From: Phycisphaerae bacterium
GTDB taxonomy: Bacteria > Planctomycetota > Phycisphaerae > Phycisphaerales > UBA1924
Assembly (NCBI GenBank): GCA_022180725.1
Contig: BQMO01000011.1
Span: forward strand, 1 to 64,000
Length of the DNA stretch: 64,000 nt
Reading direction: 5' to 3'
Shown: positions 1 through 64,000 of the stretch, piece after piece
Layout: every line of letters starts with the position of its first letter
How positions within the stretch are numbered: position 1 is the first letter of the stretch
Position numbers and translations under genes: made by a program
Notes under the pieces: generated by a model
Told to the model about the DNA's origin: nothing
Databases searched by the model: none
The model's input: only the letters and a program-made list of their open reading frames with translations

Positions 1-69
1 CTGGCTGCGGCGGCCGCGTCAGCGGTGCTGGCGGTGTCCGCTGCGATGGCTCTCCCTGATATGGTGTAG
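1..69 (+). CDS. possible 3' end of a gene cut by the window edge
   Basis: Frame 1 is open from the first base to a TAG at 67-69 and encodes an Ala/Val-rich hydrophobic stretch ending LPDMV. This could be the C-terminal membrane segment of a gene that begins outside the window. It is only 22 codons, so chance is a real alternative. No function can be given. Confidence 0.3.
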   Translation: MAAAAASAVLAVSAAMALPDMV

Positions 70-122
70 TGGGAGAGGAGGTGAGGAGTAGTGGGTGGTG
101 TGGGGGGGACATCGGTGACGCA

Positions 123-186
123 CGGGGGAAGAGAAGGGGCGAGGGGGGGGGGGAGGGGGGGGGGAAGAGGGTGGGGGGCGGGGACG
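123..186. repeat. G-run tract (potential G-quadruplex)
   Basis: An intergenic purine-rich stretch includes runs of 11 G (143-153) and 10 G (155-164), followed by several shorter G runs. Four or more closely spaced G runs satisfy the usual G-quadruplex pattern. Such runs are also prone to slippage and to read errors. It lies upstream of the secreted-protein gene at 242, so it could affect that gene's expression, but nothing in the sequence proves this. Confidence 0.7.
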
Positions 187-241
187 GTAATCTCACATTG
201 GTAAGACCATGTGCCTTTGTCTTCAGCGGGGAGTGATCAAG

Positions 242-1099
242 ATGGCCGATTCACAAGTGTTAAAGGCTCGCCCTGTTGTCTGTGCATTGTTCATATCGCT
301 CCCCATGCTCGTAGAGCCCGCCCGTGGGCAGGAAGAAAATGATGAAGATCAGGACTGCAAGTCGGCGGTCCTGAACCTGCCGCCAGGGTTTTCCTTCGAT
401 CAACTCAACTACGTTGGCTGGCAACAGTGTATCGTGGAGTATGAATATCAGGACGTGATCGACAGTGAGAAGTTCACGCCCTGGGCAACCAGCGAAGCAT
501 GGGCGTGCGGCATGTTTCCGTCGGGGACGATCTTCCCGCCCCCACCACCCATTCGGCAATGGAGCAAACAGTGGAACTGGTGCCTTGATATCGGCGGGAA
601 CGCGTCGGTGCAGCCCAAACTTCAGCTCGGCGGGAGTCTCCTTGAGCTTGTCGAAGCGCAGATAAGCACCGGGTATGAAATCGGTATTGAAGGCAACATC
701 AAGCATTGCGAAACCACAACGTACACCGTCTCCTATTGCCCACTCCAGATGCAGTGCTTCGATACGCACGCTCGCGTCAAGTTCATCGAAGGCAGCATTC
801 AAGGCATCGCCCGGGAGATCGAGACGAGGTTCTATTGGCAACCCAAGAATCCGCCGGACGCGATGGTCATCGTCGTAGACTGCGGTGTCAAGTCCGCCGA
901 GGGGATCGCCGTCGCTCGGAAAAGCGACACGGTCCAGTACGCGCCCAAAACGCCGGAATGTCCCGTGTATCCCGGTGAGCCGATAGGGAATCCCGACCCG
1001 TGGGAGGGCAAGCGGATGATGCCGTGCAAACCGAACGGAGTTCCAGGATGCCACGAGATCGTTGGGCAGCCAACTTGCGGGCAGTATGGCGGAAACTAG
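242..1099 (+). CDS. secreted protein of unknown function
   Basis: The product is 285 residues when started at the ATG at 242, which follows GGGGAG at good spacing; an upstream ATG at 209 has no better signal. The N-terminus (MADSQVLKARPVV, then a hydrophobic stretch ending EPARGQ) looks like a Sec signal peptide cleaved near residue 30. The mature part is rich in Cys, Trp and Pro, with a Pro run around residue 100, which suits an extracytoplasmic disulfide-bonded protein. No family was recognised. The next gene, at 1131, is also exported and starts 31 bp downstream, so the two may be co-transcribed. Confidence 0.7.
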   Translation: MADSQVLKARPVVCALFISLPMLVEPARGQEENDEDQDCKSAVLNLPPGFSFDQLNYVGWQQCIVEYEYQDVIDSEKFTPWATSEAWACGMFPSGTIFPPPPPIRQWSKQWNWCLDIGGNASVQPKLQLGGSLLELVEAQISTGYEIGIEGNIKHCETTTYTVSYCPLQMQCFDTHARVKFIEGSIQGIAREIETRFYWQPKNPPDAMVIVVDCGVKSAEGIAVARKSDTVQYAPKTPECPVYPGEPIGNPDPWEGKRMMPCKPNGVPGCHEIVGQPTCGQYGGN

Positions 1100-1130
1100 C
1101 ACCCCGATTCAGATCAAGCGAAGGATACCC

Positions 1131-2306
1131 ATGCCACATCGCACCGTGCCGCGCGTAGTTATCGTCGGAACCATCACCTTCGCCATCGCCCATGCCCTCG
1201 CCGTGGCACAACCACCCCATGCTGTTTCGGTCGACCGCGACAGTATCATGCGGCGCATCAATGCCACGACACAGGGAGTATCCGAGATCCAATCTCGCCC
1301 AGCCCGCATCGCGGCCCTTGCGGCGTTGTGCCGTCCCGCGCTCCTATCCCCTCCCCTGAGGCCGACCACGGACGAAGGCTGGTTCGAGTTGTGCCAGGTA
1401 TTCACGTGGGCCGGCTCGCAGCTCTACAAAGCAGATGCGGACGACACGGCCCTTGAATCGCTCACGGCCTTGGCTGAATCAGCGGCTCCCGATCGATACC
1501 GCGAGCAAGGGTGGCGTCTGGCGGGCCAGATACACATGAAGCATTCCCGCTGGGCGCAGGCCGCGGAGTGCTTTGAGAGGCAGGTCGCGCTGTGCGATGC
1601 GAATCCATCTCTGCACGTCGCCGGCGGCTGCACCGCAGGGCTGAATCAACTGGCCGTTGTACGTCGCATGCAAGGTCGGAGTGTCGAGGCCATCGCCGCG
1701 CTTGACAAGCTCATCGAATCGAGAGGTAGAAACACCTCGGACGACTCGGTGGGTCGCGCGTTGCGAATGAAAGCCGCGATGTTGGCCGATTCCGGTCAGG
1801 CCGAGGCCGCGCTCGCGACCATGACGGCGTTCCTTGATGCGGAGCCCGCCTGGGGCGACGCGAACGGTGAGCGCCTGGACGCCATCGCGTTCAAGGCGCG
1901 CATGCTCCTTCGGCTTCAGCGCCCGTCGGACGCGTTGTCGGTCACCTCATCTGCTTGGGCCGCTGCTGTCGCGAGCCAACACAACCAAACGCTCGCGCTC
2001 GGTCGTGAGCATGTGAAGGCGCTGATTCAGGTCGGACGAGGCACCGAGGCTATGGAGGCACGCGCCACATTGGTGGACCTGATCGACCGTAACGAGACGG
2101 CATGGACCGCCCATCGCCCCGCCGGACCGCTGAACGATGAGCGTATCTCGCTCCTTTGCCATCTTGTTGAAGCCGATCGATTCGAACGCCCCGCGCTGGC
2201 GGAGAACGCCGCGGATCGCCTGATGGCAACCATCCCGGACGCGGCGGTTCTGGGAGACCTCGAACGGGCCAAGAGCAGGATTCGGAACGCGCCGGGACTC
2301 AGGTAG
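1131..2306 (+). CDS. exported TPR-like repeat protein
   Basis: The product is 391 residues. The ATG at 1131 follows AAGGA and begins a plausible signal peptide (MPHRTVPRVVIVGTITFAIA, cleaved after ALAVAQ). The rest is almost all helical with TPR-like spacing, for example the segments around WAQAAECFERQ, SVEAIAALDKLIES and QAEAALATMTAFLDAEP. TPR arrays usually act as protein-binding scaffolds, here probably in the periplasm. No catalytic motif was seen. It probably forms a transcription unit with the secreted protein just upstream; what they do together is unknown. Confidence 0.65.
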   Translation: MPHRTVPRVVIVGTITFAIAHALAVAQPPHAVSVDRDSIMRRINATTQGVSEIQSRPARIAALAALCRPALLSPPLRPTTDEGWFELCQVFTWAGSQLYKADADDTALESLTALAESAAPDRYREQGWRLAGQIHMKHSRWAQAAECFERQVALCDANPSLHVAGGCTAGLNQLAVVRRMQGRSVEAIAALDKLIESRGRNTSDDSVGRALRMKAAMLADSGQAEAALATMTAFLDAEPAWGDANGERLDAIAFKARMLLRLQRPSDALSVTSSAWAAAVASQHNQTLALGREHVKALIQVGRGTEAMEARATLVDLIDRNETAWTAHRPAGPLNDERISLLCHLVEADRFERPALAENAADRLMATIPDAAVLGDLERAKSRIRNAPGLR

Positions 2307-2382
2307 CCGGCACACTGTACTTCGATATCTGCGAGCAGACCTCACGGAATGGTCGCGATCTCCAGCGAACTTCGTGACATGG

Positions 2383-2388
2383 TATCCT
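2383..2388 (+). promoter_or_regulatory. -10-like box of a leaderless comM promoter
   Basis: TATCCT ends 7 nt before the comM ATG at 2396 and no Shine-Dalgarno sequence lies between. That spacing would put the transcript start at or next to the start codon. The same arrangement recurs at many other chromosomal genes in the window. Confidence 0.45.
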
Positions 2389-2395
2389 GTGCTCC

Positions 2396-3105
2396 ATGCT
2401 CGCCCGGGTGCAGTCCCACCTCCTCCAGGGCATCGACGCCCTTCCCTGCGAAGTCGAGATCGACGTCGACGAATCCGCCTTCGTCGATGGAAACAGGGCC
2501 GTTGTCCTCGTTGGCCTGCCCGACGCCGGCGTGCGCGAGGCCCACGAACGCGTCCGCACCGCCATGACCAACAGCGGGTTCGTCTTCCCGCGAGGCAAGG
2601 TCGTCGTCAACCTCGCCCCCGCCGATGTCCGCAAGGAAGGCCCCGTCTACGACCTGCCCATCGCCGTCGGCATCCTCGCGGCCATGGGTGTGGTGGGGCG
2701 GCGAGCCGCGGTCCGCGTTGGCGGCGGGCCAGAAGCGGGCGAGGGGCTGGACTATCGCACCCTCGTCATCGCCGGCGAACTCGCGCTCGATGGCCGCGTC
2801 AGGCCCATCCGCGGCGCCCTCGCCATGACCGCCATGGCCAAGGCCCGCGGCGCGCGTGGCGTCGTTGTCCCCGTCGACAACGCCCCCGAGGCCGCTGTCG
2901 TCCAGGGCATCGACGTCTTCGGCGTCGCCACCCTCGCCGAACTCGTCGGCCTGCTCACCGGCACCCTCGACGCCCAGTCCTTCGCCCCGCCCGACGTCGG
3001 TTCGCTCCTCCGCAACGCCGCCGCGCCCATCGATTTCGCCGAGGTCCGCGGCCAGGAGGGCGTCAAGCGCGCCCTCACCATCGCCGCCGCCGGCGGACAC
3101 AACCT
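2396..3105 (+). pseudogene. comM: comM/yifB Mg-chelatase-like ATPase, 5' part, interrupted by the element
   Basis: The first 236 codons of a ComM/YifB-family protein begin MLARVQSHLLQGIDA, with typical blocks VVLVGLPDAGVREA, VVVNLAPADVRKEG and YDLPIAVGILAAMG. This is the LonC-like N-terminal domain plus the lead-in GGHNL before the AAA+ module. The reading frame crosses the left junction at 3105 and stops at 3232, giving a 278-residue product without an ATPase domain. Joining 3105 to 36278 restores GHNLLMLGPPGSGKT and a 523-residue protein, normal for the family. In proteobacteria ComM is a helicase that aids branch migration of incoming DNA in transformation. Here it is predicted inactive while the element is integrated. 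Confidence 0.93.
3099..3105 (+). other. attL core of the integrated element
   Basis: The core acaacct is shared with 36271-36277. To the left is comM coding sequence (ggcggac), and to the right is element sequence (tcttcgatccgggcc). Replacing the right side with the sequence after 36277 restores the comM frame exactly, which defines the junction. Serine integrases cut within a 2-bp core, so the true crossover dinucleotide is somewhere inside these 7 bp. Confidence 0.85.
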
Positions 3106-3212
3106 TCTTCGATCCGGGCCAAGTGCCCCCCTCGGGGACCGGCGACGCCCGAAGGCAGTTGGCCACAACCTCGTGGTCTTCGGGCCAACTCACCGTCTCG
3201 GTCGGGGCCTAA
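3106..3212 (+). other. orphaned 3' end of the right-end serine recombinase gene
   Basis: Read in the frame that continues the recombinase at 34708 after codon 523 (…QLATT), this segment encodes 35 more residues and a TAA at 3210-3212. The peptide starts FFDPGQVPPSG and ends SGQLTVSVGA. In the excised circle the recombinase would therefore be 558 residues; when integrated it ends in 12 comM-derived residues instead. The segment itself contains a second QLATT, encoded by the tandem attP-like site. Confidence 0.75.
3154..3190 (+). other. second attP-like site inside the left end
   Basis: This copy has ggcagttggc, the full acaacct core at 3165-3171 and a right arm cgggccaact. It matches the attP that excision would create, 66 bp (22 codons) away. 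Its outer arms AGTTGGCC (3157-3164) and GGCCAACT (3183-3190) are a perfect 8-bp inverted repeat, as expected for binding of a recombinase dimer. It could be a duplicated attP or the trace of an earlier integration. Confidence 0.65.
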
Positions 3213-3476
3213 CCCGCCTCCGCGCGGCGTAACCCGGGGACCCTGCGCGGCGGAAAGGAAGAACCAGTCGGGGAGGCACGATCCGGGCCGGGGACGCCGT
3301 GACGCAAGGCGGCGTGACGGGTGCGCTATCTCACGTGCGAGGCCGACCGGCCTCCAAAGGGGGACCGAGCGCCCGACAATCGCGGGTCGAACAGTCTAGT
3401 TCCGATGTCCCAAGCAAGGCGCCTCGCCTTGGCCCGCGTCAACAAGGCCGCGGCGAGCGCCGGGAAAGGGACTCGC
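3213..3476. other. non-coding left end of the element
   Basis: No convincing gene is present between the recombinase tail and the recombinase at 3477. The stretch is GC-rich and includes an inverted repeat, GAGGCC (3339-3344) and GGCCTC (3349-3354), separated by 4 nt. It probably holds the promoter and leader for the gene at 3477, but no clear -35/-10 pair was found. Confidence 0.5.
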
Positions 3477-5156
3477 ATGACTCGCACACCGCAACCGGCC
3501 TTTGAAGCCCTCCACCCCCGCCTCGCCCGCAAGCCAGCGGGGCCGCCCGTACCGGCGGGGTCCCGGGTGTTCGGGCACGCGCCGCGCGAGCCCAACGCGG
3601 CACTGGGACGCCGCGCGGCCCAGTACGTGCGCATGTCCACGGAGCACCAGCAGTACTCGACCGCCAACCAGCGCGACGCCATCGCACGTTACGCGGCCGA
3701 GCGCGGCCTTGAGGTCGTTCGTACCTACGCGGACGAAGGCCGCAGCGGACTCACGCTGCATGGCCGCGAGGGGCTGAGCGAGTTGCTCGGCGACATCGTC
3801 GGCGGCCGGGCCGACTTCGCCCACCTGCTCGTGTACGACGTGAGCCGCTGGGGGCGCTTTCAGGACATCGATGAGAGCGCGTACTACGAGTTCCTGTGCC
3901 GGAGAGAGGGCGTGAAGATCGAGTACTGCGCCGAGCCATTCATCAACGACGGCTCGCCCATGGCATCGGTCATCAAGGGCATGAAGCGCGTTATGGCGGG
4001 CGAGTACAGCCGCGAACTCTCCGACAAGGTGTGGCACGCCAAGGTCCGCCTCATCCGCAAGGGCTTTCGGCAGGGCGGCAGCGCGGGGCTGGGCCTGCGA
4101 CGAATGGTGCTCTCCGCCACCGGCGAGCCGCGCGGGATCGTCGAACGGGGCCAGCACAAGTTTCTCAACACGGATCGCGTCGTGCTGGTGCCCGGCCCCA
4201 AGGACGAGGTCCGGATCGTGCGGTGGATCTTCCGGCAGATCGCCGATCGTGGACGGATGCCCACCGACATCGCCCGCGAACTCAACTCGCGCGGCGTGCG
4301 CTCGGACAGCGGGCGGCCGTGGACCATGAACACCGTTCGCGGCATGGTGGAGAACGAGAAGTACGTCGGCCACTTGGTCTTCAACCGCGCCTCGGCGCGG
4401 CTTCGTGTGCGGCGCACCTACAACCAGCCGGACAAGTGGATCAGGGCCGACGGCGCGTTCGCTCCGGTCGTGCCCCCCGCGCTCTTCAGGAAGGCGCAGG
4501 AGGCCATCGCGCTCTGGACCACTCGCATCAGCGACGAGGACGCGCTGGCCGCCCTCGCGGCGCTGTTCCAGCGTCACGGCACGCTGTCGCAGCACCTGAT
4601 CAACGCCCAGCCGAGCATGCCCAACTCCCATTTCTACGAGCACCGGTTCGGCGGTCTTACCTCCGCGTACGCGCGCGTTGGGTACACGCCGAATCGCAAC
4701 TACGAGTACCTGCGCGGGTTCACCTCGCGCCAACACGTCCTCGCCGCGTTCCGCGCCGAAGTATGCAGCCTCCTGTGGCTCCGGGGCGTCGACACCGCGA
4801 CGGCCTCACGGCACGTGTTCCTGCTCGGTGGGCAGGTGCGGGTGGCGGTCATGCAGGCGTGCCCCGTGGTGGACGCGGCAAGGACGACCTGGCCTGTCCA
4901 GATCCACGCGCGCCCGAAGCCGGACTGGGTCCTGTGCGCGTGCCTGCGGCCGCGCAGCATGGATGTTCACTCGTACCACCTTGTTCGCGGGCCGCTCCTC
5001 AGCCTGGAGATCGGGGTGCCTTACCGCACCGCGCGCGAGCGCCACGAGTCGAGCGCCCTCGACACTCTCGTGAACATTCTCGTGAACGCCCTTCAGCGCC
5101 CCGCAACGCCGGACAGCGCCCCGAGCGGCCCCGATGTGACACCTTCGCACGCCTAG
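3477..5156 (+). CDS. large serine recombinase, left-end copy
   Basis: The product is 559 residues from the ATG at 3477, preceded by GGAAAGGG. An N-terminal resolvase domain (about residues 45-190) has the nucleophile in YVRMSTEHQ (Ser54) and Arg-rich motifs such as VSRWGRF. It is followed by a recombinase domain (around RQIADRGRMPTDIARELNSR and GMVENEKYVGHLVFNR) and a long C-terminal region of unknown role. It is not obviously the enzyme that made the comM insertion, because the other recombinase overlaps the att site. It may belong to an older element, act on a different site, or be the partner of the tandem attP at 3154. No closely related gene is seen in the window. Confidence 0.85.
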   Translation: MTRTPQPAFEALHPRLARKPAGPPVPAGSRVFGHAPREPNAALGRRAAQYVRMSTEHQQYSTANQRDAIARYAAERGLEVVRTYADEGRSGLTLHGREGLSELLGDIVGGRADFAHLLVYDVSRWGRFQDIDESAYYEFLCRREGVKIEYCAEPFINDGSPMASVIKGMKRVMAGEYSRELSDKVWHAKVRLIRKGFRQGGSAGLGLRRMVLSATGEPRGIVERGQHKFLNTDRVVLVPGPKDEVRIVRWIFRQIADRGRMPTDIARELNSRGVRSDSGRPWTMNTVRGMVENEKYVGHLVFNRASARLRVRRTYNQPDKWIRADGAFAPVVPPALFRKAQEAIALWTTRISDEDALAALAALFQRHGTLSQHLINAQPSMPNSHFYEHRFGGLTSAYARVGYTPNRNYEYLRGFTSRQHVLAAFRAEVCSLLWLRGVDTATASRHVFLLGGQVRVAVMQACPVVDAARTTWPVQIHARPKPDWVLCACLRPRSMDVHSYHLVRGPLLSLEIGVPYRTARERHESSALDTLVNILVNALQRPATPDSAPSGPDVTPSHA

Positions 5157-5254
5157 AAACAGCAGAAACACGCTTGACCTACAGCGAAATGCGCAGCCAG
5201 CGCCGGTAGCATCTGGCGCGGGCGAAGTCTCGCGCCGCCGGAAGGACTCTGGCC

Positions 5255-6622
5255 ATGCTGATCGAGATGCGTTCTATCGCGGACGTGCGACCCTACGACC
5301 GAAACCCCCGCCTCAACGACGGCGCGGTGGACGCGGTGGCGAAGTCGCTGCGCGAGTTCGGCTTCCGCCAGCCCGTCGTCGTGGACCGCGACGGCATCAT
5401 CGTCGTCGGGCATACGCGGTGGAAGGCGGCGCAGCGGCTCGGCCTCGCGCAGATCCCGGTGCACGTGGCGCTGGAACTCTCCCCCGAGCAGGCCCGCGCG
5501 TACCGCATCGCGGACAACCAGACCGCGACGATCGCGGATTGGGACATGGAACTCTTGCCCGACGAACTCTCCGAGTTGAAGATCGCCGGCTTCGACATGA
5601 GCCTCCTCGGCTTCGACGACGACCGCCTCGCGGAGTTGATGGCCCCGAAGGCGAACGAGGGCCTCGTCGATCCCGACGACGTGCCCGCCCCGCCCGACGA
5701 GGCCGTCACCAAGCCCGGCGACCTGTGGCTCCTCGGCGAGCACCGGCTGCTCTGCGGCGACAGCGCCAGCGCCGCGGACGTTGATCGCCTGCTCGGCGGC
5801 AAGCGCATCGATTTGGTGAACAGCGATCCGCCGTACAACGTGCGGGTCGAGCCGCGCTCCAACAACGCCATCGCCGCGGGCCTGTCGTCCTTCGCCGCGC
5901 CGGACAAGAAGAGCGAGCGGCACCACCAGGCGATGGACGTGGCGCGGCACCCGGAGAAGGCGACGCCCACCACCAAGAAGATGCGGGCGAAGGACCGGCC
6001 GCTGGCCAACGACTTCGTGAGCGACGAGGCGTTCGACGGCATGCTCGACGCGTGGTTCGGGAACTTCGCCCGCGTCCTCAAGCCGGGCGGCTGCTTTTAC
6101 ATTTGGGGGGGCTACGCCAACTGCGGCAACTACCCGCCCGTGCTGAAGCGCCACGGGCTGTACTTCTCGCAGGCGGTGATTTGGGACAAGCAGTGGCCGG
6201 TGCTCACGCGCAAAGACTTCATGGGCGCGCATGAGTGGTGTTTCTACGGATGGAAGGAAGGCGCGGGGCACGAGTTCTTCGGCCCCGCGAACATCCCTGA
6301 CATATGGGCGGTGAAGAAGATCAACCCCAACGGCATGGTGCACTTGACGGAGAAGCCCGTGGAGTTGGCGGCGCGGGCGATCTCGTACAGCAGCAAGCCC
6401 GGCGAGAACGTCCTCGACCTCTTCGGCGGCAGCGGCTCGACGCTCATCGCCTGCGAGCAGCAGGGGCGGCGCGCGTTCCTCATGGAGATCGACATGCCGT
6501 ACGCGGATGTCATTGTGCGGCGCTGGGAATCCTTCACGGGCAAGAAGGCCGAGCGGATCGCGGGAAACGCTGTGGCCGAAGAGAAAGCCGCCACCTCGGT
6601 GACGGCTGGGGGGAAAGCGTGA
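5255..6622 (+). CDS. ParB-like domain fused to a DNA methyltransferase
   Basis: The product is 455 residues; the ATG at 5255 follows GGAAGGAC. The N-terminal part (residues 1-140) is a ParB/sulfiredoxin-like domain (VRPYDRNPRLNDG, IIVVGHTRWKAAQRLG, RIADNQTATIADWD). The C-terminal part is a beta-class amino-methyltransferase with catalytic DPPY (Asp191) before the AdoMet motif LDLFGGSGSTLIAC (Asp388). Such fusions are common on phages and integrative elements and methylate N6-adenine or N4-cytosine. No matching nuclease is adjacent, so it may be an orphan methylase that protects the element or regulates its genes. The recognition sequence cannot be read from the protein. Confidence 0.9.
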   Translation: MLIEMRSIADVRPYDRNPRLNDGAVDAVAKSLREFGFRQPVVVDRDGIIVVGHTRWKAAQRLGLAQIPVHVALELSPEQARAYRIADNQTATIADWDMELLPDELSELKIAGFDMSLLGFDDDRLAELMAPKANEGLVDPDDVPAPPDEAVTKPGDLWLLGEHRLLCGDSASAADVDRLLGGKRIDLVNSDPPYNVRVEPRSNNAIAAGLSSFAAPDKKSERHHQAMDVARHPEKATPTTKKMRAKDRPLANDFVSDEAFDGMLDAWFGNFARVLKPGGCFYIWGGYANCGNYPPVLKRHGLYFSQAVIWDKQWPVLTRKDFMGAHEWCFYGWKEGAGHEFFGPANIPDIWAVKKINPNGMVHLTEKPVELAARAISYSSKPGENVLDLFGGSGSTLIACEQQGRRAFLMEIDMPYADVIVRRWESFTGKKAERIAGNAVAEEKAATSVTAGGKA

Positions 6623-6630
6623 TGCGTGCG

Positions 6631-7062
6631 CTACGCGCCCTTGCCCGCGACGAACACCCCGCGCTCGTGCTTGCGGAAGCGTGCGGCCGTCCCCTTGGCG
6701 GCGATCTCGCGGATGATGGCGGCGTAGAGCGTCGCCTCGGGCGTCTTGCCCCCGGGGGACTTCCACAGACCCTTCGCCTCCATCGCGGCGATCATCTCGG
6801 TGGCCCGCATGGGGACCTTCGATCCGGCGAGGACCTGCGCCGCGGCGTCGAGGCAGGAGACCTTCTTGGCCTTGGCGGCCTTGGGCGTCTTGCCCTTGGG
6901 CGCGGCCTTCGCCTTGCCGCCCTTCCCGCCCTTGGCGGCCTTGACGGCGGCGGGCGTCGTGGGCGACCCGTGGGGCGTCCCGTTGATGCGGGCGTTGATC
7001 TCGGCCAGCGCGGCCTTGCGGGCCTTGTCGGCGATCGGTGTGGCGGACTTGGTCGGACTCAT
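6631..7062 (-). CDS. basic-tailed protein with a winged-helix (HARE-HTH-like) domain
   Basis: The product is 143 residues. The start at 7062 ([16 protein letters not shown]) has AAGGAG just upstream; longer starts are less supported. Residues 1-70 are rich in Lys, Ala and Gly (histone-tail-like). Residues 72-143 ([20 protein letters not shown] … [12 protein letters not shown]) fit the HARE-HTH/winged-helix pattern, with hydrophobic helix, strand and a final RGVF strand. A DNA-binding role is inferred. A protein with the same domain layout at the C-terminus lies at 22528-22917. It is the last gene of a minus-strand run that begins at 8010. Confidence 0.65.
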
Positions 7063-7152
7063 GGGATTCTCCTTCTGGTACCTGCGAACGGCCGCGGCAC
7101 GCTGCCCCGGCCAAGCGCCCAAAGCGGGGTGCCCCCCGCGCGGGCGCGGTGG

Positions 7153-7422
7153 TCAGTCGGGCCGGGCCTTGCGTGCGCCGACGGCGGCGAGGTAGTCCGC
7201 GAGGTCGGCCGCCTCCCAGAACTCTCCCTCCACCGCGTCGTGCTCCTCGGGGCCGACGCGGTCGTCCTTGTCAATCTCGAAGAGGCGGAACCCCCCGCGC
7301 GGGTTGGCGTCGATGGCCCACGCGCGGCCGTCGGGGGTGTGGACCTCGATCCCCGCGATGGCGAGGCCGCGGCGGCCGATGGTGCGGGCGAGGTCAATCG
7401 TGCGGCGTGTGGCGGTGTCCAT
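7153..7422 (-). CDS. small hypothetical protein
   Basis: The product is 89 residues, starting MDTATRRTIDLARTIG, with CAGGAG upstream. The sequence alternates short strands and an acidic C-terminal half (EEHDAVEGEFWEAADLADYL). No known domain, Cys pair or membrane segment was seen. It is the third of four minus-strand small genes (8010 to 6631) that each have a strong Shine-Dalgarno site, so it is very likely translated and co-transcribed with them. It lies 33 bp after the next gene upstream. Confidence 0.6.
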   Translation of the reverse strand: MDTATRRTIDLARTIGRRGLAIAGIEVHTPDGRAWAIDANPRGGFRLFEIDKDDRVGPEEHDAVEGEFWEAADLADYLAAVGARKARPD

Positions 7423-7455
7423 GGTGGTACTCCTGTTCTGCGCGTGGTGCGCGGG

Positions 7456-7722
7456 TCAGTCGTTGCGACCCCGGCGGCTCTGGACGATGCTGATCTGAAA
7501 CTCGGCCCCGCTCGTGGTGCGGACGATGACGCCCTCGTTGCTGGTGAGCAGCGCCGCGTCGTCGAACGAGGTCACCCGGTCGATGCCCTCGAAGTTCTCG
7601 GCGATGTCGCGGGCGATGTCCGCGAGCGTCTGGTCGTCGTCGTCGCCCTCGATCTCCTCGTTGGCGTCGATGGCGTTCTCGAACATGCAGATCAGGGCGT
7701 CCTGAATCTCGGTCGTGGTCAT
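7456..7722 (-). CDS. small acidic hypothetical protein
   Basis: The product is 88 residues, starting MTTTEIQDALICMFENAID, with AAGGAG upstream. It has an acidic run EEIEGDDDDQ at about residues 22-31 and a C-terminal strand-rich part ending QSRRGRND. Small acidic proteins on mobile elements are sometimes DNA mimics or anti-defence factors, but there is nothing specific here to support that. It is separated by 33 bp from each neighbouring gene in the same run. Confidence 0.6.
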   Translation of the reverse strand: MTTTEIQDALICMFENAIDANEEIEGDDDDQTLADIARDIAENFEGIDRVTSFDDAALLTSNEGVIVRTTSGAEFQISIVQSRRGRND

Positions 7723-7755
7723 GGTCGTGCTCCTTGGTGCGGGGTGCGGGTTCGT

Positions 7756-8010
7756 TCACTCGGCGAGGAAGGCCTCAACCATCTCGGGGTCCATTCCGGC
7801 CATGAAGGCCACGGTGTTGATCAGGTCGCCCCGGACCTTGCCGAGGTCGCCCGCGTGCCCCCAGTTCGCCGGGTCGGCCTTTGCGGCCTCGGCGTGGTTG
7901 GCGAGGTGCTGGTCGAGCACGTCGAGCAGGCGGGCGATGTCGTTGCGGCGCGCCGCGTACGTCTCGGCGGCGGTGGGCTGCGGGGCGTTGTTCTTGCGGT
8001 TGGTCGTCAT
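7756..8010 (-). CDS. small hypothetical protein, first gene of a minus-strand run
   Basis: The product is 84 residues. The start at 8010 (MTTNRKNNAPQPTAAETYAA) follows AAAGGAG. It is mainly helical (ARRNDIARLLDVLDQHLANH; VRGDLINTVAFMAGMDPEMV). No family was recognised. It heads the run 8010-7756, 7722-7456, 7422-7153, 7062-6631, whose promoter should lie in the 293-bp gap to the divergent gene at 8304. Confidence 0.6.
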   Translation of the reverse strand: MTTNRKNNAPQPTAAETYAARRNDIARLLDVLDQHLANHAEAAKADPANWGHAGDLGKVRGDLINTVAFMAGMDPEMVEAFLAE

Positions 8011-8303
8011 CTGCGGTTCTCCTTTGGCGGCGGGCGATTCCGCCCCCGCGTCGCACATGAAGCCACGCGGGCTACGCCATGGCAAGGCACATCGCGAGAA
8101 GTTCGCGCACATCGCGCAGAACCTCGGATTCCCGAGGCGCAAGGACTTGTCCTGAGGTACACGGGGCGTCGCGGGGCGCGTGGGGGCACAAAGGCCCCGC
8201 CCGTTGGGCGACGTTGGCCCACGGCGCGTACCGGGGCGCGGGTGCGGCCACGGGCGGGGCGCTACGGGGCCGCGAACGGGGCCAACGCGGGGGGCGCGTT
8301 CCT
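8011..8303. other. divergent intergenic region
   Basis: This GC-rich gap separates the minus-strand run from the plus-strand gene at 8304 and should hold promoters for both. A 32-codon open frame (8058-8155, starting MKPRGLRHGKAHREKF) is present but has no ribosome site or other support. No clear promoter boxes or repeats were found. Confidence 0.4.
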
Positions 8304-8852
8304 ATGAATGCACACGGGGACAATCTCCGAGGGGTCAACCCGCCCGAGGGCGATCCCCCGGCGGATGGCGCGCCCGTTTCGGGAACGGTGGTCGAAGACC
8401 GCGCGCCGTACCTCGAAGGGCTGACCGCCAATCAGGAAGCGGCGCTGCTGGCGCTCATGAGCGAACCGACGGTGCTGAAGGCCGCGGAGAAGGCGGGCGT
8501 CGCCTCGCGGACCATCTACAAGTGGCTCGAGAGCGACGAGCGGTTCGCGCGGGCGTACCGGGCGGCGCGGCGGCAGACGTTCGTTCACGCGATGACGATG
8601 ACGCAGCGCTACGCGCCGATGGCGATTCAGGCCCTCGCGAAGATCATGACGGACTCCGCGGCCCCCGCGTCGGCGCGCGTGTCGGCCGCCAATGGCATTC
8701 TGAACTTCGCCCGCGACAGCATCGAACTCGACGACCTCGCCGAGCGCGTGAAGGCGCTGGAGCAAGCGGCGAACCCCACGCCGCCGCCGACGCACGCGAT
8801 GCCGCCGCCAACCCCGCCCGCGGCCGAAGAGCCGCAGCGGCGGGCCGCGTAG
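8304..8852 (+). CDS. HTH protein resembling phage terminase small subunits
   Basis: The product is 182 residues. The core (residues about 45-150) has a helix-turn-helix segment, VLKAAEKAGVASRTIYKWLE, then SDERFARAYRAARRQTF and a helical region ending LDDLAERVKALE. This layout is typical of the small terminase/phBC6A51-type HTH proteins that recognise packaging sites. The termini are Pro-rich and disordered. No large terminase subunit is present in the window, so a stand-alone DNA-binding role, or a satellite that borrows a helper phage's packaging motor, is possible. It is followed directly by three small genes that probably share its transcript. Confidence 0.6.
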   Translation: MNAHGDNLRGVNPPEGDPPADGAPVSGTVVEDRAPYLEGLTANQEAALLALMSEPTVLKAAEKAGVASRTIYKWLESDERFARAYRAARRQTFVHAMTMTQRYAPMAIQALAKIMTDSAAPASARVSAANGILNFARDSIELDDLAERVKALEQAANPTPPPTHAMPPPTPPAAEEPQRRAA

Positions 8853-8867
8853 CCGGAGGCACGACCC

Positions 8868-9074
8868 ATGCGCTTGGCATCACGACTCGCCAGGATGGAG
8901 AAGACCGCGGCCGAGCGCCGCCCCGCGTGCCCGTGCCCGTGGGTGATCGTCGTGCCGCCCGCGCAGCGCGACGCCGCGCCGCCCGCGTGCCCGCGCTGCG
9001 GGAAGGCGTGGCGGGTGATCGTCATGGACGAGGACCCGAGCGAGGTGCCCTATGCGGCTCCGCGCGCGGCTTGA
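8868..9074 (+). CDS. small zinc-ribbon-like protein, MRLxxRLxRLE group 1
   Basis: The product is 68 residues, starting MRLASRLARMEK. Two Cys pairs, CPCP (around residue 22) and CPRC (around residue 42), could bind one zinc ion. Its last codons overlap the start of the next gene at 9052. The N-terminal motif MRL-x2-RL-x-R-(L/M)-E is repeated at the start of the next two genes, so the three look like diverged copies or partners built on a shared amphipathic helix. Function unknown. Confidence 0.6.
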   Translation: MRLASRLARMEKTAAERRPACPCPWVIVVPPAQRDAAPPACPRCGKAWRVIVMDEDPSEVPYAAPRAA

Positions 9075-9315
9075 CCGTCTGGAAGAGGCGTACGCGGCCC
9101 GGCCGGAAGCCGACGACGACACGTCCCGGGTGGCGCTGACCGACCCCCGCGCCGTGCAGATCGGCATCGCGTACGACCGCCGGGCGCGGGAGGCCCGGGG
9201 CGGGACGCCGGTCGCGTGGAGCGGGCCGGACGATCTGAAGGGCGTGAGCGCCGAAGGCCTCGCCCGGATGTTTGAGGAGCGGGTGGCGGCGCTGCGGGCC
9301 GGGGGGGCGGCGTGA
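9052..9315 (+). CDS. small protein, MRLxxRLxRLE group 2
   Basis: The product is 87 residues, starting MRLRARLDRLEEAYAARPEA. It overlaps the preceding gene by 23 bp and the next by a GTGA stop-start overlap, so translation is probably coupled. Unlike its neighbours it has no Cys pairs. The C-terminal half is helical (GLARMFEERVAALRAGG). No family was recognised. Confidence 0.6.
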   Translation: MRLRARLDRLEEAYAARPEADDDTSRVALTDPRAVQIGIAYDRRAREARGGTPVAWSGPDDLKGVSAEGLARMFEERVAALRAGGAA

Positions 9316-9548
9316 GGATTCCCGGGCGGATCGACCGGCTGGAGCGGGCGTCGGCCAGGCGCGGGTGCCCGGCGTGCGCCTCGGACGGGACGGTGGCGCT
9401 CACCATCGCCCCGCCGGTGGCCCGGATGTCGGACCTCGACCGGGCGACGCAGCCCCGGCCCGGGGACCGGTGCCCCCGGTGCGGGCGGCGTCTGGTGCTG
9501 CGGTTTTCGCCCCCCGCGGCGGCCCGGGAGGGGATGGAGTCGCTTTAG
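9312..9548 (+). CDS. small zinc-ribbon-like protein, MRLxxRLxRLE group 3
   Basis: The product is 78 residues from the GTG at 9312, overlapping the preceding stop (GTGA). It begins MRIPGRIDRLERASARRG and carries CPAC (about residue 19) and CPRCG (about residue 54), a likely zinc ribbon. It shares the N-terminal motif of the two genes before it. It ends the cluster; the next gene (9615) is an exported protein with its own leader. Confidence 0.6.
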   Translation: MRIPGRIDRLERASARRGCPACASDGTVALTIAPPVARMSDLDRATQPRPGDRCPRCGRRLVLRFSPPAAAREGMESL

Positions 9549-9614
9549 TGGCGTGGGCGTAGCGGTGAATCCGGACTTGTGGTTACGGTGAAAGCATGAG
9601 ACACTGACGGTTCC

Positions 9615-10832
9615 ATGAACTTGAAGATGAACACGAGTACCTCTTTGCGACTCGCACTTCTGCTCGGCGGGGCGGCGTTGGGTCCGGATGCGGCGTGCGC
9701 CCAGTGGACGGTCGTCAACCTGCACCCGCCGGGAGCGTTGGAATCGCGGGCCAATGGCGTATGCGATGGCCAGATTGTCGGCAGGTCCAGATTCGGCAGT
9801 ACTTTTCGAGCCGGAGTATGGAGTGGATCAGCGGCGTCCTGGGTTAGCCTCCACCCCGCGCTGATGTATTCCTCGTCGGCCAACGGGGTTGCAGGAGGAC
9901 GCCAATCGGGCTACACCCAATCAGGAAGCCTGACGGCGCGTACTTCGTGCTTCTGGACTGGCAGCACAAACTCTCGCATCAGTCTGCATCCGGTAGGGGC
10001 GAGCGAGTCGCAGGTGCACGCGATGGATGGTGGCCAGCAAGTTGGAGACGCAGTTGCCAGTAATGGGCTGAACGCGAGCCTTTGGAGTGGTTCTGCAGAG
10101 TCGTGGGTTAACTTGCATCCTGCTGGCAGCACGGCTTCTTCCGCGTACGGCGTGCATGAAGGTCAGCAAGGCGGCTATTCCAGCGTTGGAGGAACTCTCC
10201 ACGCGAGCCTCTGGAGCGGCTCTGCCGCGTCATGGATCGACCTGCACCCCGCAGCGGCAACGCAATCAGTCGTTTATGCGGTCCATAGCGGCCACCAGGT
10301 GGGTTCGGCGAGCATTGCGGGCGCGGGACGGGCCAGCATGTGGTCTGGTACTGCAGCCTCTTGGACGAGCCTCCATCCATCACAAGCGACGGCCTCTGTG
10401 GCTTATGGCGCTCATGCCGATCTTCAGGTCGGCCATGCTGTCGTCGCGGGGCGTAGCCAAGCCAGCCTTTGGAGCGGCACTGCTGCTTCCTGGACAAGCC
10501 TTCACGCATTCTTGCCGCCTGAGTTCCTCACCTCGGTTGCCCGTGGTGTTTGGCGTGACGGTGACATTATCTATGTCGTAGGCGAAGGAAGTAACGCCTC
10601 AACCAGCCGCATTGAAGCACTGATGTGGATCTGGCATCCACCTTCATGTGATGCCGACTTGAACTGCGACTTCGCCCTCGACGGCTTCGACGTGGAAGTT
10701 CAGGAGAAGGCCGTGGGCGGCGACACGAGCGACTACTGCCAAGCCGACCCGGACTTCAACGGCGACTTCGCGCTGGACGGGTTCGACGTCGAGGCCGTGG
10801 AACTGGTCGTCGGCGGAGGCCCGTGCCCGTAG
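9615..10832 (+). CDS. secreted seven-repeat propeller-like protein with dockerin-like tail
   Basis: The product is 405 residues; ATGs at 9615 or 9627 both give a signal peptide (LRLALLLGGAALG, cleavage near CAQ). The body is about seven repeats with a 43-residue period, each with WSGSAASWxxLHP followed by a GxQxG turn. The first unit starts WTVVNLHP and the last closes with EALMWIWHPP, as in the velcro closure of a beta-propeller. The C-terminus has two Ca-binding dockerin-like motifs (ADLNCDFALDGFDVE and PDFNGDFALDGFDVE), typical of planctomycete exported proteins. Ligand unknown; surface display or complex assembly is inferred. Confidence 0.8.
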   Translation: MNLKMNTSTSLRLALLLGGAALGPDAACAQWTVVNLHPPGALESRANGVCDGQIVGRSRFGSTFRAGVWSGSAASWVSLHPALMYSSSANGVAGGRQSGYTQSGSLTARTSCFWTGSTNSRISLHPVGASESQVHAMDGGQQVGDAVASNGLNASLWSGSAESWVNLHPAGSTASSAYGVHEGQQGGYSSVGGTLHASLWSGSAASWIDLHPAAATQSVVYAVHSGHQVGSASIAGAGRASMWSGTAASWTSLHPSQATASVAYGAHADLQVGHAVVAGRSQASLWSGTAASWTSLHAFLPPEFLTSVARGVWRDGDIIYVVGEGSNASTSRIEALMWIWHPPSCDADLNCDFALDGFDVEVQEKAVGGDTSDYCQADPDFNGDFALDGFDVEAVELVVGGGPCP

Positions 10833-10872
10833 GCGCGCGCTACGGATACACGCAAGAGGCGTAGCGGTGGCG

Positions 10873-11604
10873 TCAAGCAGGCGGTTCGGACGATGCCTCG
10901 GACTTCCGAATGAATGCACGGACCTCTGGGCTGATCTTCGCGTGAAAACCATCGATGCCTAAGCCGAGCACCTTGATTGAGAGCCCGACGGCGGTCGAAT
11001 AGGCGGTTATCGCATCGGTGCCCATGTCCGCGTGGGAGTGCGAGAAGCGGTGCAAGTATGCATTGCGAATCTTCGCGATGGTCTTGAACATCTCCGCAGT
11101 CGGAGCGTCAATCAGGTTGAGCAGTTCAAGAATCCCGACCCTGCGGCTATGTTCTATCTGCTCGAAAGTACGTCCGAACAATCTTTCCTGACGGCTTGGG
11201 CTCATGGCGCTAGCGCCTGTGCCGTGCGGCGAGATCTGGAACCGCAGAATCGCCAGCATTTCAGCGACCATTCCAGAGAGCGCGATGCAGCCGAGTTCGT
11301 GTCCGAGCACGAATGCCACCTTCGCCTGGTGCAACGGGATGAGGACCTTCTCGAACAGCATCTTTTCGTGTGGGAATACCGCCATTTCATGATCACACTC
11401 GGCGACGCGCGAGTATCGCCCCGGCAGCACCTTCATGAGGGGAGGGGTCAGTGTCTTGCAGAACCACTTCAGCGCTGAATCGGCCTGAAGATCGACCGGT
11501 TCCAGCCGTGGCTCGTCCGCTTCCAGCCACCGAAGATAGTTGAGGGAGACTCGCATCATCTCTGGCCCGCGTGGGCGTTCTGCCCCTGAGTGCTCTTGAG
11601 TCAT
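10873..11604 (-). CDS. hypothetical helical protein with an RxxxxH motif
   Basis: The product is 243 residues from 11604 (MTQEHSGAERPRGPEMMRVS), with AAGGG upstream. It is largely helical with no membrane segment or signal peptide. A segment IRNAYLHRFSHSHADMG contains R-x4-H (RNAYLH), the signature of HEPN ribonuclease domains. Since the protein sits on a defence-carrying element, a HEPN-like role is possible, but the motif is short and could be chance. No nucleotidyltransferase partner of the MNT-HEPN type is adjacent. It may be DUF-type cargo. Confidence 0.5.
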   Translation of the reverse strand: MTQEHSGAERPRGPEMMRVSLNYLRWLEADEPRLEPVDLQADSALKWFCKTLTPPLMKVLPGRYSRVAECDHEMAVFPHEKMLFEKVLIPLHQAKVAFVLGHELGCIALSGMVAEMLAILRFQISPHGTGASAMSPSRQERLFGRTFEQIEHSRRVGILELLNLIDAPTAEMFKTIAKIRNAYLHRFSHSHADMGTDAITAYSTAVGLSIKVLGLGIDGFHAKISPEVRAFIRKSEASSEPPA

Positions 11605-12279
11605 TATGCGTCCCTTGTGCACGAACTGGTCCGCTGAAGCGCCGCCGCGACGGCGGGCTGCCGTTGCACGAGTCTACAACCCCCGCGTCATAGCGCGTAT
11701 CCGCGCGGTAGTCGGTCCCGACAATCCAACTACGCCCTCCCCGCCCGCGCCCTGACCGCGTCAACGACCGCCGTCGGCATCCCGCTCGGGCGGCGCCTGC
11801 GGCCACAACCGACAGTTCGGTGTGCCCCGTGGTGCCGCGTTGCGCACGCTCGTGCCACCCGCCGGAGCGCCAAGACTGCTACGTTCCAGCGTTGACAACC
11901 GAAGACGCTCGCACAGGGGTTCGAGTCGCTCGGTCGCCCCGCCGAAGCAGTCTGCTCAGGCGAAAACACGGCGAGCCACGGAAGCGGCAATGACCCTCGC
12001 GCACGACGCGCGACCTGTGGGACCGTCCGGCGTACCGCGCCTAACGGGCCGCGTCCCCGAACTTGGCGGCAGCATTACTCCAAACCCGGGCAACGCAGCG
12101 GTGCGACCCGGCCCACGACACGATGCCGCGTTGGTAGGGGACTTGTGCGAGCGTTCAAGTTTCGCGTGCGCGCCGTTTTGTGTTGTGCGCTGATGCGGAC
12201 GTCGAATCCTCTTCCGAAGCGCCGAACGGGGCGTCGGAGGTCGTGGGATAAACCGGCGGTGCGCGCAACGAGCCCGTTC
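11605..12279. other. 675-bp region without an intact gene
   Basis: Only fragments are seen: a 48-bp copy of the adjacent tyrosine recombinase 3' end (11731-11778) and otherwise GC-rich sequence with no supported start or ribosome site. It may be the scar of a decayed or deleted recombinase gene. No promoter could be assigned. Confidence 0.5.
11731..11778 (-). repeat. 48-bp copy of the tyrosine recombinase 3' end
   Basis: This segment nearly matches 12281-12328 at the same length with a few substitutions. It encodes the same C-terminal residues (TAVVDAVRARAGRA versus TAVVDAVRARAWGA). Homology stops abruptly beyond it. It is either a remnant of a second recombinase gene or a duplicated recombination site overlapping the gene end. 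Confidence 0.7.
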
Positions 12280-12897
12280 CTACGCCCCCCACGCCCGCGC
12301 CCTGACCGCATCGACCACCGCCGTCGGCGCGATGTGGTCGAGGTACAGCACCGTCGTCAGCAGGCTCGTGTGCCCCAACTGCTTCGAGATGATCCCGATG
12401 TCCACGCCCTCGGCCCGCAGTTGCGCCGCGTGCGTGTGCCGGAACCCGTGCGCGTGCACGCGCTTGGCGACGCCCGCCCGCCGCGCGAGGTCGGGGAGCA
12501 GGCGGCGGATGTAGGCGCTCGTCACCTTGCGGCCGGTGTTCGAGCAGAACAGCGGCGCGTCCGCGGGCACGCCCAGCGCCGCCCGCTCGTCGGCCCACGC
12601 CGCGACGAACTCGAACGCGCGGTCGTCCACGCCCACGGTGCGGGAGCGGCCGCCCTTGCCGAAGAGCACCCGGATGGCCCCGGCCACGGCGTCCACGTCC
12701 TTGGGCCGCAGGGACAGGGCCTCGTTCAGCCGCAGCCCCGCGCGGTACAGCACGGCCAGGATCGCCCGGTTGCGGGTCTTGGAGAAGGGCGGCCCGGGCA
12801 CGGCGTCGATCAGGGCTCGTACCTCGGCGTCGGTCAGGACCTCGGGGTGGAACCGGCGTGCGGGCTTGCGGCGGGCGGGACGGCGGCGCTTGGTCAT
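12280..12897 (-). CDS. tyrosine recombinase, catalytic domain only
   Basis: The product is 205 residues; the ATG at 12897 follows AAGGAG. It has the integrase catalytic set: Arg in YRAGLRLNEALSL (about residue 53), HGFRH (His150, Arg153), LGHTSLLTT and nucleophile Tyr185 in VLYLDHI. The usual N-terminal core-binding domain is missing; only about 20 basic residues precede the catalytic fold. Short Xer-like enzymes of this kind exist and may need DNA or partner contacts for specificity. Upstream, in the opposite direction, is the RyR-domain gene flanked by 42-bp direct repeats, the nearer of which starts 34 bp from this gene's start. That suggests, but does not prove, that they are its substrates. 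Confidence 0.85.
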   Translation of the reverse strand: MTKRRRPARRKPARRFHPEVLTDAEVRALIDAVPGPPFSKTRNRAILAVLYRAGLRLNEALSLRPKDVDAVAGAIRVLFGKGGRSRTVGVDDRAFEFVAAWADERAALGVPADAPLFCSNTGRKVTSAYIRRLLPDLARRAGVAKRVHAHGFRHTHAAQLRAEGVDIGIISKQLGHTSLLTTVLYLDHIAPTAVVDAVRARAWGA

Positions 12898-12930
12898 CGG
12901 TATCTCCTTGCAGCGCTACGGGTTGTGGGC

Positions 12931-12972
12931 GTAGGCGCAGCCACGAGGAGTACCTCAACGGGCGGGGAATGG
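12931..12972 (+). repeat. 42-bp direct repeat, copy A
   Basis: It begins gtaggcgcagcca and ends acgggcggggaatg. It aligns without gaps to 13443-13484; the first 13 bp and most of the last 20 bp are identical, with divergence in the middle. The two copies bracket the RyR-domain gene. Confidence 0.75.
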
Positions 12973-13014
12973 CAAGGGGGCGGTTCCCGCCGTACTCTGG
13001 CCGCGGAGGCCCCC

Positions 13015-13446
13015 ATGAACATCCAAGAGGCGGCGGTCGCTCTGGCCCGTGTTGCCCACGAACTGTGGCGCACGGAGATGGCGAAGGAAGGGTGGCGGTA
13101 CGGGCCGACGTACGACGAGTCCAAGCGTCTGCACGACGCGCTCGTCCCGTTCGATGAACTGCACCCGACCGACAAGCGGTGGACCCGGACGTGTCTGGAC
13201 GAGGTCGCGGCGGAACTGCTCGCGGGCGTCGAGTACCCGCGCGGGGACGACCGGGAGTTCGTGCCCGAAGAGATGATCGTGGGCATGCGGGTTGGGTGCA
13301 CGGAAGGCGATGACGAGGGCACGGTTCAGTCGTGGGTCGTCACGCCGGAGGGCTGCCTCGACACGATCACGGTGCGTTGGGACGACGGCGAGGTGACCGA
13401 GGCTTGCGCGGAGGAACGTGTGCTTCGGCGTGTGTGGAACGGGTAG
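13015..13446 (+). CDS. RyR-domain protein
   Basis: The product is 143 residues; the ATG at 13015 follows GGAGG with 5-nt spacing. Residues 5-62 match the RyR domain first seen in ryanodine receptors: VALARVAHELWRTEM, EGWRYGPTYDESKRLHDALV and PFDELHPTDKRWTR. Residues 75-143 are strand-rich (GTVQSWVVTPEGC, ITVRWDDGEVTEA). In bacteria RyR domains occur mainly on mobile elements and in conflict systems, where a nucleotide-sensing role has been suggested. The gene is bracketed by 42-bp repeats next to a tyrosine recombinase, so it may have arrived as a cassette. Family assignment is good; function is not known. Confidence 0.75.
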   Translation: MNIQEAAVALARVAHELWRTEMAKEGWRYGPTYDESKRLHDALVPFDELHPTDKRWTRTCLDEVAAELLAGVEYPRGDDREFVPEEMIVGMRVGCTEGDDEGTVQSWVVTPEGCLDTITVRWDDGEVTEACAEERVLRRVWNG

Positions 13447-13484
13447 GCGCAGCCAACACCGGTATCTCAACGGGCGGGGAGTGC
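13443..13484 (+). repeat. 42-bp direct repeat, copy B
   Basis: Second copy of the repeat at 12931; it starts at the stop codon of the RyR-domain gene. The distance between copies is 512 bp, exactly one gene plus its leader. Confidence 0.75.
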
Positions 13485-13499
13485 AGGTGCGGGATTGTG

Positions 13500-14192
13500 C
13501 TACCGCGGCCGCAGCGCGCCGTCCCACGCCGCGGCAACGTCGGCGATGCACTGCTCGTAGAGCGCCTGCGCGGCCGCAGCGTCCCCGTCGCTGGGCACAA
13601 CCGGGGAGCCGTTGGCCCGGGCCGCGCCGATCTCGTCTCGAAGCGAGCGCCACTCGTTGTCGGGGCGGGCCATCACCTTGAAGGCCACGGGCGTTTCGAC
13701 GCTCCGCGCCGCGGCGATGTTCCAGAGCCATTCGCGCTGCATCTCGTCGAGGTTGGAGTTTGCTGCGAGCCGTACAAGGTCCGCAGCGTCCTCCTGCGCA
13801 TCGCGTGCGGCGAGCAGGGCCGCGTGGGCTACCGCGAGCGCCGCACGGTCCTCGGGGGCAGCCCTGCCAGCCCGTGCTTTCTCCGTCAGGTCCTGGCAGA
13901 GCCGATGCTGGGTCGCCTCCGTTTCCAGCAGGTCGGAGAACGTCGGGCTGTACGCGCTGCACGCGATCACCGCGGCAAGGCAGATGCGTTCGACCTCCTC
14001 GCCGGTGGCGCCGACCGCCGCCAAGGCATCCGGGGTCACACCCGCTCGGAACAACAGCAGCGAGGCTTCGGCCGGGGTGGCCTGCGCGTGGCGGGCCACG
14101 GCGGGCGACGACTCACCTGCGTGATTTGTAGCGCAGCCGCCTGCAAGCGCCGCGGCGAGGAAGACGGACGTCGTGTACAGGCCGCGAGTCAT
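13500..14192 (-). CDS. lipoprotein of unknown function
   Basis: The product is 230 residues; the start at 14192 follows GGAGGTG. A signal peptide ends in the lipobox LAGGC (Cys20), so the protein should be lipidated and anchored in a membrane. The rest is predominantly helical, with Cys at about residues 70-77 and a conserved-looking DNEWRSLRDEIGAARAN near the end. No family was recognised. It is convergent with the RyR gene and divergent from the RHS gene, so it probably has its own promoter in the 300-bp gap that follows. Confidence 0.7.
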   Translation of the reverse strand: MTRGLYTTSVFLAAALAGGCATNHAGESSPAVARHAQATPAEASLLLFRAGVTPDALAAVGATGEEVERICLAAVIACSAYSPTFSDLLETEATQHRLCQDLTEKARAGRAAPEDRAALAVAHAALLAARDAQEDAADLVRLAANSNLDEMQREWLWNIAAARSVETPVAFKVMARPDNEWRSLRDEIGAARANGSPVVPSDGDAAAAQALYEQCIADVAAAWDGALRPR

Positions 14193-14493
14193 GCTTCACC
14201 TCCGGTAATACGGGAGTATCCCGTCTCCGAACGCGGGGTGCAACTGGCGTTGGTCGCCATGCCGTCGCGGGTATTCTCTGCGAGCGCCAATACACACAAG
14301 TTTGTGTCGTTCCCGCCACCCAGGCCGCATTCGGGCGTTGCAATAGCATCTGAGGACCATAGGAATGCGGCTCTGGATGTGGAAAACATGTGGAAATCTC
14401 CGCCCGCGTAAGTTCGCGGCTGGCATGGACGCAACCCATCCGAACGCCCCTTGTTATGCTGGCCGCCCAATGCGATTCTTGGAGGTCAGCGCC
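14193..14493. promoter_or_regulatory. divergent control region between lipoprotein and RHS genes
   Basis: No gene is seen in these 301 bp. A -10-like TATGCT (14453-14458) precedes an ATG at 14470 by 11 nt, which is a possible alternative start for the RHS gene; GGAGG (14481-14485) precedes the preferred ATG at 14494. A short repeat tgtggaaa occurs twice near 14380-14400. No reliable -35 element was found. Confidence 0.4.
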
Positions 14494-17400
14494 ATGCGAT
14501 CGATTTCAGGATTGACGTTACCCGCGCTTGCTCTGTCGGCACTCTCGCCGCTCGCCGCCATGGCGCAGACCCCCCCGGCGGGGCCGGGCCTCATGGACCC
14601 GGGGCGCACTGGCGACTGCGATACCGTGCCGCGCAGTCCTGGCCAGGACGCTCCCGCGACTAGCCATCGAAACGGCGATCCGGATTGGTGGAAGTACTGT
14701 GCATGCGACGTCAGCCTGTGCGACTCTGGGGGTGGCGGCGGCGCATGGTCGCCGTACCTCGACCCAGCATGGGTCAACCCGGAAGTCATGCCGACGCAAG
14801 AGCCTCCTCCACGACCGGACCCGGGCCCGCCCATCATTTGCAGTTATGCCGATGCCTCACCCGGCCCCGCCTGTGCCGCGGTCGAGAGTTTCACGGACGA
14901 GCGGAGTTTCGCGCCGGAGTCGCCGGGGTATCAGGGGTGGGGCTGGTTCCAGCATTCCCGTCCTGAACTCGTCGTCGACGACATTGAGAATGAGTACGAA
15001 AACCCGCAACGAGTGCGAATCTACACGGGCGCAAAGCGCGTGCTGGATTTTACGCTGGTTGAGGGTTCAAGCCCGAACGTCTTCGTCGGCAACAACGGTG
15101 TGAACGGCGTGGTGACGCGCATTGAGGGATCGGAAACGACGCCCGAGTTGTACCGCTACAACGACGCGCACGGCAACGAATGGACGTTCTTTGGTTGGTG
15201 GGACGATGAAGACAACTGGGTCGATGCCCATAACGCGTCCGGACAACTGTGGACCGCCGTCAACGCGGACGGCGGCGGCGCGGCGATGTACACCGGCCAC
15301 GCGACGAACCCCGTGACTGCGCTCGACGATGGCTTTGTGCAGGACGTCTATTCCAATCCCACCGCGCGTGCATCGGTGGTGTACGACGGCGCGGGGCGTC
15401 GGATGACGTACGCCTACACCACGGTCAACGGATGGCCCATGCTGGCCTCGATCACCGTCGCCGTGAACTCGGGGTCGTGGACGACCGTGTGGTCCGTCGC
15501 GTACACCTACTACACCGACACGGTGACGGGTAAGGGGCGCGCCGGCGATCTCAAGGTGATCACCGAGACGCAGCCGCTGACCTCCGGGAGCGATGTCCGG
15601 CAGACGTACTTTCAGTACTACACCGACAATACCGAAAACAGCGACGAGAGCCATCTCCTCAAACTCATGGTTGAGCCCGATGGGGTGCGGCGGGCCAACG
15701 GCGTCGAAGCACTGGACGAGATGAGCGACGAAGCCCTGCACACCTACGCCAGCGTGGTCTACGAGGCGTACAACCAGTACGGGCAGGTAACGGAGATGTT
15801 CGTGGCGGGCAGTTGCGGGTGCGGTGGAAGCGGAGGTGTCTATCTCTTTGAACCCCATATGCAGACCGCCGTGTCCCCGTACACCGCTGATGGCGAAGGC
15901 GAGACAGGCAACTGGGCGTCCAGCCGATGGCGGCGCAAGACGGTCGTGACGGCCCCGGGCGGCAGGATGCAGGCCTTCTTTTTCGACGAGATGGGCTGGC
16001 TGCTCGCGTCCGTCGTCGGCGACGGCTCGCTGGACAAGACGGAGAGCGACCTGTGGGTTACGAAGATCAAGCGCGACGGCCGCGGTCGCCCCGTCGAGAT
16101 CTACACGCCCGAGGCGGTCCATTGGGACAGCGGGAGCGGCAACCCCGAGGACGGGAGCATCGTCGTCCGCACTGGCGCGGGTCTCGTGCACGTTACCGAG
16201 TACGACAGCAGCACGTACCTGCCCAATGCCGTCGCTGCGCGAAAGGTGAAGGCGGGCTCCGGAGGCACGCCGGTGACGCTCGAGGCGTTCACCTACGCCG
16301 ACCCGTCGAGTGCCGCGCCCGGCAAGACCTTCGGCACGACGTTGCCGGCCCGCCTCGCGCGCCCGCTGCCGACCTCGCACAAACGGTATCGCAGTTCGGG
16401 CGTATACGACGAAACCACGTTCAGTTACGCCTACCACAGCGGAGCGTCGGCATGGGCGCCCAAGAGCCGTACAGCGACGATGCCGACGCTTGCGGGCGGG
16501 GACATCTCCGGGCCCTCGAGCCTCTCAACCGCGGCGTACTTCGACGCGCGGGGCAGGCTCGTGCTCTCGAAGGACGGGACCGGGGCCTACTCGTACACGA
16601 AGTATGGGGACAACGGCCTCGTGACTAAGCGCGTCGCGGACACATCAACTTCCGACAGTGACTCCAGCACTGCCGCGAGCGCCTTGGGCGCAACGCTGCC
16701 GGGGTCGGGCCTGCTGTATATCACCACTTACACCTATGACGCGCAGGGGCGGATGCTTACGGCGACCCTGCCCAGCGGCCGAGTTACCGGCTCGCACTAC
16801 ACCAAACTTGCCGACGGGCGGGTCGTGACGCTCTCCGCGCCGACCCTGTCCAGCGGCAGCACCACCGGGCCGATCGACTACAGCGTCCACAATCTCGCCG
16901 GGAAGATCGAGGCCCAGGGCGTGCTCGCGGTGAGCAGTTCGACATCGATCTCCACGCTCATTAACTCGTCCTCCGGCGACGCCGTTACCGCCGTCCAGAA
17001 CTCCACGCTCGCGCAGATCACGGTCAACGAGTACGACGGGCACGGGACCAGGCTCGACGAGACGCGGGCGTACCACGTCGTCCCGGGCAGTGAGGCGTCC
17101 ACGTCGGGGTGCGACACCACCACCTTCGGGTACGACGAGGAGGGACATGTCGACCGGATCGTGGACCCGACGGGGACAATCACCCGCAGTGTGCACGACG
17201 CCCTCGGGCGGGTCGCCGAGCGCTGGGTCGGCACGAACGACACCGGCTTCCCCGGCAGCGGCAACATGGTCGTCGTCGAAACGACCGAGTACGACGGGGG
17301 CGGTGTGGGCAACGGCCACGTCACGGCGCGCACCCAGCACGCCAACGCCTCCAGCGGCGACGACCGCGTCACGGTGTACACGTACGACTACCGCGGTCGG

Positions 17401-20400
17401 CTCATGGTGCAGGCCAACCCCACCCCGCCGCACTTCGCGTTCAAGTACGACGACGCCGGGCGGACGCTCGCCGTGGGCGGATACTCCGCCGCGCCGGGCA
17501 TCATCGATCCCACCAGCACGACGACCAACCGCGTCTCGCTCTCCGAAACCGCGTACAACACCCGCGGGCAGGCGCGGCTCTCGACCCGCCACAAGATCAC
17601 GCAGAGCGACGGGTCCAGCACCGACACGCTCACCGAACTCCGCTCGTTCGACGGCACGGGCCGCGTCATCAAGGTCGCGGGGTCGCAACTCACGAAGACA
17701 ACCTACGACACGCTCGGTCGCGCGACGCACTCGTACGTCCTCGCCTCGGATAACGACTCCACGCATTCCGACGCGACGGGCCTCTCCGGTGATTACGTGA
17801 TCGAGGAGCACCAGACCCTGTACGACAACGCCGCCAGGACCGGCAACGTGCTCATGACCGTCGAGATTGCCCGGCACCCGCTGGATACCTCGACCACCGG
17901 CGCGCTCGACGCCGCGGACACCTACATCGACACCGTCGCCGTGGGCAGCGGCTCGTTCAAGGGCCGGGCGCAGATCACCAGTTACGGCTACGACAGCCTC
18001 GATCGCCAGACCTCCGCGGTCGCCCTGGGCAACAACGGCGGCTCCACCTACACCCGCAGCGGCGACACGCTCCCCGGCACCCGCTCCGACACCCGGCTCA
18101 TCACCGACACCATCTACGACACGCAGGGAATGGCCACGTCGACGGTAGACCCGCGCGGCATCCTGGCCGCCACCGTCTACGACGCCCTGGGGCGGGTCAC
18201 GAAGACGATCGCCAACTATGACGACGGCACACCCGGCGGGACGAGCGGCGACGAGGACCAGGTCGTCGAGTATGTCTACACCAATGGCCTCATGACCAGC
18301 CTCATCGCCCGCATGCCCAGCGGCGGCGACGACCAGACCACCACCTACACCTACGGCGTCATCACCTCGGGCACGCTTCCCTCCGCGCTTCTCAGCAACC
18401 GCCTCCTGCGGCAGGTCCAATACCCCGACAGCGCGGGCGGGAGCGACGTCGTGAAGTACGCCTACAACCGCCTCGGCCAGCAGACCGGCGTCATCGACCA
18501 GGCCGGGAACCAGATCGACACCGTCTACGACGACGCCGGGCGTGAACTCTCGCGCACCGCATCGACCATCGTCTCCGGCTTCGACGGCTTCGTGAACAAG
18601 ATCGCCATGGCCTACCTGCCGCGCGGCCCGGTCGAGACCGTCACGCAGTACGGCGAGTCGGGGAGCAGCACCGTCCGCGATCAGGTGCGGTATGAGTATG
18701 ACGGGTGGGGCAATCTCGAGCGCTTCCGGCAGGATGTGGACTCGGCCATGGACGGCTCGGGCGACAGCGTCTCCGGCCGTGAGGCCTTCGAGGTGCTGTA
18801 CACGCTCGCCAAGAGCGCGCCGTCCGGGGGCGTGCACACGCTGCGGCGTACCGCGATGACCGCCAAGGCCGACGGAACGGCCTTCTCGACCGTCGGCTAC
18901 ACCTACGGCTCGGGCCTGACCGACAACCTCAGCCGCGTGGCGACGGTGACAGTGGGATCGTCTCCAACCACCGTGGCAAGTTATGACTATCTCGGGGCGG
19001 GGCACTTGGCGGGAACGACGCTGAACCAGGCTGCTTTGCGATCGGCGATCTTTACCGAGAGCGCCACCGTGCACTCCTACGGCGACCTCGACATCTTCAA
19101 CCGCCCCAAGACGTGGGACTGGGCCCGCATCGGCGGTGGCACTTTCTACGACGTGGACATTCACTACGACCGCAACTCCAACCCCACGGCCACTGTGGAC
19201 AACGTGCACGTCCGCGCGAGCAGCGGCAAGCGCCTCTTCGACGTGGCCTACACCCTCGACAACCTCAACCGCGTCCGCGGGGCTGACGAGGGCCACTCCA
19301 CCGGCACGGCCCCGGCGCTCACCATTCAGTCCGGCTATCACACCCGCAACGAGACCTGGCCCGGCCTTTCCCTCACCGGCAACTGGACGAGCCGCCAACT
19401 CGACGCCGATGGCAACGGCAACGTGACCGGCCCCAATGATCGCAACGAACCCTCCGGCGACCAGGTCTTCAACAAGGCCAACGAGTGGACCGGTCGTGTC
19501 ATCGAGAAGGCTGGCCCGCTGGACCGTACATTCACCTACTCCTACGACGCCGTGGGCAACATGATCGGCGAGTACGAGGAGGACGACCTGGGCGAGTCGA
19601 CGCAGATCAACGAGCGCGGCTTCGTCTACGACGCCTTCGGCCGGATGGTCGCCGTGACGGGCATCCCCGGCGAGGGTGTCACCTACATCGAGAAGCACCG
19701 CTACAACGGGCTTGGGTTCCGGACCATGTGGCAGTATGATGTGGACGTCGATGGAACCCTGGAAGACCCGGAGCGGTACTACTTCATGCACGACGAAAGG
19801 TGGCGCGTGATCGGGACGTTCCGCAATCAGGACGCCAGCCCGAAGGAGGCGTTTGTGCACCACGCCGCGGGGTTGGGCGGCTTCGGAGGGTCGTCGTACA
19901 TCGACTCGATCATCCTGCGGGACGCCGACGAGCGCGACGACTGGGCGGCCGCGGGCGATGGCACGCTGGAAGAACGCCGCTACTTCTGCCAGAACTGGCG
20001 GGCGGACGTGGTGGCGGTCACGAAGTCCGACGGCACGCCGCTGGAGTACGTGCGGTACTCGTCGTACGGCGAGCCGACGGTATACCCCGTCGCCGACCTC
20101 GACATGGACGGCGACGTGGACACGGCGGACAGCGCCGAGTGGGACCTGCTCTACGGCGAGACACCGGACGCCTCCGCCTACGCCACGGCGGACATCGATT
20201 TCGACGGCGAGCCGTCCACCAGCGACGGTGATCTTTTCTCCGAGTCCTACACGGCCAACACAGGGCTGAACGGCAAGGGCCGTGTCTCATCGCCCGCCAT
20301 AGGCAACCGCCTCGGCTACGCGGGCTACCACCACGACCCCGTCACCCGCCTCTACGACGTGCGGCACAGGTGGTACTTCCCGGAGATCGGGAGATGGGGG

Positions 20401-21144
20401 AGGCGGGATCCCAGCGGATACCGCGACGGATACTCATTATACCAATACGGCAAGACGGCTCCCATCGCTAGAATCGACCCGCATGGTCTCTGTGCATTGC
20501 CACTACTTCAGCCGATGAACCACTCGTCGATCGCCGTAGTGGCTGCCGCTGTAGATATTGGAACGCCGACTATCAACCCGTGCAGCCCTCGCTGCCTGGA
20601 GTATTCTAATGGGTATGCGGTATGTATCCGCACGTCTTGCCCCACAACATTACTGGCATATTTGCAAGAGCCATCCATTCAGGATGTACTATCTCGCATC
20701 ATGACATGTCGATCTCGTAGTGGCGCCGCCGAGACGCGTAAGACGATTTCGATAGCGTGTCGCGACAATGGTGAAAGCGAAACTCCTTCTGAAAAGCCAG
20801 GCTGGTGGGCCCCGGATATGTATGTGGGATCACCAGGCACAAAGTACTTGGCTCGGACTGGGCTGATTCATGAATTGACTCATGTTGCTCAGCGATGTGA
20901 GCAGGGAGAATCATTCTACACGAACTGTGCACAGTCTGTCGACGATGAAGTTGCGGCGTACATGGCTGAGTATAATGTGAGTGGAATCAGGATTCCGGGT
21001 TCACGCAGCGGGAAATGCGGCCAGGCCTGCCAATCGGCGGGCGCTGGTTCCACAAGCGGTCCATGTAGTTCTATGACGCAGGCAGCGTGCGTTGCGGCAT
21101 GTGAGACTCGTCACGCACCGATGGTTACCATTCAGTGCAAATAG
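14494..21144 (+). CDS. giant secreted RHS/YD-repeat protein with metallopeptidase tip
   Basis: The product is 2216 residues. The ATG at 14494 follows GGAGG and starts a signal peptide (MRSISGLTLPALALSALSPL, cleaved near AMAQ). Residues about 250-1850 are YD/RHS repeats (for example YDYRGRLMV, YDALGRVTK). The RHS core is at about residues 1735-2000 (RYNGLGFRTMWQYDVD … YFPEIGRWGRRDPSGY … IDPHGL). Two dockerin-like motifs (ADLDMDGDVDTADSAEW, ADIDFDGEPSTSDGD) are inserted inside that core, at about 1867-1920. The last 216 residues are a different, Cys-rich domain with zinc-protease motif HELTH (His2126-His2130) and a downstream DDEVAAYMAEY. Tip DNA is more AT-rich, as in polymorphic toxins. A toxin delivered from the cell surface is inferred. 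Confidence 0.85.
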   Translation: MRSISGLTLPALALSALSPLAAMAQTPPAGPGLMDPGRTGDCDTVPRSPGQDAPATSHRNGDPDWWKYCACDVSLCDSGGGGGAWSPYLDPAWVNPEVMPTQEPPPRPDPGPPIICSYADASPGPACAAVESFTDERSFAPESPGYQGWGWFQHSRPELVVDDIENEYENPQRVRIYTGAKRVLDFTLVEGSSPNVFVGNNGVNGVVTRIEGSETTPELYRYNDAHGNEWTFFGWWDDEDNWVDAHNASGQLWTAVNADGGGAAMYTGHATNPVTALDDGFVQDVYSNPTARASVVYDGAGRRMTYAYTTVNGWPMLASITVAVNSGSWTTVWSVAYTYYTDTVTGKGRAGDLKVITETQPLTSGSDVRQTYFQYYTDNTENSDESHLLKLMVEPDGVRRANGVEALDEMSDEALHTYASVVYEAYNQYGQVTEMFVAGSCGCGGSGGVYLFEPHMQTAVSPYTADGEGETGNWASSRWRRKTVVTAPGGRMQAFFFDEMGWLLASVVGDGSLDKTESDLWVTKIKRDGRGRPVEIYTPEAVHWDSGSGNPEDGSIVVRTGAGLVHVTEYDSSTYLPNAVAARKVKAGSGGTPVTLEAFTYADPSSAAPGKTFGTTLPARLARPLPTSHKRYRSSGVYDETTFSYAYHSGASAWAPKSRTATMPTLAGGDISGPSSLSTAAYFDARGRLVLSKDGTGAYSYTKYGDNGLVTKRVADTSTSDSDSSTAASALGATLPGSGLLYITTYTYDAQGRMLTATLPSGRVTGSHYTKLADGRVVTLSAPTLSSGSTTGPIDYSVHNLAGKIEAQGVLAVSSSTSISTLINSSSGDAVTAVQNSTLAQITVNEYDGHGTRLDETRAYHVVPGSEASTSGCDTTTFGYDEEGHVDRIVDPTGTITRSVHDALGRVAERWVGTNDTGFPGSGNMVVVETTEYDGGGVGNGHVTARTQHANASSGDDRVTVYTYDYRGRLMVQANPTPPHFAFKYDDAGRTLAVGGYSAAPGIIDPTSTTTNRVSLSETAYNTRGQARLSTRHKITQSDGSSTDTLTELRSFDGTGRVIKVAGSQLTKTTYDTLGRATHSYVLASDNDSTHSDATGLSGDYVIEEHQTLYDNAARTGNVLMTVEIARHPLDTSTTGALDAADTYIDTVAVGSGSFKGRAQITSYGYDSLDRQTSAVALGNNGGSTYTRSGDTLPGTRSDTRLITDTIYDTQGMATSTVDPRGILAATVYDALGRVTKTIANYDDGTPGGTSGDEDQVVEYVYTNGLMTSLIARMPSGGDDQTTTYTYGVITSGTLPSALLSNRLLRQVQYPDSAGGSDVVKYAYNRLGQQTGVIDQAGNQIDTVYDDAGRELSRTASTIVSGFDGFVNKIAMAYLPRGPVETVTQYGESGSSTVRDQVRYEYDGWGNLERFRQDVDSAMDGSGDSVSGREAFEVLYTLAKSAPSGGVHTLRRTAMTAKADGTAFSTVGYTYGSGLTDNLSRVATVTVGSSPTTVASYDYLGAGHLAGTTLNQAALRSAIFTESATVHSYGDLDIFNRPKTWDWARIGGGTFYDVDIHYDRNSNPTATVDNVHVRASSGKRLFDVAYTLDNLNRVRGADEGHSTGTAPALTIQSGYHTRNETWPGLSLTGNWTSRQLDADGNGNVTGPNDRNEPSGDQVFNKANEWTGRVIEKAGPLDRTFTYSYDAVGNMIGEYEEDDLGESTQINERGFVYDAFGRMVAVTGIPGEGVTYIEKHRYNGLGFRTMWQYDVDVDGTLEDPERYYFMHDERWRVIGTFRNQDASPKEAFVHHAAGLGGFGGSSYIDSIILRDADERDDWAAAGDGTLEERRYFCQNWRADVVAVTKSDGTPLEYVRYSSYGEPTVYPVADLDMDGDVDTADSAEWDLLYGETPDASAYATADIDFDGEPSTSDGDLFSESYTANTGLNGKGRVSSPAIGNRLGYAGYHHDPVTRLYDVRHRWYFPEIGRWGRRDPSGYRDGYSLYQYGKTAPIARIDPHGLCALPLLQPMNHSSIAVVAAAVDIGTPTINPCSPRCLEYSNGYAVCIRTSCPTTLLAYLQEPSIQDVLSRIMTCRSRSGAAETRKTISIACRDNGESETPSEKPGWWAPDMYVGSPGTKYLARTGLIHELTHVAQRCEQGESFYTNCAQSVDDEVAAYMAEYNVSGIRIPGSRSGKCGQACQSAGAGSTSGPCSSMTQAACVAACETRHAPMVTIQCK

Positions 21145-21158
21145 ACAGTGAGAAGTAA

Positions 21159-21716
21159 ATGTCATTCTTTCGAGTAGCGTGCAAATATGTGTACATTGCA
21201 ATCTGGCTTAGCCTCGCCACATGGACCACACGCACACTCATATTAGACGCGAACTCGCAATCAGGCGGCTCACAAGACGGGGTAGTCCAGTGCTATGCAA
21301 TAGGTCGCGGCGCGGAAGGATCACTGACGCGATGGGACATCGATGCGCAATCGGCATTGGGCACATTGACGCTTATCGCAAGAGACAAGCGACTATCCGA
21401 TGATATAACGTATAGATCGCATCAACTCATAATCGAGACTGACGAGTGTTGTGTATCGTCGTCGTTGCTTAGAGATCTGTCGTCTCAGTTTTCACGCAAA
21501 GATGAATCTGTGTGGCGTGATATGCTACAGGTTGAGGCCACAAACCGCGAAGGATCGGATCGTCGTGTTGAGTTGCTGGATATACAAGCAGTAAGAACTG
21601 ACGTGCCGACTCTAATCCGAGTGGGACTTCTGTGCTCCGCACTCTTCATTGCGATTCTCCCATTTACGCGAGTGTGGGAAGTAAGATGCAAATGCTGTAG
21701 AGTGTCGAGATTGTAG
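21159..21716 (+). CDS. two-TM protein, candidate immunity protein for the RHS tip
   Basis: The product is 185 residues, starting 14 bp after the RHS stop. It has hydrophobic segments at about residues 9-28 (KYVYIAIWLSLATW…) and 150-170 (LIRVGLLCSALFIAILPF), with a roughly 120-residue soluble part between them. The base composition is AT-richer than the surroundings, like the RHS tip. In polymorphic toxin loci the gene directly after the variable tip usually encodes a matching immunity protein, and a membrane-anchored protein suits protection against an exported metallopeptidase. No family was recognised, so the assignment rests on position and composition. Confidence 0.55.
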   Translation: MSFFRVACKYVYIAIWLSLATWTTRTLILDANSQSGGSQDGVVQCYAIGRGAEGSLTRWDIDAQSALGTLTLIARDKRLSDDITYRSHQLIIETDECCVSSSLLRDLSSQFSRKDESVWRDMLQVEATNREGSDRRVELLDIQAVRTDVPTLIRVGLLCSALFIAILPFTRVWEVRCKCCRVSRL

Positions 21717-21975
21717 AGCCTATCCGTAAACCTGTTTGAGCAGGATGATCGAGCAACTGTAGTGACCTCTGAACAACCCACTGTAGTGTTCAGAAACTCC
21801 ATCCGCCCCGGCACAGGCCGGTGGCATCGAGTTGATCGAAATGGCAGGTGGCCCCAAGGACTGCCCGTAGCGAGCGTGGCGTCAAGGACCGTTTCGGTCC
21901 CTGATGAGGGGCGCTACGCTATTCCCGCGAGGGTGTAGCCAGCGCGGCCCCATTAAACTGCTACCCTCCGAGTCG
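21717..21975. other. intergenic region with a strong hairpin
   Basis: The 259 bp hold an outer inverted repeat, cgtagcg (21867-21873) and cgctacg (21911-21917), enclosing an inner hairpin aggaccg-ttt-cggtcc. This could be an RNA structure, a terminator without a U tract, or a folded recombination site. No gene is seen. Confidence 0.45.
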
Positions 21976-22515
21976 ATGGCGTTCGACCTACTAAGCACTA
22001 CCCAGAACTACTTGGTGGTTTCAACCACCGGTGGTAGCGTCCTGCGCAATCAGGAACCACTCGTCGTGTCCACCATTCAACGATTCCTGCGACTCATTCC
22101 GTTATCGTCGGTGCCGCACGAGTCCGCCGAGTACGAGGTGTGGCTTGACGAGCACACAGCCCGCATGCTGGCCGCCATGCGGTCGAAAGTGCGCCCGTGG
22201 GGCACCGCGCGGAAGGCCCTCAACTTGTTCATGCGGGCGTGCATCTGCGACCATCACCTGCGCACGGCGCACGCGCTAGAGAGGGCGGAGCCGTGGGCAG
22301 AAGTGCCACTTGACAGCATTGTGGCGAAGGCGCTCAAGCGGGCAGCCGGGAGAGGCTGCCTGCCCCAATGGCCCGGACTCAAACGCCTGACGCCCGACGC
22401 CAACGCTTCGTTTCAGGCGTTCGCCTTGAAGCACACTGCGGAACTCGGCCTTCGCTCCCGGATCTTCCTTGACTACGTGCTTTGGCTGGAAGGGCGCACG
22501 CCGCCGCCGCGTTGA
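21976..22515 (+). CDS. hypothetical protein
   Basis: The product is 179 residues from the ATG at 21976 (MAFDLLSTTQNYLVVSTTGG); an ATG at 21904 is possible but would run through the hairpin region, and neither start has a strong ribosome site. It is soluble-looking, with a strand-rich first third and a helical, Arg/Ala-rich remainder (WGTARKALNLFMRACICDHH; ALKRAAGRGCLPQWPGL). No known motif was recognised. It is convergent with the winged-helix-like gene at 22528, with only 12 bp between the stop codons. Confidence 0.5.
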   Translation: MAFDLLSTTQNYLVVSTTGGSVLRNQEPLVVSTIQRFLRLIPLSSVPHESAEYEVWLDEHTARMLAAMRSKVRPWGTARKALNLFMRACICDHHLRTAHALERAEPWAEVPLDSIVAKALKRAAGRGCLPQWPGLKRLTPDANASFQAFALKHTAELGLRSRIFLDYVLWLEGRTPPPR

Positions 22516-22527
22516 ATCGATCGCGCC

Positions 22528-22917
22528 TCACTTCGCCGTGTACACGCCCCGCTCGACGCGCTTGAACCGCTTCTTGTCGCCCAGCGCGATGGTCACGCTG
22601 ACGCGGAAGTTGCTGGAGTTCGTCTTGTACCCGGCCTTCTGGACGGCGGCCGCCGCGTCCGCGATGGCCATCCTCTTGCCCTTAAGGACCGCGGCGAGGG
22701 CGTCGGGCAGGGTGACGGTGTTGGCAACGCGGGCGGCGGGGCGGCCCCGACTGGCGGCGACGCCGCCGTGGGAGGCGATCTTGGCGTTGATGGCCTCGAC
22801 CTGCCGGAGCAGACGGTCGCGCTGGCGGGCGAGTTCGTTGCCTTTGGCTTGGCGGCGGTCGAGTTCGCGCTGGATGGCGGAGACGGGCAGGCTGGCGAGG
22901 GAGGACGTACGGGCCAT
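22528..22917 (-). CDS. small protein with coiled coil and winged-helix-like domain
   Basis: The product is 129 residues from the ATG at 22917 (MARTSSLASLPVSAIQRELD), with AGGAG upstream. Residues 12-50 form a coiled coil (RELDRRQAKGNELARQRDRL…). Residues 68-129 (LPDALAAVLKGKRMAIADAA … KRFKRVERGVYTAK) show the same HARE-HTH-like pattern as the C-terminus of the protein at 6631-7062, ending RGVY versus RGVF. DNA binding is inferred. It could regulate the divergent small gene or act as an element-wide nucleoid-type protein. Confidence 0.6.
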   Translation of the reverse strand: MARTSSLASLPVSAIQRELDRRQAKGNELARQRDRLLRQVEAINAKIASHGGVAASRGRPAARVANTVTLPDALAAVLKGKRMAIADAAAAVQKAGYKTNSSNFRVSVTIALGDKKRFKRVERGVYTAK

Positions 22918-22967
22918 TCGTGGCGCTCCTATATATGGAACGCCAGCATACCACAAGTTCGCTCTGG

Positions 22968-22973
22968 TACACT
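22968..22973 (+). promoter_or_regulatory. -10-like box ahead of a small gene
   Basis: TACACT lies 7 nt before an ATG at 22981 without a Shine-Dalgarno sequence, the leaderless pattern seen at many genes in the window. The ATG opens a frame starting MARGDNLGEAVLDTLRLHMR. Confidence 0.4.
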
Positions 22974-23090
22974 CGGTTCCATGGCCCGCGGCGACAACCT
23001 CGGCGAGGCGGTGCTCGACACGCTGCGGCTGCACATGCGGCTGGTGAGCGGTGCGACCGGCTGTTGGCGCGTCGCCATACGCTTCTCGGC

Positions 23091-23312
23091 ATGGCCCAGA
23101 GCCAATCCGGACCGGTTCGGCATCTGCCAATCGTCGAGCACGGTTGCGCCGTGCATGTGGATGACTGCCCGATCCACGTGCGCATGTTTGAGGGTCGCGC
23201 GTACGCCAATGTTCTTGACGATTGCACGGCGTGCATTTACTGTCGCGGAATCGAGCAGTTTGAGGAAGGCGACCCTCGCGGCGAAGGTATCGTGCGATGT
23301 GCGGCTCCGTAG
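23091..23312 (+). CDS. small Cys/His-containing protein, possibly the end of a frameshifted gene
   Basis: The frame from the ATG at 23091 encodes 73 residues (MAQSQSGPVRHLPIVEHGCA, then a CIYC pair near residue 51) and looks like real protein sequence. The promoter-like box and ATG at 22981 open a different frame (MARGDNLGEAVLDTLRLHMR) that loses protein character near 23050. A single frameshift there would join the two into a protein of about 110 residues. It is therefore either two small frames, a decayed gene or a read error. Confidence 0.4.
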   Translation: MAQSQSGPVRHLPIVEHGCAVHVDDCPIHVRMFEGRAYANVLDDCTACIYCRGIEQFEEGDPRGEGIVRCAAP

Positions 23313-23330
23313 GTTGTTGGCGTCGCAAAC

Positions 23331-24602
23331 TCAAAGTGTGGTCAGCGTATCGAAATCACGGTCTTGGCGGATGTGCGTCAAGGCTGCCTGTAGCGCATGG
23401 CGATAGTCGCCTGAGAGCAGTGCCGAAAAGTTGACCTGGTCCCACGAGCAGGGAAGGGCGCGAAACACTTCCTGCAGGTGTGGCGCAGCGAAGAGTGGCT
23501 TGGCTCGGTCGCGAATCACCTTTGAACTGAGATCGACGACCGCGATCTGACGAAGCCTCACATTCTGGAATAGTGACGCTCCGAGAAAGAACCGCATGAA
23601 ACTGTCGCTGAGCGGGAAGCCGTAGCCAATGAACCACAGATAGTCCGCAGACTGAAGCGCGGTGCTTGCGCCGACCCATTGGTCCCGTAGTGCGAGCCCG
23701 ACAGGATCGGTCCCGACGTCATCGAGTCTGTTCGGCTTGATTACTGTGGGCGGCACCATCACAAAGTTCTGCCCTTGGCGGCACCAACGCATGGCTTCGT
23801 CAGCGCCTGATCCTCCGACGCTCGCCAGATGGCAGTGTGTCGGGATCGGCCGGTGGGTGGGTGCATTCTGCATCTGCATTGTCGTCGCAGCAATCTCGTG
23901 CTCGGCGAAGATGCCGCCCGTCGAATGTGCCCATCCGACGGACCCATGCAACTTGAACAGCCGAAACGAAGGGGCGTCATCGGCCTTCTCGGCGACGCCG
24001 TACTTGCTTCTGTCAGCCTCACTCCAGGAGTCGTGCGTGTATACCTCGACGGTATTCGGGGAGGGCTCAGGGGACAGGTAGCCCCGTGGGTGAAGGCTCT
24101 GATGCGCGCCTCTGATCTTCCAACCGCTCTTTGCAGCGGTCATTTCGAGGTGCAGGTCGTAGTTTGTGGTGATGAACGTGAGGTTCGCTTCCGCGCATGG
24201 AACGATCAGGCGGGAGTAGGTCGTGTTCGTGCTGCCGCCCGCAAGATGCGGCTTGCCGAATACGAACGCCATGCACTCCCGCAGTTTCGTCTCAGCGTCG
24301 GATGGCGTCTTGAGCGTCGTGTTGCCGTCGAACCGAAAGGCCGGCCTCGCCACACGAAGCAGCGACAGGAATGAGCAGAGTTGCTCCACGTTTCGTGCGC
24401 TCGCACCGATCACCGCGGCCAGCGCGTTGCACGTCTCCTGAACGTGATCAAGTTCCTTCTGTTCATCGATCGTCAGAAACCGTGAGCGGCGGAGCGAATC
24501 GGAGAACCCGTCCATGGTCGGGATGCCGATGTCTGGGATCGCCGAGAAGCCCGCACCACAGAACACCACGACGTTCGGCTTTTCGGAACGGAACCCCTTC
24601 AT
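23331..24602 (-). CDS. SIR2-family NAD-binding protein of a defence operon
   Basis: The product is 423 residues; the ATG at 24602 follows GAGGAG. SIR2 motifs are FCGAGFSAIPDIGIPTMDGF (residues 14-33), FITTNYD (about 147) and the catalytic LHGS (His219), then IGYGFPLSDSF. Stand-alone bacterial SIR2 proteins of this size are often NADases that kill or arrest infected cells, as in Thoeris and DSR systems; deacylase activity is the alternative. About 200 residues beyond the Rossmann fold could sense a trigger. It lies 35 bp after the type III mod gene on the same strand, so it is probably the third gene of a res-mod-sir2 operon and a back-up to restriction. Confidence 0.85.
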   Translation of the reverse strand: MKGFRSEKPNVVVFCGAGFSAIPDIGIPTMDGFSDSLRRSRFLTIDEQKELDHVQETCNALAAVIGASARNVEQLCSFLSLLRVARPAFRFDGNTTLKTPSDAETKLRECMAFVFGKPHLAGGSTNTTYSRLIVPCAEANLTFITTNYDLHLEMTAAKSGWKIRGAHQSLHPRGYLSPEPSPNTVEVYTHDSWSEADRSKYGVAEKADDAPSFRLFKLHGSVGWAHSTGGIFAEHEIAATTMQMQNAPTHRPIPTHCHLASVGGSGADEAMRWCRQGQNFVMVPPTVIKPNRLDDVGTDPVGLALRDQWVGASTALQSADYLWFIGYGFPLSDSFMRFFLGASLFQNVRLRQIAVVDLSSKVIRDRAKPLFAAPHLQEVFRALPCSWDQVNFSALLSGDYRHALQAALTHIRQDRDFDTLTTL

Positions 24603-24637
24603 GCGCCCGCCTCTCCTCGTATTCCCGTGTCCTCACA

Positions 24638-27484
24638 CTACACCGAGTACACCTGCAAGACCTCATCCCCGAAGTGATTGATCACCTTCACCGCGATCCG
24701 TCCCTTCTTCCCTCGCTCGCCCCGCGGCCGCTTGAACGGGCGGCTCATCGTTGAATACAGCGCCGACCACGCCCCCTCGTCCACCTCGGCCCGCAGCGCC
24801 CGCTTCAACTTGTCGTATGGCCCCTCGCCCTTCTCCGCGCCGGCACCGGTGAAGTAGGCGTGCCGCACGAAGAAACTCTCGCCGTTGTAGTCTGTGTCGA
24901 TGAACCAGCACGCGATGTCGTCCACGCTGCTGGAGCGCACCTCGCCCGTCGTGGGGTCGTACACGTCCAGGCCCTTGATCTCGACCACGGCGTAGTCGGC
25001 CACGCGGGCGTCCTTCCCCGCGTCGGGGGGCATCTCGTCCTTCTTCGCGTCGCGGATGTCGATGTCCGGCTCACCGAAGATCATGAACAGGTTGCCCGCG
25101 CCCGTCTTCTTCAGCAGGTCGCCCATCGCGATGTCGGCGTTGATCCGCACCGGCAACACGGCCAGTTTCCCGTATCGCTTGGCCTCTTCTCCGACGTGCG
25201 GGTCAAACGCGAAGCCCGCGATCAGGAGCGTGTCGAACCCCACGCCCTGCACGGCTTCCTTCGCGGCTTCCTTCACGAGGTCCGGGCCAACGGTACCGTG
25301 CTCGGGGCCGATGCAGACCGCCACACGCACGGCCTTGCCGCCCTTGTCGGTGTATGTCCCCACACCCTGAATCCACTCGCCCGGGTGCGGGTCGAGGCTT
25401 TGGAAAACCATTTTCTCGCCCTTGAAGGTGTTCTGCACGCCCGCGCGCTTGAGGTTGTCCAGGACCATGCGGCCGAAGTTGTCAGGGCCGATGACCTTGG
25501 TGACGCGGGCCGCGCCCGTCCCGTCGTCTTCGGGTGTAGCGGTAAAGTCCTTGCGCTGCTGGAGGGAGAGGTTGCGGTGGGGGCTGAGGCTCTCGACGGT
25601 GAATGGGCCGCAGACGCGGAGGCGTTTGTTATCCTCGTACGGCTTGTCGAAGAGGAGTTCGGTGTCGGCGTGGCGGGCGATGGCCGCGTCGATCTCGGCG
25701 CGGGTCATGCCTTCCTTGATGTCCGGGTTGTTGGCGATGCTCTTAAGCGTGACGTGCGGTACGCGCTTGTAGATGAACCCGCGGCGGATGTCGGGGGCGT
25801 CGAGTTCCCCGGCCTTTGGTGCCTCGATGGCCTCGATCAACCGGGCTTGTGCACCGGTGCTGGGCGCGCTCTGCTCCAGGAATGAGCCCGAACGCTCACG
25901 CTCCAGTTTCCTCCCCTCGGGGCTGTCGGCGGGGATGTAGTACGGAAAGCGTGCGGCCATGAGGCGGGTGCGGGCGAGGGTGAGGGCGACGCGGGAGGTG
26001 TCGGTGGTGATCCAGCGGCGGCCCCACTGCTCGGCGACGAAGGCGGTGGTCCCCGAGCCGCAGGTGGGGTCGAGGACGAGGTCGCCGGGGTCGGTGGTCA
26101 TGAGGAGGCAACGTTCGATAATCTTCGTGCTCGTTTGCACGACGTAAACCAAGCCGGTGCCGATTTGAACAGACTCCCAGCGATCGTTCATGGGAACGAC
26201 GGGGAAGTCGTCGATCAGTCGCAAATACTGCAAAGACTTTCCCGATGCCTTCAGACGCCCCGCTACCCCTAGCCGCCTGAGACCGGCAACAGACGTTTTC
26301 CAGTGGGACGAAACACCCGGATGAAAAGACAGGTTGTCGAAGTCAAACGAGACTGTGGTGTCGGGGCGAAAGCCCGAACTCAGCAAAGAAGTCAGACGCG
26401 CGCGCTTGCCGTTGGTTTCAATTTCCCCCGATTCAGCCTCTCTGCCGCTTAATCGGCGGAACTTCCCATTCTCTTCCAAGACCGAGTCGTATCTCTCGAA
26501 GGAATGGAATCCCCGCGAGCGTTCCTGATACAACTGCCGATATTTAACCGTACCCTTGTCCTTTGCGTAGAACAGTAGGTAGTCGATTGTCTGCGGTACC
26601 AGCGCCTGCTCGGTGGAACCTGTTTTCTGAACGCAGATCGTGGCGACCTGATTCTCGCTGCCAAACACCTCGTCCATCACGCTCCGCACGAGATGGACGT
26701 TCTCATCGCCGATCTGGACAAAGATCGACCCACTCTCGGTGAGGAGTTCGCGGGCGACGGTGAGGCGGTCGCGGAGGTACGACAGGTACGAGTGGATGCC
26801 CAGTTCCCATGTGTCGCGGAAGGCCCGCATCTGCTCGGGCTGCCGTACCACATCCTCGGCCTTGCCATCCTTCACATCCCGCTTGCGCGTGCTGACCTGC
26901 CAGTTGGAGCCGAACTTGATGCCGTAGGGCGGGTCGAAGTAGACCATCTGCACCCGCCCCTTGAGCCCCTCCTTCTCGGCGAGCGAGTTCATGACGAGGA
27001 GGGAATCGCCGAGGATCAGGCGGTTGGACCAATGGCCTTGGTGCTGGTAGAAGTCCACACGGGACGCGAAGTCCTCGGGCAGGCCGTTGAAGGCGGTGTA
27101 AGGGTCAAAGAGGAGATTCTGCTGATCGCTGTCGCCGACGCCGGGCGGCTTCGGGGCGTGGCGACGGAAGTCGTCGATGATCGCCTGCGGGTGGATCTTC
27201 TCCTGAATGAAGACCGGGACGGAGGGGACGTCGAGGCCCCCACTCGCGTCCTGCTCGTCCTTGCCGCGCCACACCAGTTGCGGGTCGAGGTCGGGGTTAC
27301 GGGGGTAGAGGACGGACTTCTTCTGCTCGTCGTCCTTGACGAAGTCGCGGAGTTCCTCGGTAGGGATGTTCGGGCGCGTGTCGCGGTGACGGACCGAAGC
27401 GATCTCGGTGCGGACCGGCGGCGCGGACTTCGCGGGGCGAGTGGCGGACTTCTTCACGGCATTGGAGGCGGGCTTCTTGGGCAT
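24638..27484 (-). CDS. type III-like restriction-modification methyltransferase (Mod)
   Basis: The product is 948 residues, longer than usual for Mod (about 600-650). Motif order is beta class: DPPY (Asp184 in VYFDPPYGIKFGS), a target-recognition region, then LDPTCGSGTTAFVAEQ at about 471-486. It would transfer methyl from AdoMet to adenine N6 or cytosine N4. Residues about 290-460 are encoded by DNA that is visibly less GC-rich, consistent with exchange of the target-recognition domain. The extra C-terminal part (about 520-948) has strand-rich segments and is shared by related long Mod proteins. It starts 6 bp after the res stop, so the two are translated together. Confidence 0.88.
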   Translation of the reverse strand: MPKKPASNAVKKSATRPAKSAPPVRTEIASVRHRDTRPNIPTEELRDFVKDDEQKKSVLYPRNPDLDPQLVWRGKDEQDASGGLDVPSVPVFIQEKIHPQAIIDDFRRHAPKPPGVGDSDQQNLLFDPYTAFNGLPEDFASRVDFYQHQGHWSNRLILGDSLLVMNSLAEKEGLKGRVQMVYFDPPYGIKFGSNWQVSTRKRDVKDGKAEDVVRQPEQMRAFRDTWELGIHSYLSYLRDRLTVARELLTESGSIFVQIGDENVHLVRSVMDEVFGSENQVATICVQKTGSTEQALVPQTIDYLLFYAKDKGTVKYRQLYQERSRGFHSFERYDSVLEENGKFRRLSGREAESGEIETNGKRARLTSLLSSGFRPDTTVSFDFDNLSFHPGVSSHWKTSVAGLRRLGVAGRLKASGKSLQYLRLIDDFPVVPMNDRWESVQIGTGLVYVVQTSTKIIERCLLMTTDPGDLVLDPTCGSGTTAFVAEQWGRRWITTDTSRVALTLARTRLMAARFPYYIPADSPEGRKLERERSGSFLEQSAPSTGAQARLIEAIEAPKAGELDAPDIRRGFIYKRVPHVTLKSIANNPDIKEGMTRAEIDAAIARHADTELLFDKPYEDNKRLRVCGPFTVESLSPHRNLSLQQRKDFTATPEDDGTGAARVTKVIGPDNFGRMVLDNLKRAGVQNTFKGEKMVFQSLDPHPGEWIQGVGTYTDKGGKAVRVAVCIGPEHGTVGPDLVKEAAKEAVQGVGFDTLLIAGFAFDPHVGEEAKRYGKLAVLPVRINADIAMGDLLKKTGAGNLFMIFGEPDIDIRDAKKDEMPPDAGKDARVADYAVVEIKGLDVYDPTTGEVRSSSVDDIACWFIDTDYNGESFFVRHAYFTGAGAEKGEGPYDKLKRALRAEVDEGAWSALYSTMSRPFKRPRGERGKKGRIAVKVINHFGDEVLQVYSV

Positions 27485-27490
27485 GGCGGA

Positions 27491-30400
27491 TCAGCGAGTG
27501 GGGGTGGGCGCGAGAGATTGCTGTGCGATGGCTAGCGCCGTGAGTTCAGGGAGTTTCTTGCGGATGAGGGATTGCAGGTCCCACGGGTCGGCACCTTCAA
27601 GGAATGCCCACCGGCCGTGCTGGCCCGTGCCGTTGACAGCGGGGACCCAGAGGTCGCGGGCGGTGGAGACCTTGGCGGCCTTCTTGTCGCCGATGTCGCC
27701 CGAGCCTTCCTTGTGGCCGGAGATTTCGAGGATGAGTTTGAGGGGGTCGTTCGCGCCACGGCCATCGTTGATCCAGACGAGGAAGTCGGGGATGTAGCGG
27801 GCGGGCTCGCCGTGGTATGTGTAGGGAATGGTGAAATGGAGGTTGTGGTTCTTGGCGTAGCACAGAACCTCGACCATGTCTTCCAGCGACTGCGCGGCTT
27901 TCTGCTCCCAGGTGTCGGTGTCGGCGACGACGTGGGAGATGTGGCACTTGTCGGCCTGCGTGGCGTAGGTGGGGCGCGTGGTGTCGAAATCCACGGCCCG
28001 GGTGGAGCCGACCGGATCGTACGGATTCATAAGGGGAAGCAGGCGGCGTGTGCCCTTGTCACCGCGGACGATGGCCTTGTAGATCTTCGCGGCGGCCTTG
28101 TGCTGGAGTTCGGTAAAGAGGAGCAACTGCGGAAAGGTGTTGTCCTTCAGGATCAGTGACCCGGCAAGCCACTGCTCGCAGATGCCCAACACCTCAGGGA
28201 ACCGCCACGGCTGGGGATCGCCGCCGTTGGCGCTGATGTACTCGCTGAGGACGCGGTGCGCGAGGCGGAAGGCGACCTCGCGCGGGCGAACCGAGCGAAC
28301 TTCATCGAGCGTGTGATACTCGCGTTCGCCGACGATGGGCGCGACCTCGACACGGGAGGGCACATCGCGGGTCGTGAGGGGCAACTTGGCATCTTCGCCG
28401 AAGTCGGCGCGGAGCGGGGCGTCGGCCAGTTCGTACCGATAGCCGTCAACACGAGGGAAGGAGAGTTCGAGGTGTGCGCGGTCGGCGAGAGCGCGGACGC
28501 GCGTCGGGGGTGGCCCGGGCCGCGGCTCCTTCACCTGCCCGTTGGACGGGATGAACGAGAACGGGACGCCGTACACCTCGGTGTACTCGACGGGGAAGGC
28601 GTCGAAGGTGATGTCCTGGCCGTTGACGTTGATGGTGTGGGGGCGGGCGCGATAGGACATTCGGCGCAGGCCACGTCCGACGACCTGCTCACAGAGGAGT
28701 TGCGTGCCAAACGCGCGGACCCCGAGAACGTGGGTGACAGTGTTGGCGTCCCACCCTTCGGTGAGCATGGAGACGGAGACGACACAGCGGATGTGTTCGC
28801 CGAGTTTGCCCGGCTTGCCGACGGTGTTCAGGACCTCGCGGAGCAGGTCTTCGTCGGTGAGGGCGTCGGCGTCCGCGCCGGGGTACCGGAGGCGATATTC
28901 GTGCTTGAACTCATCGAGTTCCCGGGCGGCGATGGCTTTGAAATCCGCGCTCATGGTGTCGCCGGATTCGAGTTGCTCGGAATCGACGAGAATGGTGTTG
29001 GGGCGGTGGCGGAACACATTCGTACCGTCATGGCCGCGCTCGACGTTGGAGAAGACGTCGAGTTTGCCGGGCACAACTACGGCGGGGGATTCGGTGCCGT
29101 CGACGCCTGGCAGAGTCTTCTCGTAGCCGCTGATCCAGTCGAAGACCATCTTCGAGACATTGGTGTTGTTGCAGACGACGATGAAAACGGGGGGCGTGGC
29201 AAGCGTGTTGTGCCCCGCGGCGCGGTCGGACTGCCACGACTTGAAGCGCTTCTCGTAGTTGCCATAGAGCGAGAGCAAAGCGCCTTCGAGTTCTTTCGGT
29301 AGGCGTGGCTCCTCGGTGATCTGCTGCGTGCCGCGGCCCTTGCGGGGAAGTTCGTCGCGTATGCGGACCCAAAGATCGCGGTAGGTGGGCATCGTGCCGG
29401 TGAGGGCATCGTCCGCGACGGGCACGCGAGGGACCTTCACGATCCCCGATTCGATGGCGTCGATGAGCGAGAAGTCGGAGACGACCCACGGGAAGAGCGT
29501 GCCTTCGCTGTATCCGCTGCCGCGCAGGAAGAAGGGGGTAGCCGAGAGGTCGAAGACCGTTTTGATGCCGATCTTCTCTTGGATCGCGGCGAGGCCTGTA
29601 AGCCATTGGTGCGCGGCCTTGTTGCGCTCCTCGGCTTCTTGGCGCTCGTCGCCCGTCAACTTGTCCGGCTTGGCGTCTTCGTCGGGCTTGCGGCGGTAGC
29701 AGTGGTGTGCCTCGTCGTTGATGACGATGATCTGCTTGTTGCGCCCGAGTTCGCGGCAGACGCGGTTGACCATCTCGCCCACTGATTCGACGAGCGCCGG
29801 CGAAGGCTCGCCCTCCTTGGAGAGCAGGTCCTTCGTGAGTTTCGACGCCCTGAACTTCTCGCGGCGTCGGAAGGCATGGTAGTTTGTGACCACCACCTTG
29901 GCGCGGCCGAGATCGTCCTGAAGGTCGGAGGGGACGATGTCGAGGGCCTTGTAGTAGTTCGCCGGGTCGGCGGGGAGCAGAACCCGCAGGCGGTCGCGGA
30001 TCGTGATGCCGGGGGTGACGAGCAGGAAGGCGTCGGTGAATCGGGCATCCTGCGGGTTGCGGGCCTTGTTGATGGATTGCCACGCGATAAGCATGGCCAT
30101 GACAACGGTCTTGCCGCTGCCGGTTGCCATCTTGGTGGCCACGCGAAAGAGGCCAGGGTTGGCGTTTGACGACACATCGAGCAGGTGGTTCTCGATCCAC
30201 TGGTCGCCGACCTTCTTCGCGACCTCGGTGATGTAGATGAGCGTCTGGAGGGCCTCGATCTGGCAATAGAAGAGGGGACGGCCGCGGCCGGGATTGGTCC
30301 AGTGGTCGAGCAGGCGGGCCGTCACGGGCGTCGTGTCGAGCGTGTACCGCCCCGTCACCCACTGGCGCACGCGGGTGCGGATCTGGTTGACGGTAGGGTT

Positions 30401-30607
30401 TTCCTCGATTCGGTCGCCGGTCCAGTCCTCGATGGTCTGCTGCCCGCTGGTGCGGCTGCGGGGCTGGGCGATGGGCACGAAGTAGGAACTGGGCCGGCGT
30501 GCGGAGACGATCTCGCTGGTGATGCCGCCCTCGTCGAAGCGATAGTGCCGCTCGGGGGCGGCGAACGGAGAGTTGATGATCGGGTTTTCGATGACGACGG
30601 GGGGCAT
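27491..30607 (-). CDS. type III-like restriction subunit (Res), helicase-nuclease
   Basis: The product is 1038 residues. It is a superfamily 2 helicase with Walker A ATGSGKTV (Lys166), DEAH-type box NDEAHHC (Asp298), FDLSATPF and GRGLRRM (motif VI). Near the C-terminus YIPDFLVWIND (about 938) followed by LILEISGHK is the place of the PD-(D/E)xK nuclease; the usual ExK reads EIS, with Lys two residues later. The enzyme should translocate on or switch along DNA after Mod recognises an unmethylated site and then cleave. It heads the operon res-mod-sir2, with a promoter just upstream at 30620-30649. Confidence 0.88.
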   Translation of the reverse strand: MPPVVIENPIINSPFAAPERHYRFDEGGITSEIVSARRPSSYFVPIAQPRSRTSGQQTIEDWTGDRIEENPTVNQIRTRVRQWVTGRYTLDTTPVTARLLDHWTNPGRGRPLFYCQIEALQTLIYITEVAKKVGDQWIENHLLDVSSNANPGLFRVATKMATGSGKTVVMAMLIAWQSINKARNPQDARFTDAFLLVTPGITIRDRLRVLLPADPANYYKALDIVPSDLQDDLGRAKVVVTNYHAFRRREKFRASKLTKDLLSKEGEPSPALVESVGEMVNRVCRELGRNKQIIVINDEAHHCYRRKPDEDAKPDKLTGDERQEAEERNKAAHQWLTGLAAIQEKIGIKTVFDLSATPFFLRGSGYSEGTLFPWVVSDFSLIDAIESGIVKVPRVPVADDALTGTMPTYRDLWVRIRDELPRKGRGTQQITEEPRLPKELEGALLSLYGNYEKRFKSWQSDRAAGHNTLATPPVFIVVCNNTNVSKMVFDWISGYEKTLPGVDGTESPAVVVPGKLDVFSNVERGHDGTNVFRHRPNTILVDSEQLESGDTMSADFKAIAARELDEFKHEYRLRYPGADADALTDEDLLREVLNTVGKPGKLGEHIRCVVSVSMLTEGWDANTVTHVLGVRAFGTQLLCEQVVGRGLRRMSYRARPHTINVNGQDITFDAFPVEYTEVYGVPFSFIPSNGQVKEPRPGPPPTRVRALADRAHLELSFPRVDGYRYELADAPLRADFGEDAKLPLTTRDVPSRVEVAPIVGEREYHTLDEVRSVRPREVAFRLAHRVLSEYISANGGDPQPWRFPEVLGICEQWLAGSLILKDNTFPQLLLFTELQHKAAAKIYKAIVRGDKGTRRLLPLMNPYDPVGSTRAVDFDTTRPTYATQADKCHISHVVADTDTWEQKAAQSLEDMVEVLCYAKNHNLHFTIPYTYHGEPARYIPDFLVWINDGRGANDPLKLILEISGHKEGSGDIGDKKAAKVSTARDLWVPAVNGTGQHGRWAFLEGADPWDLQSLIRKKLPELTALAIAQQSLAPTPTR

Positions 30608-30619
30608 GGGCGCAGGGAC

Positions 30620-30649
30620 AGAATACTCGGAATCCCGGGGCGTTGTCAG
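30620..30649 (-). promoter_or_regulatory. sigma70-type promoter of the res-mod-sir2 operon
   Basis: Read on the minus strand, CTGACA (30649-30644) and TATTCT (30625-30620) are separated by 18 bp. The res ATG follows the -10 box by 12 nt, giving a very short leader without a Shine-Dalgarno site. Confidence 0.55.
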
Positions 30650-31123
30650 GAGGCGAGAGAACAGGACGCGCTACGCCTTTAGGGGGTGAACGCAGCCAGC
30701 CGCGGCGGCGCAAAAAGAAGGGCGGAAGTCCGTGACTCCCGCCCCTTGAATCGTCCGGCGACTAGCCCGTTGGGCGATTCCCGTACCTTGGCGCAGATCA
30801 CACCTGCCGCGACGCGGCGTACGCCTGGGAGCGCTAGTCACGCTTCCCTTATCCGGGGGCTGGTGAATACACGCGCGAATGCGCCTCTATGGCGCTGCGG
30901 CAGTGATTACCCGGAACCGTCAAAATGGCTTTCAATGGCCACCTCCTTCGGTTACGAACTTCTTCGGAAGCAGTCTATGCCGGTTGCATGGGGCCGCGCC
31001 ATCCGTTTTCTCATCCTTGACCCATGTCGGTTCCGCAGAGCACCCCCGGGTACGCTCCGCGCAACACCGGGCGACGGTTGATCCCCGTTGCGGCATTGAT
31101 CCAGATCGGCATGGGGTAGTCGG
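30650..31123. other. divergent non-coding region upstream of the defence operon
   Basis: These 474 bp hold no supported gene. A hairpin-forming inverted repeat lies at 30718-30747 (AAGGGCGG paired with CCGCCCCTT), after an A run. The rest separates the defence operon from the replication module and should contain the promoter for the gene at 31124, which could not be pinned down. Confidence 0.45.
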
Positions 31124-32299
31124 ATGACTCATGACTCGATAGCCGTCGAACAACTGTACATGGAGGTGCACAGTCTCACCTCCGCGGTTGCACAAGTCGC
31201 GACTGCACTCCGAATCCACGGACAGATGCGAGCGATCCCTCGCAATCCCATCCTTCAGTCAACCAGTCGCCGATTGCCCGGCGGCCGGAAAGCCCGTTCT
31301 GTACGCAAACTCACGGCGGCGGAGTCGGCGGCAATCCATGACAAGCGCCTAAGCGCGGCTGCGGAACTGGTTGTGGACAGCGTTATTCAGTTTGACGCGG
31401 AGTGGCGTCGCGTTCGGCCACGGGTCTTGGACATGCTTGCGCGTGCTCGCGAGGTGCACGACGCCAAGTCGCCACCCTGCCGCATCGGCCGCGTGGCAGA
31501 GGTCAGTCATCTGGACGTGGCGGCTGACATCTTCGGCATGATCAGCACGAAGTTCGCGAACATCCCGCACGACCATGGAATGACGCAGCCGCCGGGATTC
31601 CGGGACGCTCTTCTGCAGTCATGGGCATACCACAACACTCTCGAGCACGAAACGCTTTCGCTCGTCTTTGAAGACCTGAGTGAGAAGACCGTGAAGAGTG
31701 CGCTGGACGATTTGTGCGTGCACCTCAAGCGCGAGTGCTTGGACATTCAACGGATGATTGCTCTGCAGCATGCAAAGACACGCGACCGCGGCGACTCGCA
31801 AGTGCAGTCGGGCTCAACTCCCAGCCCGAAGCGCCGCCTCACCAAGCCGGAGGTCGCAAAGGGCATCCGGTCACACCTTCGGCGGGCCGCGTGGCCGGGG
31901 TACGAGAAAATGAGCCGACTTCTCAAGTGCTCGCCCTCGTGGGTCCACAAGACCGTCAAAGACACGCCGGGCCTCGCCGCGCAGGTCAACGCTGCGTCGA
32001 AGACCTCCACTGGGGGGCACGGGGCCCGATCCCGGAAGCGAACGGCCGCCAATGAGGCCGACCCGAACGCTCTCGACCCGGCCGATGTCGCCCAAGCACG
32101 AGACTCGGAGGAGGCACTCAGGCGGCTCATCGCGGCCTCTCCTGAGTGTCGTGCGACGGTCAACCGTCTGACAGACAAACAGCGTCAGAAACTGGCGGAG
32201 GATTTGGCGGCCATGCCAGCCGCGGATCGCGAGAGCATGCTCGACACCCTTGTTCAGGATGCCATTCGCGAACGCCCGGCACCGCGCAAACGCAGGTAA
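31124..32299 (+). CDS. hypothetical DNA-binding protein at the head of the replication module
   Basis: The product is 391 residues from the ATG at 31124 (MTHDSIAVEQLYMEVHSLTS); the ribosome site is weak. Residues about 1-210 are helical, with an amphipathic start. Residues about 225-290 are basic with an HTH-like segment (YEKMSRLLKCSPSWVHKTVK). The tail is Lys/Arg-rich (KTSTGGHGARSRKRTAANEA) and ends in more helices (NRLTDKQRQKLAEDLAAMPA). No family was recognised. It is on the same strand and just upstream of the small DNA-binding genes at 32377 and 32595, so it may regulate or assist element replication. Confidence 0.55.
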   Translation: MTHDSIAVEQLYMEVHSLTSAVAQVATALRIHGQMRAIPRNPILQSTSRRLPGGRKARSVRKLTAAESAAIHDKRLSAAAELVVDSVIQFDAEWRRVRPRVLDMLARAREVHDAKSPPCRIGRVAEVSHLDVAADIFGMISTKFANIPHDHGMTQPPGFRDALLQSWAYHNTLEHETLSLVFEDLSEKTVKSALDDLCVHLKRECLDIQRMIALQHAKTRDRGDSQVQSGSTPSPKRRLTKPEVAKGIRSHLRRAAWPGYEKMSRLLKCSPSWVHKTVKDTPGLAAQVNAASKTSTGGHGARSRKRTAANEADPNALDPADVAQARDSEEALRRLIAASPECRATVNRLTDKQRQKLAEDLAAMPAADRESMLDTLVQDAIRERPAPRKRR

Positions 32300-32376
32300 C
32301 TCGGCGGAATACTGAAGATTCGCGCGAACGAACGCCTCTCCAAAACGGCCCATGCGTGGCCGCAGGAGAACGTTCG

Positions 32377-32598
32377 ATGTCGAGTCCAGAACCCCACCTT
32401 CTTACCGTTGGCCGAATCGCCTCCGCGCTCGGCGTCCCCATCCATCGTGTCGCCACGGTGCTCCGGACCCGCCCGCATATCCGGCCGTTGGCCAGGGCGG
32501 GCACGCTCCGGCTGTTTGACAAGGCCGCGATGGCGATGGTCAGGCATGAACTGAACGCGATGGACGCCAAGCGTGCCTCGCGCGGGGGGACGCCATGA
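32377..32598 (+). CDS. small MerR/HTH-like protein
   Basis: The product is 73 residues; the ATG at 32377 follows AGGAG. The sequence LLTVGRIASALGVPIHRVAT followed by GTLRLFDKAAMAMVRHELNA fits a MerR-like or excisionase-like winged helix. Its stop overlaps the start of the next gene (ATGA), so translation is coupled. It probably binds DNA at the element ends or at a promoter. Confidence 0.65.
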   Translation: MSSPEPHLLTVGRIASALGVPIHRVATVLRTRPHIRPLARAGTLRLFDKAAMAMVRHELNAMDAKRASRGGTP

Positions 32599-32789
32599 CC
32601 ACCCCACCGCCCCCGCCGCCTCCGCAGTTGTACACGGTTGCCCAGACCCGGGCCATCCTCTGCTGCTCGCGTCGCACCGTTGATCGCCTCGCCGCCAAGG
32701 GGCTGCTCAAGGTCGTCAGACTCGGCCGCGCGGTCCGGGTCTCGCGCGAGAGCGTCGAACAACTCATCGCCCGTGGAGGCCAGCCATGA
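32595..32789 (+). CDS. excisionase-like HTH_17 protein
   Basis: The product is 64 residues. After a Pro run (TTPPPPPPP) it has the classic helix-turn-helix of excisionase/HTH_17 proteins: LYTVAQTRAILCCSRRTVDR, then LLKVVRLGRAVRVSRESVEQ. Such proteins bend DNA and direct recombinases towards excision. It overlaps the gene before it and the replication gene after it by ATGA. Its position before a serine recombinase suggests a recombination directionality factor, although it could instead be a repressor. Confidence 0.75.
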   Translation: MTTPPPPPPPQLYTVAQTRAILCCSRRTVDRLAAKGLLKVVRLGRAVRVSRESVEQLIARGGQP

Positions 32790-34411
32790 CCTCCGGCATC
32801 CCCCCGGAATCCATCGTGCCGCACGGCGTGCCACCGGCCTCGTGGGCGGCCATCGGCGCGGAGCCCGACAACGGCGGCTGGCGCATCCCCGAGCGCGACG
32901 CGGACGGAGAGATCATCGGTTGGTCCCGCCGCTTCCCGGATGGAAGCAAGGGGTTCGTGAAGGGCGGCCACCGCGGGCTGACCATGCCCCCCTCGCTCTC
33001 CGCCTACGGCGGGTCCACCGAGGACGATCCGATCTTCGTCGTCGAAGGCGCGACCGACGCGGCCGCCCTCCACGGGCTGGGGCTGGACGCCATCGGCCGT
33101 CCGAGCGCTCATGGCGGGGTCAACTTCCTAGCACACCTGCTCCGCAACCTCCACGTCTGCATCATCAGCGAGAACGACGGCACCGCGGGGGCACCCGGGG
33201 CGTTCAAGGTCGCCGACCGTCTCAAAGCGGTCTGTATGTCCGTGAAGGTGATCTTCCCGCCAGCGGGTGTGAAGGATGCCCGCGAGTGGGTGGCACAGGG
33301 CGCGACGAAGGAAGCGCTTCTCGCGGCGTCGAAAGACGCCCCGCAGGTCGCGGATTCGTTTCTCCCCCCTATAGAGGGGGGGAGGGAAGGAAACGAGTTC
33401 AACCCCCGTCCCGTGACCGAACTCGGCCCAGCCGCGCCGACCAACTGGCTTTGGAACGGGTACATCGCGGAGGGGCACGTCTCCTTGCTGACCGGCTACT
33501 GGAAGGCGGGCAAGTCCACCTTGCTGGCGCATGTGTGCCGCGACATGGTGCTCGGCGGCGGGCTGACGGAGGCGTCCGTCTATGGTGACATCCTGATTGT
33601 CAGCGAGGAGAGCGAATCGCTCTGGTGCCTCAGGCGGGACGAAGTCGGTCTTCCGAGCGCCGTGCAAGTAGGCTTTCCCGAGTCCTTGGCGAGGATGTCG
33701 CTAGGAGAGTGGCTCCACTTCATCGAGCGGATTCGCACACTCGCCCGCGAGCGCAACTACCGGCTGGTCGTGTTCGACACCATCACGAACATCTGGCCCG
33801 TGATCAACGAGAACGACGCCTCGCAGGTCACGGCCGCCCTCAAGCCGCTGCGGGCGCTGGCCCGCGACGGGGTGTCGGTGCTGCTCATCCACCACCCCAA
33901 GAAGAACAGCGAAGGGGGCGAGTTGAGCCGCGGTTCCGGCGCGCTGCTCGGCTTCGTGGACATCATCGTGGACTTCACGCTCGCCGTGCCGAACGACCCC
34001 AACAGCCGCCGGCGCGTCCTGAAGTGCCGCTCGCGGTTCCCCGAATGCCCGAGCGAGGTCGTGATCGAACTGACCGACGCCGGGTACGTGGTAATCGGCG
34101 CTCCCTCGCGGGCCGCCAGCGGTGACCGCCAGATGGTGATCGACGGGCTCCTCGTCGGGAGGCCCGGCGGACTTACACCTGACGACTTGATCTCGGCGTG
34201 GCCTACCAAGCCAGCGCCGAGCGTGAAGACGATCACGGCAGACCTCAAAGCGGGGTTCGCTTCCGGGCGATGGCGACGGCTGGGCACTGGCCGCCGTAAC
34301 GACGCCTACCGGTACGCCCTTGCCTCTGGTTTCGTTTCTTTCCCTGACGGGGTCTTAGGGGAGGGAAACGAATCCGGCGCGGGTATTGCCGCCGGGGAGG
34401 TCGCGCCGTGA
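32786..34411 (+). CDS. TOPRIM-ATPase replication protein (primase/RepA-like helicase)
   Basis: The product is 541 residues. Residues about 80-150 form a TOPRIM domain (IFVVEGATDAAALHGLGLDA, then CIISENDGTAG). Residues about 215-420 are a RecA-type ATPase of the RepA/AAA_25 group: Walker A TGYWKAGKSTL (Lys243), YRLVVFDTITNIW as Walker B region, and VLLIHHPKK. The remainder contains a winged-helix-like end. Proteins of this layout initiate replication of plasmids, phages and satellites. It implies that the excised circle can replicate on its own. It overlaps both neighbouring genes by stop-start overlaps. Confidence 0.85.
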   Translation: MTSGIPPESIVPHGVPPASWAAIGAEPDNGGWRIPERDADGEIIGWSRRFPDGSKGFVKGGHRGLTMPPSLSAYGGSTEDDPIFVVEGATDAAALHGLGLDAIGRPSAHGGVNFLAHLLRNLHVCIISENDGTAGAPGAFKVADRLKAVCMSVKVIFPPAGVKDAREWVAQGATKEALLAASKDAPQVADSFLPPIEGGREGNEFNPRPVTELGPAAPTNWLWNGYIAEGHVSLLTGYWKAGKSTLLAHVCRDMVLGGGLTEASVYGDILIVSEESESLWCLRRDEVGLPSAVQVGFPESLARMSLGEWLHFIERIRTLARERNYRLVVFDTITNIWPVINENDASQVTAALKPLRALARDGVSVLLIHHPKKNSEGGELSRGSGALLGFVDIIVDFTLAVPNDPNSRRRVLKCRSRFPECPSEVVIELTDAGYVVIGAPSRAASGDRQMVIDGLLVGRPGGLTPDDLISAWPTKPAPSVKTITADLKAGFASGRWRRLGTGRRNDAYRYALASGFVSFPDGVLGEGNESGAGIAAGEVAP

Positions 34412-34704
34412 TCAATCTCCCCCCCACCTCCGCCCGCGCCCTGCTGGACCTCGCCGCCGAGGTCGAGGCCGATGAGGCCGCCATCAAGCGCGCCGTCCTC
34501 GACGCCGCCGAGGCGGGCGACATCGGCACCGTCCTCGCCATCATGCGGCGCTGGAGCACGCTCCCGTCCAGCGAGGTCCTCCCCAAGAACAGCATGCGGA
34601 AAGACCGCCCGGACCGCCCGAACGCCCTTGATGCATGCGGCGAGCCCGAGGTAAGGGTGGTGCCAACCCCGGAGGCCCCCAATGGGCCGGGGCGGGAGGT
34701 CTAG
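34408..34704 (+). CDS. small hypothetical protein between replication and recombinase genes
   Basis: The product is 98 residues from a GTG at 34408 that overlaps the preceding stop (GTGA). The first half is helical (RALLDLAAEVEADEAAIKRA … GDIGTVLAIMRRWSTL); the second half is Pro-rich and probably disordered. No family was recognised. Its stop is 3 bp from the recombinase start, and GGGAGG near its end serves as the recombinase ribosome site, so it belongs to the same transcript. Confidence 0.6.
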   Translation: MINLPPTSARALLDLAAEVEADEAAIKRAVLDAAEAGDIGTVLAIMRRWSTLPSSEVLPKNSMRKDRPDRPNALDACGEPEVRVVPTPEAPNGPGREV

Positions 34705-34707
34705 GCC

Positions 34708-36315
34708 ATGCGGGTCGTCGCGTTGTTCCGGGTTTCGACCGAGAAGCAAGCCACCGAGGGCGCGTCCCTCGACGCGCAGGAGCGGGTCTACCGCGAGCAC
34801 GCCGCCCGGGCGGGGTGGACGACCGTCGCCGAGTTCCGGGGGTGCGAGAGCGCCACGCAGGCGTCGTCGGACCGCCATGTGCTCCAGAGCGTCCTGGCGT
34901 GCCTGCGGGAGAAGGCATGCGACGCCGTCTACGTGCACGAGCAATCCCGCCTGACCCGCGGCGACGAACTGGAATGCGCGCTGCTCATGCGGGAACTGCG
35001 CGAGCGGGGTACCAAGATCATCGTCAACGGCATCGTCCGCGACCCGTCCAGCATCGATGACGGGTTCATGCTGGGTATCCAGAGCCTTGTGGACCGCACG
35101 GAATCCCTCCGCATCAAGGAGCGCCTCGCCCGGGGCAAGCGCCAGAAGGCCCTGCAGGGGAAGCGCACGAGCGGTCGAGCGCCGTACGGGTACCGCAATC
35201 CCCACAAGCACGAGCCCGGCCACGGCACGCTGGTCGTCGTCCCCGGCGAGGCCGAGGTCGTCCGCCGGGTCTTCGCCATGGCGGCGGCGGGCCGGGGCGG
35301 GCGCGGGATCGCCCGGACGCTCAACAGCGAGGGGGTCGCCGCCCCGCTCGGCGGGCGCTGGGGCAAGTCCACCGTGGCCCGGCTGCTGGCCAACCCGGTC
35401 TACCGCGGGGCCTCGGCCCACGCCGTGTGGGTGAAGCAGCGCGGGGGCGGGTTCGCCCTCGACGTCGCCAACGAGCACGCGGTGGTGGTCGAGAACGCCC
35501 ACGAGCCGATCCTTGACCGGGACCTGTGGGACGCCGTCGCCAACCGCCCGCGGGTGCCCCGGACCGCCACGCCGCGCCTCCTGACCGGTCTGCTCTTCGT
35601 TGACGGGCGGCGGTACGAGGGCGACGGGGAGGCGTGCCGCCCGGTGTACCGCGCCCCGCGGGGGGTGAAGGGCGGGGCGTGGCTCGACATGACCCCGACC
35701 GACGACGCCGTGTGGGAGCGATTCGAGCGGCTGGCGACCAGCCCCGAGTACGTGGAGGGGTTGCTCCGCGAGGCCCACGACCCGAAGGCCGCCGACCGGG
35801 CCGCCGCGGAGATCGAACGGATCGACGCCAAGCGGGCGAAGTTGCAGGCCCGGCTGGAGAACCTCCTCACCATGCGGGCCGACGGGGAAATCTCCAAGGA
35901 GACATACCTCTCCCGGTCGTCCGCCACGGAAGGGGAACTGACGACGCTAGACGCCGCCCGGGCCGACGCCGTTGCCAAGGCGGGCGTCCTGGGCCACGGG
36001 GCCGCCCGCCGCGTCGTGGGGGCGATACGGGCGATCCTCGCGGGCAAGGGGCGGTTGGACGTCCGGCAGAAGCGGGTCGCGCTACAGGCGGTCGTGCGCC
36101 GAATCGACGTCGAGGTCGCCCGCTCGGACGCCCCCTTGCCCCGGGACGGGCGGGGCCGGGTGGTTTCCGCTACGCTGCCCCGGTGGCGCGTCGAGAAGGT
36201 CACGTTCACGCTCGCTCTGCCCGCGGAAAGCCGCGCGGACGTGGCCGACGACCGTTGCGGGCAGTTGGCTACAACCTACTCATGCTCGGCCCGCCCGGCT
36301 CCGGCAAGACCATGA
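34708..36315 (+). CDS. large serine recombinase whose gene end contains the att site
   Basis: The integrated form encodes 535 residues. The resolvase domain starts MRVVALFRVSTEKQATEG, with nucleophile Ser10. The recombinase domain is at about 155-240 (SGRAPYGYRNPHKHEPGHG … TVARLLANPVYRGASAH). A coiled coil follows at about 370-430. No zinc-ribbon Cys pairs are seen, unlike many large serine integrases. The reading frame crosses the attR core at 36271-36277 (codons for Thr-Thr) and ends with 12 residues read from comM. In the circle, the frame would continue into 3105-3212 and encode 558 residues. It is the most likely enzyme for the comM insertion. Confidence 0.9.
   Translation: MRVVALFRVSTEKQATEGASLDAQERVYREHAARAGWTTVAEFRGCESATQASSDRHVLQSVLACLREKACDAVYVHEQSRLTRGDELECALLMRELRERGTKIIVNGIVRDPSSIDDGFMLGIQSLVDRTESLRIKERLARGKRQKALQGKRTSGRAPYGYRNPHKHEPGHGTLVVVPGEAEVVRRVFAMAAAGRGGRGIARTLNSEGVAAPLGGRWGKSTVARLLANPVYRGASAHAVWVKQRGGGFALDVANEHAVVVENAHEPILDRDLWDAVANRPRVPRTATPRLLTGLLFVDGRRYEGDGEACRPVYRAPRGVKGGAWLDMTPTDDAVWERFERLATSPEYVEGLLREAHDPKAADRAAAEIERIDAKRAKLQARLENLLTMRADGEISKETYLSRSSATEGELTTLDAARADAVAKAGVLGHGAARRVVGAIRAILAGKGRLDVRQKRVALQAVVRRIDVEVARSDAPLPRDGRGRVVSATLPRWRVEKVTFTLALPAESRADVADDRCGQLATTYSCSARPAPARP
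36271..36277 (+). other. attR core of the integrated element
   Basis: The core acaacct matches 3099-3105. To the left lies the element arm (gcagttggct), to the right comM sequence (actcatgctcggcccgcc) encoding LMLGPP of the Walker A region. The left arm matches the left arm of the tandem site at 3154 (ggcagttggc). Confidence 0.85.
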
Positions 36316-37139
36316 TGGCCAAGGCCCTGCCCGGCGTCCTCCCGCCACTCTCCCCCGAGGAAGCCGTCGAGATTACCCGCATTTACTCCGCCGCCGGGCA
36401 ACTGCCCCCGGGCGTCGGTCTGGTCAGCAGCCGCCCCGTCCGCAGCCCGCACCACACCGCCAGCACCCCCAGCATCGTCGGCGGGGGCATGGTCCCGCGG
36501 CCGGGTGAAATTTCCCTTGCCCATCGCGGGGTCCTTTTCCTCGACGAACTCCCCGAGTTCCCGCGCGACGTCCTCGAAGCCCTCCGACAGCCGCTTGAAG
36601 ATCACGTCGTGACCATCGCTCGCTCTCACTCCGCCGTGCGCTTTCCGGCTTCCTTCATGCTCATCGCCGCCATGAACCCCACCCCCAAGGGCGACCTCCC
36701 CACCAACGAAGTCGGCAAGCGCGCGATGGATCGCTACCTCGAACGCCTCTCCGGCCCGCTCCTCGACCGCATCGATATCCATGTCGAGGCGCCGGCTGTC
36801 CCGTGGAAGGAACTCTCCGCCGGCGAGAAGCGCGGCACGAGCACCGCCATGATGCGCGAGGCTGTCGAAAGCGCCCGCGCCGCCCAGACCGCCCGCCAGG
36901 GCCACGCCACCCCTAACGCGCGCCTCAGCGGCAAGCAACTCGACGCGATGGCCATTATGGACGAACCCGCCCTGGCGCTGCTCGGCCAGGCCATGACGAG
37001 CCTCGGCCTCTCCGCCCGTGCCTACGACAAGATCCGCCGCGTCGCACGCACCATCGCCGACATGGACGGTACAACCACGATCGGCGTTCCGCACGTCAGC
37101 GAGGCCGTTCAATACCGCCTCCTCGATCGAAAGGTGTAG
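36278..37139 (+). pseudogene. comM: comM/yifB, 3' part, cut off by the element
   Basis: This part carries the AAA+ Walker A rest (GPPGSGKTMMAK), the sensor and chelatase blocks SSRPVRSPHHTASTPSIVGG, LFLDELPEFPRDVLEALRQP, IAAMNPTPKGD and the C-terminal SARAYDKIRRVARTIAD. It lacks the first 236 codons and has no natural start. An in-frame ATG at 36282 (MLGPPGSGKT) has no ribosome site and lies inside the end of the recombinase gene, so a truncated ATPase could be made only by coupling. Excision would restore the full gene. Confidence 0.92.
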
Positions 37140-37142
37140 ACG

Positions 37143-37865
37143 GTGCAGTACGAACTCCACTCGCCCAGCCCGCATTGGTCGGTGGTGTTCGCCGCGACCC
37201 TGGGCTGCGGGATCGGGCTGTGCCTCGTGTCGTGCGACACCGGCGCCACCGTCCCGCCCAGTGGTGGTCAGACCACCGACGACGCCCTCATCGACCGCGG
37301 GAACCGCTCTTTCGTCGCGTCACCCGAGGGCATCGACGTCACGAACCGCCTCCCTCTCTGTTTCGTCCGGGGCAGCACCGGCGGGCTGGAGGTCGATGAG
37401 AACTACGGCCGAAACCGCATCCGCGCCGGTTCCGCCCGCGTCCCGCGCAACGCCCTTGCCGACCGCTCCTTCGAGCGCACCCGCCGCGTCGAGAACCTCG
37501 CCGTCGCGCCCGACGTGGTGATCGTCATGGTCAACGTCTCCCGCGGGCCCGGCGGGGCGGCCTATCCACACCTCCTCGACGGCGCCACCGCCGCCCCCGC
37601 GCTGCTCGACACGCAGGGAACGCGCTACCTGCCCGTCGGCTGCGCCTACCTCGATGCTTCCTGGGCACACGTACGATTCGAGCCGGGCACGCCCATCGAA
37701 ACCGTCGCGGCTCTTCCGCCCACCAGCCGCAGCCGTCCCGATCAGTTCCTCTGGCTGATCTATCGCGCGAACTTCGGCGTCAGTCTGGCGAGAATCACCA
37801 GCGACAACGGCACGAGTCTCGAGTTCGCCCAGCCCATACGCCTGAACGTGACGCAAGGGGACTAA
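37143..37865 (+). CDS. exported (lipo)protein of unknown function
   Basis: The product is 240 residues from a GTG at 37143, 3 bp after the comM stop, so it is probably in the comM operon. The N-terminus has a hydrophobic segment (VVFAATLGCGIGLCLVSC) ending in a lipobox-like LVSC, so it is probably a lipoprotein. The mature part is strand-rich (VVIVMVNVSRGPGGAAYPHL, PDQFLWLIYRANFG). No family was recognised. Its expression may be affected by the upstream insertion. Confidence 0.65.
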   Translation: MQYELHSPSPHWSVVFAATLGCGIGLCLVSCDTGATVPPSGGQTTDDALIDRGNRSFVASPEGIDVTNRLPLCFVRGSTGGLEVDENYGRNRIRAGSARVPRNALADRSFERTRRVENLAVAPDVVIVMVNVSRGPGGAAYPHLLDGATAAPALLDTQGTRYLPVGCAYLDASWAHVRFEPGTPIETVAALPPTSRSRPDQFLWLIYRANFGVSLARITSDNGTSLEFAQPIRLNVTQGD

Positions 37866-37871
37866 CCCCGC

Positions 37872-38162
37872 TCACGGCTTCTCGCACTTCAGTCGCTTCC
37901 GTCGCGCTCGCTCGCCACCCGTGTGCGACGAAAGGTCCAGGAGGATGCCCGCGACGAACAGCGCCAGCCACCACCCGTGCAGCCCGCCGCCCTCGTTCTG
38001 CGCCGTGGCGAAGGCCAGCGTCGTGTACGGCATGAAGAAGAAACCCAGCAGAGGCCAGATCGTGGTCTGGTACGCCCGCCCGATATAGTCGCCGGTGAGC
38101 ACCAGCAGCACGATCACCACGCGGGGAAGAAAGAACGCGAGAAGGGCGATGAGGCACGGCAT
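37872..38162 (-). CDS. small membrane protein
   Basis: The product is 96 residues from the ATG at 38162. Three hydrophobic segments are visible (LIALLAFFLPRVVIVLLVL, TTIWPLLGFFFMPYTTLAFA, GWWLALFVAGILLDL), followed by a basic tail (GGERARRKRLKCEKP), which by the positive-inside rule should be cytoplasmic. No family was named with confidence. It is convergent with the preceding gene, with a 6-bp gap. Confidence 0.7.
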   Translation of the reverse strand: MPCLIALLAFFLPRVVIVLLVLTGDYIGRAYQTTIWPLLGFFFMPYTTLAFATAQNEGGGLHGWWLALFVAGILLDLSSHTGGERARRKRLKCEKP

Positions 38163-38226
38163 GACGACATTGTTCCCCTTCCGCCGGCCCCGGTTTCACC
38201 ATTGGCCGCCGCTGCCGATGTGCACG

Positions 38227-39543
38227 CTACGCGATCCCCCGCGACATCGCCTCTTCGATCGCCGCGCGGAACCGATCCACCTCCTCGACCGTCGTGTAGA
38301 CGCTCGGCGTCACGCGAATGCCGGGGCACCCTTCGCGCGCGATCGTCGTCACCAGGATCCGCTTGCGCTCCCACAGCCACGCCTGCAGCGCCGCAGGTTC
38401 CAGGCCTTCGATCGCCAGGTTACCGATCGCGCACGAGAACCGCGGGTTCAAGCTCGTGTGCAGCCGCGCCCGCCCCTTCCCTGCTTCCAGCACGGGCCGT
38501 GCCCACCGATCACGTAGATACCGCAGCCGGGCTTCCTTTCGCCGGCCGCCGATGGCCTGATGAAACGTGAGAGACTCGGCAATGGACAACGCGATCCCCT
38601 CGGGGTGCGTGCCGATCTCCTCGAACTTGCGGATGTTATCCGACTGCTCCGGCCCCGCGGCCATCAACGGCCACAGCCCCGCGATTTTCTCCTTCCGAAC
38701 ATACAGCAGCCCATTCCCCACCGGCGCCTGCAGCCACTTGTGCAGGCTCACCCCGTAGTAGTCGCACTCCAGATCGCGGAGTGCAAAGTCGATCTGACAA
38801 AACGCGTGCGCTCCGTCCACGATGACCGGCACTCCTCGCGCCCGCGCCATCGCCACGATCCGCTTCACCGGCATGATCTGCCCCGTGATGTTCACCACGT
38901 GACTCACGAGCACCGCCCGTGTGCGCGGGGTCATGGCCTGCTCGTACGCACGCACCGCCGCGTCGTCATCTTCGCACGGCACCGGGATGTTCACGAGCAC
39001 GAGTTTGATCCCATCCCGCCGCTCCCGCTGCCGGAAGGCCGTCAGCATCCGCGGATAATCCAGCGCGCACGCCACCACCTCGTCGCCCGCCTTCAGGTCC
39101 AGCCCCATCTGGCAGATCTGCAGACTCTCCGATGAGTTCCGCGTGATCGCAATCTCCTCCGCGTCCACGCCCCACCCCGCCGCGAGTCTTGACCGCACCG
39201 TCTCGATCTGCGGGTGCTGGAGTGACCACAGCGCGTAACTCGTCGGCATCGCGTTGTGCACGTCCAGCCGTCGCTTGAGCGCCTCGTGGGCGATCGTCGG
39301 GCACGGGCTGACCCCGCCGTTGTTCAGGTTCACCACGCTCCGGTCCACCATGAACGACGCCTGCACCAGCGACCAGTAGTCCTCGTCCGTCGCCGCCTGC
39401 TCGGGGGTGCGCCCGTCCTGCCCAGCGTCGATCAGATCCTGCACGCTCGGCGCGGGGGCCGTGCGTGCTTCGCCCGCCGCGCCCGCCATGCTCGCCGCCG
39501 CCAGCCCCGCCGCACCGCCCAGAAATCCGCGACGATCGATCAT
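38227..39543 (-). CDS. Tat-exported class V aminotransferase (isopenicillin-N-epimerase-like)
   Basis: The product is 438 residues; the ATG at 39543 follows GGAGG. A twin-arginine signal MIDRRGFLGGAAGLAAASMA precedes a class V PLP enzyme: NLNNGGVSPCP, ITRNSSESLQICQMGL, VIVDGAHAF and the PLP lysine in SLHKWLQAP (Lys269). Members act as cysteine desulfurases, kynureninases or epimerases; those with Tat signals and this NNGG start are usually annotated isopenicillin-N epimerase-like, and the real substrate is generally unknown. The Tat signal implies that the folded, PLP-loaded enzyme works outside the cytoplasm. The upstream neighbour is enolase on the same strand. Confidence 0.85.
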   Translation of the reverse strand: MIDRRGFLGGAAGLAAASMAGAAGEARTAPAPSVQDLIDAGQDGRTPEQAATDEDYWSLVQASFMVDRSVVNLNNGGVSPCPTIAHEALKRRLDVHNAMPTSYALWSLQHPQIETVRSRLAAGWGVDAEEIAITRNSSESLQICQMGLDLKAGDEVVACALDYPRMLTAFRQRERRDGIKLVLVNIPVPCEDDDAAVRAYEQAMTPRTRAVLVSHVVNITGQIMPVKRIVAMARARGVPVIVDGAHAFCQIDFALRDLECDYYGVSLHKWLQAPVGNGLLYVRKEKIAGLWPLMAAGPEQSDNIRKFEEIGTHPEGIALSIAESLTFHQAIGGRRKEARLRYLRDRWARPVLEAGKGRARLHTSLNPRFSCAIGNLAIEGLEPAALQAWLWERKRILVTTIAREGCPGIRVTPSVYTTVEEVDRFRAAIEEAMSRGIA

Positions 39544-39573
39544 GCCGCACCTCCATGGGCGCAGCATACCTGA

Positions 39574-41714
<2,141 letters not shown>

Positions 41715-41723
41715 GCCGCCCCT

Positions 41724-43304
41724 TCACCCCCCCGCGCTCCCTTCGCCCCCCGGCAGCGTCATGCTCCACGGGTTCAAGTAGCCGTCGATGTCGGCCTTGG
41801 TGATCGTCTTCCCCGCGTTGTCCTTCGTGCCCACGACCGCCTCGTACGCCAGCTGCCGAACCGTCTTGCCTTCCTTGAAGGCCTGCTTCGCCAGGGCCGC
41901 CGACTTGTCGTACCCGATCACCGGCACCAGGCTCGTGCACATCGCCAGCGAACCTTCGATGAGTTCCGCGCACCGCTTCTCGTCCGGCTTCAAATCCTTC
42001 AGCAGGTTCGCGTCGAACATCGCGCACGCCCGCGCCAGCAGGTGAATCGAATCCAGCAGGTTGTGCGCCATCATCGGCATCGCCACGTTCAGGTCCAGCA
42101 GCGACCCCACGCCCCCGACCCCGCCCAGCGCGATCGCCGCGTCGTTCCCCATCACCTGGCAGCACACCATCACCATCGACTCGCAGATCACCGGGTTCAC
42201 CTTCCCCGGCATGATCGACGATCCCGGCTGCACCGCCGGAATCACCAGTTCCCCCAGCCCGCACCGCGGCCCCATCCCCATCAGCCGGATGTCGTTCGCG
42301 ATCTTCGTCAGGCTCACCGCGATCGTCTTCAGGTGCCCGCTCGCCTCGACGTACGCGTCCTTGGCGTGCTGCGCCTCGAAGTGATTCACGGCCTCCCGGA
42401 AGTGCACCCCCGTCCGCTTCGTCAACTCCGCCGCTACCAGGCTCCCGAACTTCTCGTGGCAGTTGATCCCCGTGCCCACCGCCGTGCCCCCGAGGGCCAA
42501 CTCCCCCAGCGTGTGCAGCGCCCGGTGAAGCCGCTCTTCCGCGTGACGCATCTGCGACGCGAACCCCGAGAACTCCTGCCCCAGCCGGATCGGCGTGGCG
42601 TCCTGCAGGTGCGTCCGCCCGATCTTGACCAGTGTGTCCCACGTCGCCGCGTGCGATTCCAGCCGCTCCGCCAACGCCCGCACCGCCGGCAGCAGTTCGC
42701 TCTGGATCATCACCGCCGCCGCGATGTGCATCGCCGTCGGGAACGTGTCGTTGCTCGACTGCCCCATGTTCACGTGGTCGTTGGGGTGCACGCCACCCGC
42801 CTTGATGTACGCGGGGTCCTTCGAGTGCCCGATCGGCTTGTGCGCCCGCACCGCCACGAGGTTCGCAATCACCTCGTTCGCGTTCATATTTGTCGAGGTG
42901 CCCGAGCCGGTCTGGTAAATGTCCACCGGGAAGTGTTTGGCCAGCCCCCCGAACGCCGGCAAGCCGTCCTGGATCTCCCGGCACGCCTCGATGATCGCGT
43001 CCGCCCGCGCCTTGTCCAGCCGCCCCAGTTTCCGGTTCACCGCCGCCGCCGCCGCCTTCAGCAGCCCATACGCCTTCAGCACCGCCTCGGGCACGATCCG
43101 CCCCGACACCGGGAAGTTCAGCACCGCCCGCTGCGTACTCGCCCCGTACAGCACGTCCGCGGGGACGGACATCTCGCCCATGGTGTCCTTCTCAACCCGC
43201 GTCGCGCCGGCAGGCGAGCCGGGGGCGCGGCGCGGGACACCGGTGGGCGGAGCCTTCTTGGGGGTCTTCACGGCGGAACTGCGGGTGGGCTTGGCTTTGG
43301 GCAT
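41724..43304 (-). CDS. fumC: class II fumarate hydratase
   Basis: The product is 526 residues. It interconverts fumarate and malate in the TCA cycle. It carries the superfamily signature GSSIMPGKVNPV, the substrate blocks SGTSTNMNANEV, GVHPNDHVNMGQSSNDTFPT and HLQDATPIRLGQEFSG. Class II enzymes are usually about 460 residues; the first 45 residues here are a Lys/Pro/Ala-rich extension (MPKAKPTRSSAVKTPKKAPP). The ATG at 43304 is 5 nt after a TACCCT box with no Shine-Dalgarno site, which supports a leaderless start and this extended form. Starting at the internal GTG or ATG would remove the extension. Confidence 0.95.
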   Translation of the reverse strand: MPKAKPTRSSAVKTPKKAPPTGVPRRAPGSPAGATRVEKDTMGEMSVPADVLYGASTQRAVLNFPVSGRIVPEAVLKAYGLLKAAAAAVNRKLGRLDKARADAIIEACREIQDGLPAFGGLAKHFPVDIYQTGSGTSTNMNANEVIANLVAVRAHKPIGHSKDPAYIKAGGVHPNDHVNMGQSSNDTFPTAMHIAAAVMIQSELLPAVRALAERLESHAATWDTLVKIGRTHLQDATPIRLGQEFSGFASQMRHAEERLHRALHTLGELALGGTAVGTGINCHEKFGSLVAAELTKRTGVHFREAVNHFEAQHAKDAYVEASGHLKTIAVSLTKIANDIRLMGMGPRCGLGELVIPAVQPGSSIMPGKVNPVICESMVMVCCQVMGNDAAIALGGVGGVGSLLDLNVAMPMMAHNLLDSIHLLARACAMFDANLLKDLKPDEKRCAELIEGSLAMCTSLVPVIGYDKSAALAKQAFKEGKTVRQLAYEAVVGTKDNAGKTITKADIDGYLNPWSMTLPGGEGSAGG

Positions 43305-43339
43305 GGGCAAGGGTATGAGCGGCAAGGAAGGTGAGACGA

Positions 43340-43837
43340 TCAGAGGACGCGCTGGTACCACGCCGTGTCGTGCCACGCGTCGAACTTCCGCCCGACCTCG
43401 CGGAATGTGCCGACGTACGTGAACCCCATCGCCTCGTGCAGCCGGCGCGACGCCTCGTTGGGTACCGTCAGCCCCGCGACCAGCGTGTGAAATCCGGCGG
43501 CCTTGCACGCCTCGAAGAGCGCCGCGTAGAGCGCCTTGCCCACGCCGCGGCCTTGCATGCCGAGCGCGATGTAGATACCGACCTCGGCGGTGTGGTCATA
43601 GGCCGCGCGCTCGCGCCAGGGGCCGGCCTTGGCGTACCCGGCGAAACGCCCCTCCGCTTCGGCGACGAGATAGGGAAACCGCGCCCGTCCCTTCTCCCAC
43701 GACGCGCGAAGTTCGTCGGCGGTCACCGGCGCCAGCCCGAAATGGATCGCCGTGTGCTCGATGAAGTGATTCGTGAGCGCGGCGATGGCGTCGAAGTCGG
43801 CGACCATGGCGGGGCGGATCAACACAGGATCTGGCAT
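43340..43837 (-). CDS. GNAT acetyltransferase (phosphinothricin acetyltransferase-like)
   Basis: The product is 165 residues; the start at 43837 follows GGAGG. It shows the GNAT fold: IRPAMVADFDAIAALTNHFI, VGIYIALGMQGRGVGKALYA (acetyl-CoA loop, Q/RxxGxG/A) and AGLTVPNEASRRLHEAMGFT, ending in a WHDTAWYQR strand. The sequence is closest to the Pat/Bar-type N-acyltransferases that acetylate small amines such as phosphinothricin or methionine sulfoximine. The real substrate is unknown. It lies just upstream of fumC on the same strand. Confidence 0.85.
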   Translation of the reverse strand: MPDPVLIRPAMVADFDAIAALTNHFIEHTAIHFGLAPVTADELRASWEKGRARFPYLVAEAEGRFAGYAKAGPWRERAAYDHTAEVGIYIALGMQGRGVGKALYAALFEACKAAGFHTLVAGLTVPNEASRRLHEAMGFTYVGTFREVGRKFDAWHDTAWYQRVL

Positions 43838-43945
43838 TGGCACCTCCATCGATCGGTAGGGGTGGCTCAGGTGTTTCGCCTGAGCGGGTACCGGCTTCAT
43901 TCTGCACAGGCGGGACGCCTGTGCCACCCAAACCCCAGTCCATAC

Positions 43946-45181
43946 CTATCGCGCGGCCTTCACCATCGCCACCAGCCGCGACAGCCCCGCTTCCAGGTTC
44001 TCACGCGGCGGGCCGTAGGAGAAGCGGACGAAGGTGGCGAGCGGCGACGTTCCGGTGCGGCCCTTGCCGGGATTCACGTCGAAGAACTCGCCGGGGACGG
44101 TGAGGACGCGGTGCTTGAAGCCCTCGCGCATGAACTTCTCGCCGGTGTTGAACGCGGCGGGCAACTTCGCCACGCTCCCCCAGGCGTAGAAGGTGCCCTC
44201 GGGCTCGACGGGGAACTCGACGCCGATCTCGCGGAGCATGCGCACCGTGAGGTCGCGCTTGATTTTGAACTGGGCGCGGACGGCGTTGGTTTCCTGGTCG
44301 GCGCGGGCGGGCTTGAGGACCTCGATGCCGAGGCGCTGGATGGGGCGGGAGGCCCCGCCGTCGAGGAACGATCCCGCCGCCGTCAGGGTGCGGATGATCG
44401 CCTTCGGTGCGACGACCCACCCGCTGCGCCATCCGGGGTAGCGGAAGCATTTGGTGAGGCCGTCAACCAGCACGACGGGGTCTTCGTTGACATCCTCGAC
44501 GTGCGCCGCCGCCGACGCCGGGCCGGGGTGATCGGGCGTGAAGGTGTAGTGGGAGTAGAACTCGTCGAGGATGAGGGTGGCGCGGGTGCGGCGTGCCAGA
44601 GTAACCCAGGCGGCGAGTTCGTCGCCGCGCATGACGACGCCGGTGGGGTTGCAGGGGTTGGAGATCAGGATCGCGCCCAGGCGGTCCTTCTCGACGCGGC
44701 TGGCGAGGTCGTCGGGGGCGATGCGGAACTTCATCGCGGGGGTGAGGGCGATGTGCACCGGCTCGATGCGGGTGAAGGTGTTGAACATGTCCTCGTAGGC
44801 GGTGTAATCGGGGGTGAAGTAGGCCATGCGGACGCGGTCCATCGACGCGGCGAGGCGGGTGAGGGCGGCGCGTCCGCCGGGGGCGACGCAGACGTTGTCG
44901 ATGGTGTACTTGCTGGACTTGCCATGCCGGTAGAGCCGGTTGTAGTGATCGGCGATGGATTGGCGGTATTCGGGGATCCCCTCGACCGGGCCGTACGCGT
45001 GGTCGTGCGGGTTGATGTCGAAGTGCGCGAGGCGGTGGGGGGCGCCGTCGAGGTGGCCGACTTCGGGCTGCCCCTGGCCGAGGTTCGACCAGTTCGGGTC
45101 GCCCATGACCCACCCGGCCTTCATGGCCTCGTTGTTGACGTGGATGACGCCCATGAAGGGAAGATTGCGGAAGGTATTCAT
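43946..45181 (-). CDS. class I/II pyridoxal-phosphate aminotransferase
   Basis: The product is 411 residues, starting MNTFRNLPFMGVIHVNNEAM at 45181, 6 nt after a TACGCT box (leaderless pattern). The fold-type I motifs are NLGQGQPEVGHL, VAPGGRAALTRLAASMDRVR, ILISNPCNPTGVV, TLILDEFYSHY and the PLP lysine in DGLTKCFRYPGWRSG (Lys244), plus Arg in VRFSYG near the end. It transfers amino groups between an amino acid and a keto acid; the substrate cannot be told from sequence. It is divergent from the gene at 45417. Confidence 0.88.
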   Translation of the reverse strand: MNTFRNLPFMGVIHVNNEAMKAGWVMGDPNWSNLGQGQPEVGHLDGAPHRLAHFDINPHDHAYGPVEGIPEYRQSIADHYNRLYRHGKSSKYTIDNVCVAPGGRAALTRLAASMDRVRMAYFTPDYTAYEDMFNTFTRIEPVHIALTPAMKFRIAPDDLASRVEKDRLGAILISNPCNPTGVVMRGDELAAWVTLARRTRATLILDEFYSHYTFTPDHPGPASAAAHVEDVNEDPVVLVDGLTKCFRYPGWRSGWVVAPKAIIRTLTAAGSFLDGGASRPIQRLGIEVLKPARADQETNAVRAQFKIKRDLTVRMLREIGVEFPVEPEGTFYAWGSVAKLPAAFNTGEKFMREGFKHRVLTVPGEFFDVNPGKGRTGTSPLATFVRFSYGPPRENLEAGLSRLVAMVKAAR

Positions 45182-45303
45182 GGGCCCAGCGTATTCACGA
45201 TGAGAGACCTTTGTCCGAACACAGCGGTGATATTCGACCTCCGCAAAGGCAACACGCCAATCGCTGGCCATCTCGGTGGGTGTGCGGCAGAAACGCGAGT
45301 TCT

Positions 45304-45333
45304 TGACACTTTGGCCAGTTTCGGGGTAGGTTG
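45304..45333 (+). promoter_or_regulatory. sigma70-type promoter for the gene at 45417
   Basis: TTGACA (45304-45309) is a perfect -35 element. TAGGTT (45328-45333) follows at 18 bp as a weak -10. The start codon lies 83 bp downstream, so this gene would have a normal leader. Confidence 0.5.
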
Positions 45334-45416
45334 GGTACCCATCGGAGCGGGGTTGCGCGACTAGTCGCGGCCTCAGCGCCGGCACAGGGCCCTTACAGGC
45401 CCGGGGGACCACCGCC

Positions 45417-46328
45417 ATGGCCAAGACGTACGAAGAGTTCCTGAAGACGTTCAACGGGATTGAGTTGAAGGTCCGGGGTGTAGAGGACGCGGTTCAGCGA
45501 ACCAACTCGATCAGGAACAAGCAGGTGGACCTCGCGCTCCAGGCGGCGAAGGCCATCGGCGTGCGGGTGCGAGCGCTCCGTGAGGACGGGATGGTGGGCG
45601 TGAGCCTCGGGACGTTTGAAGGCGATGGTGAAATCAAGAAATGCGTGGCGCTGATCAAGTCCTCGCAAGCCACCTACGACTCGGCACAGAAGGCGATGGT
45701 GGAAGCCAAGACCACCACGCGCAAGGCGGCGATGACGGAACTGGCGTCGCTCAAAGCGGCCCTCACGACCGAGATCGCCGCGCGCAAGAAGGAAATCATC
45801 AAGTCCAAGTCGCTGCCGGACATGGAGAAACTGCTCGCGAGCGTGGGCGCGCTGGAGAAGCGGGCGACCGACGCCGGCGGCCGGGTCCCGGAGCCCGAGA
45901 ACTTCATGACATTCATCCAGCCCGAGATCGACAAGAGCAAAGGTGTGGCCGCGGAGGAGGAAGAGGATGAACTGCAGGAGCAGCGGCTGAACGAGCGCAT
46001 CGTGGCAACGCAGCGCAGCACGCTCATGGCGCAATACAAGATACTCGACGCCTCGGTTTCCAAGGCCCTCGAGGCGATGAAGGCCAACAAGGCCAGCGAC
46101 ATGCAGGCGCACGAGGCCGCGGCGACGAAGGCGCACGCGGATGTCAAGAGGATCGCCGATGAGTACACGGGGCTGCAGACGAAATGGAAGAACATCTATA
46201 TGGGGACGAAACCCGGGCCCAAGATCGACACCATGATCAACGAGATGAAGGCGGTGTACCCCAAGGCGAACGCGCTGCTGATCAAGATCCCGAAGGACTG
46301 GAAGCCCGCCGTGCCGGTCAAGAAATAG
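45417..46328 (+). CDS. hypothetical coiled-coil protein
   Basis: The product is 303 residues with no signal peptide. It is almost entirely charged helix, rich in Lys, Ala and Glu (AQKAMVEAKTTTRKAAMTEL; an EEEEDELQEQRLNER segment around residue 185; ALEAMKANKASDMQAHEAAA). Long coiled coils of this kind suggest a structural or scaffold protein in the cytoplasm. No known family was recognised. A consensus-like promoter lies upstream. The 250 bp after it hold no clear gene before the TPR gene at 46581. Confidence 0.6.
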   Translation: MAKTYEEFLKTFNGIELKVRGVEDAVQRTNSIRNKQVDLALQAAKAIGVRVRALREDGMVGVSLGTFEGDGEIKKCVALIKSSQATYDSAQKAMVEAKTTTRKAAMTELASLKAALTTEIAARKKEIIKSKSLPDMEKLLASVGALEKRATDAGGRVPEPENFMTFIQPEIDKSKGVAAEEEEDELQEQRLNERIVATQRSTLMAQYKILDASVSKALEAMKANKASDMQAHEAAATKAHADVKRIADEYTGLQTKWKNIYMGTKPGPKIDTMINEMKAVYPKANALLIKIPKDWKPAVPVKK

Positions 46329-46580
46329 TTGACGGGTTCAACGTACCCGCCATCCGTCTGAGTTTGGTTTGAGTGGACGGATGCTCCGTGATGGGTCCGT
46401 GTCCTCTCTCCGCCGTCCGCGGCGCATGCGGAATGGGGTTGTTCACGGCGGGCGACTGTCTGAGATGCAGGGCAGCGAAGTTGCGTTGGAGCGGCACGGG
46501 GGCTTCGATGCCCGACAGGCGAGCGTGGCGGCCGCACGGAAGTCGATGTACCGCTAACGTTGGCATTCGGAGGTGTCGAG

Positions 46581-47303
46581 TTGAGTGACGGGCTGGATAT
46601 GAAGCGGCGTCCGCACGAGGCCCCGTGCGATCCACCGGACCCGCCGGCGGCGAATGGGGAGGCGGCGGCCGCGCGAGCAGTAGCCGAGCGTGCGGCCGCG
46701 CTGGCGGGGGAGGGCAAGGTCGAGGAGGCGCGGAGTGAGTTCGCGCACGCGCTGGAGCAGGGCGGCGCGGATGTGCGCGTGCTCTTCCTGTGCTTTCAGT
46801 TTCATATCCGGATTGGGGAGTATGACGCGGCCGAGGCGTTTGCGCGACGGCGGCTCGCCGCGGTGGGGGAGGACACTGCTACGCCGCACACCGCCCGCGC
46901 GTACACGAACCTCGGCCTCGTCCTCCACTTCCGCGGCAACGATGCCGAGGCCAGAGCCGCGTTCGAGCGGGCGATCGACATCGACACGCGCCTCGGGTTC
47001 GAGTACGGCCTCGCGCGCGACCTCGGCAATCTCTCCCTCATCCCCGAAAAACTCGGCGACTTCGATCAGGCCGAATCGCTCCTCACCAAAGCGCTGGAGA
47101 TCGCTCAACGCATCGGCGCCGAGGACCTCGCCGCCACGAAGTACACCAACCTGGGCGACATCGCCCTGGCCCGAGGCCAACCCGAAGTGGCCCGCCACCA
47201 TTGGGCACACGCCCTCGCCATCTTCCAACGGCTCGGTCCGCGAAAGCACTTTGACGAGTATGCGGCCAAACTCGCAGCCCTCGATTCCCCTTCCTCCCCC
47301 TGA
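46581..47303 (+). CDS. TPR-repeat protein
   Basis: The product is 240 residues from a TTG at 46581, chosen because GGAGG (46570-46574) lies 6 nt upstream; an ATG at 46599 is the alternative. Residues about 35-230 are tetratricopeptide repeats: GKVEEARSEFAHALEQG, ARAYTNLGLVLHFRGNDAEA, LGNLSLIPEKLGDFDQAESL and KYTNLGDIALARGQPEVARH. The spacing of G, L and A matches the 34-residue TPR consensus. It is a protein-interaction scaffold of unknown partner. It lies 18 bp before the SDR gene, which has its own -10-like box. Confidence 0.75.
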   Translation: MSDGLDMKRRPHEAPCDPPDPPAANGEAAAARAVAERAAALAGEGKVEEARSEFAHALEQGGADVRVLFLCFQFHIRIGEYDAAEAFARRRLAAVGEDTATPHTARAYTNLGLVLHFRGNDAEARAAFERAIDIDTRLGFEYGLARDLGNLSLIPEKLGDFDQAESLLTKALEIAQRIGAEDLAATKYTNLGDIALARGQPEVARHHWAHALAIFQRLGPRKHFDEYAAKLAALDSPSSP

Positions 47304-47321
47304 GTTGCCGTACCCTCGAAC

Positions 47322-47999
47322 ATGCCCAATACGTATCTGATTACCGGCGCGAACCGCGGACTGGGACTGGAGTTTGTGAAGCAACTGGCCGCACGCGGGG
47401 ACCGAGTGCTCGCGGTGGTCCGCCGGGCGGAGCAGAGGGCGGGACTGAAGGGATTGGCGGCCCGGGTCTTCATCGCGGACGTGACCGACGCGGCGGGCGT
47501 GGCCGCGCTCGGTCGCGACCTCGCGGGCGAAGCGGTCGACGTGCTCATCAACAACGCGGGGGTGAGCAGCGAGAGCGCCACCCTGGCCAAGACGACGCCC
47601 GAGGAGATGGACCGGGTGTTCCGCGTGAACGCGACCTCGCCGCTGCTGGTCACGCGGGCGGCGTTGCCCGCGCTGCGTGCGGGGGGGCGGAAGGTGGTGG
47701 TGAATATCTCGAGCCAGTTGGCGAGCATCGCGAACAACACCGGCGGGTCGAGTTACGCCTACCGGGCGAGCAAGTGTGCCCTCAACATGCTCACGGTGTG
47801 CCTCGCCAACGAGTTTCGCGGCGAAGGGCTGGCGTTCGTGGCGATGCACCCGGGCTGGGTGAAGACCGACATGGGCGGGCCGAACGCGCCGATGCAGCCG
47901 AGCGACAGCATCGGGTGGATGGTGCGCACGATCGACGGAGTCTCCCTCGCCGACAGCGGGAAGTTTCTGAACTACGACGGCAAGCCGCTGCCCTGGTAA
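47322..47999 (+). CDS. short-chain dehydrogenase/reductase
   Basis: The product is 225 residues. It has a Rossmann fold with cofactor motif TGANRGLG (residues 8-15), NNAG (about 84) and catalytic Ser plus Tyr-x3-Lys in SSYAYRASKCALN (about 145-155). HPGWVKTDMGG is the usual post-catalytic loop. SDRs of this C-factor-like type oxidise or reduce an alcohol or carbonyl with NAD(P)H; the substrate is unknown. The ATG lies 5 nt after a TACCCT box with no Shine-Dalgarno site (leaderless pattern). It is convergent with the prepilin-like gene. Confidence 0.85.
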   Translation: MPNTYLITGANRGLGLEFVKQLAARGDRVLAVVRRAEQRAGLKGLAARVFIADVTDAAGVAALGRDLAGEAVDVLINNAGVSSESATLAKTTPEEMDRVFRVNATSPLLVTRAALPALRAGGRKVVVNISSQLASIANNTGGSSYAYRASKCALNMLTVCLANEFRGEGLAFVAMHPGWVKTDMGGPNAPMQPSDSIGWMVRTIDGVSLADSGKFLNYDGKPLPW

Positions 48000-48005
48000 C
48001 GCACG

Positions 48006-48794
48006 TTACGGCACGGCGAGGAACGAGTAGTCGTCGGTGGTGTTGAGGACGCCGATGGGGACGTGGACGCGGACGCGCACGTGCATATCGAGGAAGAGCA
48101 TCGAGGCCTCGACGCGGTCCTTGTGGAACCATCGCATCTGGCGGTCGCCTCCCTGCTGGTAGTTGTAGATGGTGTGGGTGGCGATGACCCAGGTCTTGAC
48201 CGGGTTGACGACCTGGGGCATGCGTCCGCCGCCGGCGGGCACGAGCGTGGGGAAGTTTTCGCCGTCAAGCGTGTGGTCGTTGAGGATGTAGGAACAGCCG
48301 ATGAAGTCGTACATGGAGTCGGCGCGGTCGAGGCCGGGGACGGGGATGCCGGTGTCGTTGGTGCCCTTGTCGCTCGGGGACTTGAACCAGGGGAGTTCGA
48401 GGGAGCCCGGCGTTTCGTCGTCGGGGTAGGCGGCGTCGGAGAGGTACTTGTTGAGGGGGCGCTTGGCGGCGCCGAGGGTGTTGATGCCGTAGAAGGGGAG
48501 GGTGCCGCACTTCCCGGCGAACAGCGAGCCGATGACGGCCTGTCCCCCGCCGGGGAGCGGCCCGAGCATCTGGGGGAGGCGGTCGGGAAAATCGTTGAGG
48601 TAAGCGGTAAGGCCGACGGCAATCTGCTGGAGGCGTCCGCCGCAGGCGGTGGCCCGAGCCGTGAGGCGCGCCTGACCAAGGGCGGGGAGGAGGAGGCCGA
48701 TGAGGAGCCCGATGATGGCGATCACGACGAGAAGTTCGATGAGGGTGAAGGCGATGGTGTTGGCGGCGTGATTGGTGCGTCGTCGCGGGTTCAT
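48006..48794 (-). CDS. type II-secretion/pilin-like protein with prepilin N-terminus
   Basis: The product is 262 residues. A basic leader [15 protein letters not shown] is followed by [20 protein letters not shown], the class III signal and hydrophobic helix of type IV prepilins and pseudopilins, with Glu at +5. The residue before Phe is Ala instead of the usual Gly, so cleavage by prepilin peptidase could be slow or shifted. The rest ([11 protein letters not shown] … [15 protein letters not shown]-type segments) resembles the large planctomycete family of secreted pseudopilin-like proteins. The processing enzyme may be the peptidase at 59502. Confidence 0.75.
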
Positions 48795-48916
48795 GGTGGA
48801 TTATCGGCGGGGTCGCGTGGAGAGTGTACCGCGCAAGGGCGAAAGCCCACGAGGAACTGAATAGAGATGATGCGCTGTCCGCCCACCCCCCGGCCCCCTC
48901 CCTCCGGGAGGGGGAG

Positions 48917-49531
48917 TCAGAGGGGGTTCTGGAAGTGGGCGGTCTGGATCGGCGCGACGGCCTCGAGAATGTGCCAGAGGACCTCGGCGGGCGAGCCCAT
49001 GGCGTCGACCTCGGTGATGAGGGCGGGGTCGTAAAACTCGAGGACGGGGCGGGTTTCCTGCTCATAGACCTCGAAGCGGCGGCGGATGACGCCGTCCTTG
49101 GCGTCGTCGGCGCGGTTCTGCTTGAGGGCGCGCTTCTTCATGCGTTCGAAGAGGGCTTCGCGGTCCTTGCAGACGAGGTTGATGATCTTGAGGACGTTGA
49201 TGTACTTGTAGAGGAGTTTGGCCTGGGCGGGGTTGCGGGGCAGGCCGTCGAGCACGAGGAGGTCCTGGGCGGGCTTGAAGAGGCCGATGACGGTACTGGC
49301 GTAGGCGTGCTGGGACCAGATTTTAATGGTGACGTCGTCGGGGACGAGTTCGCCGCGGGAGGAGTATTGGTAGAAAAGTTTGCCGATGTCGCTGGTCATG
49401 TCGAGCGATCGGAAGATGGCGCCCGTGGACGAGTGGAAGAAGCCGGGGATGCGGGCGAGGATCTCGCCCTGCGTGCCCTTGCCGACGCCGGGGGGGCCGA
49501 AGAGGAGGATGGACTGATAGGGGCCGGCCAT
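48917..49531 (-). CDS. adenylate kinase-like nucleoside monophosphate kinase, copy 2
   Basis: The product is 204 residues. P-loop LLFGPPGVGKGTQG (residues 8-21), an NMP-binding part (FFHSSTGAIFRSLDM; GELVPDDVTIKIW) and LVLDGLPRNPAQA (usual GFPR is GLPR). It has a short lid region without zinc Cys residues. It would transfer phosphate from ATP to AMP or another NMP. It lies 36 bp after a paralogue on the same strand. The N-terminal motif differs from classical Adk (GAPGAGKGT), and Gly-Val in the loop may alter activity, so one copy may have a special role. Confidence 0.85.
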   Translation of the reverse strand: MAGPYQSILLFGPPGVGKGTQGEILARIPGFFHSSTGAIFRSLDMTSDIGKLFYQYSSRGELVPDDVTIKIWSQHAYASTVIGLFKPAQDLLVLDGLPRNPAQAKLLYKYINVLKIINLVCKDREALFERMKKRALKQNRADDAKDGVIRRRFEVYEQETRPVLEFYDPALITEVDAMGSPAEVLWHILEAVAPIQTAHFQNPL

Positions 49532-49567
49532 GGTCGGGTTCGATGGAGATGGGGACGCGAGGCGGGG

Positions 49568-50284
49568 TTATTTTCGAGGGGCTTTGCGTGGCCGCGCCGC
49601 CGAGCCCGCGCGGCGGACGGGCGCCGGGTGGACGCCGTTGGATGGAGCGGGCGCGGCGATCTTCTCGCCCGTGATCGGGTTGTTGAAGTGACGTTCCTGC
49701 GTGGGCACGACGTGCTCGAGGATGTGCTCGAGGACGCGCGCGGGCGATCCGGTCGCGTCGACCTCGCGGATGATCGACGCGGGGTAATAGTCGAGGACGG
49801 GGAAGGTCTCCCGCTCGTACACCTCCCAGCGCTTGCGGATGACGTCTTCCTTGGCGTCGTCGATGCGGTTCTCCTTGAGGGCCCGTCGGCGGAGGCGCTG
49901 GATCATTTCCTCCTTGTTCGGGCAGACCAGGTGGATGATCTGGAGCACGTTGATGTGCTTCTCAAGGAGTTTGGCCTGGTGGACGTTCCGCGGGATGCCG
50001 TCGAGGACGAGGAGGTCGGCGCGGGGCTTGTAATCGCTGAGCACGGTGCGGGCGTGCATGTTCTGGTGCCACATCTTGACGGTGACGTCGTCGGGGACGA
50101 GCAGGCCCTTGGAGGAATACTGCACGAACGTCTTGCCGAGGTCGCTGGCCATGTCGAGGGTGCGGAAGACCTCGCCGCAGGAGAGGTGGTAGAACCCGGG
50201 GATCTGACCGAGGATTTTGCCCTGGGTGCCTTTGCCCGCGCCGGGGGCGCCGAAGAGCAGAATGGTCTGAAAGCGTGAGGTCAT
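49568..50284 (-). CDS. adenylate kinase-like nucleoside monophosphate kinase, copy 1
   Basis: The product is 238 residues. P-loop LLFGAPGAGKGTQG matches classical adenylate kinase. Further blocks are FYHLSCGEVFRTLDMASDLG, GLLVPDDVTVKMW and LVLDGIPRNVHQAK, with lid Arg residues in RRRALKENRIDDAKED. After the kinase fold a 30-residue basic tail (RRAGSAARPRKAPRK) is present that copy 2 lacks. The two genes are about equally diverged along their length, indicating an old duplication. This copy is the better candidate for the main Adk. Confidence 0.88.
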   Translation of the reverse strand: MTSRFQTILLFGAPGAGKGTQGKILGQIPGFYHLSCGEVFRTLDMASDLGKTFVQYSSKGLLVPDDVTVKMWHQNMHARTVLSDYKPRADLLVLDGIPRNVHQAKLLEKHINVLQIIHLVCPNKEEMIQRLRRRALKENRIDDAKEDVIRKRWEVYERETFPVLDYYPASIIREVDATGSPARVLEHILEHVVPTQERHFNNPITGEKIAAPAPSNGVHPAPVRRAGSAARPRKAPRK

Positions 50285-50341
50285 GGAGGAGACTCCGGGC
50301 GCGAGGCTGTCGTGTCGGAATCATAGCGGAGGATCGTCGGC

Positions 50342-50593
50342 TTACGCCGCGGCCCGACGATCGTCGGCTTCCTGCGGGGTCGTCGGAGGCGCGTCGTGGT
50401 AGACGTGTCCGTTCTCGGCGAGGCGGCGCAGACGCTCCATCTGTTCGGCCCGCAACTGGGCGACGCGGACGCGGAGGTCGTGCACAAACGTGTCTCGTCC
50501 GACCGCGGAGGCGAGCACCTGGAGGATGGCCATCGCCGTGACTACGGCGATGACGGCCAGGACGACCCAGACTGGCCCGGAGAGCGCTGCCAT
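50342..50593 (-). CDS. small single-pass membrane protein
   Basis: The product is 83 residues from the ATG at 50593. An N-terminal transmembrane segment (VWVVLAVIAVVTAMAILQVL) is followed by a charged helix (HDLRVRVAQLRAEQMERLRR) and an Ala/Asp-rich end. There is no clear ribosome site, and an upstream in-frame start is possible. It is divergent from the large gene at 50649. Function unknown. Confidence 0.5.
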   Translation of the reverse strand: MAALSGPVWVVLAVIAVVTAMAILQVLASAVGRDTFVHDLRVRVAQLRAEQMERLRRLAENGHVYHDAPPTTPQEADDRRAAA

Positions 50594-50636
50594 GAAAAGA
50601 AGAATCGGGCCGTGAAACCTCGGCCTTGACACCCGG

Positions 50637-50642
50637 TAGAAT
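50637..50642 (+). promoter_or_regulatory. -10 box of a leaderless promoter for the gene at 50649
   Basis: TAGAAT ends 6 nt before the GTG at 50649, with no Shine-Dalgarno sequence between. TTGACA occurs at 50626-50631, too close to serve as the -35 of this box, so it is probably coincidental or part of another promoter. Confidence 0.45.
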
Positions 50643-50648
50643 CCCACC

Positions 50649-53207
50649 GTGAAGGCTTGGTCCGTGAATATCGAGGGGGACGCTCGCCCGACGCCATTTC
50701 GGGTGATGTGGGCCTTCCTGGCCATGCTGGCGTTGGCATCGGGGGCGTCGGCGCAGGCCGTGCCTCCCACGTCCGCCGCCGGGTTCTCGGTCGGGGAGGT
50801 GTCGATAACGGCGGACCGATTTGGCGTGGGGGATATTTCGCGGCGTGGAGATTGGGTGGGCGTACGGCTGGTGCTGAAGGACAACACGTCTCGGCAGCGG
50901 TCGGTGCTGATCCGCGTGGCGTCGCTCGATCCCGACGGCGATCAGCCGACGTATGAGCTTGAGCGCACGCTGAACCCCGGGGTGGAGCAGAAGGAGTGGG
51001 TGTACGTGCGCCTGCCGTTCCGCTTCACGAGCGAGGACGCGCTGGTGGTGTCGATCTACGAGGCGGTGGTGGACGACGCGACACGTCGGTTGGTGGCCGG
51101 GCGGCTGCTCGCGCGGCGGGCGGTGACCCCGAACAAGGGCAGCCTGCGGGTCGAGAGTGAGGGGCTGATCGGGGTGGTAGGGTCGCGGGCGCTGGGGCTG
51201 CTGAAGTATCAGCACGAGGCGACGGACGCGGAGCAATCGAACACGGACACCTGGCACCCGCTGGGGCACGAGCGGTCGCGGATCGTGACGGGGATCACGG
51301 CGCTGGACCTGCCGGACCGGTGGATGGGGCTGGCGTCGCTGGATGCGCTGGTGTGGGCGGTGGAGGATTCGGGGCAGTGGAACCCGACGCAGTTGACGGG
51401 GGAGCGGGCGCGGGCGGTGCGGGAGTGGGTGGAGCGGGGCGGGCACTTCATCATCATCCTGCCGCGCGTCGGGCAGACGTGGTCGGACCCGACGAGCAAT
51501 GAGTTGCACGACCTGATGCCGGTGGTGGCGGTGCAGCGGAACGAGAATGTGGACCTGGGGCCGTATCGCCCGCTGATCAACGCGCGGGAGCGGCGGACGG
51601 GGGCGGCTTGGCCGCGGTCGGGGGTAGTGCACACGTTCCGTCGAATCCCGGAGGCGGGGGCGGCGGATGCGATGGAGATCCTGAACGGCCCGGACGGGCG
51701 ATGCGTGGTGGTGCGTCGGCTGGTGGGGGCGGGCGCGGTGACGCTGGTCGGGCTGGACTTGAACCAGACAGCCCTGTCGCAGGGTGACCTGATCGACGCG
51801 GAAGTGTTCTGGCACCGGGTGCTGGGGCGGCGCGGGCGGTTGACGGAAGTGCTCCGCGACGGCCCCGGGCGGCGATTGGGCGTGTCGCGGACGCCCTGGC
51901 CGTACGACGACGACATCGGCGGGCAGATCGTGCAGGGAGGGCGCGCGGCGGTGGGGGTGTTGGCGGGTTTCGTGATGTTCGTGGCGTACTGGCTGGTGGC
52001 CGGACCGCTGGGGTTCATGGTGCTCCGGTCGCGCGGGCAGCACAAGCACGCGTGGGTGGGTTTTGTCGGCGTGACGCTGGTGTTTACGGGGTTGGCATGG
52101 GGGGGGGCGAGCCTGCTGAGGCCGGGCAAGGTCGAGGGGCGGCACCTCACGATATTGGATCATGTGTACGGGCAGCCGACGCAGCGGGCACGCACCTGGG
52201 CGAGCATTCTGATTCCGTGGTACGGGACGGCACAGATCGAGGTTGGGGAACGGAACGCGGAACGCAGCCTGAACGCGATCGTGGCGTGGGACTCGCCGAA
52301 GGACGATTCATCGTGGTCGGGCTTTCCCGATTCGCGCGGGTACGTGATCGACACGCGCAAGCCGGATGCGATCGAAGTGCCGACGCGCTCGACGTCCAAG
52401 GTCATCCAGGCGGATTGGGCGGGCGGGCCGCGGTGGAAGATGCCGATCCCTACGGCGGCGGATGGGGCGGGGAGCGGCGTGCTGACGGTGAACCAGGACT
52501 GGACACGCGGTTCGAACACGCCGCTGGTGACGGGGATGCTGGTGCATGATCTCCCCGGGACCTTGCGGGACGTGACGCTGATCGTGGTCCGGCGACAGAC
52601 GCCGCTGCGCGATGTGCGGGCGGACCTGGCGGCGCTGGAGACGGCGCCGCTGGTGGTGGCGAACGCGTTCTCGCTGGCGTCGTGGGAGCCGAAGGTGCCG
52701 CTGGACCTTGGGGCGAAGACGACGGTGCCGGCGGGGCAGACCGGGGATGGGGCCGCTCTTGTGCAGTGGCTGAACAGCCTGAAGCCGTCATTCTCGGGCA
52801 CGATGTACCCGGGGATGGTCCCCGAGGTGACGGCGGACACGGCGCGGCTGACGGATCGGTTGACGGCGCTGGCGGTGTTTCCGTACCTGCCGCCGCCGGA
52901 CCTGGAAGGCGGGACGACCAACGAGTACGCGGCGCAACGGAAGAGCACGCACGGATGGGACCTGGGGCGCTGGTTCACGCAGCCGTGCGTGATCATCATC
53001 GGGCACCTCGGGGGGGCAAGGTCGGATTCGGTGGAGTGCCCGGTGCCGATCCGCGTCGATGGGGAGGAGTTTCCGTTGACGGGACGGACGGTGGTGCGGT
53101 GGGTGTATCCGTTGCCGACCAACCCGCCGGCGTTCCCGATGCCCGACGGGGCGGACCCGACCCTGCCCGAGCCGACACCATCCGCGTCGAACGGGGGTGA
53201 GGGATGA
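50649..53207 (+). CDS. large exported membrane protein of unknown function
   Basis: The product is 852 residues. The start is the GTG at 50649 (leaderless box), with an ATG at 50706 as alternative; both give a signal peptide (MWAFLAMLALASGASAQ). Residues about 40-420 are extracytoplasmic and strand-rich, with a segment (WVERGGHFIIILPRVGQTW) resembling the class I glutamine-amidotransferase-like fold of some planctomycete surface proteins. Two transmembrane segments lie at about 435-490 (GVLAGFVMFVAYWLVAGPLG; FVGVTLVFTGLAWGGASLL), followed by a long second soluble part. The ABC ATPase gene begins 82 bp downstream, so the pair may form a transport or gliding-type complex; this is inferred from proximity only. 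Confidence 0.65.
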   Translation: MKAWSVNIEGDARPTPFRVMWAFLAMLALASGASAQAVPPTSAAGFSVGEVSITADRFGVGDISRRGDWVGVRLVLKDNTSRQRSVLIRVASLDPDGDQPTYELERTLNPGVEQKEWVYVRLPFRFTSEDALVVSIYEAVVDDATRRLVAGRLLARRAVTPNKGSLRVESEGLIGVVGSRALGLLKYQHEATDAEQSNTDTWHPLGHERSRIVTGITALDLPDRWMGLASLDALVWAVEDSGQWNPTQLTGERARAVREWVERGGHFIIILPRVGQTWSDPTSNELHDLMPVVAVQRNENVDLGPYRPLINARERRTGAAWPRSGVVHTFRRIPEAGAADAMEILNGPDGRCVVVRRLVGAGAVTLVGLDLNQTALSQGDLIDAEVFWHRVLGRRGRLTEVLRDGPGRRLGVSRTPWPYDDDIGGQIVQGGRAAVGVLAGFVMFVAYWLVAGPLGFMVLRSRGQHKHAWVGFVGVTLVFTGLAWGGASLLRPGKVEGRHLTILDHVYGQPTQRARTWASILIPWYGTAQIEVGERNAERSLNAIVAWDSPKDDSSWSGFPDSRGYVIDTRKPDAIEVPTRSTSKVIQADWAGGPRWKMPIPTAADGAGSGVLTVNQDWTRGSNTPLVTGMLVHDLPGTLRDVTLIVVRRQTPLRDVRADLAALETAPLVVANAFSLASWEPKVPLDLGAKTTVPAGQTGDGAALVQWLNSLKPSFSGTMYPGMVPEVTADTARLTDRLTALAVFPYLPPPDLEGGTTNEYAAQRKSTHGWDLGRWFTQPCVIIIGHLGGARSDSVECPVPIRVDGEEFPLTGRTVVRWVYPLPTNPPAFPMPDGADPTLPEPTPSASNGGEG

Positions 53208-53289
53208 GGCGTCCCCGGCGCGCCGGACGGCGGTATTGTTCAGGCCCCCGGAGCGTGCGCCGTCGCGGCCGCGCGAGGAGAATCGTCGC

Positions 53290-54258
53290 GTGCCGATGAT
53301 CGAGACCATCAACCTGACGAAGCGTTACGGGGAACTCGTGGCGCTGAACAATCTGAACCTGACGATCAACGAGGGGGATTGCTTCGGATTCATCGGGCCG
53401 AACGGGGCCGGGAAGACGACGACGATCAAGATCCTCGCGACGCTGCTGAAGCCCAGCAGCGGACAGGCGAACGTGGCGGGGCTGACGATCGGGTACCAGA
53501 ACAGGCAGATCCGCCCGATGATCGGGTACGTGCCGGACTTCATGGGCGCGTACGAGGACATGGTGGTGACGGAGTACCTGGAGTTTTTCGCGGCGGCGTA
53601 CGGGATCCACGGCCCGCAGCGGCGGAAGGTCGTGACGGACGTCTTGGAGTTGACGGACCTGACGTACAAGGCGACGGCGGAGGTGAACTCGCTGAGCCGC
53701 GGCATGCAGCAGCGGCTGAGCGTGGCGCGGGTGCTGCTGCACGATCCGAAAGTGCTGCTGATGGACGAGCCGGCGAGCGGGCTGGACCCGCGGGCCCGCA
53801 TCGAGATGCGCGAGTTGCTGAAGGAACTGCGGCGGATGGGGAAGACGATCCTGATCTCGAGCCACATCCTGCCGGAGTTGGCGGAGTTGTGCAACGTGGT
53901 GGGGATCATCGAGCGGGGGCAGTTGCTCTTCAACGGGACGGTGGAGGAGATTCTTCGGCGGGCGAAACTGGGGCACGTGCTGCACGTGGGCGTGACCGAG
54001 CGCGTGGAGCAGGCCGCCCAACTGCTCGCCAAGATCACCGGGGTGCGCAAGGTGACGATCGCCCCTGACGACGCGAGCACGCTGAACGGCAAGGGGGGCA
54101 GGGTGCTCCACCTTCAGTTCGACGACGCCCCGGGCGTCGCGTACACGGACATTCCCAACGTCCTGGTCAACAACGGGTTCCGGATGACCAAGTTCACCGA
54201 GGAGCCGGTGAACCTGGAGACGGCCTTCATGCGGCTCACCAAGGGCCTGGTGCAGTAA
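53290..54258 (+). CDS. ABC transporter ATP-binding protein
   Basis: The product is 322 residues from a GTG at 53290, 9 nt after GAGGAG; an ATG at 53296 is further from that site. It has a complete ABC cassette: Walker A GPNGAGKTTT, signature LSRGMQQRLSVARVL, Walker B VLLMDEPASGLDPRAR and H-loop ISSHILPELAE. The form SRGMQQR and the C-terminal extension of about 90 residues are typical of ABC-2-type exporters (gliding/drug/polysaccharide type). The matching ABC-2 permease is not adjacent; the membrane protein just upstream (50649) is a candidate partner. Confidence 0.92.
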   Translation: MPMIETINLTKRYGELVALNNLNLTINEGDCFGFIGPNGAGKTTTIKILATLLKPSSGQANVAGLTIGYQNRQIRPMIGYVPDFMGAYEDMVVTEYLEFFAAAYGIHGPQRRKVVTDVLELTDLTYKATAEVNSLSRGMQQRLSVARVLLHDPKVLLMDEPASGLDPRARIEMRELLKELRRMGKTILISSHILPELAELCNVVGIIERGQLLFNGTVEEILRRAKLGHVLHVGVTERVEQAAQLLAKITGVRKVTIAPDDASTLNGKGGRVLHLQFDDAPGVAYTDIPNVLVNNGFRMTKFTEEPVNLETAFMRLTKGLVQ

Positions 54259-54364
54259 ACCGGCTACGACCCGTCCGCGCGTGCTATCCCCGCGTCAAAT
54301 CGCGGCGGAATCGCCGGCGGTCAGCATCCGTACACTTCCAGACACCCTTTTCCGGGAGACATGC

Positions 54365-56584
54365 ATGAACCTGATGAAGACAATGACGGGCGCTTGGATA
54401 ATCGCGGCCGTGGCGGGCTGCTCCTCGACGCCCCATGGCGGAAGTGTCACGGTCGTATCGCCCGTGGGCGTGTCCGAGGCGCCTCCGGCCACCCGCGTCG
54501 AAACCGTCACGGAGACGATCCACGGCGTGACGCTGACGGACAACTACCGGTGGCTGGAGGGGGACAACAGCGACCCGGCGAAGATGGGCGCGATGACGTC
54601 GGAAGTCGCCGCGTGGACGGACGAGCAGAACGCGTACACGCGGGCGTTCCTGGACAATCTGCCCGGGCGGAAGCAGTTGGAGGAGGAGTTGCGGCCGCTG
54701 ATGGAGGTGGGGTCGGTGAGCGCCCCGAGCATGCGCGGCACGCGGTATTTCTACAGCAAGCGGGAGGGGAACCAGAACCAGCCGGTGTACTTCTGGCGGG
54801 AGGGGTACAAGGGCGAGCCGCGCGTGCTGATCGATCCGGCCAAACTCGATCCGAGCGGCCTGACCACGGTCACATGGATCTCCCCGAGCCATGACGGGAA
54901 ACTCGCCGCCTTCGGCACGTACACGAAGGGGGACGAGAACACGACGCTGTACCTGATGGAGGTGGACACGGGACGGCCACTGCCGGACGTGATCCCCGGG
55001 AAGGTGAGCGGGATTGATTGGCTGCCCGACGGAAAGGCGTTCGTGTACCGGAACCTGAAGGACACGGCCAATCCGTACTCGGGGCAGGTGATGTACCACG
55101 TGGTGGGGACCAGCCCGGCGCAGGACAAACTGATCTTCCGCCAGTACACGCCGGACGAGGACGGGAAACTGGCCACGACCTACGGCCCGGGGATGAGCCT
55201 GTCGAAGGACGGGAAGTGGCTGTCGCTGTACTACTACACGGACACCCGCAACAACGATCTGTGGGTGGTGGACTTCCCGCGGTGGCTCAAGACCGGCGAA
55301 CTGTGGGGCGAGTACATCACGGTCGGGGAGAAGGCCCAGAGCGCCGGGACGGCCGTCGGCGACACGTTCTACATGTCCACCACGCTCGACGCGCCGAACG
55401 GTCGGATCGTGAAGATCGACCTGAATCGGTCGGACCGGTCGAACTGGACGACGATCGTGCCGGAGCGGGCGGACGCGGTGATCCAGGGGTTCGATGTTTC
55501 GGCGGGGATCGTGAGCGTCAACTATCTCACAAACGCGTCGAGCACGATCGCCCTCTTCGACACGAACGGGGCGCCCCGCGGCACCCTGCGGCTGCCGGGG
55601 ATCGGGAGCGCGGGGCTGGCGACGGAGGAGGATCGCACGGAGGCGTACCTGTCGTTCACGAGTTTCAACTACCCGAGCACGATCTTCCGCGTGGACCTCT
55701 CCACCCCCGACGCCCAGCCCGAACAGTGGGAACGGCCGGCCGTGCCGGTTGATCCCGAGACGGTGGACGTGCGGCAGGTGTGGTACCCGTCGAAGGACGG
55801 CACCCGGGTGAGCATGTTCCTGGTGTACAAGAAAGGTCTGAAACTCAACGGGAACAACCCGACAATCCTGTACGGGTACGGCGGGTTCAACGTGAGCATC
55901 ACGCCGACGTTCAGCGCGAGCATGTTCCAATGGCTGAACGCGGGCGGGGTGTACGCGGTGGCGAACATCCGCGGCGGGGGCGAGTACGGCAACCGCTGGC
56001 ACGAGGCGGGAAAACTCGCGAACAAGCAGAATGTGTTCGACGATTTCGCCGCGGCCGCCGAGTGGCTCATCGCGCACAAATACACGCGCGCCGAGCGTCT
56101 GGCGATTCGCGGCGGCTCGAACGGCGGGCTGCTGACCGGCACGATGGTGACGCAGCGGCCGGACCTGTTCGCCGCGGCCCTGGTGTACGTGCCGCTGCTC
56201 GACATGATCCGTTTCCAGGACTTCCTCATGGCGAAGTACTGGGTGCCGGAGTACGGTTCGTCGTCGGACGCGGAGCAGTTCAAGTACATTCTCGCGTATT
56301 CGCCGTACCAGAACATCAAATCAGGGACGAAGTACCCCGCGGTGCTGGTGACAGCCGGGGAGAACGACGCGCGGGTACACCCCATGCACGCGCGGAAGTA
56401 CGCCGCGGCGCTGCGGGCGGCCACGGTGAGCGACCCGATCGAGAAGCCGATCCTGCTGTGGGTAGATCGTGAAGCCGGGCACGGGCAGGGCAAGCCGCTG
56501 AATCTGCGGATCCGCGAGGTAGCCGACGAGCGCATCTTCCTGATGCGCCAGTTGGGCATGCTGGGGTACGACGGGACGAAGTGA
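54365..56584 (+). CDS. prolyl oligopeptidase (S9A) lipoprotein
   Basis: The product is 739 residues; the ATG at 54365 follows GGGAGA. A signal peptide ends in lipobox VAGC (Cys19), so the enzyme is anchored outside the cytoplasm. Residues about 60-440 form the beta-propeller gate (DNYRWLEGD start, YFYSKREGNQ), and residues about 470-739 the alpha/beta-hydrolase domain with Ser585 in GGSNGG, Asp668 in GENDARV and His706 in EAGHGQGK, the expected triad. It cleaves short peptides after proline. All catalytic residues are present. Confidence 0.95.
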   Translation: MNLMKTMTGAWIIAAVAGCSSTPHGGSVTVVSPVGVSEAPPATRVETVTETIHGVTLTDNYRWLEGDNSDPAKMGAMTSEVAAWTDEQNAYTRAFLDNLPGRKQLEEELRPLMEVGSVSAPSMRGTRYFYSKREGNQNQPVYFWREGYKGEPRVLIDPAKLDPSGLTTVTWISPSHDGKLAAFGTYTKGDENTTLYLMEVDTGRPLPDVIPGKVSGIDWLPDGKAFVYRNLKDTANPYSGQVMYHVVGTSPAQDKLIFRQYTPDEDGKLATTYGPGMSLSKDGKWLSLYYYTDTRNNDLWVVDFPRWLKTGELWGEYITVGEKAQSAGTAVGDTFYMSTTLDAPNGRIVKIDLNRSDRSNWTTIVPERADAVIQGFDVSAGIVSVNYLTNASSTIALFDTNGAPRGTLRLPGIGSAGLATEEDRTEAYLSFTSFNYPSTIFRVDLSTPDAQPEQWERPAVPVDPETVDVRQVWYPSKDGTRVSMFLVYKKGLKLNGNNPTILYGYGGFNVSITPTFSASMFQWLNAGGVYAVANIRGGGEYGNRWHEAGKLANKQNVFDDFAAAAEWLIAHKYTRAERLAIRGGSNGGLLTGTMVTQRPDLFAAALVYVPLLDMIRFQDFLMAKYWVPEYGSSSDAEQFKYILAYSPYQNIKSGTKYPAVLVTAGENDARVHPMHARKYAAALRAATVSDPIEKPILLWVDREAGHGQGKPLNLRIREVADERIFLMRQLGMLGYDGTK

Positions 56585-56606
56585 CCGCCGGGACTCATGA
56601 ACGAAC

Positions 56607-56636
56607 AACGCCCCGGGCCGTGATGCCCGGGGCGTT
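56607..56636. terminator. bidirectional terminator between prolyl oligopeptidase and flagellin
   Basis: A perfect 12-bp stem, AACGCCCCGGGC (56607-56618) and GCCCGGGGCGTT (56625-56636), has a 6-nt loop. It sits between two convergent genes, and T-rich sequence follows (gtgttatt). Confidence 0.85.
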
Positions 56637-56659
56637 GTGTTATTCGGTGGCCGAACGAA

Positions 56660-58195
56660 TCAGCCGAGGAGTTGGAGCGCGGAGTTGGGGGCCTGGTTGG
56701 CGTAGGAGAGGACGTTGGTGGAGGCGTTGACCAGGATCTGCGACCGCGTGAGGGCCGCCGTTTCGGTAGCGAAGTCCGCGTCGCGGATGACGGAGGTGGC
56801 GGCCGCGGTGTTCTCGGCGGTAGTGCTCAGGGAGCGAACCGTGGCGCCGAGGACGTTGCGCTGGAAGTTGCCGAGGCGGCCCCGCATCGAGGCGATCTGC
56901 TTGACCGCGGCGGCGACGACCTTCTGGGCGTTGTCGATGTTGCCGTTGGCCATGTTGTTCGCGCCGCCGGACCCGAGCGAGGAGAGGTACCCGCTGACGG
57001 AATCCCCGAGTTCGCGGACCGCGATGTTCTGGAGGCCGATCGTGGCCTTGGCGCCGATGTCGACCTTGGAGGCGAGTTGGAACTCGGCCCCGCCGCCGGT
57101 GATGGTGAAGGCCGCGTTGGAGCCGCCGACCGACCCGAGGGCCTGGGCCTTGGCGGCGGAGAGGACGAACTCGGCGTCGAGGAAATCGGTGTTGACCTTG
57201 AGTTTCTTGCCGGTGGCGATGGCCTGGTAGCCGTTGACCGTGGCGCGGACGTCCTGGCCCAGGTCACGGACGGGGTTGGTCGCGTTGGCGAAGGTCGAGG
57301 CGATGGTGGTGTGGTTGGAGTTGAAGGAGGTGGCGATGCGGTTGTAGACGCCGCGCGTGGCTGCGTTGGCGCCGTTGTTGGTCGAGTTGATGCCGGCGTC
57401 GTTCACCACCTTGACGGAGACGAACTCGCCCGAGCCGTACTCGGAGGACTTGACGAGAATGCCCGTGCCCGAAACCGTCGCCACCAGCCCGGTCACGTCG
57501 GTGAAGGTGTTGATGGCGTCGACCATCTTGGCGATGGTGGTGCCCGACGAGAAGGAGAGTTCGCGCGAACCCTTCACCCCGGCGATCTCGAAGACGAGCG
57601 AGGAGCCGGTGTTGAGGTCGATGGCGGCGCCGCCGGCGGAAAGGAAGAGGCCGGCCTGTTGCGCGGAGGTGGTGACGAGCACGTCCACATTGAGGGAGGA
57701 GCCGGTGTACTTGGCGGCACCGATGCGGATGTCGGACACGCCGGTGGCGACGCCCGACGTGCGGAAGTCGAGGTTGCCGTTGAGCAGTTTGATGCCCTGG
57801 AAGTTCGTGGAGTTTGAGAGGCGGTCGATGGTCTGAAGGATGGAGTCGACCTGGAGTTGGTTGGCGGCGCGTTCCTCGGACGACTGGCCGGCCTTCGAAG
57901 CGGTCGCCGTCACGATGCCTTGGAGTTCCAGCAGCAGGCCGGAGACTTCCTGGAGCCCACCCTCGGCAATATTCATGACCTGGTCGGCGCGGTCGGCGTT
58001 CTTGATGGCCTCATTGAGGCCACGCTGCTCGACGCGGAGGTTTTCGGACGCGATCAGCCCCGCCGGGTCATCCTGCCCGCGCGAGATGCGAAGCCCCGTG
58101 CTGAGCCGCTCGAGGGCGGTGCCCAGCGAACGGTTGTTCGTGCCGAGCACGCGTTGGGCAAGCAGCGACTGAACGTTGGTGTTGATCCGACCCAT
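56660..58195 (-). CDS. flagellin
   Basis: The product is 511 residues. Conserved D0/D1 ends are intact: MGRINTNVQSLLAQRVLGTN, LSTGLRISRGQDDPAGLIAS at the N-terminus, and VIRDADFATETAALTRSQIL, VLSYANQAPNSALQLLG at the C-terminus. The middle (about residues 175-400) is the variable surface domain, Ala/Gly/Thr-rich. It polymerises into the flagellar filament after type III-type export. No other flagellar gene is near. GAGGTTGT precedes the ATG at 58195, and a sigma28-like promoter candidate lies about 50 bp upstream. Confidence 0.95.
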   Translation of the reverse strand: MGRINTNVQSLLAQRVLGTNNRSLGTALERLSTGLRISRGQDDPAGLIASENLRVEQRGLNEAIKNADRADQVMNIAEGGLQEVSGLLLELQGIVTATASKAGQSSEERAANQLQVDSILQTIDRLSNSTNFQGIKLLNGNLDFRTSGVATGVSDIRIGAAKYTGSSLNVDVLVTTSAQQAGLFLSAGGAAIDLNTGSSLVFEIAGVKGSRELSFSSGTTIAKMVDAINTFTDVTGLVATVSGTGILVKSSEYGSGEFVSVKVVNDAGINSTNNGANAATRGVYNRIATSFNSNHTTIASTFANATNPVRDLGQDVRATVNGYQAIATGKKLKVNTDFLDAEFVLSAAKAQALGSVGGSNAAFTITGGGAEFQLASKVDIGAKATIGLQNIAVRELGDSVSGYLSSLGSGGANNMANGNIDNAQKVVAAAVKQIASMRGRLGNFQRNVLGATVRSLSTTAENTAAATSVIRDADFATETAALTRSQILVNASTNVLSYANQAPNSALQLLG

Positions 58196-58243
58196 ACAAC
58201 CTCGCTTCTTTGGAGTGAAACGATCCCACGAACGGACGCATGG

Positions 58244-58270
58244 GTATCGGGGGCGTGATGGGTGGCAATA
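58244..58270 (-). promoter_or_regulatory. possible sigma28 (FliA) promoter for flagellin
   Basis: On the minus strand CCCGATAC (58251-58244) resembles the FliA -10 GCCGATAA. A poor -35 (TATT, 58270-58267) lies 15 bp upstream, the expected spacing. Only the -10 match is good. Confidence 0.35.
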
Positions 58271-58404
58271 AGGACGGGTGTCGTGTGGGGTTTTACTGGA
58301 CTTCAGGAATGCCGTCTATGAGGGGCAGGCAAGCCCTGCCGACCCGAGGTGGCCCGAGAACACGAGGCCGCCGGTTTCTACCATGTGGGCAAACTGGAGG
58401 ACGC

Positions 58405-58644
58405 ATGCCCTTGTATGAGTATGAATGCGTAGAGCCGGGGAAGCCGCCGGTAGTTCTGGAGTTGCTTCGCGCGGCCGCGGATGCGGACAAGCCCGTGCCC
58501 GATCCCGAAGGGCGAGGGCGGGTGTTTCGCCGCCGGCTGTCGGTGTTCGCGGCGGGCGGTGCGTCCGGGACGGCGGGCGGCGGGCATGTTCATTCCGGCA
58601 CGTGCGGGTGCGGGAAACAACCCGGGAGTTGCGGGATGGGATAG
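58405..58644 (+). CDS. FmdB-like small protein
   Basis: The product is 79 residues; the ATG at 58405 follows GGAGG. It starts MPLYEYECVEPGKPPVVLEL like FmdB-family putative regulatory proteins, and ends in a Gly/Cys-rich tail (GTCGCGKQPGSCGMG). The family normally has a CxxC pair just after the start (YEYxCxxCG); here only one Cys remains there and the Cys residues are concentrated at the C-terminus, so zinc binding may be altered or moved. Role unknown. A strong terminator follows at 58662. Confidence 0.65.
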   Translation: MPLYEYECVEPGKPPVVLELLRAAADADKPVPDPEGRGRVFRRRLSVFAAGGASGTAGGGHVHSGTCGCGKQPGSCGMG

Positions 58645-58661
58645 ATCGCTTGGGTGATAAA

Positions 58662-58687
58662 AAACCGGGCCTGACGAGGCCCGGTTT
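58662..58687. terminator. intrinsic terminator
   Basis: An 11-bp stem, AAACCGGGCCT (58662-58672) and AGGCCCGGTTT (58677-58687), has a 4-nt loop (gacg) and is flanked by an A run on the left. It separates the convergent FmdB-like and OmpA-like genes and can act for both. Confidence 0.85.
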
Positions 58688-58710
58688 CGGTAACTTGCTG
58701 AGAGTACGGA

Positions 58711-59376
58711 TTACCGGAGCACGACGATCTCGACGCGCCGGCTGGCCGCCTTGGTGCTCTTGGGATTCGCCGAGCCCATGCCCATGGAAGTGGCGTTCAC
58801 GCCCTTGCCCGACAGGTAGTCTCGCACGGCGTCGGCGCGCGCCTGCGAGAGGGCTTCGTTCGAGCCCCACTTGGACTTGCGGATCGGGTCGGTGTCCGTG
58901 TAGCCCTCGATGCGGATGTTCGCGCCGGCGTAGGAGCGGCGGATCTCGGTCGCGATCTTGTCGAGTTCACGCTTGGCGGCGGGCTTGATGGTGACCTGCC
59001 CGGAATCGAAGAGCACGTCCCCCGAGATCGTGGCGCGGGCGTTCCCCGCCCCATCACGGGTAAAGGAGCCTCCGCCCGTGTTGGCGCCGCGGTCGTTGTA
59101 CGTTGTCCGTCCCGTGTTGGTGTTCCATCCCGGCTGCGAGGGGGGAGCCGCCTGGAGTTGGGAGACGCGGCCTTCGAGTTCGGCGATGCGGTTGTTCCGT
59201 TCGCCCAACGTCGCTTCGAGCGCGGCGTTCTTCTCGCGGAGTTCCGCGGACTCTTGCTGAGCCAGGGCCGCCTGCTGCTTGGCGGAGCGGTTACACCCCC
59301 CCAGCATCGTCGCCGCCCCGAGCATCACCAACGACACGACCAACCCGCCACGACGAATCATGCTCCAGCCATCCAT
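58711..59376 (-). CDS. OmpA-type peptidoglycan-binding lipoprotein
   Basis: The product is 221 residues; the ATG at 59376 follows GAGGG. The lipobox MLGGC (Cys28) is followed by a coiled coil (about 35-70, SAELREKNAALEATLGERNN), a Gly/Asn-rich linker, and an OmpA/MotB C-terminal domain (about 105-221): GDVLFDSGQVTIKPAAKREL, RIEGYTDTDPIRKS, LSQARADAVRDYL and SANPKSTKAASRRVEI. The domain binds diaminopimelate peptidoglycan and ties the outer membrane to the cell wall, as Pal does. No tol genes are near. Confidence 0.9.
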   Translation of the reverse strand: MDGWSMIRRGGLVVSLVMLGAATMLGGCNRSAKQQAALAQQESAELREKNAALEATLGERNNRIAELEGRVSQLQAAPPSQPGWNTNTGRTTYNDRGANTGGGSFTRDGAGNARATISGDVLFDSGQVTIKPAAKRELDKIATEIRRSYAGANIRIEGYTDTDPIRKSKWGSNEALSQARADAVRDYLSGKGVNATSMGMGSANPKSTKAASRRVEIVVLR

Positions 59377-59501
59377 GTGAGCGCCCTCGACATTCCGTTC
59401 CTGGGGATGCGGTCGCGCGCCGCGCCCGCTGGACGATGGTATCGGCGGATCATGCGCGTGTGGGCGATATTTTGCGCAACCGACAGGCCGGAGTTGCCGG
59501 T

Positions 59502-60893
59502 TTACGGGATCGTCAACTTGGGCGACACCTTGGTCATCATGTTCAGGAGCACGATGATCTGAGGCTTGAAGAACCAGACGAGGACGGTCGCGATGGCGAG
59601 GTAGGGGCCGAAGGGCAGATGTCGCTGGAAGGCTCCCGAGAACAGGCGCGACACGACCGCCCAGATCACTCCTACGAACGCGGCCCCGAAGAACCCGAGG
59701 ACAGAGTCGATCCAGCCAAGACAAGCCCCGACAGCGGCCATGAGGTGGACGTCGCCCAGACCCAGGGCCTCTTTTCCGAAAGCCAGGCTGCCGAAGATCC
59801 GCATGGCCCAGACCAGCCCGCCGCCGACGAGGTAGCCGAGGAGGACCCCGCCGAGCACGGAGAGCCACAGGGGCGCCTGGAGGCGAGGTTCGAAGTCGAG
59901 GGAGATGGGGTTGGCGGTCCACGGCCCGGCGAAAGACGCGGCGAGCCATGAGCCTGCCAAGGCCAGGGCGATGATGGGGCCAAGAAACACCAGTTCCCGC
60001 ACCATTTCACGCCGGGCATGCGGGTATTGGGTCCACATTTCGGGGGCGTCGGCGGGGGCGGCCGATTCGGAATGGGAGTCTGGCGAAGCTCCGCCATCGG
60101 ATGAGGGACGATCCGGGTGGGAGGCAGCCCAAGCGTCGTAGTCGGCGAAGGAGCGGCGGATGATGCCTCGGGCGAGAAGCAGGTTAGAAACTACGACACC
60201 AAGCCCCCCGCCGAGGCCGGCGCCGATCCATCGCCAGCCGGTCGGGCCCGGGGTGGCGATAGTCCATTCCCAGCCGTTGCGGATACGGGGGAGGGAGGCC
60301 CCGGGGAGACGGAACTCGACCCAGAGGGCGTGGAGGGGGTGTGCTACAAGGGCGAGGGCGACGGGGACGATGACCAGCGACATGGGGATGTGGAAGGTGC
60401 GGGCGTCGATGAGGGTGACGGCGACGAGGCACGAAAAGAGGCCGACGACCACGACGAACGAGGGCCAGGTGTACCGCAGCCCGGCGTCGCCCCAGGTGGG
60501 GCCGAGCGGGGCGAGGTTGAGGCCCAGGAACCGTCCGTTCTCGGCGTAAAGGACGAGGAAGACGGCCATCCAGAGGAAGGCGGTAAAGGCCTCGACGATG
60601 GGGTATTCGGGGGAGATGGACGAGCGGCAGAAGCGGCACTTTCCGCGGAGGAAGAGCCACCCGAAGATGGGGATGTTCTCACGCCAGGTGAGTTTGGTTT
60701 CGCAGTTCGGGCAGCGGGACGAAGGGGTGACGACGTCCAGCCCGAGGGGGAGGCGGTAGACCAGAACATTGACGAGGGAGCCGACGCAGGCGCCGAAAGC
60801 GCCGATCCAGAGGGCCTGGACGATCGGGAAGAGCGCGATCAGAAACTCGGCACGCGAGGTGGCGAGGGTCAAGGCCGCCGGGTCCGGGATCAT
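59502..60893 (-). CDS. prepilin peptidase (type IV leader peptidase, A24)
   Basis: The product is 463 residues, larger than the usual 220-290. The N-terminal domain has FGACVGSLVNVLVYRLP and the zinc-type Cys motifs CPNC and CRFC (about residues 61-88). The catalytic second Asp motif is LGLGDVHLMAAVGACLG near residue 390. About eight hydrophobic segments are present. The extra length comes mainly from an insertion around residues 255-300 (SDGGASPDSHSESAAPADA), likely a cytoplasmic or periplasmic loop. It cleaves and N-methylates prepilins such as the product of 48006. Its start overlaps the xseB stop (ATGA). Confidence 0.9.
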   Translation of the reverse strand: MIPDPAALTLATSRAEFLIALFPIVQALWIGAFGACVGSLVNVLVYRLPLGLDVVTPSSRCPNCETKLTWRENIPIFGWLFLRGKCRFCRSSISPEYPIVEAFTAFLWMAVFLVLYAENGRFLGLNLAPLGPTWGDAGLRYTWPSFVVVVGLFSCLVAVTLIDARTFHIPMSLVIVPVALALVAHPLHALWVEFRLPGASLPRIRNGWEWTIATPGPTGWRWIGAGLGGGLGVVVSNLLLARGIIRRSFADYDAWAASHPDRPSSDGGASPDSHSESAAPADAPEMWTQYPHARREMVRELVFLGPIIALALAGSWLAASFAGPWTANPISLDFEPRLQAPLWLSVLGGVLLGYLVGGGLVWAMRIFGSLAFGKEALGLGDVHLMAAVGACLGWIDSVLGFFGAAFVGVIWAVVSRLFSGAFQRHLPFGPYLAIATVLVWFFKPQIIVLLNMMTKVSPKLTIP

Positions 60894-61135
60894 CCACGCT
60901 CCTCGGCCTGCTTGGGGGCGTCCAGCCCCGCGGCCTCACGCGACACCTGCTCGATGCGCTGCTCGGCCTGGGTGAGCACGTCCTTGCACCGCTTGCCCAA
61001 GGCCATGCCTTCTTCGTACAACTTGATCGACTCCTCCAGCCCCGCCTCGCCAGATTCAATGCGACGGACGATCTCCTCGAGTTTCTCGATCGATTGCTCG
61101 TAAGAAAGTTCGCTGGGGGGTTTCTTGGCGCTCAC
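60890..61135 (-). CDS. xseB: exodeoxyribonuclease VII small subunit
   Basis: The product is 81 residues from a GTG at 61135, matching the usual 70-85. The XseB signature is clear: SYEQSIEKLEEIVRRIESGE and LEESIKLYEEGMALGKRCKD. A TACTGT box lies 7 nt upstream with no Shine-Dalgarno site; an ATG at 61153 would add six residues. With XseA it forms the single-strand-specific exonuclease VII used in repair. xseA lies upstream on the same strand, and the stop overlaps the peptidase gene. Confidence 0.93.
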   Translation of the reverse strand: MSAKKPPSELSYEQSIEKLEEIVRRIESGEAGLEESIKLYEEGMALGKRCKDVLTQAEQRIEQVSREAAGLDAPKQAEERG

Positions 61136-61183
61136 GGGGATGACAGTATCCAACCCTGATCGAACCCGCTTGGCCCATCGATG

Positions 61184-62662
61184 TCACGTGCGCTCGAACA
61201 ACCCACCCTGGCCGCCCGGATTGACCGGCGGCTTCTTGCGCGGGTGAGGCGGGGCGGGGGTGGGCCGGTCTGGTTTGGGTGGCGGGGGGGCAGTATCCCA
61301 GACCACGGAGCGGACGACACCCTCCGCGACGCGGGATTGGAGGGCCTCGCCCGGGCCGACGTCGTTGGGGGAGCGGACGACCCGGCCGTCGGCACGCATG
61401 GTGACGGAGTACCCCCGATCGAGGACGGCGAGGGGGTTGACAGCACGGAGGTGACGCAGGAGTGAATCCTGACGGGTCGAGGCGGTGCGCAGACGATCCG
61501 CCACGGCCCGCGCGAGCGATTCGACGTGAGGCTCAGGGCGTCGGCGGGCGAGGACATCGCGGACGGCCTGACTGAGCGTGGCGATCGCGGCGTCGAGGCG
61601 GGCGACGGTGCGGGCATGAACGGCGGCGGGGCTGCGACGGGCGAGGCGGGACGCGAGCGAGTCGACACGGGAGCGCCCGCGCGCCACGGCGGCACGAGCG
61701 CCGGCCTGGAGACTCCGCGCCGCGTGAGCGAGTCGTTGGCGTTCGGCCTTGGCGTGGCGGGAGAGCGCGAGGTCAAGGCGAGATTCTGTGGACAGGACGT
61801 GCCGGCGGAGGGCGGAGGCATCGGGGGCGAGGCGCATGGCGGCCTGCGTCGGTGTGGCGGCGCGTTCGTCGGCGACCAGTTCCGCGAGGCACGTATCAGT
61901 TTCGTGCCCGATGGCCGCGACCACCGGGACGGAGCACTCGACGATGGCCTGGGCCACGATGCGCTCGTTGAAGGCCCAGAGGTCTTCGGCGGAGCCGCCG
62001 CCGCGGGTGAGAAGAACGGCGTCGATGCCCAGCGTCCGGGCGTGCGTCGAGAGGTACCGCAGGGCCTGGGCGACTTCGGGGGCGGCGCGGTCGCCCTGGA
62101 CGCGGACGTCGAGGGTGAGCAGCCCGACGGCGGGGCAACGCTTGAACATGGTCGCGATCACGTCGCGCAAGGCGGCGCCGGTCTCGCTCGTGACCACCGC
62201 GATGCGTCGGGGGAAGAGGGGGAGGGGGCGCTTGCGTTCCGGCGCGAGCCAGCCGAGGGCGCGGGCCTCTTCGACGAGTTTCTTGAGGGCGAGGTCGCGG
62301 GCGCCCAGGCCGACGGGTTCGAGTTTGTCGGCGATGAGCGTGACGCGGCCCGCGGGGGCGTAGAAGTCGATCTTGCCGGTGGCGACGACCTGGGTGCCGG
62401 GAGATGGGGTGAACCCGAGTTTCCGGGCGGCGGAGGCCCAGGTGACGCAGTTGATGACGCTGTCGGCGTCTTTGAGGGCGTAGTACCAGTGGGTGCGGCT
62501 GGAGAAGCCGCTGATCTCGCCCACCACGCGCACCGAGGTGGGGAACCCGGCGTTGAGGGCGGCGGTCACCCGCGCGCAGAGTTGCGTCACGGTGAGCGGA
62601 GCGTTGTCAGGCGGGCGTGACGGCCCGGCGGCGGACGCGGGATCGAATGGGAGGCGGGTCAC
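61184..62662 (-). CDS. xseA: exodeoxyribonuclease VII large subunit
   Basis: The product is 492 residues from a GTG at 62662 (VTRLPFDPASAAGPSR), 5 nt after a TAGAGT box; upstream ATGs would add unrelated sequence. An N-terminal OB fold (LTVTQLCARVTAALNAGFPT, VVGEISGFSSRTHWYYALKD) precedes the catalytic core with PLFPRRIAVVTSETGAALRD, LLTRGGGSAEDLWAFNERIV and IGHETDTCLAELVADERAAT. A coiled-coil region follows, and a Pro-rich tail ends GGQGGLFERT. It degrades single-stranded DNA from both ends with XseB. Confidence 0.93.
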   Translation of the reverse strand: MTRLPFDPASAAGPSRPPDNAPLTVTQLCARVTAALNAGFPTSVRVVGEISGFSSRTHWYYALKDADSVINCVTWASAARKLGFTPSPGTQVVATGKIDFYAPAGRVTLIADKLEPVGLGARDLALKKLVEEARALGWLAPERKRPLPLFPRRIAVVTSETGAALRDVIATMFKRCPAVGLLTLDVRVQGDRAAPEVAQALRYLSTHARTLGIDAVLLTRGGGSAEDLWAFNERIVAQAIVECSVPVVAAIGHETDTCLAELVADERAATPTQAAMRLAPDASALRRHVLSTESRLDLALSRHAKAERQRLAHAARSLQAGARAAVARGRSRVDSLASRLARRSPAAVHARTVARLDAAIATLSQAVRDVLARRRPEPHVESLARAVADRLRTASTRQDSLLRHLRAVNPLAVLDRGYSVTMRADGRVVRSPNDVGPGEALQSRVAEGVVRSVVWDTAPPPPKPDRPTPAPPHPRKKPPVNPGGQGGLFERT

Positions 62663-62801
62663 GGGCGACTCTATGTTGGCGTGCGAGGGTGCAACCGAGA
62701 CCGGGGTAAGGATGTCAAAGTATGGGGCGCCAGCCTGGAATGTCAGAGAATCGAAAATTGTGGTCATTGACGAGGACGAGAACTTCAAGTAACATGGAAT
62801 C

Positions 62802-63517
62802 ATGCGACTGCGGCAAGGCGTCATGTTCGCGTCAGGGCTTGTTGTGGCTTGCGTTGGGGGGGGGGGTATTACCTCATTCAGCCCGCGGTGCTTGATTTTC
62901 CAGAGAGCGTCTATGTCGGTGAGTTACTCCCGTTGTGCGGTCAACGGGTATCGTTCAACATCAGCAGTCGCAATCCGCTGAAACCTGTTGACGTCATCGA
63001 AATCACGTCGTCATGTGGATGTGTTCAGATTCCGTGCTTGGCAAAGATAGAACTTTCCCGGTGGGGGCGGCAAACTCCGATCGAGATGATTGTCCAGCCG
63101 GGCAAGTACGACGCACGCGTGTTCGCGATAATCACGCTCATTGACGCGGATCGAAACTCGCACGCCATGCGGGTAGTCGGCGAGATTGTGCGGCCGATGG
63201 CGGGGTGGCCGACCGCCGCGTGCGCGAGACTGGACGGACGAGTCGTCACGGTCCCATGCGATCCTCGCTGGATGCCCCACATTGGCGCCGCGTTTATCGA
63301 ATCGGCCGATGGACAACGGGCATCCACGGGGGAGTTTCACCCCGACCCGGGCGTGATTCTCTTTCAGGTGGATGACCAGTTCTTTCTGGATGGCTCGGAT
63401 GTCATGCGTCTCATCGGTGATGCGGCCAATCCATGGGTATGGACCGGGCACGTTGTTGACTGCGTGGGTACGCCCCAAGAGGCGGCTTTGTCGCCGCCGC
63501 CCTCGGTCACGAAGTGA
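62802..63517 (+). pseudogene. DUF1573-like lipoprotein gene, frameshifted in an 11-G tract
   Basis: The ATG at 62802 lies 6 nt after TAACAT (leaderless pattern) and begins a lipoprotein signal MRLRQGVMFASGLVVACVGG, with lipobox VVAC. The frame is lost at the G run 62856-62866. The other frame continues after it as YYLIQPAVLDFPESVYVGEL … EITSSCGCVQIPC, with the SSCGC motif typical of DUF1573 proteins, to a stop at 63517. With 12 or 9 G the two join to about 238 residues. As read, only a TTG start at 62849 could express the body, without a signal. It is either phase-variable, a pseudogene or a read error. Confidence 0.7.
62856..62866 (+). repeat. 11-G homopolymer tract
   Basis: Eleven G in a row sit between the lipobox codons and the mature part of the gene at 62802. 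A change to 12 or 9 restores one open reading frame. Such tracts slip readily during replication and sequencing. Confidence 0.85.
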
Positions 63518-63551
63518 GGCGACGCAAGGGGAAGACGAGAAGGAGAACGAT

Positions 63552-63803
63552 ATGCGCGAATACCTGTTCGGAACTATCGTGGGCGTCGTGGTTGTCACGC
63601 TGTTCGCGTCCGTTGCAATGGCCTGTCCGGCGAACCGGAAGTGTTGTGATGGACAATCGGCCTGCGGCGTTGTCGCGTGCGGAGGATTGGCGGCAATCTG
63701 CAACTGCTGTTACTGCGGATCAGGAAAGTATATCTGCGGCGATACAAGCCTTCTCCCCAACGGTTGCCATGACGCAAGTCTCTGCGGGCCGTCCGGGAGT
63801 TAG
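63552..63803 (+). CDS. small secreted cysteine-rich protein
   Basis: The product is 83 residues; the ATG at 63552 follows AAGGAG at 6-nt spacing. A signal peptide (EYLFGTIVGVVVVTLFASVA, cleaved after AMA) precedes a mature part of about 60 residues with eleven Cys (CPANRKCC, CGVVACGG, CNCCYCGSG, CGDTS, CHDASLCG). The mature protein is probably disulfide-rich or metal-binding outside the cell. No family was recognised. It lies 34 bp after the DUF1573-like gene, so it is probably in one operon with it and with the gene at 63819. Confidence 0.75.
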   Translation: MREYLFGTIVGVVVVTLFASVAMACPANRKCCDGQSACGVVACGGLAAICNCCYCGSGKYICGDTSLLPNGCHDASLCGPSGS

Positions 63804-63818
63804 CATTTGCCGCGGGTC

Positions 63819-64000
63819 ATGTTTATGGCGCGTTCCATGAGGCGTGGGGTTCCGGCACTCATCGGTGTCGGGGTCGTCGTGGCCGTGCTGTTGCTCGGGT
63901 GGTGGCAACGCGGATCCAAACCGGGGGTCCACCGGCTGAATGAAATGCTCAACCGACAATCGTCAACGGAAGGCGAGGATCGCGGCTGGGCGTGGAGATC
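63819..64000 (+). CDS. membrane-anchored protein, cut by the window end
   Basis: The frame is open from the ATG at 63819 to the last base, 60 codons so far. It starts MFMARSMRRGVPALIGVGVV and continues hydrophobically (VAVLLLGWW), then turns polar (QRGSKPGVHRLNEMLNRQSS), so it looks like an N-in single-pass or uncleaved signal-anchor protein. The gap to the previous stop is only 15 bp, suggesting an operon. There are other ATGs at 63825 and 63837. Function cannot be judged. Confidence 0.55.
   Translation, partial: MFMARSMRRGVPALIGVGVVVAVLLLGWWQRGSKPGVHRLNEMLNRQSSTEGEDRGWAWR

Follow-up and report, generated by a model that had tools for sequence, protein, structure and literature searches.

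The textbook natural system for the collection of single genes in cassette form is the integron. FimB and FimE are tyrosine recombinases of ~200 amino acids that consist of the catalytic domain only and invert one promoter segment. In the pdif modules of Acinetobacter, genes are flanked by dif-like sites and moved by tyrosine recombination through the host XerCD (PMC6449649), and the simple tyrosine recombinases (YRs) comprise a core-binding and a catalytic domain (PMC8138268). A search of the open literature, with subscription journals outside its scope, found no system that matches the one described below.

The window (the whole stretch of 64,000 nucleotides analysed here) probably holds, judging from sequence comparison, a small site-specific gene-cassette platform, comparable in its working to integrons or pdif modules and equipped with a minimal recombinase and a palindromic site of its own (Table 1).

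Table 1. Features of the recombinase locus, in window coordinates.
Feature	Positions	Strand	Remarks
S1, perfect palindromic site	10839–10865		7 bp past the stop of the neighbouring gene
Cargo gene, 249 aa, no family	10873–11622	−	Unrelated gene in its place in G006:C38
Decayed copy of recombinase 3′ end	11730–11778	−	90% over 49 bp
Stretch separating the two 3′-end copies	11779–12279		No convincing gene
Tyrosine recombinase, catalytic domain only, 205 aa	12280–12897	−	Pfam Phage_integrase, E 6e-32, residues 20–188
S2, palindrome GCTACGGGTTGTGGGCGTAGGCGCAGC	12915–12941		Directly upstream of recombinase start; 1 mismatch from GCTACG-N15-CGTAGC
Repeat 1	12931–12971	+	Right half of S2 with outer segment of recombinase module (promoter-like on minus strand)
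CTTG motif	12973–12976	−	5′ edge of recombinase module in most loci with GAGGTACT or CCTGCTCG leaders
RyR-domain gene	13015–13446	+	PF02026, E 5e-11; between S2 and half-site
Repeat 2	13443–13483	+	Contains half-site TAGGCGCAGCC at 13444–13454, overlapping RyR stop codon

The first-pass annotation had described a recombinase reduced to its catalytic domain and starting 34 bp from the first repeat. This description holds, with a distance of 33 bp and a Phage_integrase match confined to the residues given in Table 1; the open frame has just 211 codons, leaving no room for a core-binding domain. Among 163 genomes of this family, 47 contain relatives at E ≤ 1e-25; a single genome has at most nine match segments, some of these being two segments of one gene. 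In a scan of named genome contigs nearly all hosts were Phycisphaerales or Planctomycetota MAGs (for example records CP054186.1, CP070827.1, JAHBXI01 and CAJPFG01), with one match in a MAG labelled Acidimicrobiia, and the viral contigs searched contained distant recombinases only. Two recombinases lie on the same strand, ~3.1 kb apart, on one contig of 5.3 kb (L166:854–5172). The G069-type recombinases (L069, L070, L072) have a repetitive stretch before the catalytic domain, the length of which varies between copies.

Recombinase copies inside one genome are typically 85–95% identical over about 700 bp, with both flanks differing in most pairs, indicating that the recombinase gene together with its leader has been mobile within genomes. 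At the 3′ end of the gene, paralog identity stays at ~0.9 up to base −21, is only 0.35–0.46 over most of −15 to −4 (apart from an Arg codon), reaches 0.98 at the final TGG and is near random beyond it. The leader regions hold a promoter-like CTTG...GAGGTACT element, and one genome (G071) has a solo 5′ end of the module, with the recombinase absent.

Two 42-bp direct repeats, differing mainly in their middle and enclosing exactly one RyR gene, had also been reported in the first-pass annotation. Comparison of the two copies agrees with this: they are direct, 41 nt long, 83% identical (BLAST self-match within 5 kb, E 9e-5) and 512 nt from start to start, they diverge in their middles, and the RyR ORF, confirmed by its Pfam match, is the sole ORF between them. 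The search for further copies proposed there, with up to three mismatches allowed, returned only the two known ones in the whole 3.54-Mb genome, and on this count the literal repeat was rejected as a multi-copy site. The literal 42-mer is indeed absent elsewhere and without a tie to gene gain or loss, which does not apply to the palindromic site inside it. Repeat 1 begins in the centre of S2 and overlaps its right half, and repeat 2 is a half-site only, its left arm and centre gone; since repeat 2 keeps only the right arm, the homology between the repeats starts where the left half of S2 ends. In the nearest relative (G006:C38) the RyR gene occupies the same place with a full site adjacent and the second repeat absent, which dates its arrival to before the divergence of the two lineages. 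Together, the half-site and the relative without a second repeat indicate an insertion of the RyR gene that is old and perhaps fixed, and the RyR unit may have lost its mobility.

The window copy of the palindrome, S2, reads GCTACG-N15-CGCAGC. The genome has just two perfect copies, and one of them, S1, lies ~2 kb from S2, differs from it in the centre and bounds the opposite end of the recombinase and cargo block. The first-pass annotation mentions neither S1 nor the decayed 3′-end copy, nor the overlap of repeat 1 with a palindrome. In many Phycisphaerales loci GCTACG-N14/15-CGTAGC stands just upstream of the recombinase start, with perfect sites in several genera at at least 8 independent loci and with GATACG/CGTATC and GCTTCG/CGAAGC as variants upstream of other recombinases; several lineages, e.g. 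G110/G111, have no recognisable GCTACG site. The site can be read as arms of ~11 bp around a 7-bp centre, and some sites begin 3–12 bp past stop codons. Genome-wide, the perfect palindrome shows no excess over a reversed control pattern, and the case for the site therefore rests on its position, not its number. Likewise, a looser scan with the arm consensus gave 32 matches against 24 in shuffles, the one informative aspect of these matches being that they cluster upstream of recombinase starts; covariation of the arms compared with shuffles tells nothing, because the sequences were chosen by the palindrome. A half-site layout similar to that of the window was seen at G046:C33, where an outer segment with a left arm is followed by a unit of 2.7 kb, containing one large gene for a secreted protein, and then by a full site and the recombinase. 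Series of GCTACG-type sites at ~1–1.7 kb spacing, several of them 3–12 bp past a stop, occur at L208:5779–9164, a stretch with no recombinase, and at L060:1162–4400.

Genome comparisons place the sites at the edges of exchanged DNA. In G069, G070 and G072, which belong to one genus, five comparisons switch between near-identity and divergence inside one 16-bp interval, CCGCTTTGGTCGCCGG; as the site in these genomes is readable as GGTACCGCTTT-GGTCGCC-GGAGCGTAGCC, this interval contains the site centre. At one G069 locus (G069d), the 5′ flank is that of G070c and the recombinase and 3′ flank are those of G070b; in G070 these two loci lie 30 kb apart on one strand. In G152, loci C5 and C21 match in the flank as far as the distal site and again in the recombinase beyond the proximal site, with different DNA between; C22 adds a third left/right combination, giving three of the four combinations at one site. 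Further homology breaks at sites, distal sites included, were found in G156 and G036. Homology-block edges fell within 40 bp of a site in 12 of 43 cases, against 1.3 expected and a maximum of 7 in 5000 random draws, the edges not being independent and part of the signal stemming from the 5′ end of the module itself. Searches with the flanks of the window, G069e, G015 and G144 yielded no clean empty site. The sites and their position, the homology breaks, the reassortment of flanks and the dispersal of the module are what the comparisons show directly. Separately, a repeat, GGCTCCGTTCCCGCCGTAGT, is present once per recombinase locus at 11 of the 14 loci in G069, G070 and G072, always downstream on the same strand, at +335 to +3582.

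The window and G006:C38 agree on the RyR side and in the left neighbour and differ in the DNA from S1 to the recombinase, where the 249-aa gene of the window is replaced by an unrelated gene of 386 aa. The homology breaks at the site and this varying cargo strengthen the earlier proposal of a cassette system other than the integron; the RyR gene as a live cassette is its weaker part, given that only a half-site remains and that G006:C38 lacks the second repeat. Cargo elsewhere includes SRAP, FRG, NOV_C/EVE-like, RHS and kelch/dockerin proteins, many others having no family, and the neighbours include some genes for secreted proteins of the dockerin, kelch or RHS type. In a comparison with PADLOC candidate-defence families, one FRG protein matched a family, and the RyR and 249-aa proteins matched none. 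Elsewhere in the window, 38 bp at 22530–22567 are identical in G006:C38 and recur in G006:C18 with ~88% identity over 42 bp. An ORF at 8079–8852, in a region conserved in G006:C38, weakly resembles a phage terminase small-subunit family, with a score under the Pfam cut-off.

Some recombinases are followed downstream by units of 0.4–1.8 kb, mostly with one main ORF, and every such unit ends in a noncoding copy of the last 35–150 bp of the recombinase. They are found at G110c (2), G053C58 (2), G006C18 (2), G077C1, G111C38, G069d/G070b, G115 and in the window, where the unit has no convincing ORF. The tail copies vary in length and several have broken frames. Over their last 35 bp they are 81% identical to recombinase genes, compared with 83% among those genes, whereas decay is seen in the 35 bp before them (80% vs 92%, P 2e-7), which suggests that the end of the tail is kept as DNA. 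The units may reflect a second reaction at the recombinase 3′ end, or may be remnants. In 22 whole genomes, strong matches to the tail profile lay nearly all at a recombinase or just downstream of it on the same strand, and solo tail sites elsewhere were rejected on this basis. An attC-like fold of the tail was likewise rejected, the tail folding no better than shuffles.

These arrangements would be explained if the recombinase pairs two palindromic sites and exchanges strands in their centres. DNA between the sites would then be gained, lost or replaced, the halves on either side would reassort, and copies or half-copies of the site would come to border neighbouring genes. In the window, S1, S2 and the half-site would delimit the recombinase and cargo block and the RyR gene, and each 42-bp repeat would consist of a right half, from S2 in one case and from a decayed third site in the other, together with the outer segment belonging to it; entry of the RyR unit at S2 should leave this layout. 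The role of this enzyme in the joining, the precise bases of crossover, circular intermediates and present activity are inferred from the arrangements. A fuller version can be put forward only tentatively, namely an integron-independent cassette platform of the Phycisphaerales in which the recombinase recognises the 27-bp palindrome and captures, swaps or loses genes, with the ~700-bp module spreading and its 3′ end also seeding cassette-like units.

The dispersal of the module could also mean that it is simply a selfish insertion, in which ~700 bp of leader and recombinase hop, the 5′ and 3′ repeats are remnants of nested or partly deleted copies, and the genes between them are trapped host DNA. 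Copies of 85–95% identity with different flanks in one genome, the broken frames and uneven lengths of the tail copies and the solo 5′ end in G071 are all consistent with this. However, such a module does not predict that homology breaks at distal sites remote from any recombinase, as in G152, G156 and G036, nor does it predict units with a single ORF that end at the tail, and we regard this explanation as unlikely. Ordinary homologous recombination between dispersed conserved leaders, acting as IS-like repeats, is less likely still. The palindrome would then be a conserved promoter or terminator hairpin only, in keeping with the sites just past stop codons and the promoter-like element in the leaders, and the recombinase genes at exchanged loci, 80–90% identical, would offer homology; crossovers should, however, scatter over the ~900 bp of common sequence, and the five comparisons fall in one 16-bp interval.

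An inversion switch of the FimB/FimE type, varying the expression of neighbouring surface-protein genes, would suit the catalytic-only architecture, the NCBIfam tyrosine-type DNA invertase models, which align along the whole domain below cut-off, and the secreted dockerin, kelch or RHS-type proteins among some neighbours. Nevertheless, the repeats around the RyR gene are direct rather than inverted, and in the comparisons the DNA between sites is replaced rather than inverted, making a switch highly improbable. A platform that exchanges cassettes at its palindromic sites remains our preferred explanation. It would account for part of the gene turnover beside these recombinases. As a second platform, common in a poorly studied planctomycete order and built on a smaller enzyme and a site that is short and simple, it would make it possible to test directly which features cassette capture needs.

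Of the systems already described, the integron has several features in common with the platform. Both have a tyrosine recombinase with a site beside its own gene, the gene content between sites varies, and neighbouring genes are bordered by sites, some of them just past a stop codon. By sequence criteria, nevertheless, it is not an integron. The integrase_gron model scores 82 bits against a cut-off of 265, its match split in two stretches around the IntI insertion, and the additional domain of IntI is absent. The first-pass view that the repeats are not attC-like was upheld, the sites being short GCTACG palindromes, with RYYYAAC/GTTRRRY boxes judged by eye. Unlike integrons, the Phycisphaerales system thus has an enzyme lacking both the core-binding domain and the IntI insertion, no attC, a site upstream of the recombinase start and a recombinase module that is itself dispersed in many copies. 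The site adjoins the recombinase, and arrays are short, with blocks often of several genes. Short sites on both sides of genes recall the pdif modules, which depend on host XerCD and dif-like sites, whereas here a dedicated small recombinase appears to be linked to a different site. The simple YRs (PMC8138268) are likewise short and have catalytic domains related to those of Xer and IntI, but the Phycisphaerales family has no core-binding domain. With FimB and FimE the family has in common a catalytic-domain-only enzyme of about 200 aa, although the invertase family cut-offs are not reached, and it differs from them in that the DNA between sites is replaced and the recombinase gene exists in dispersed copies.
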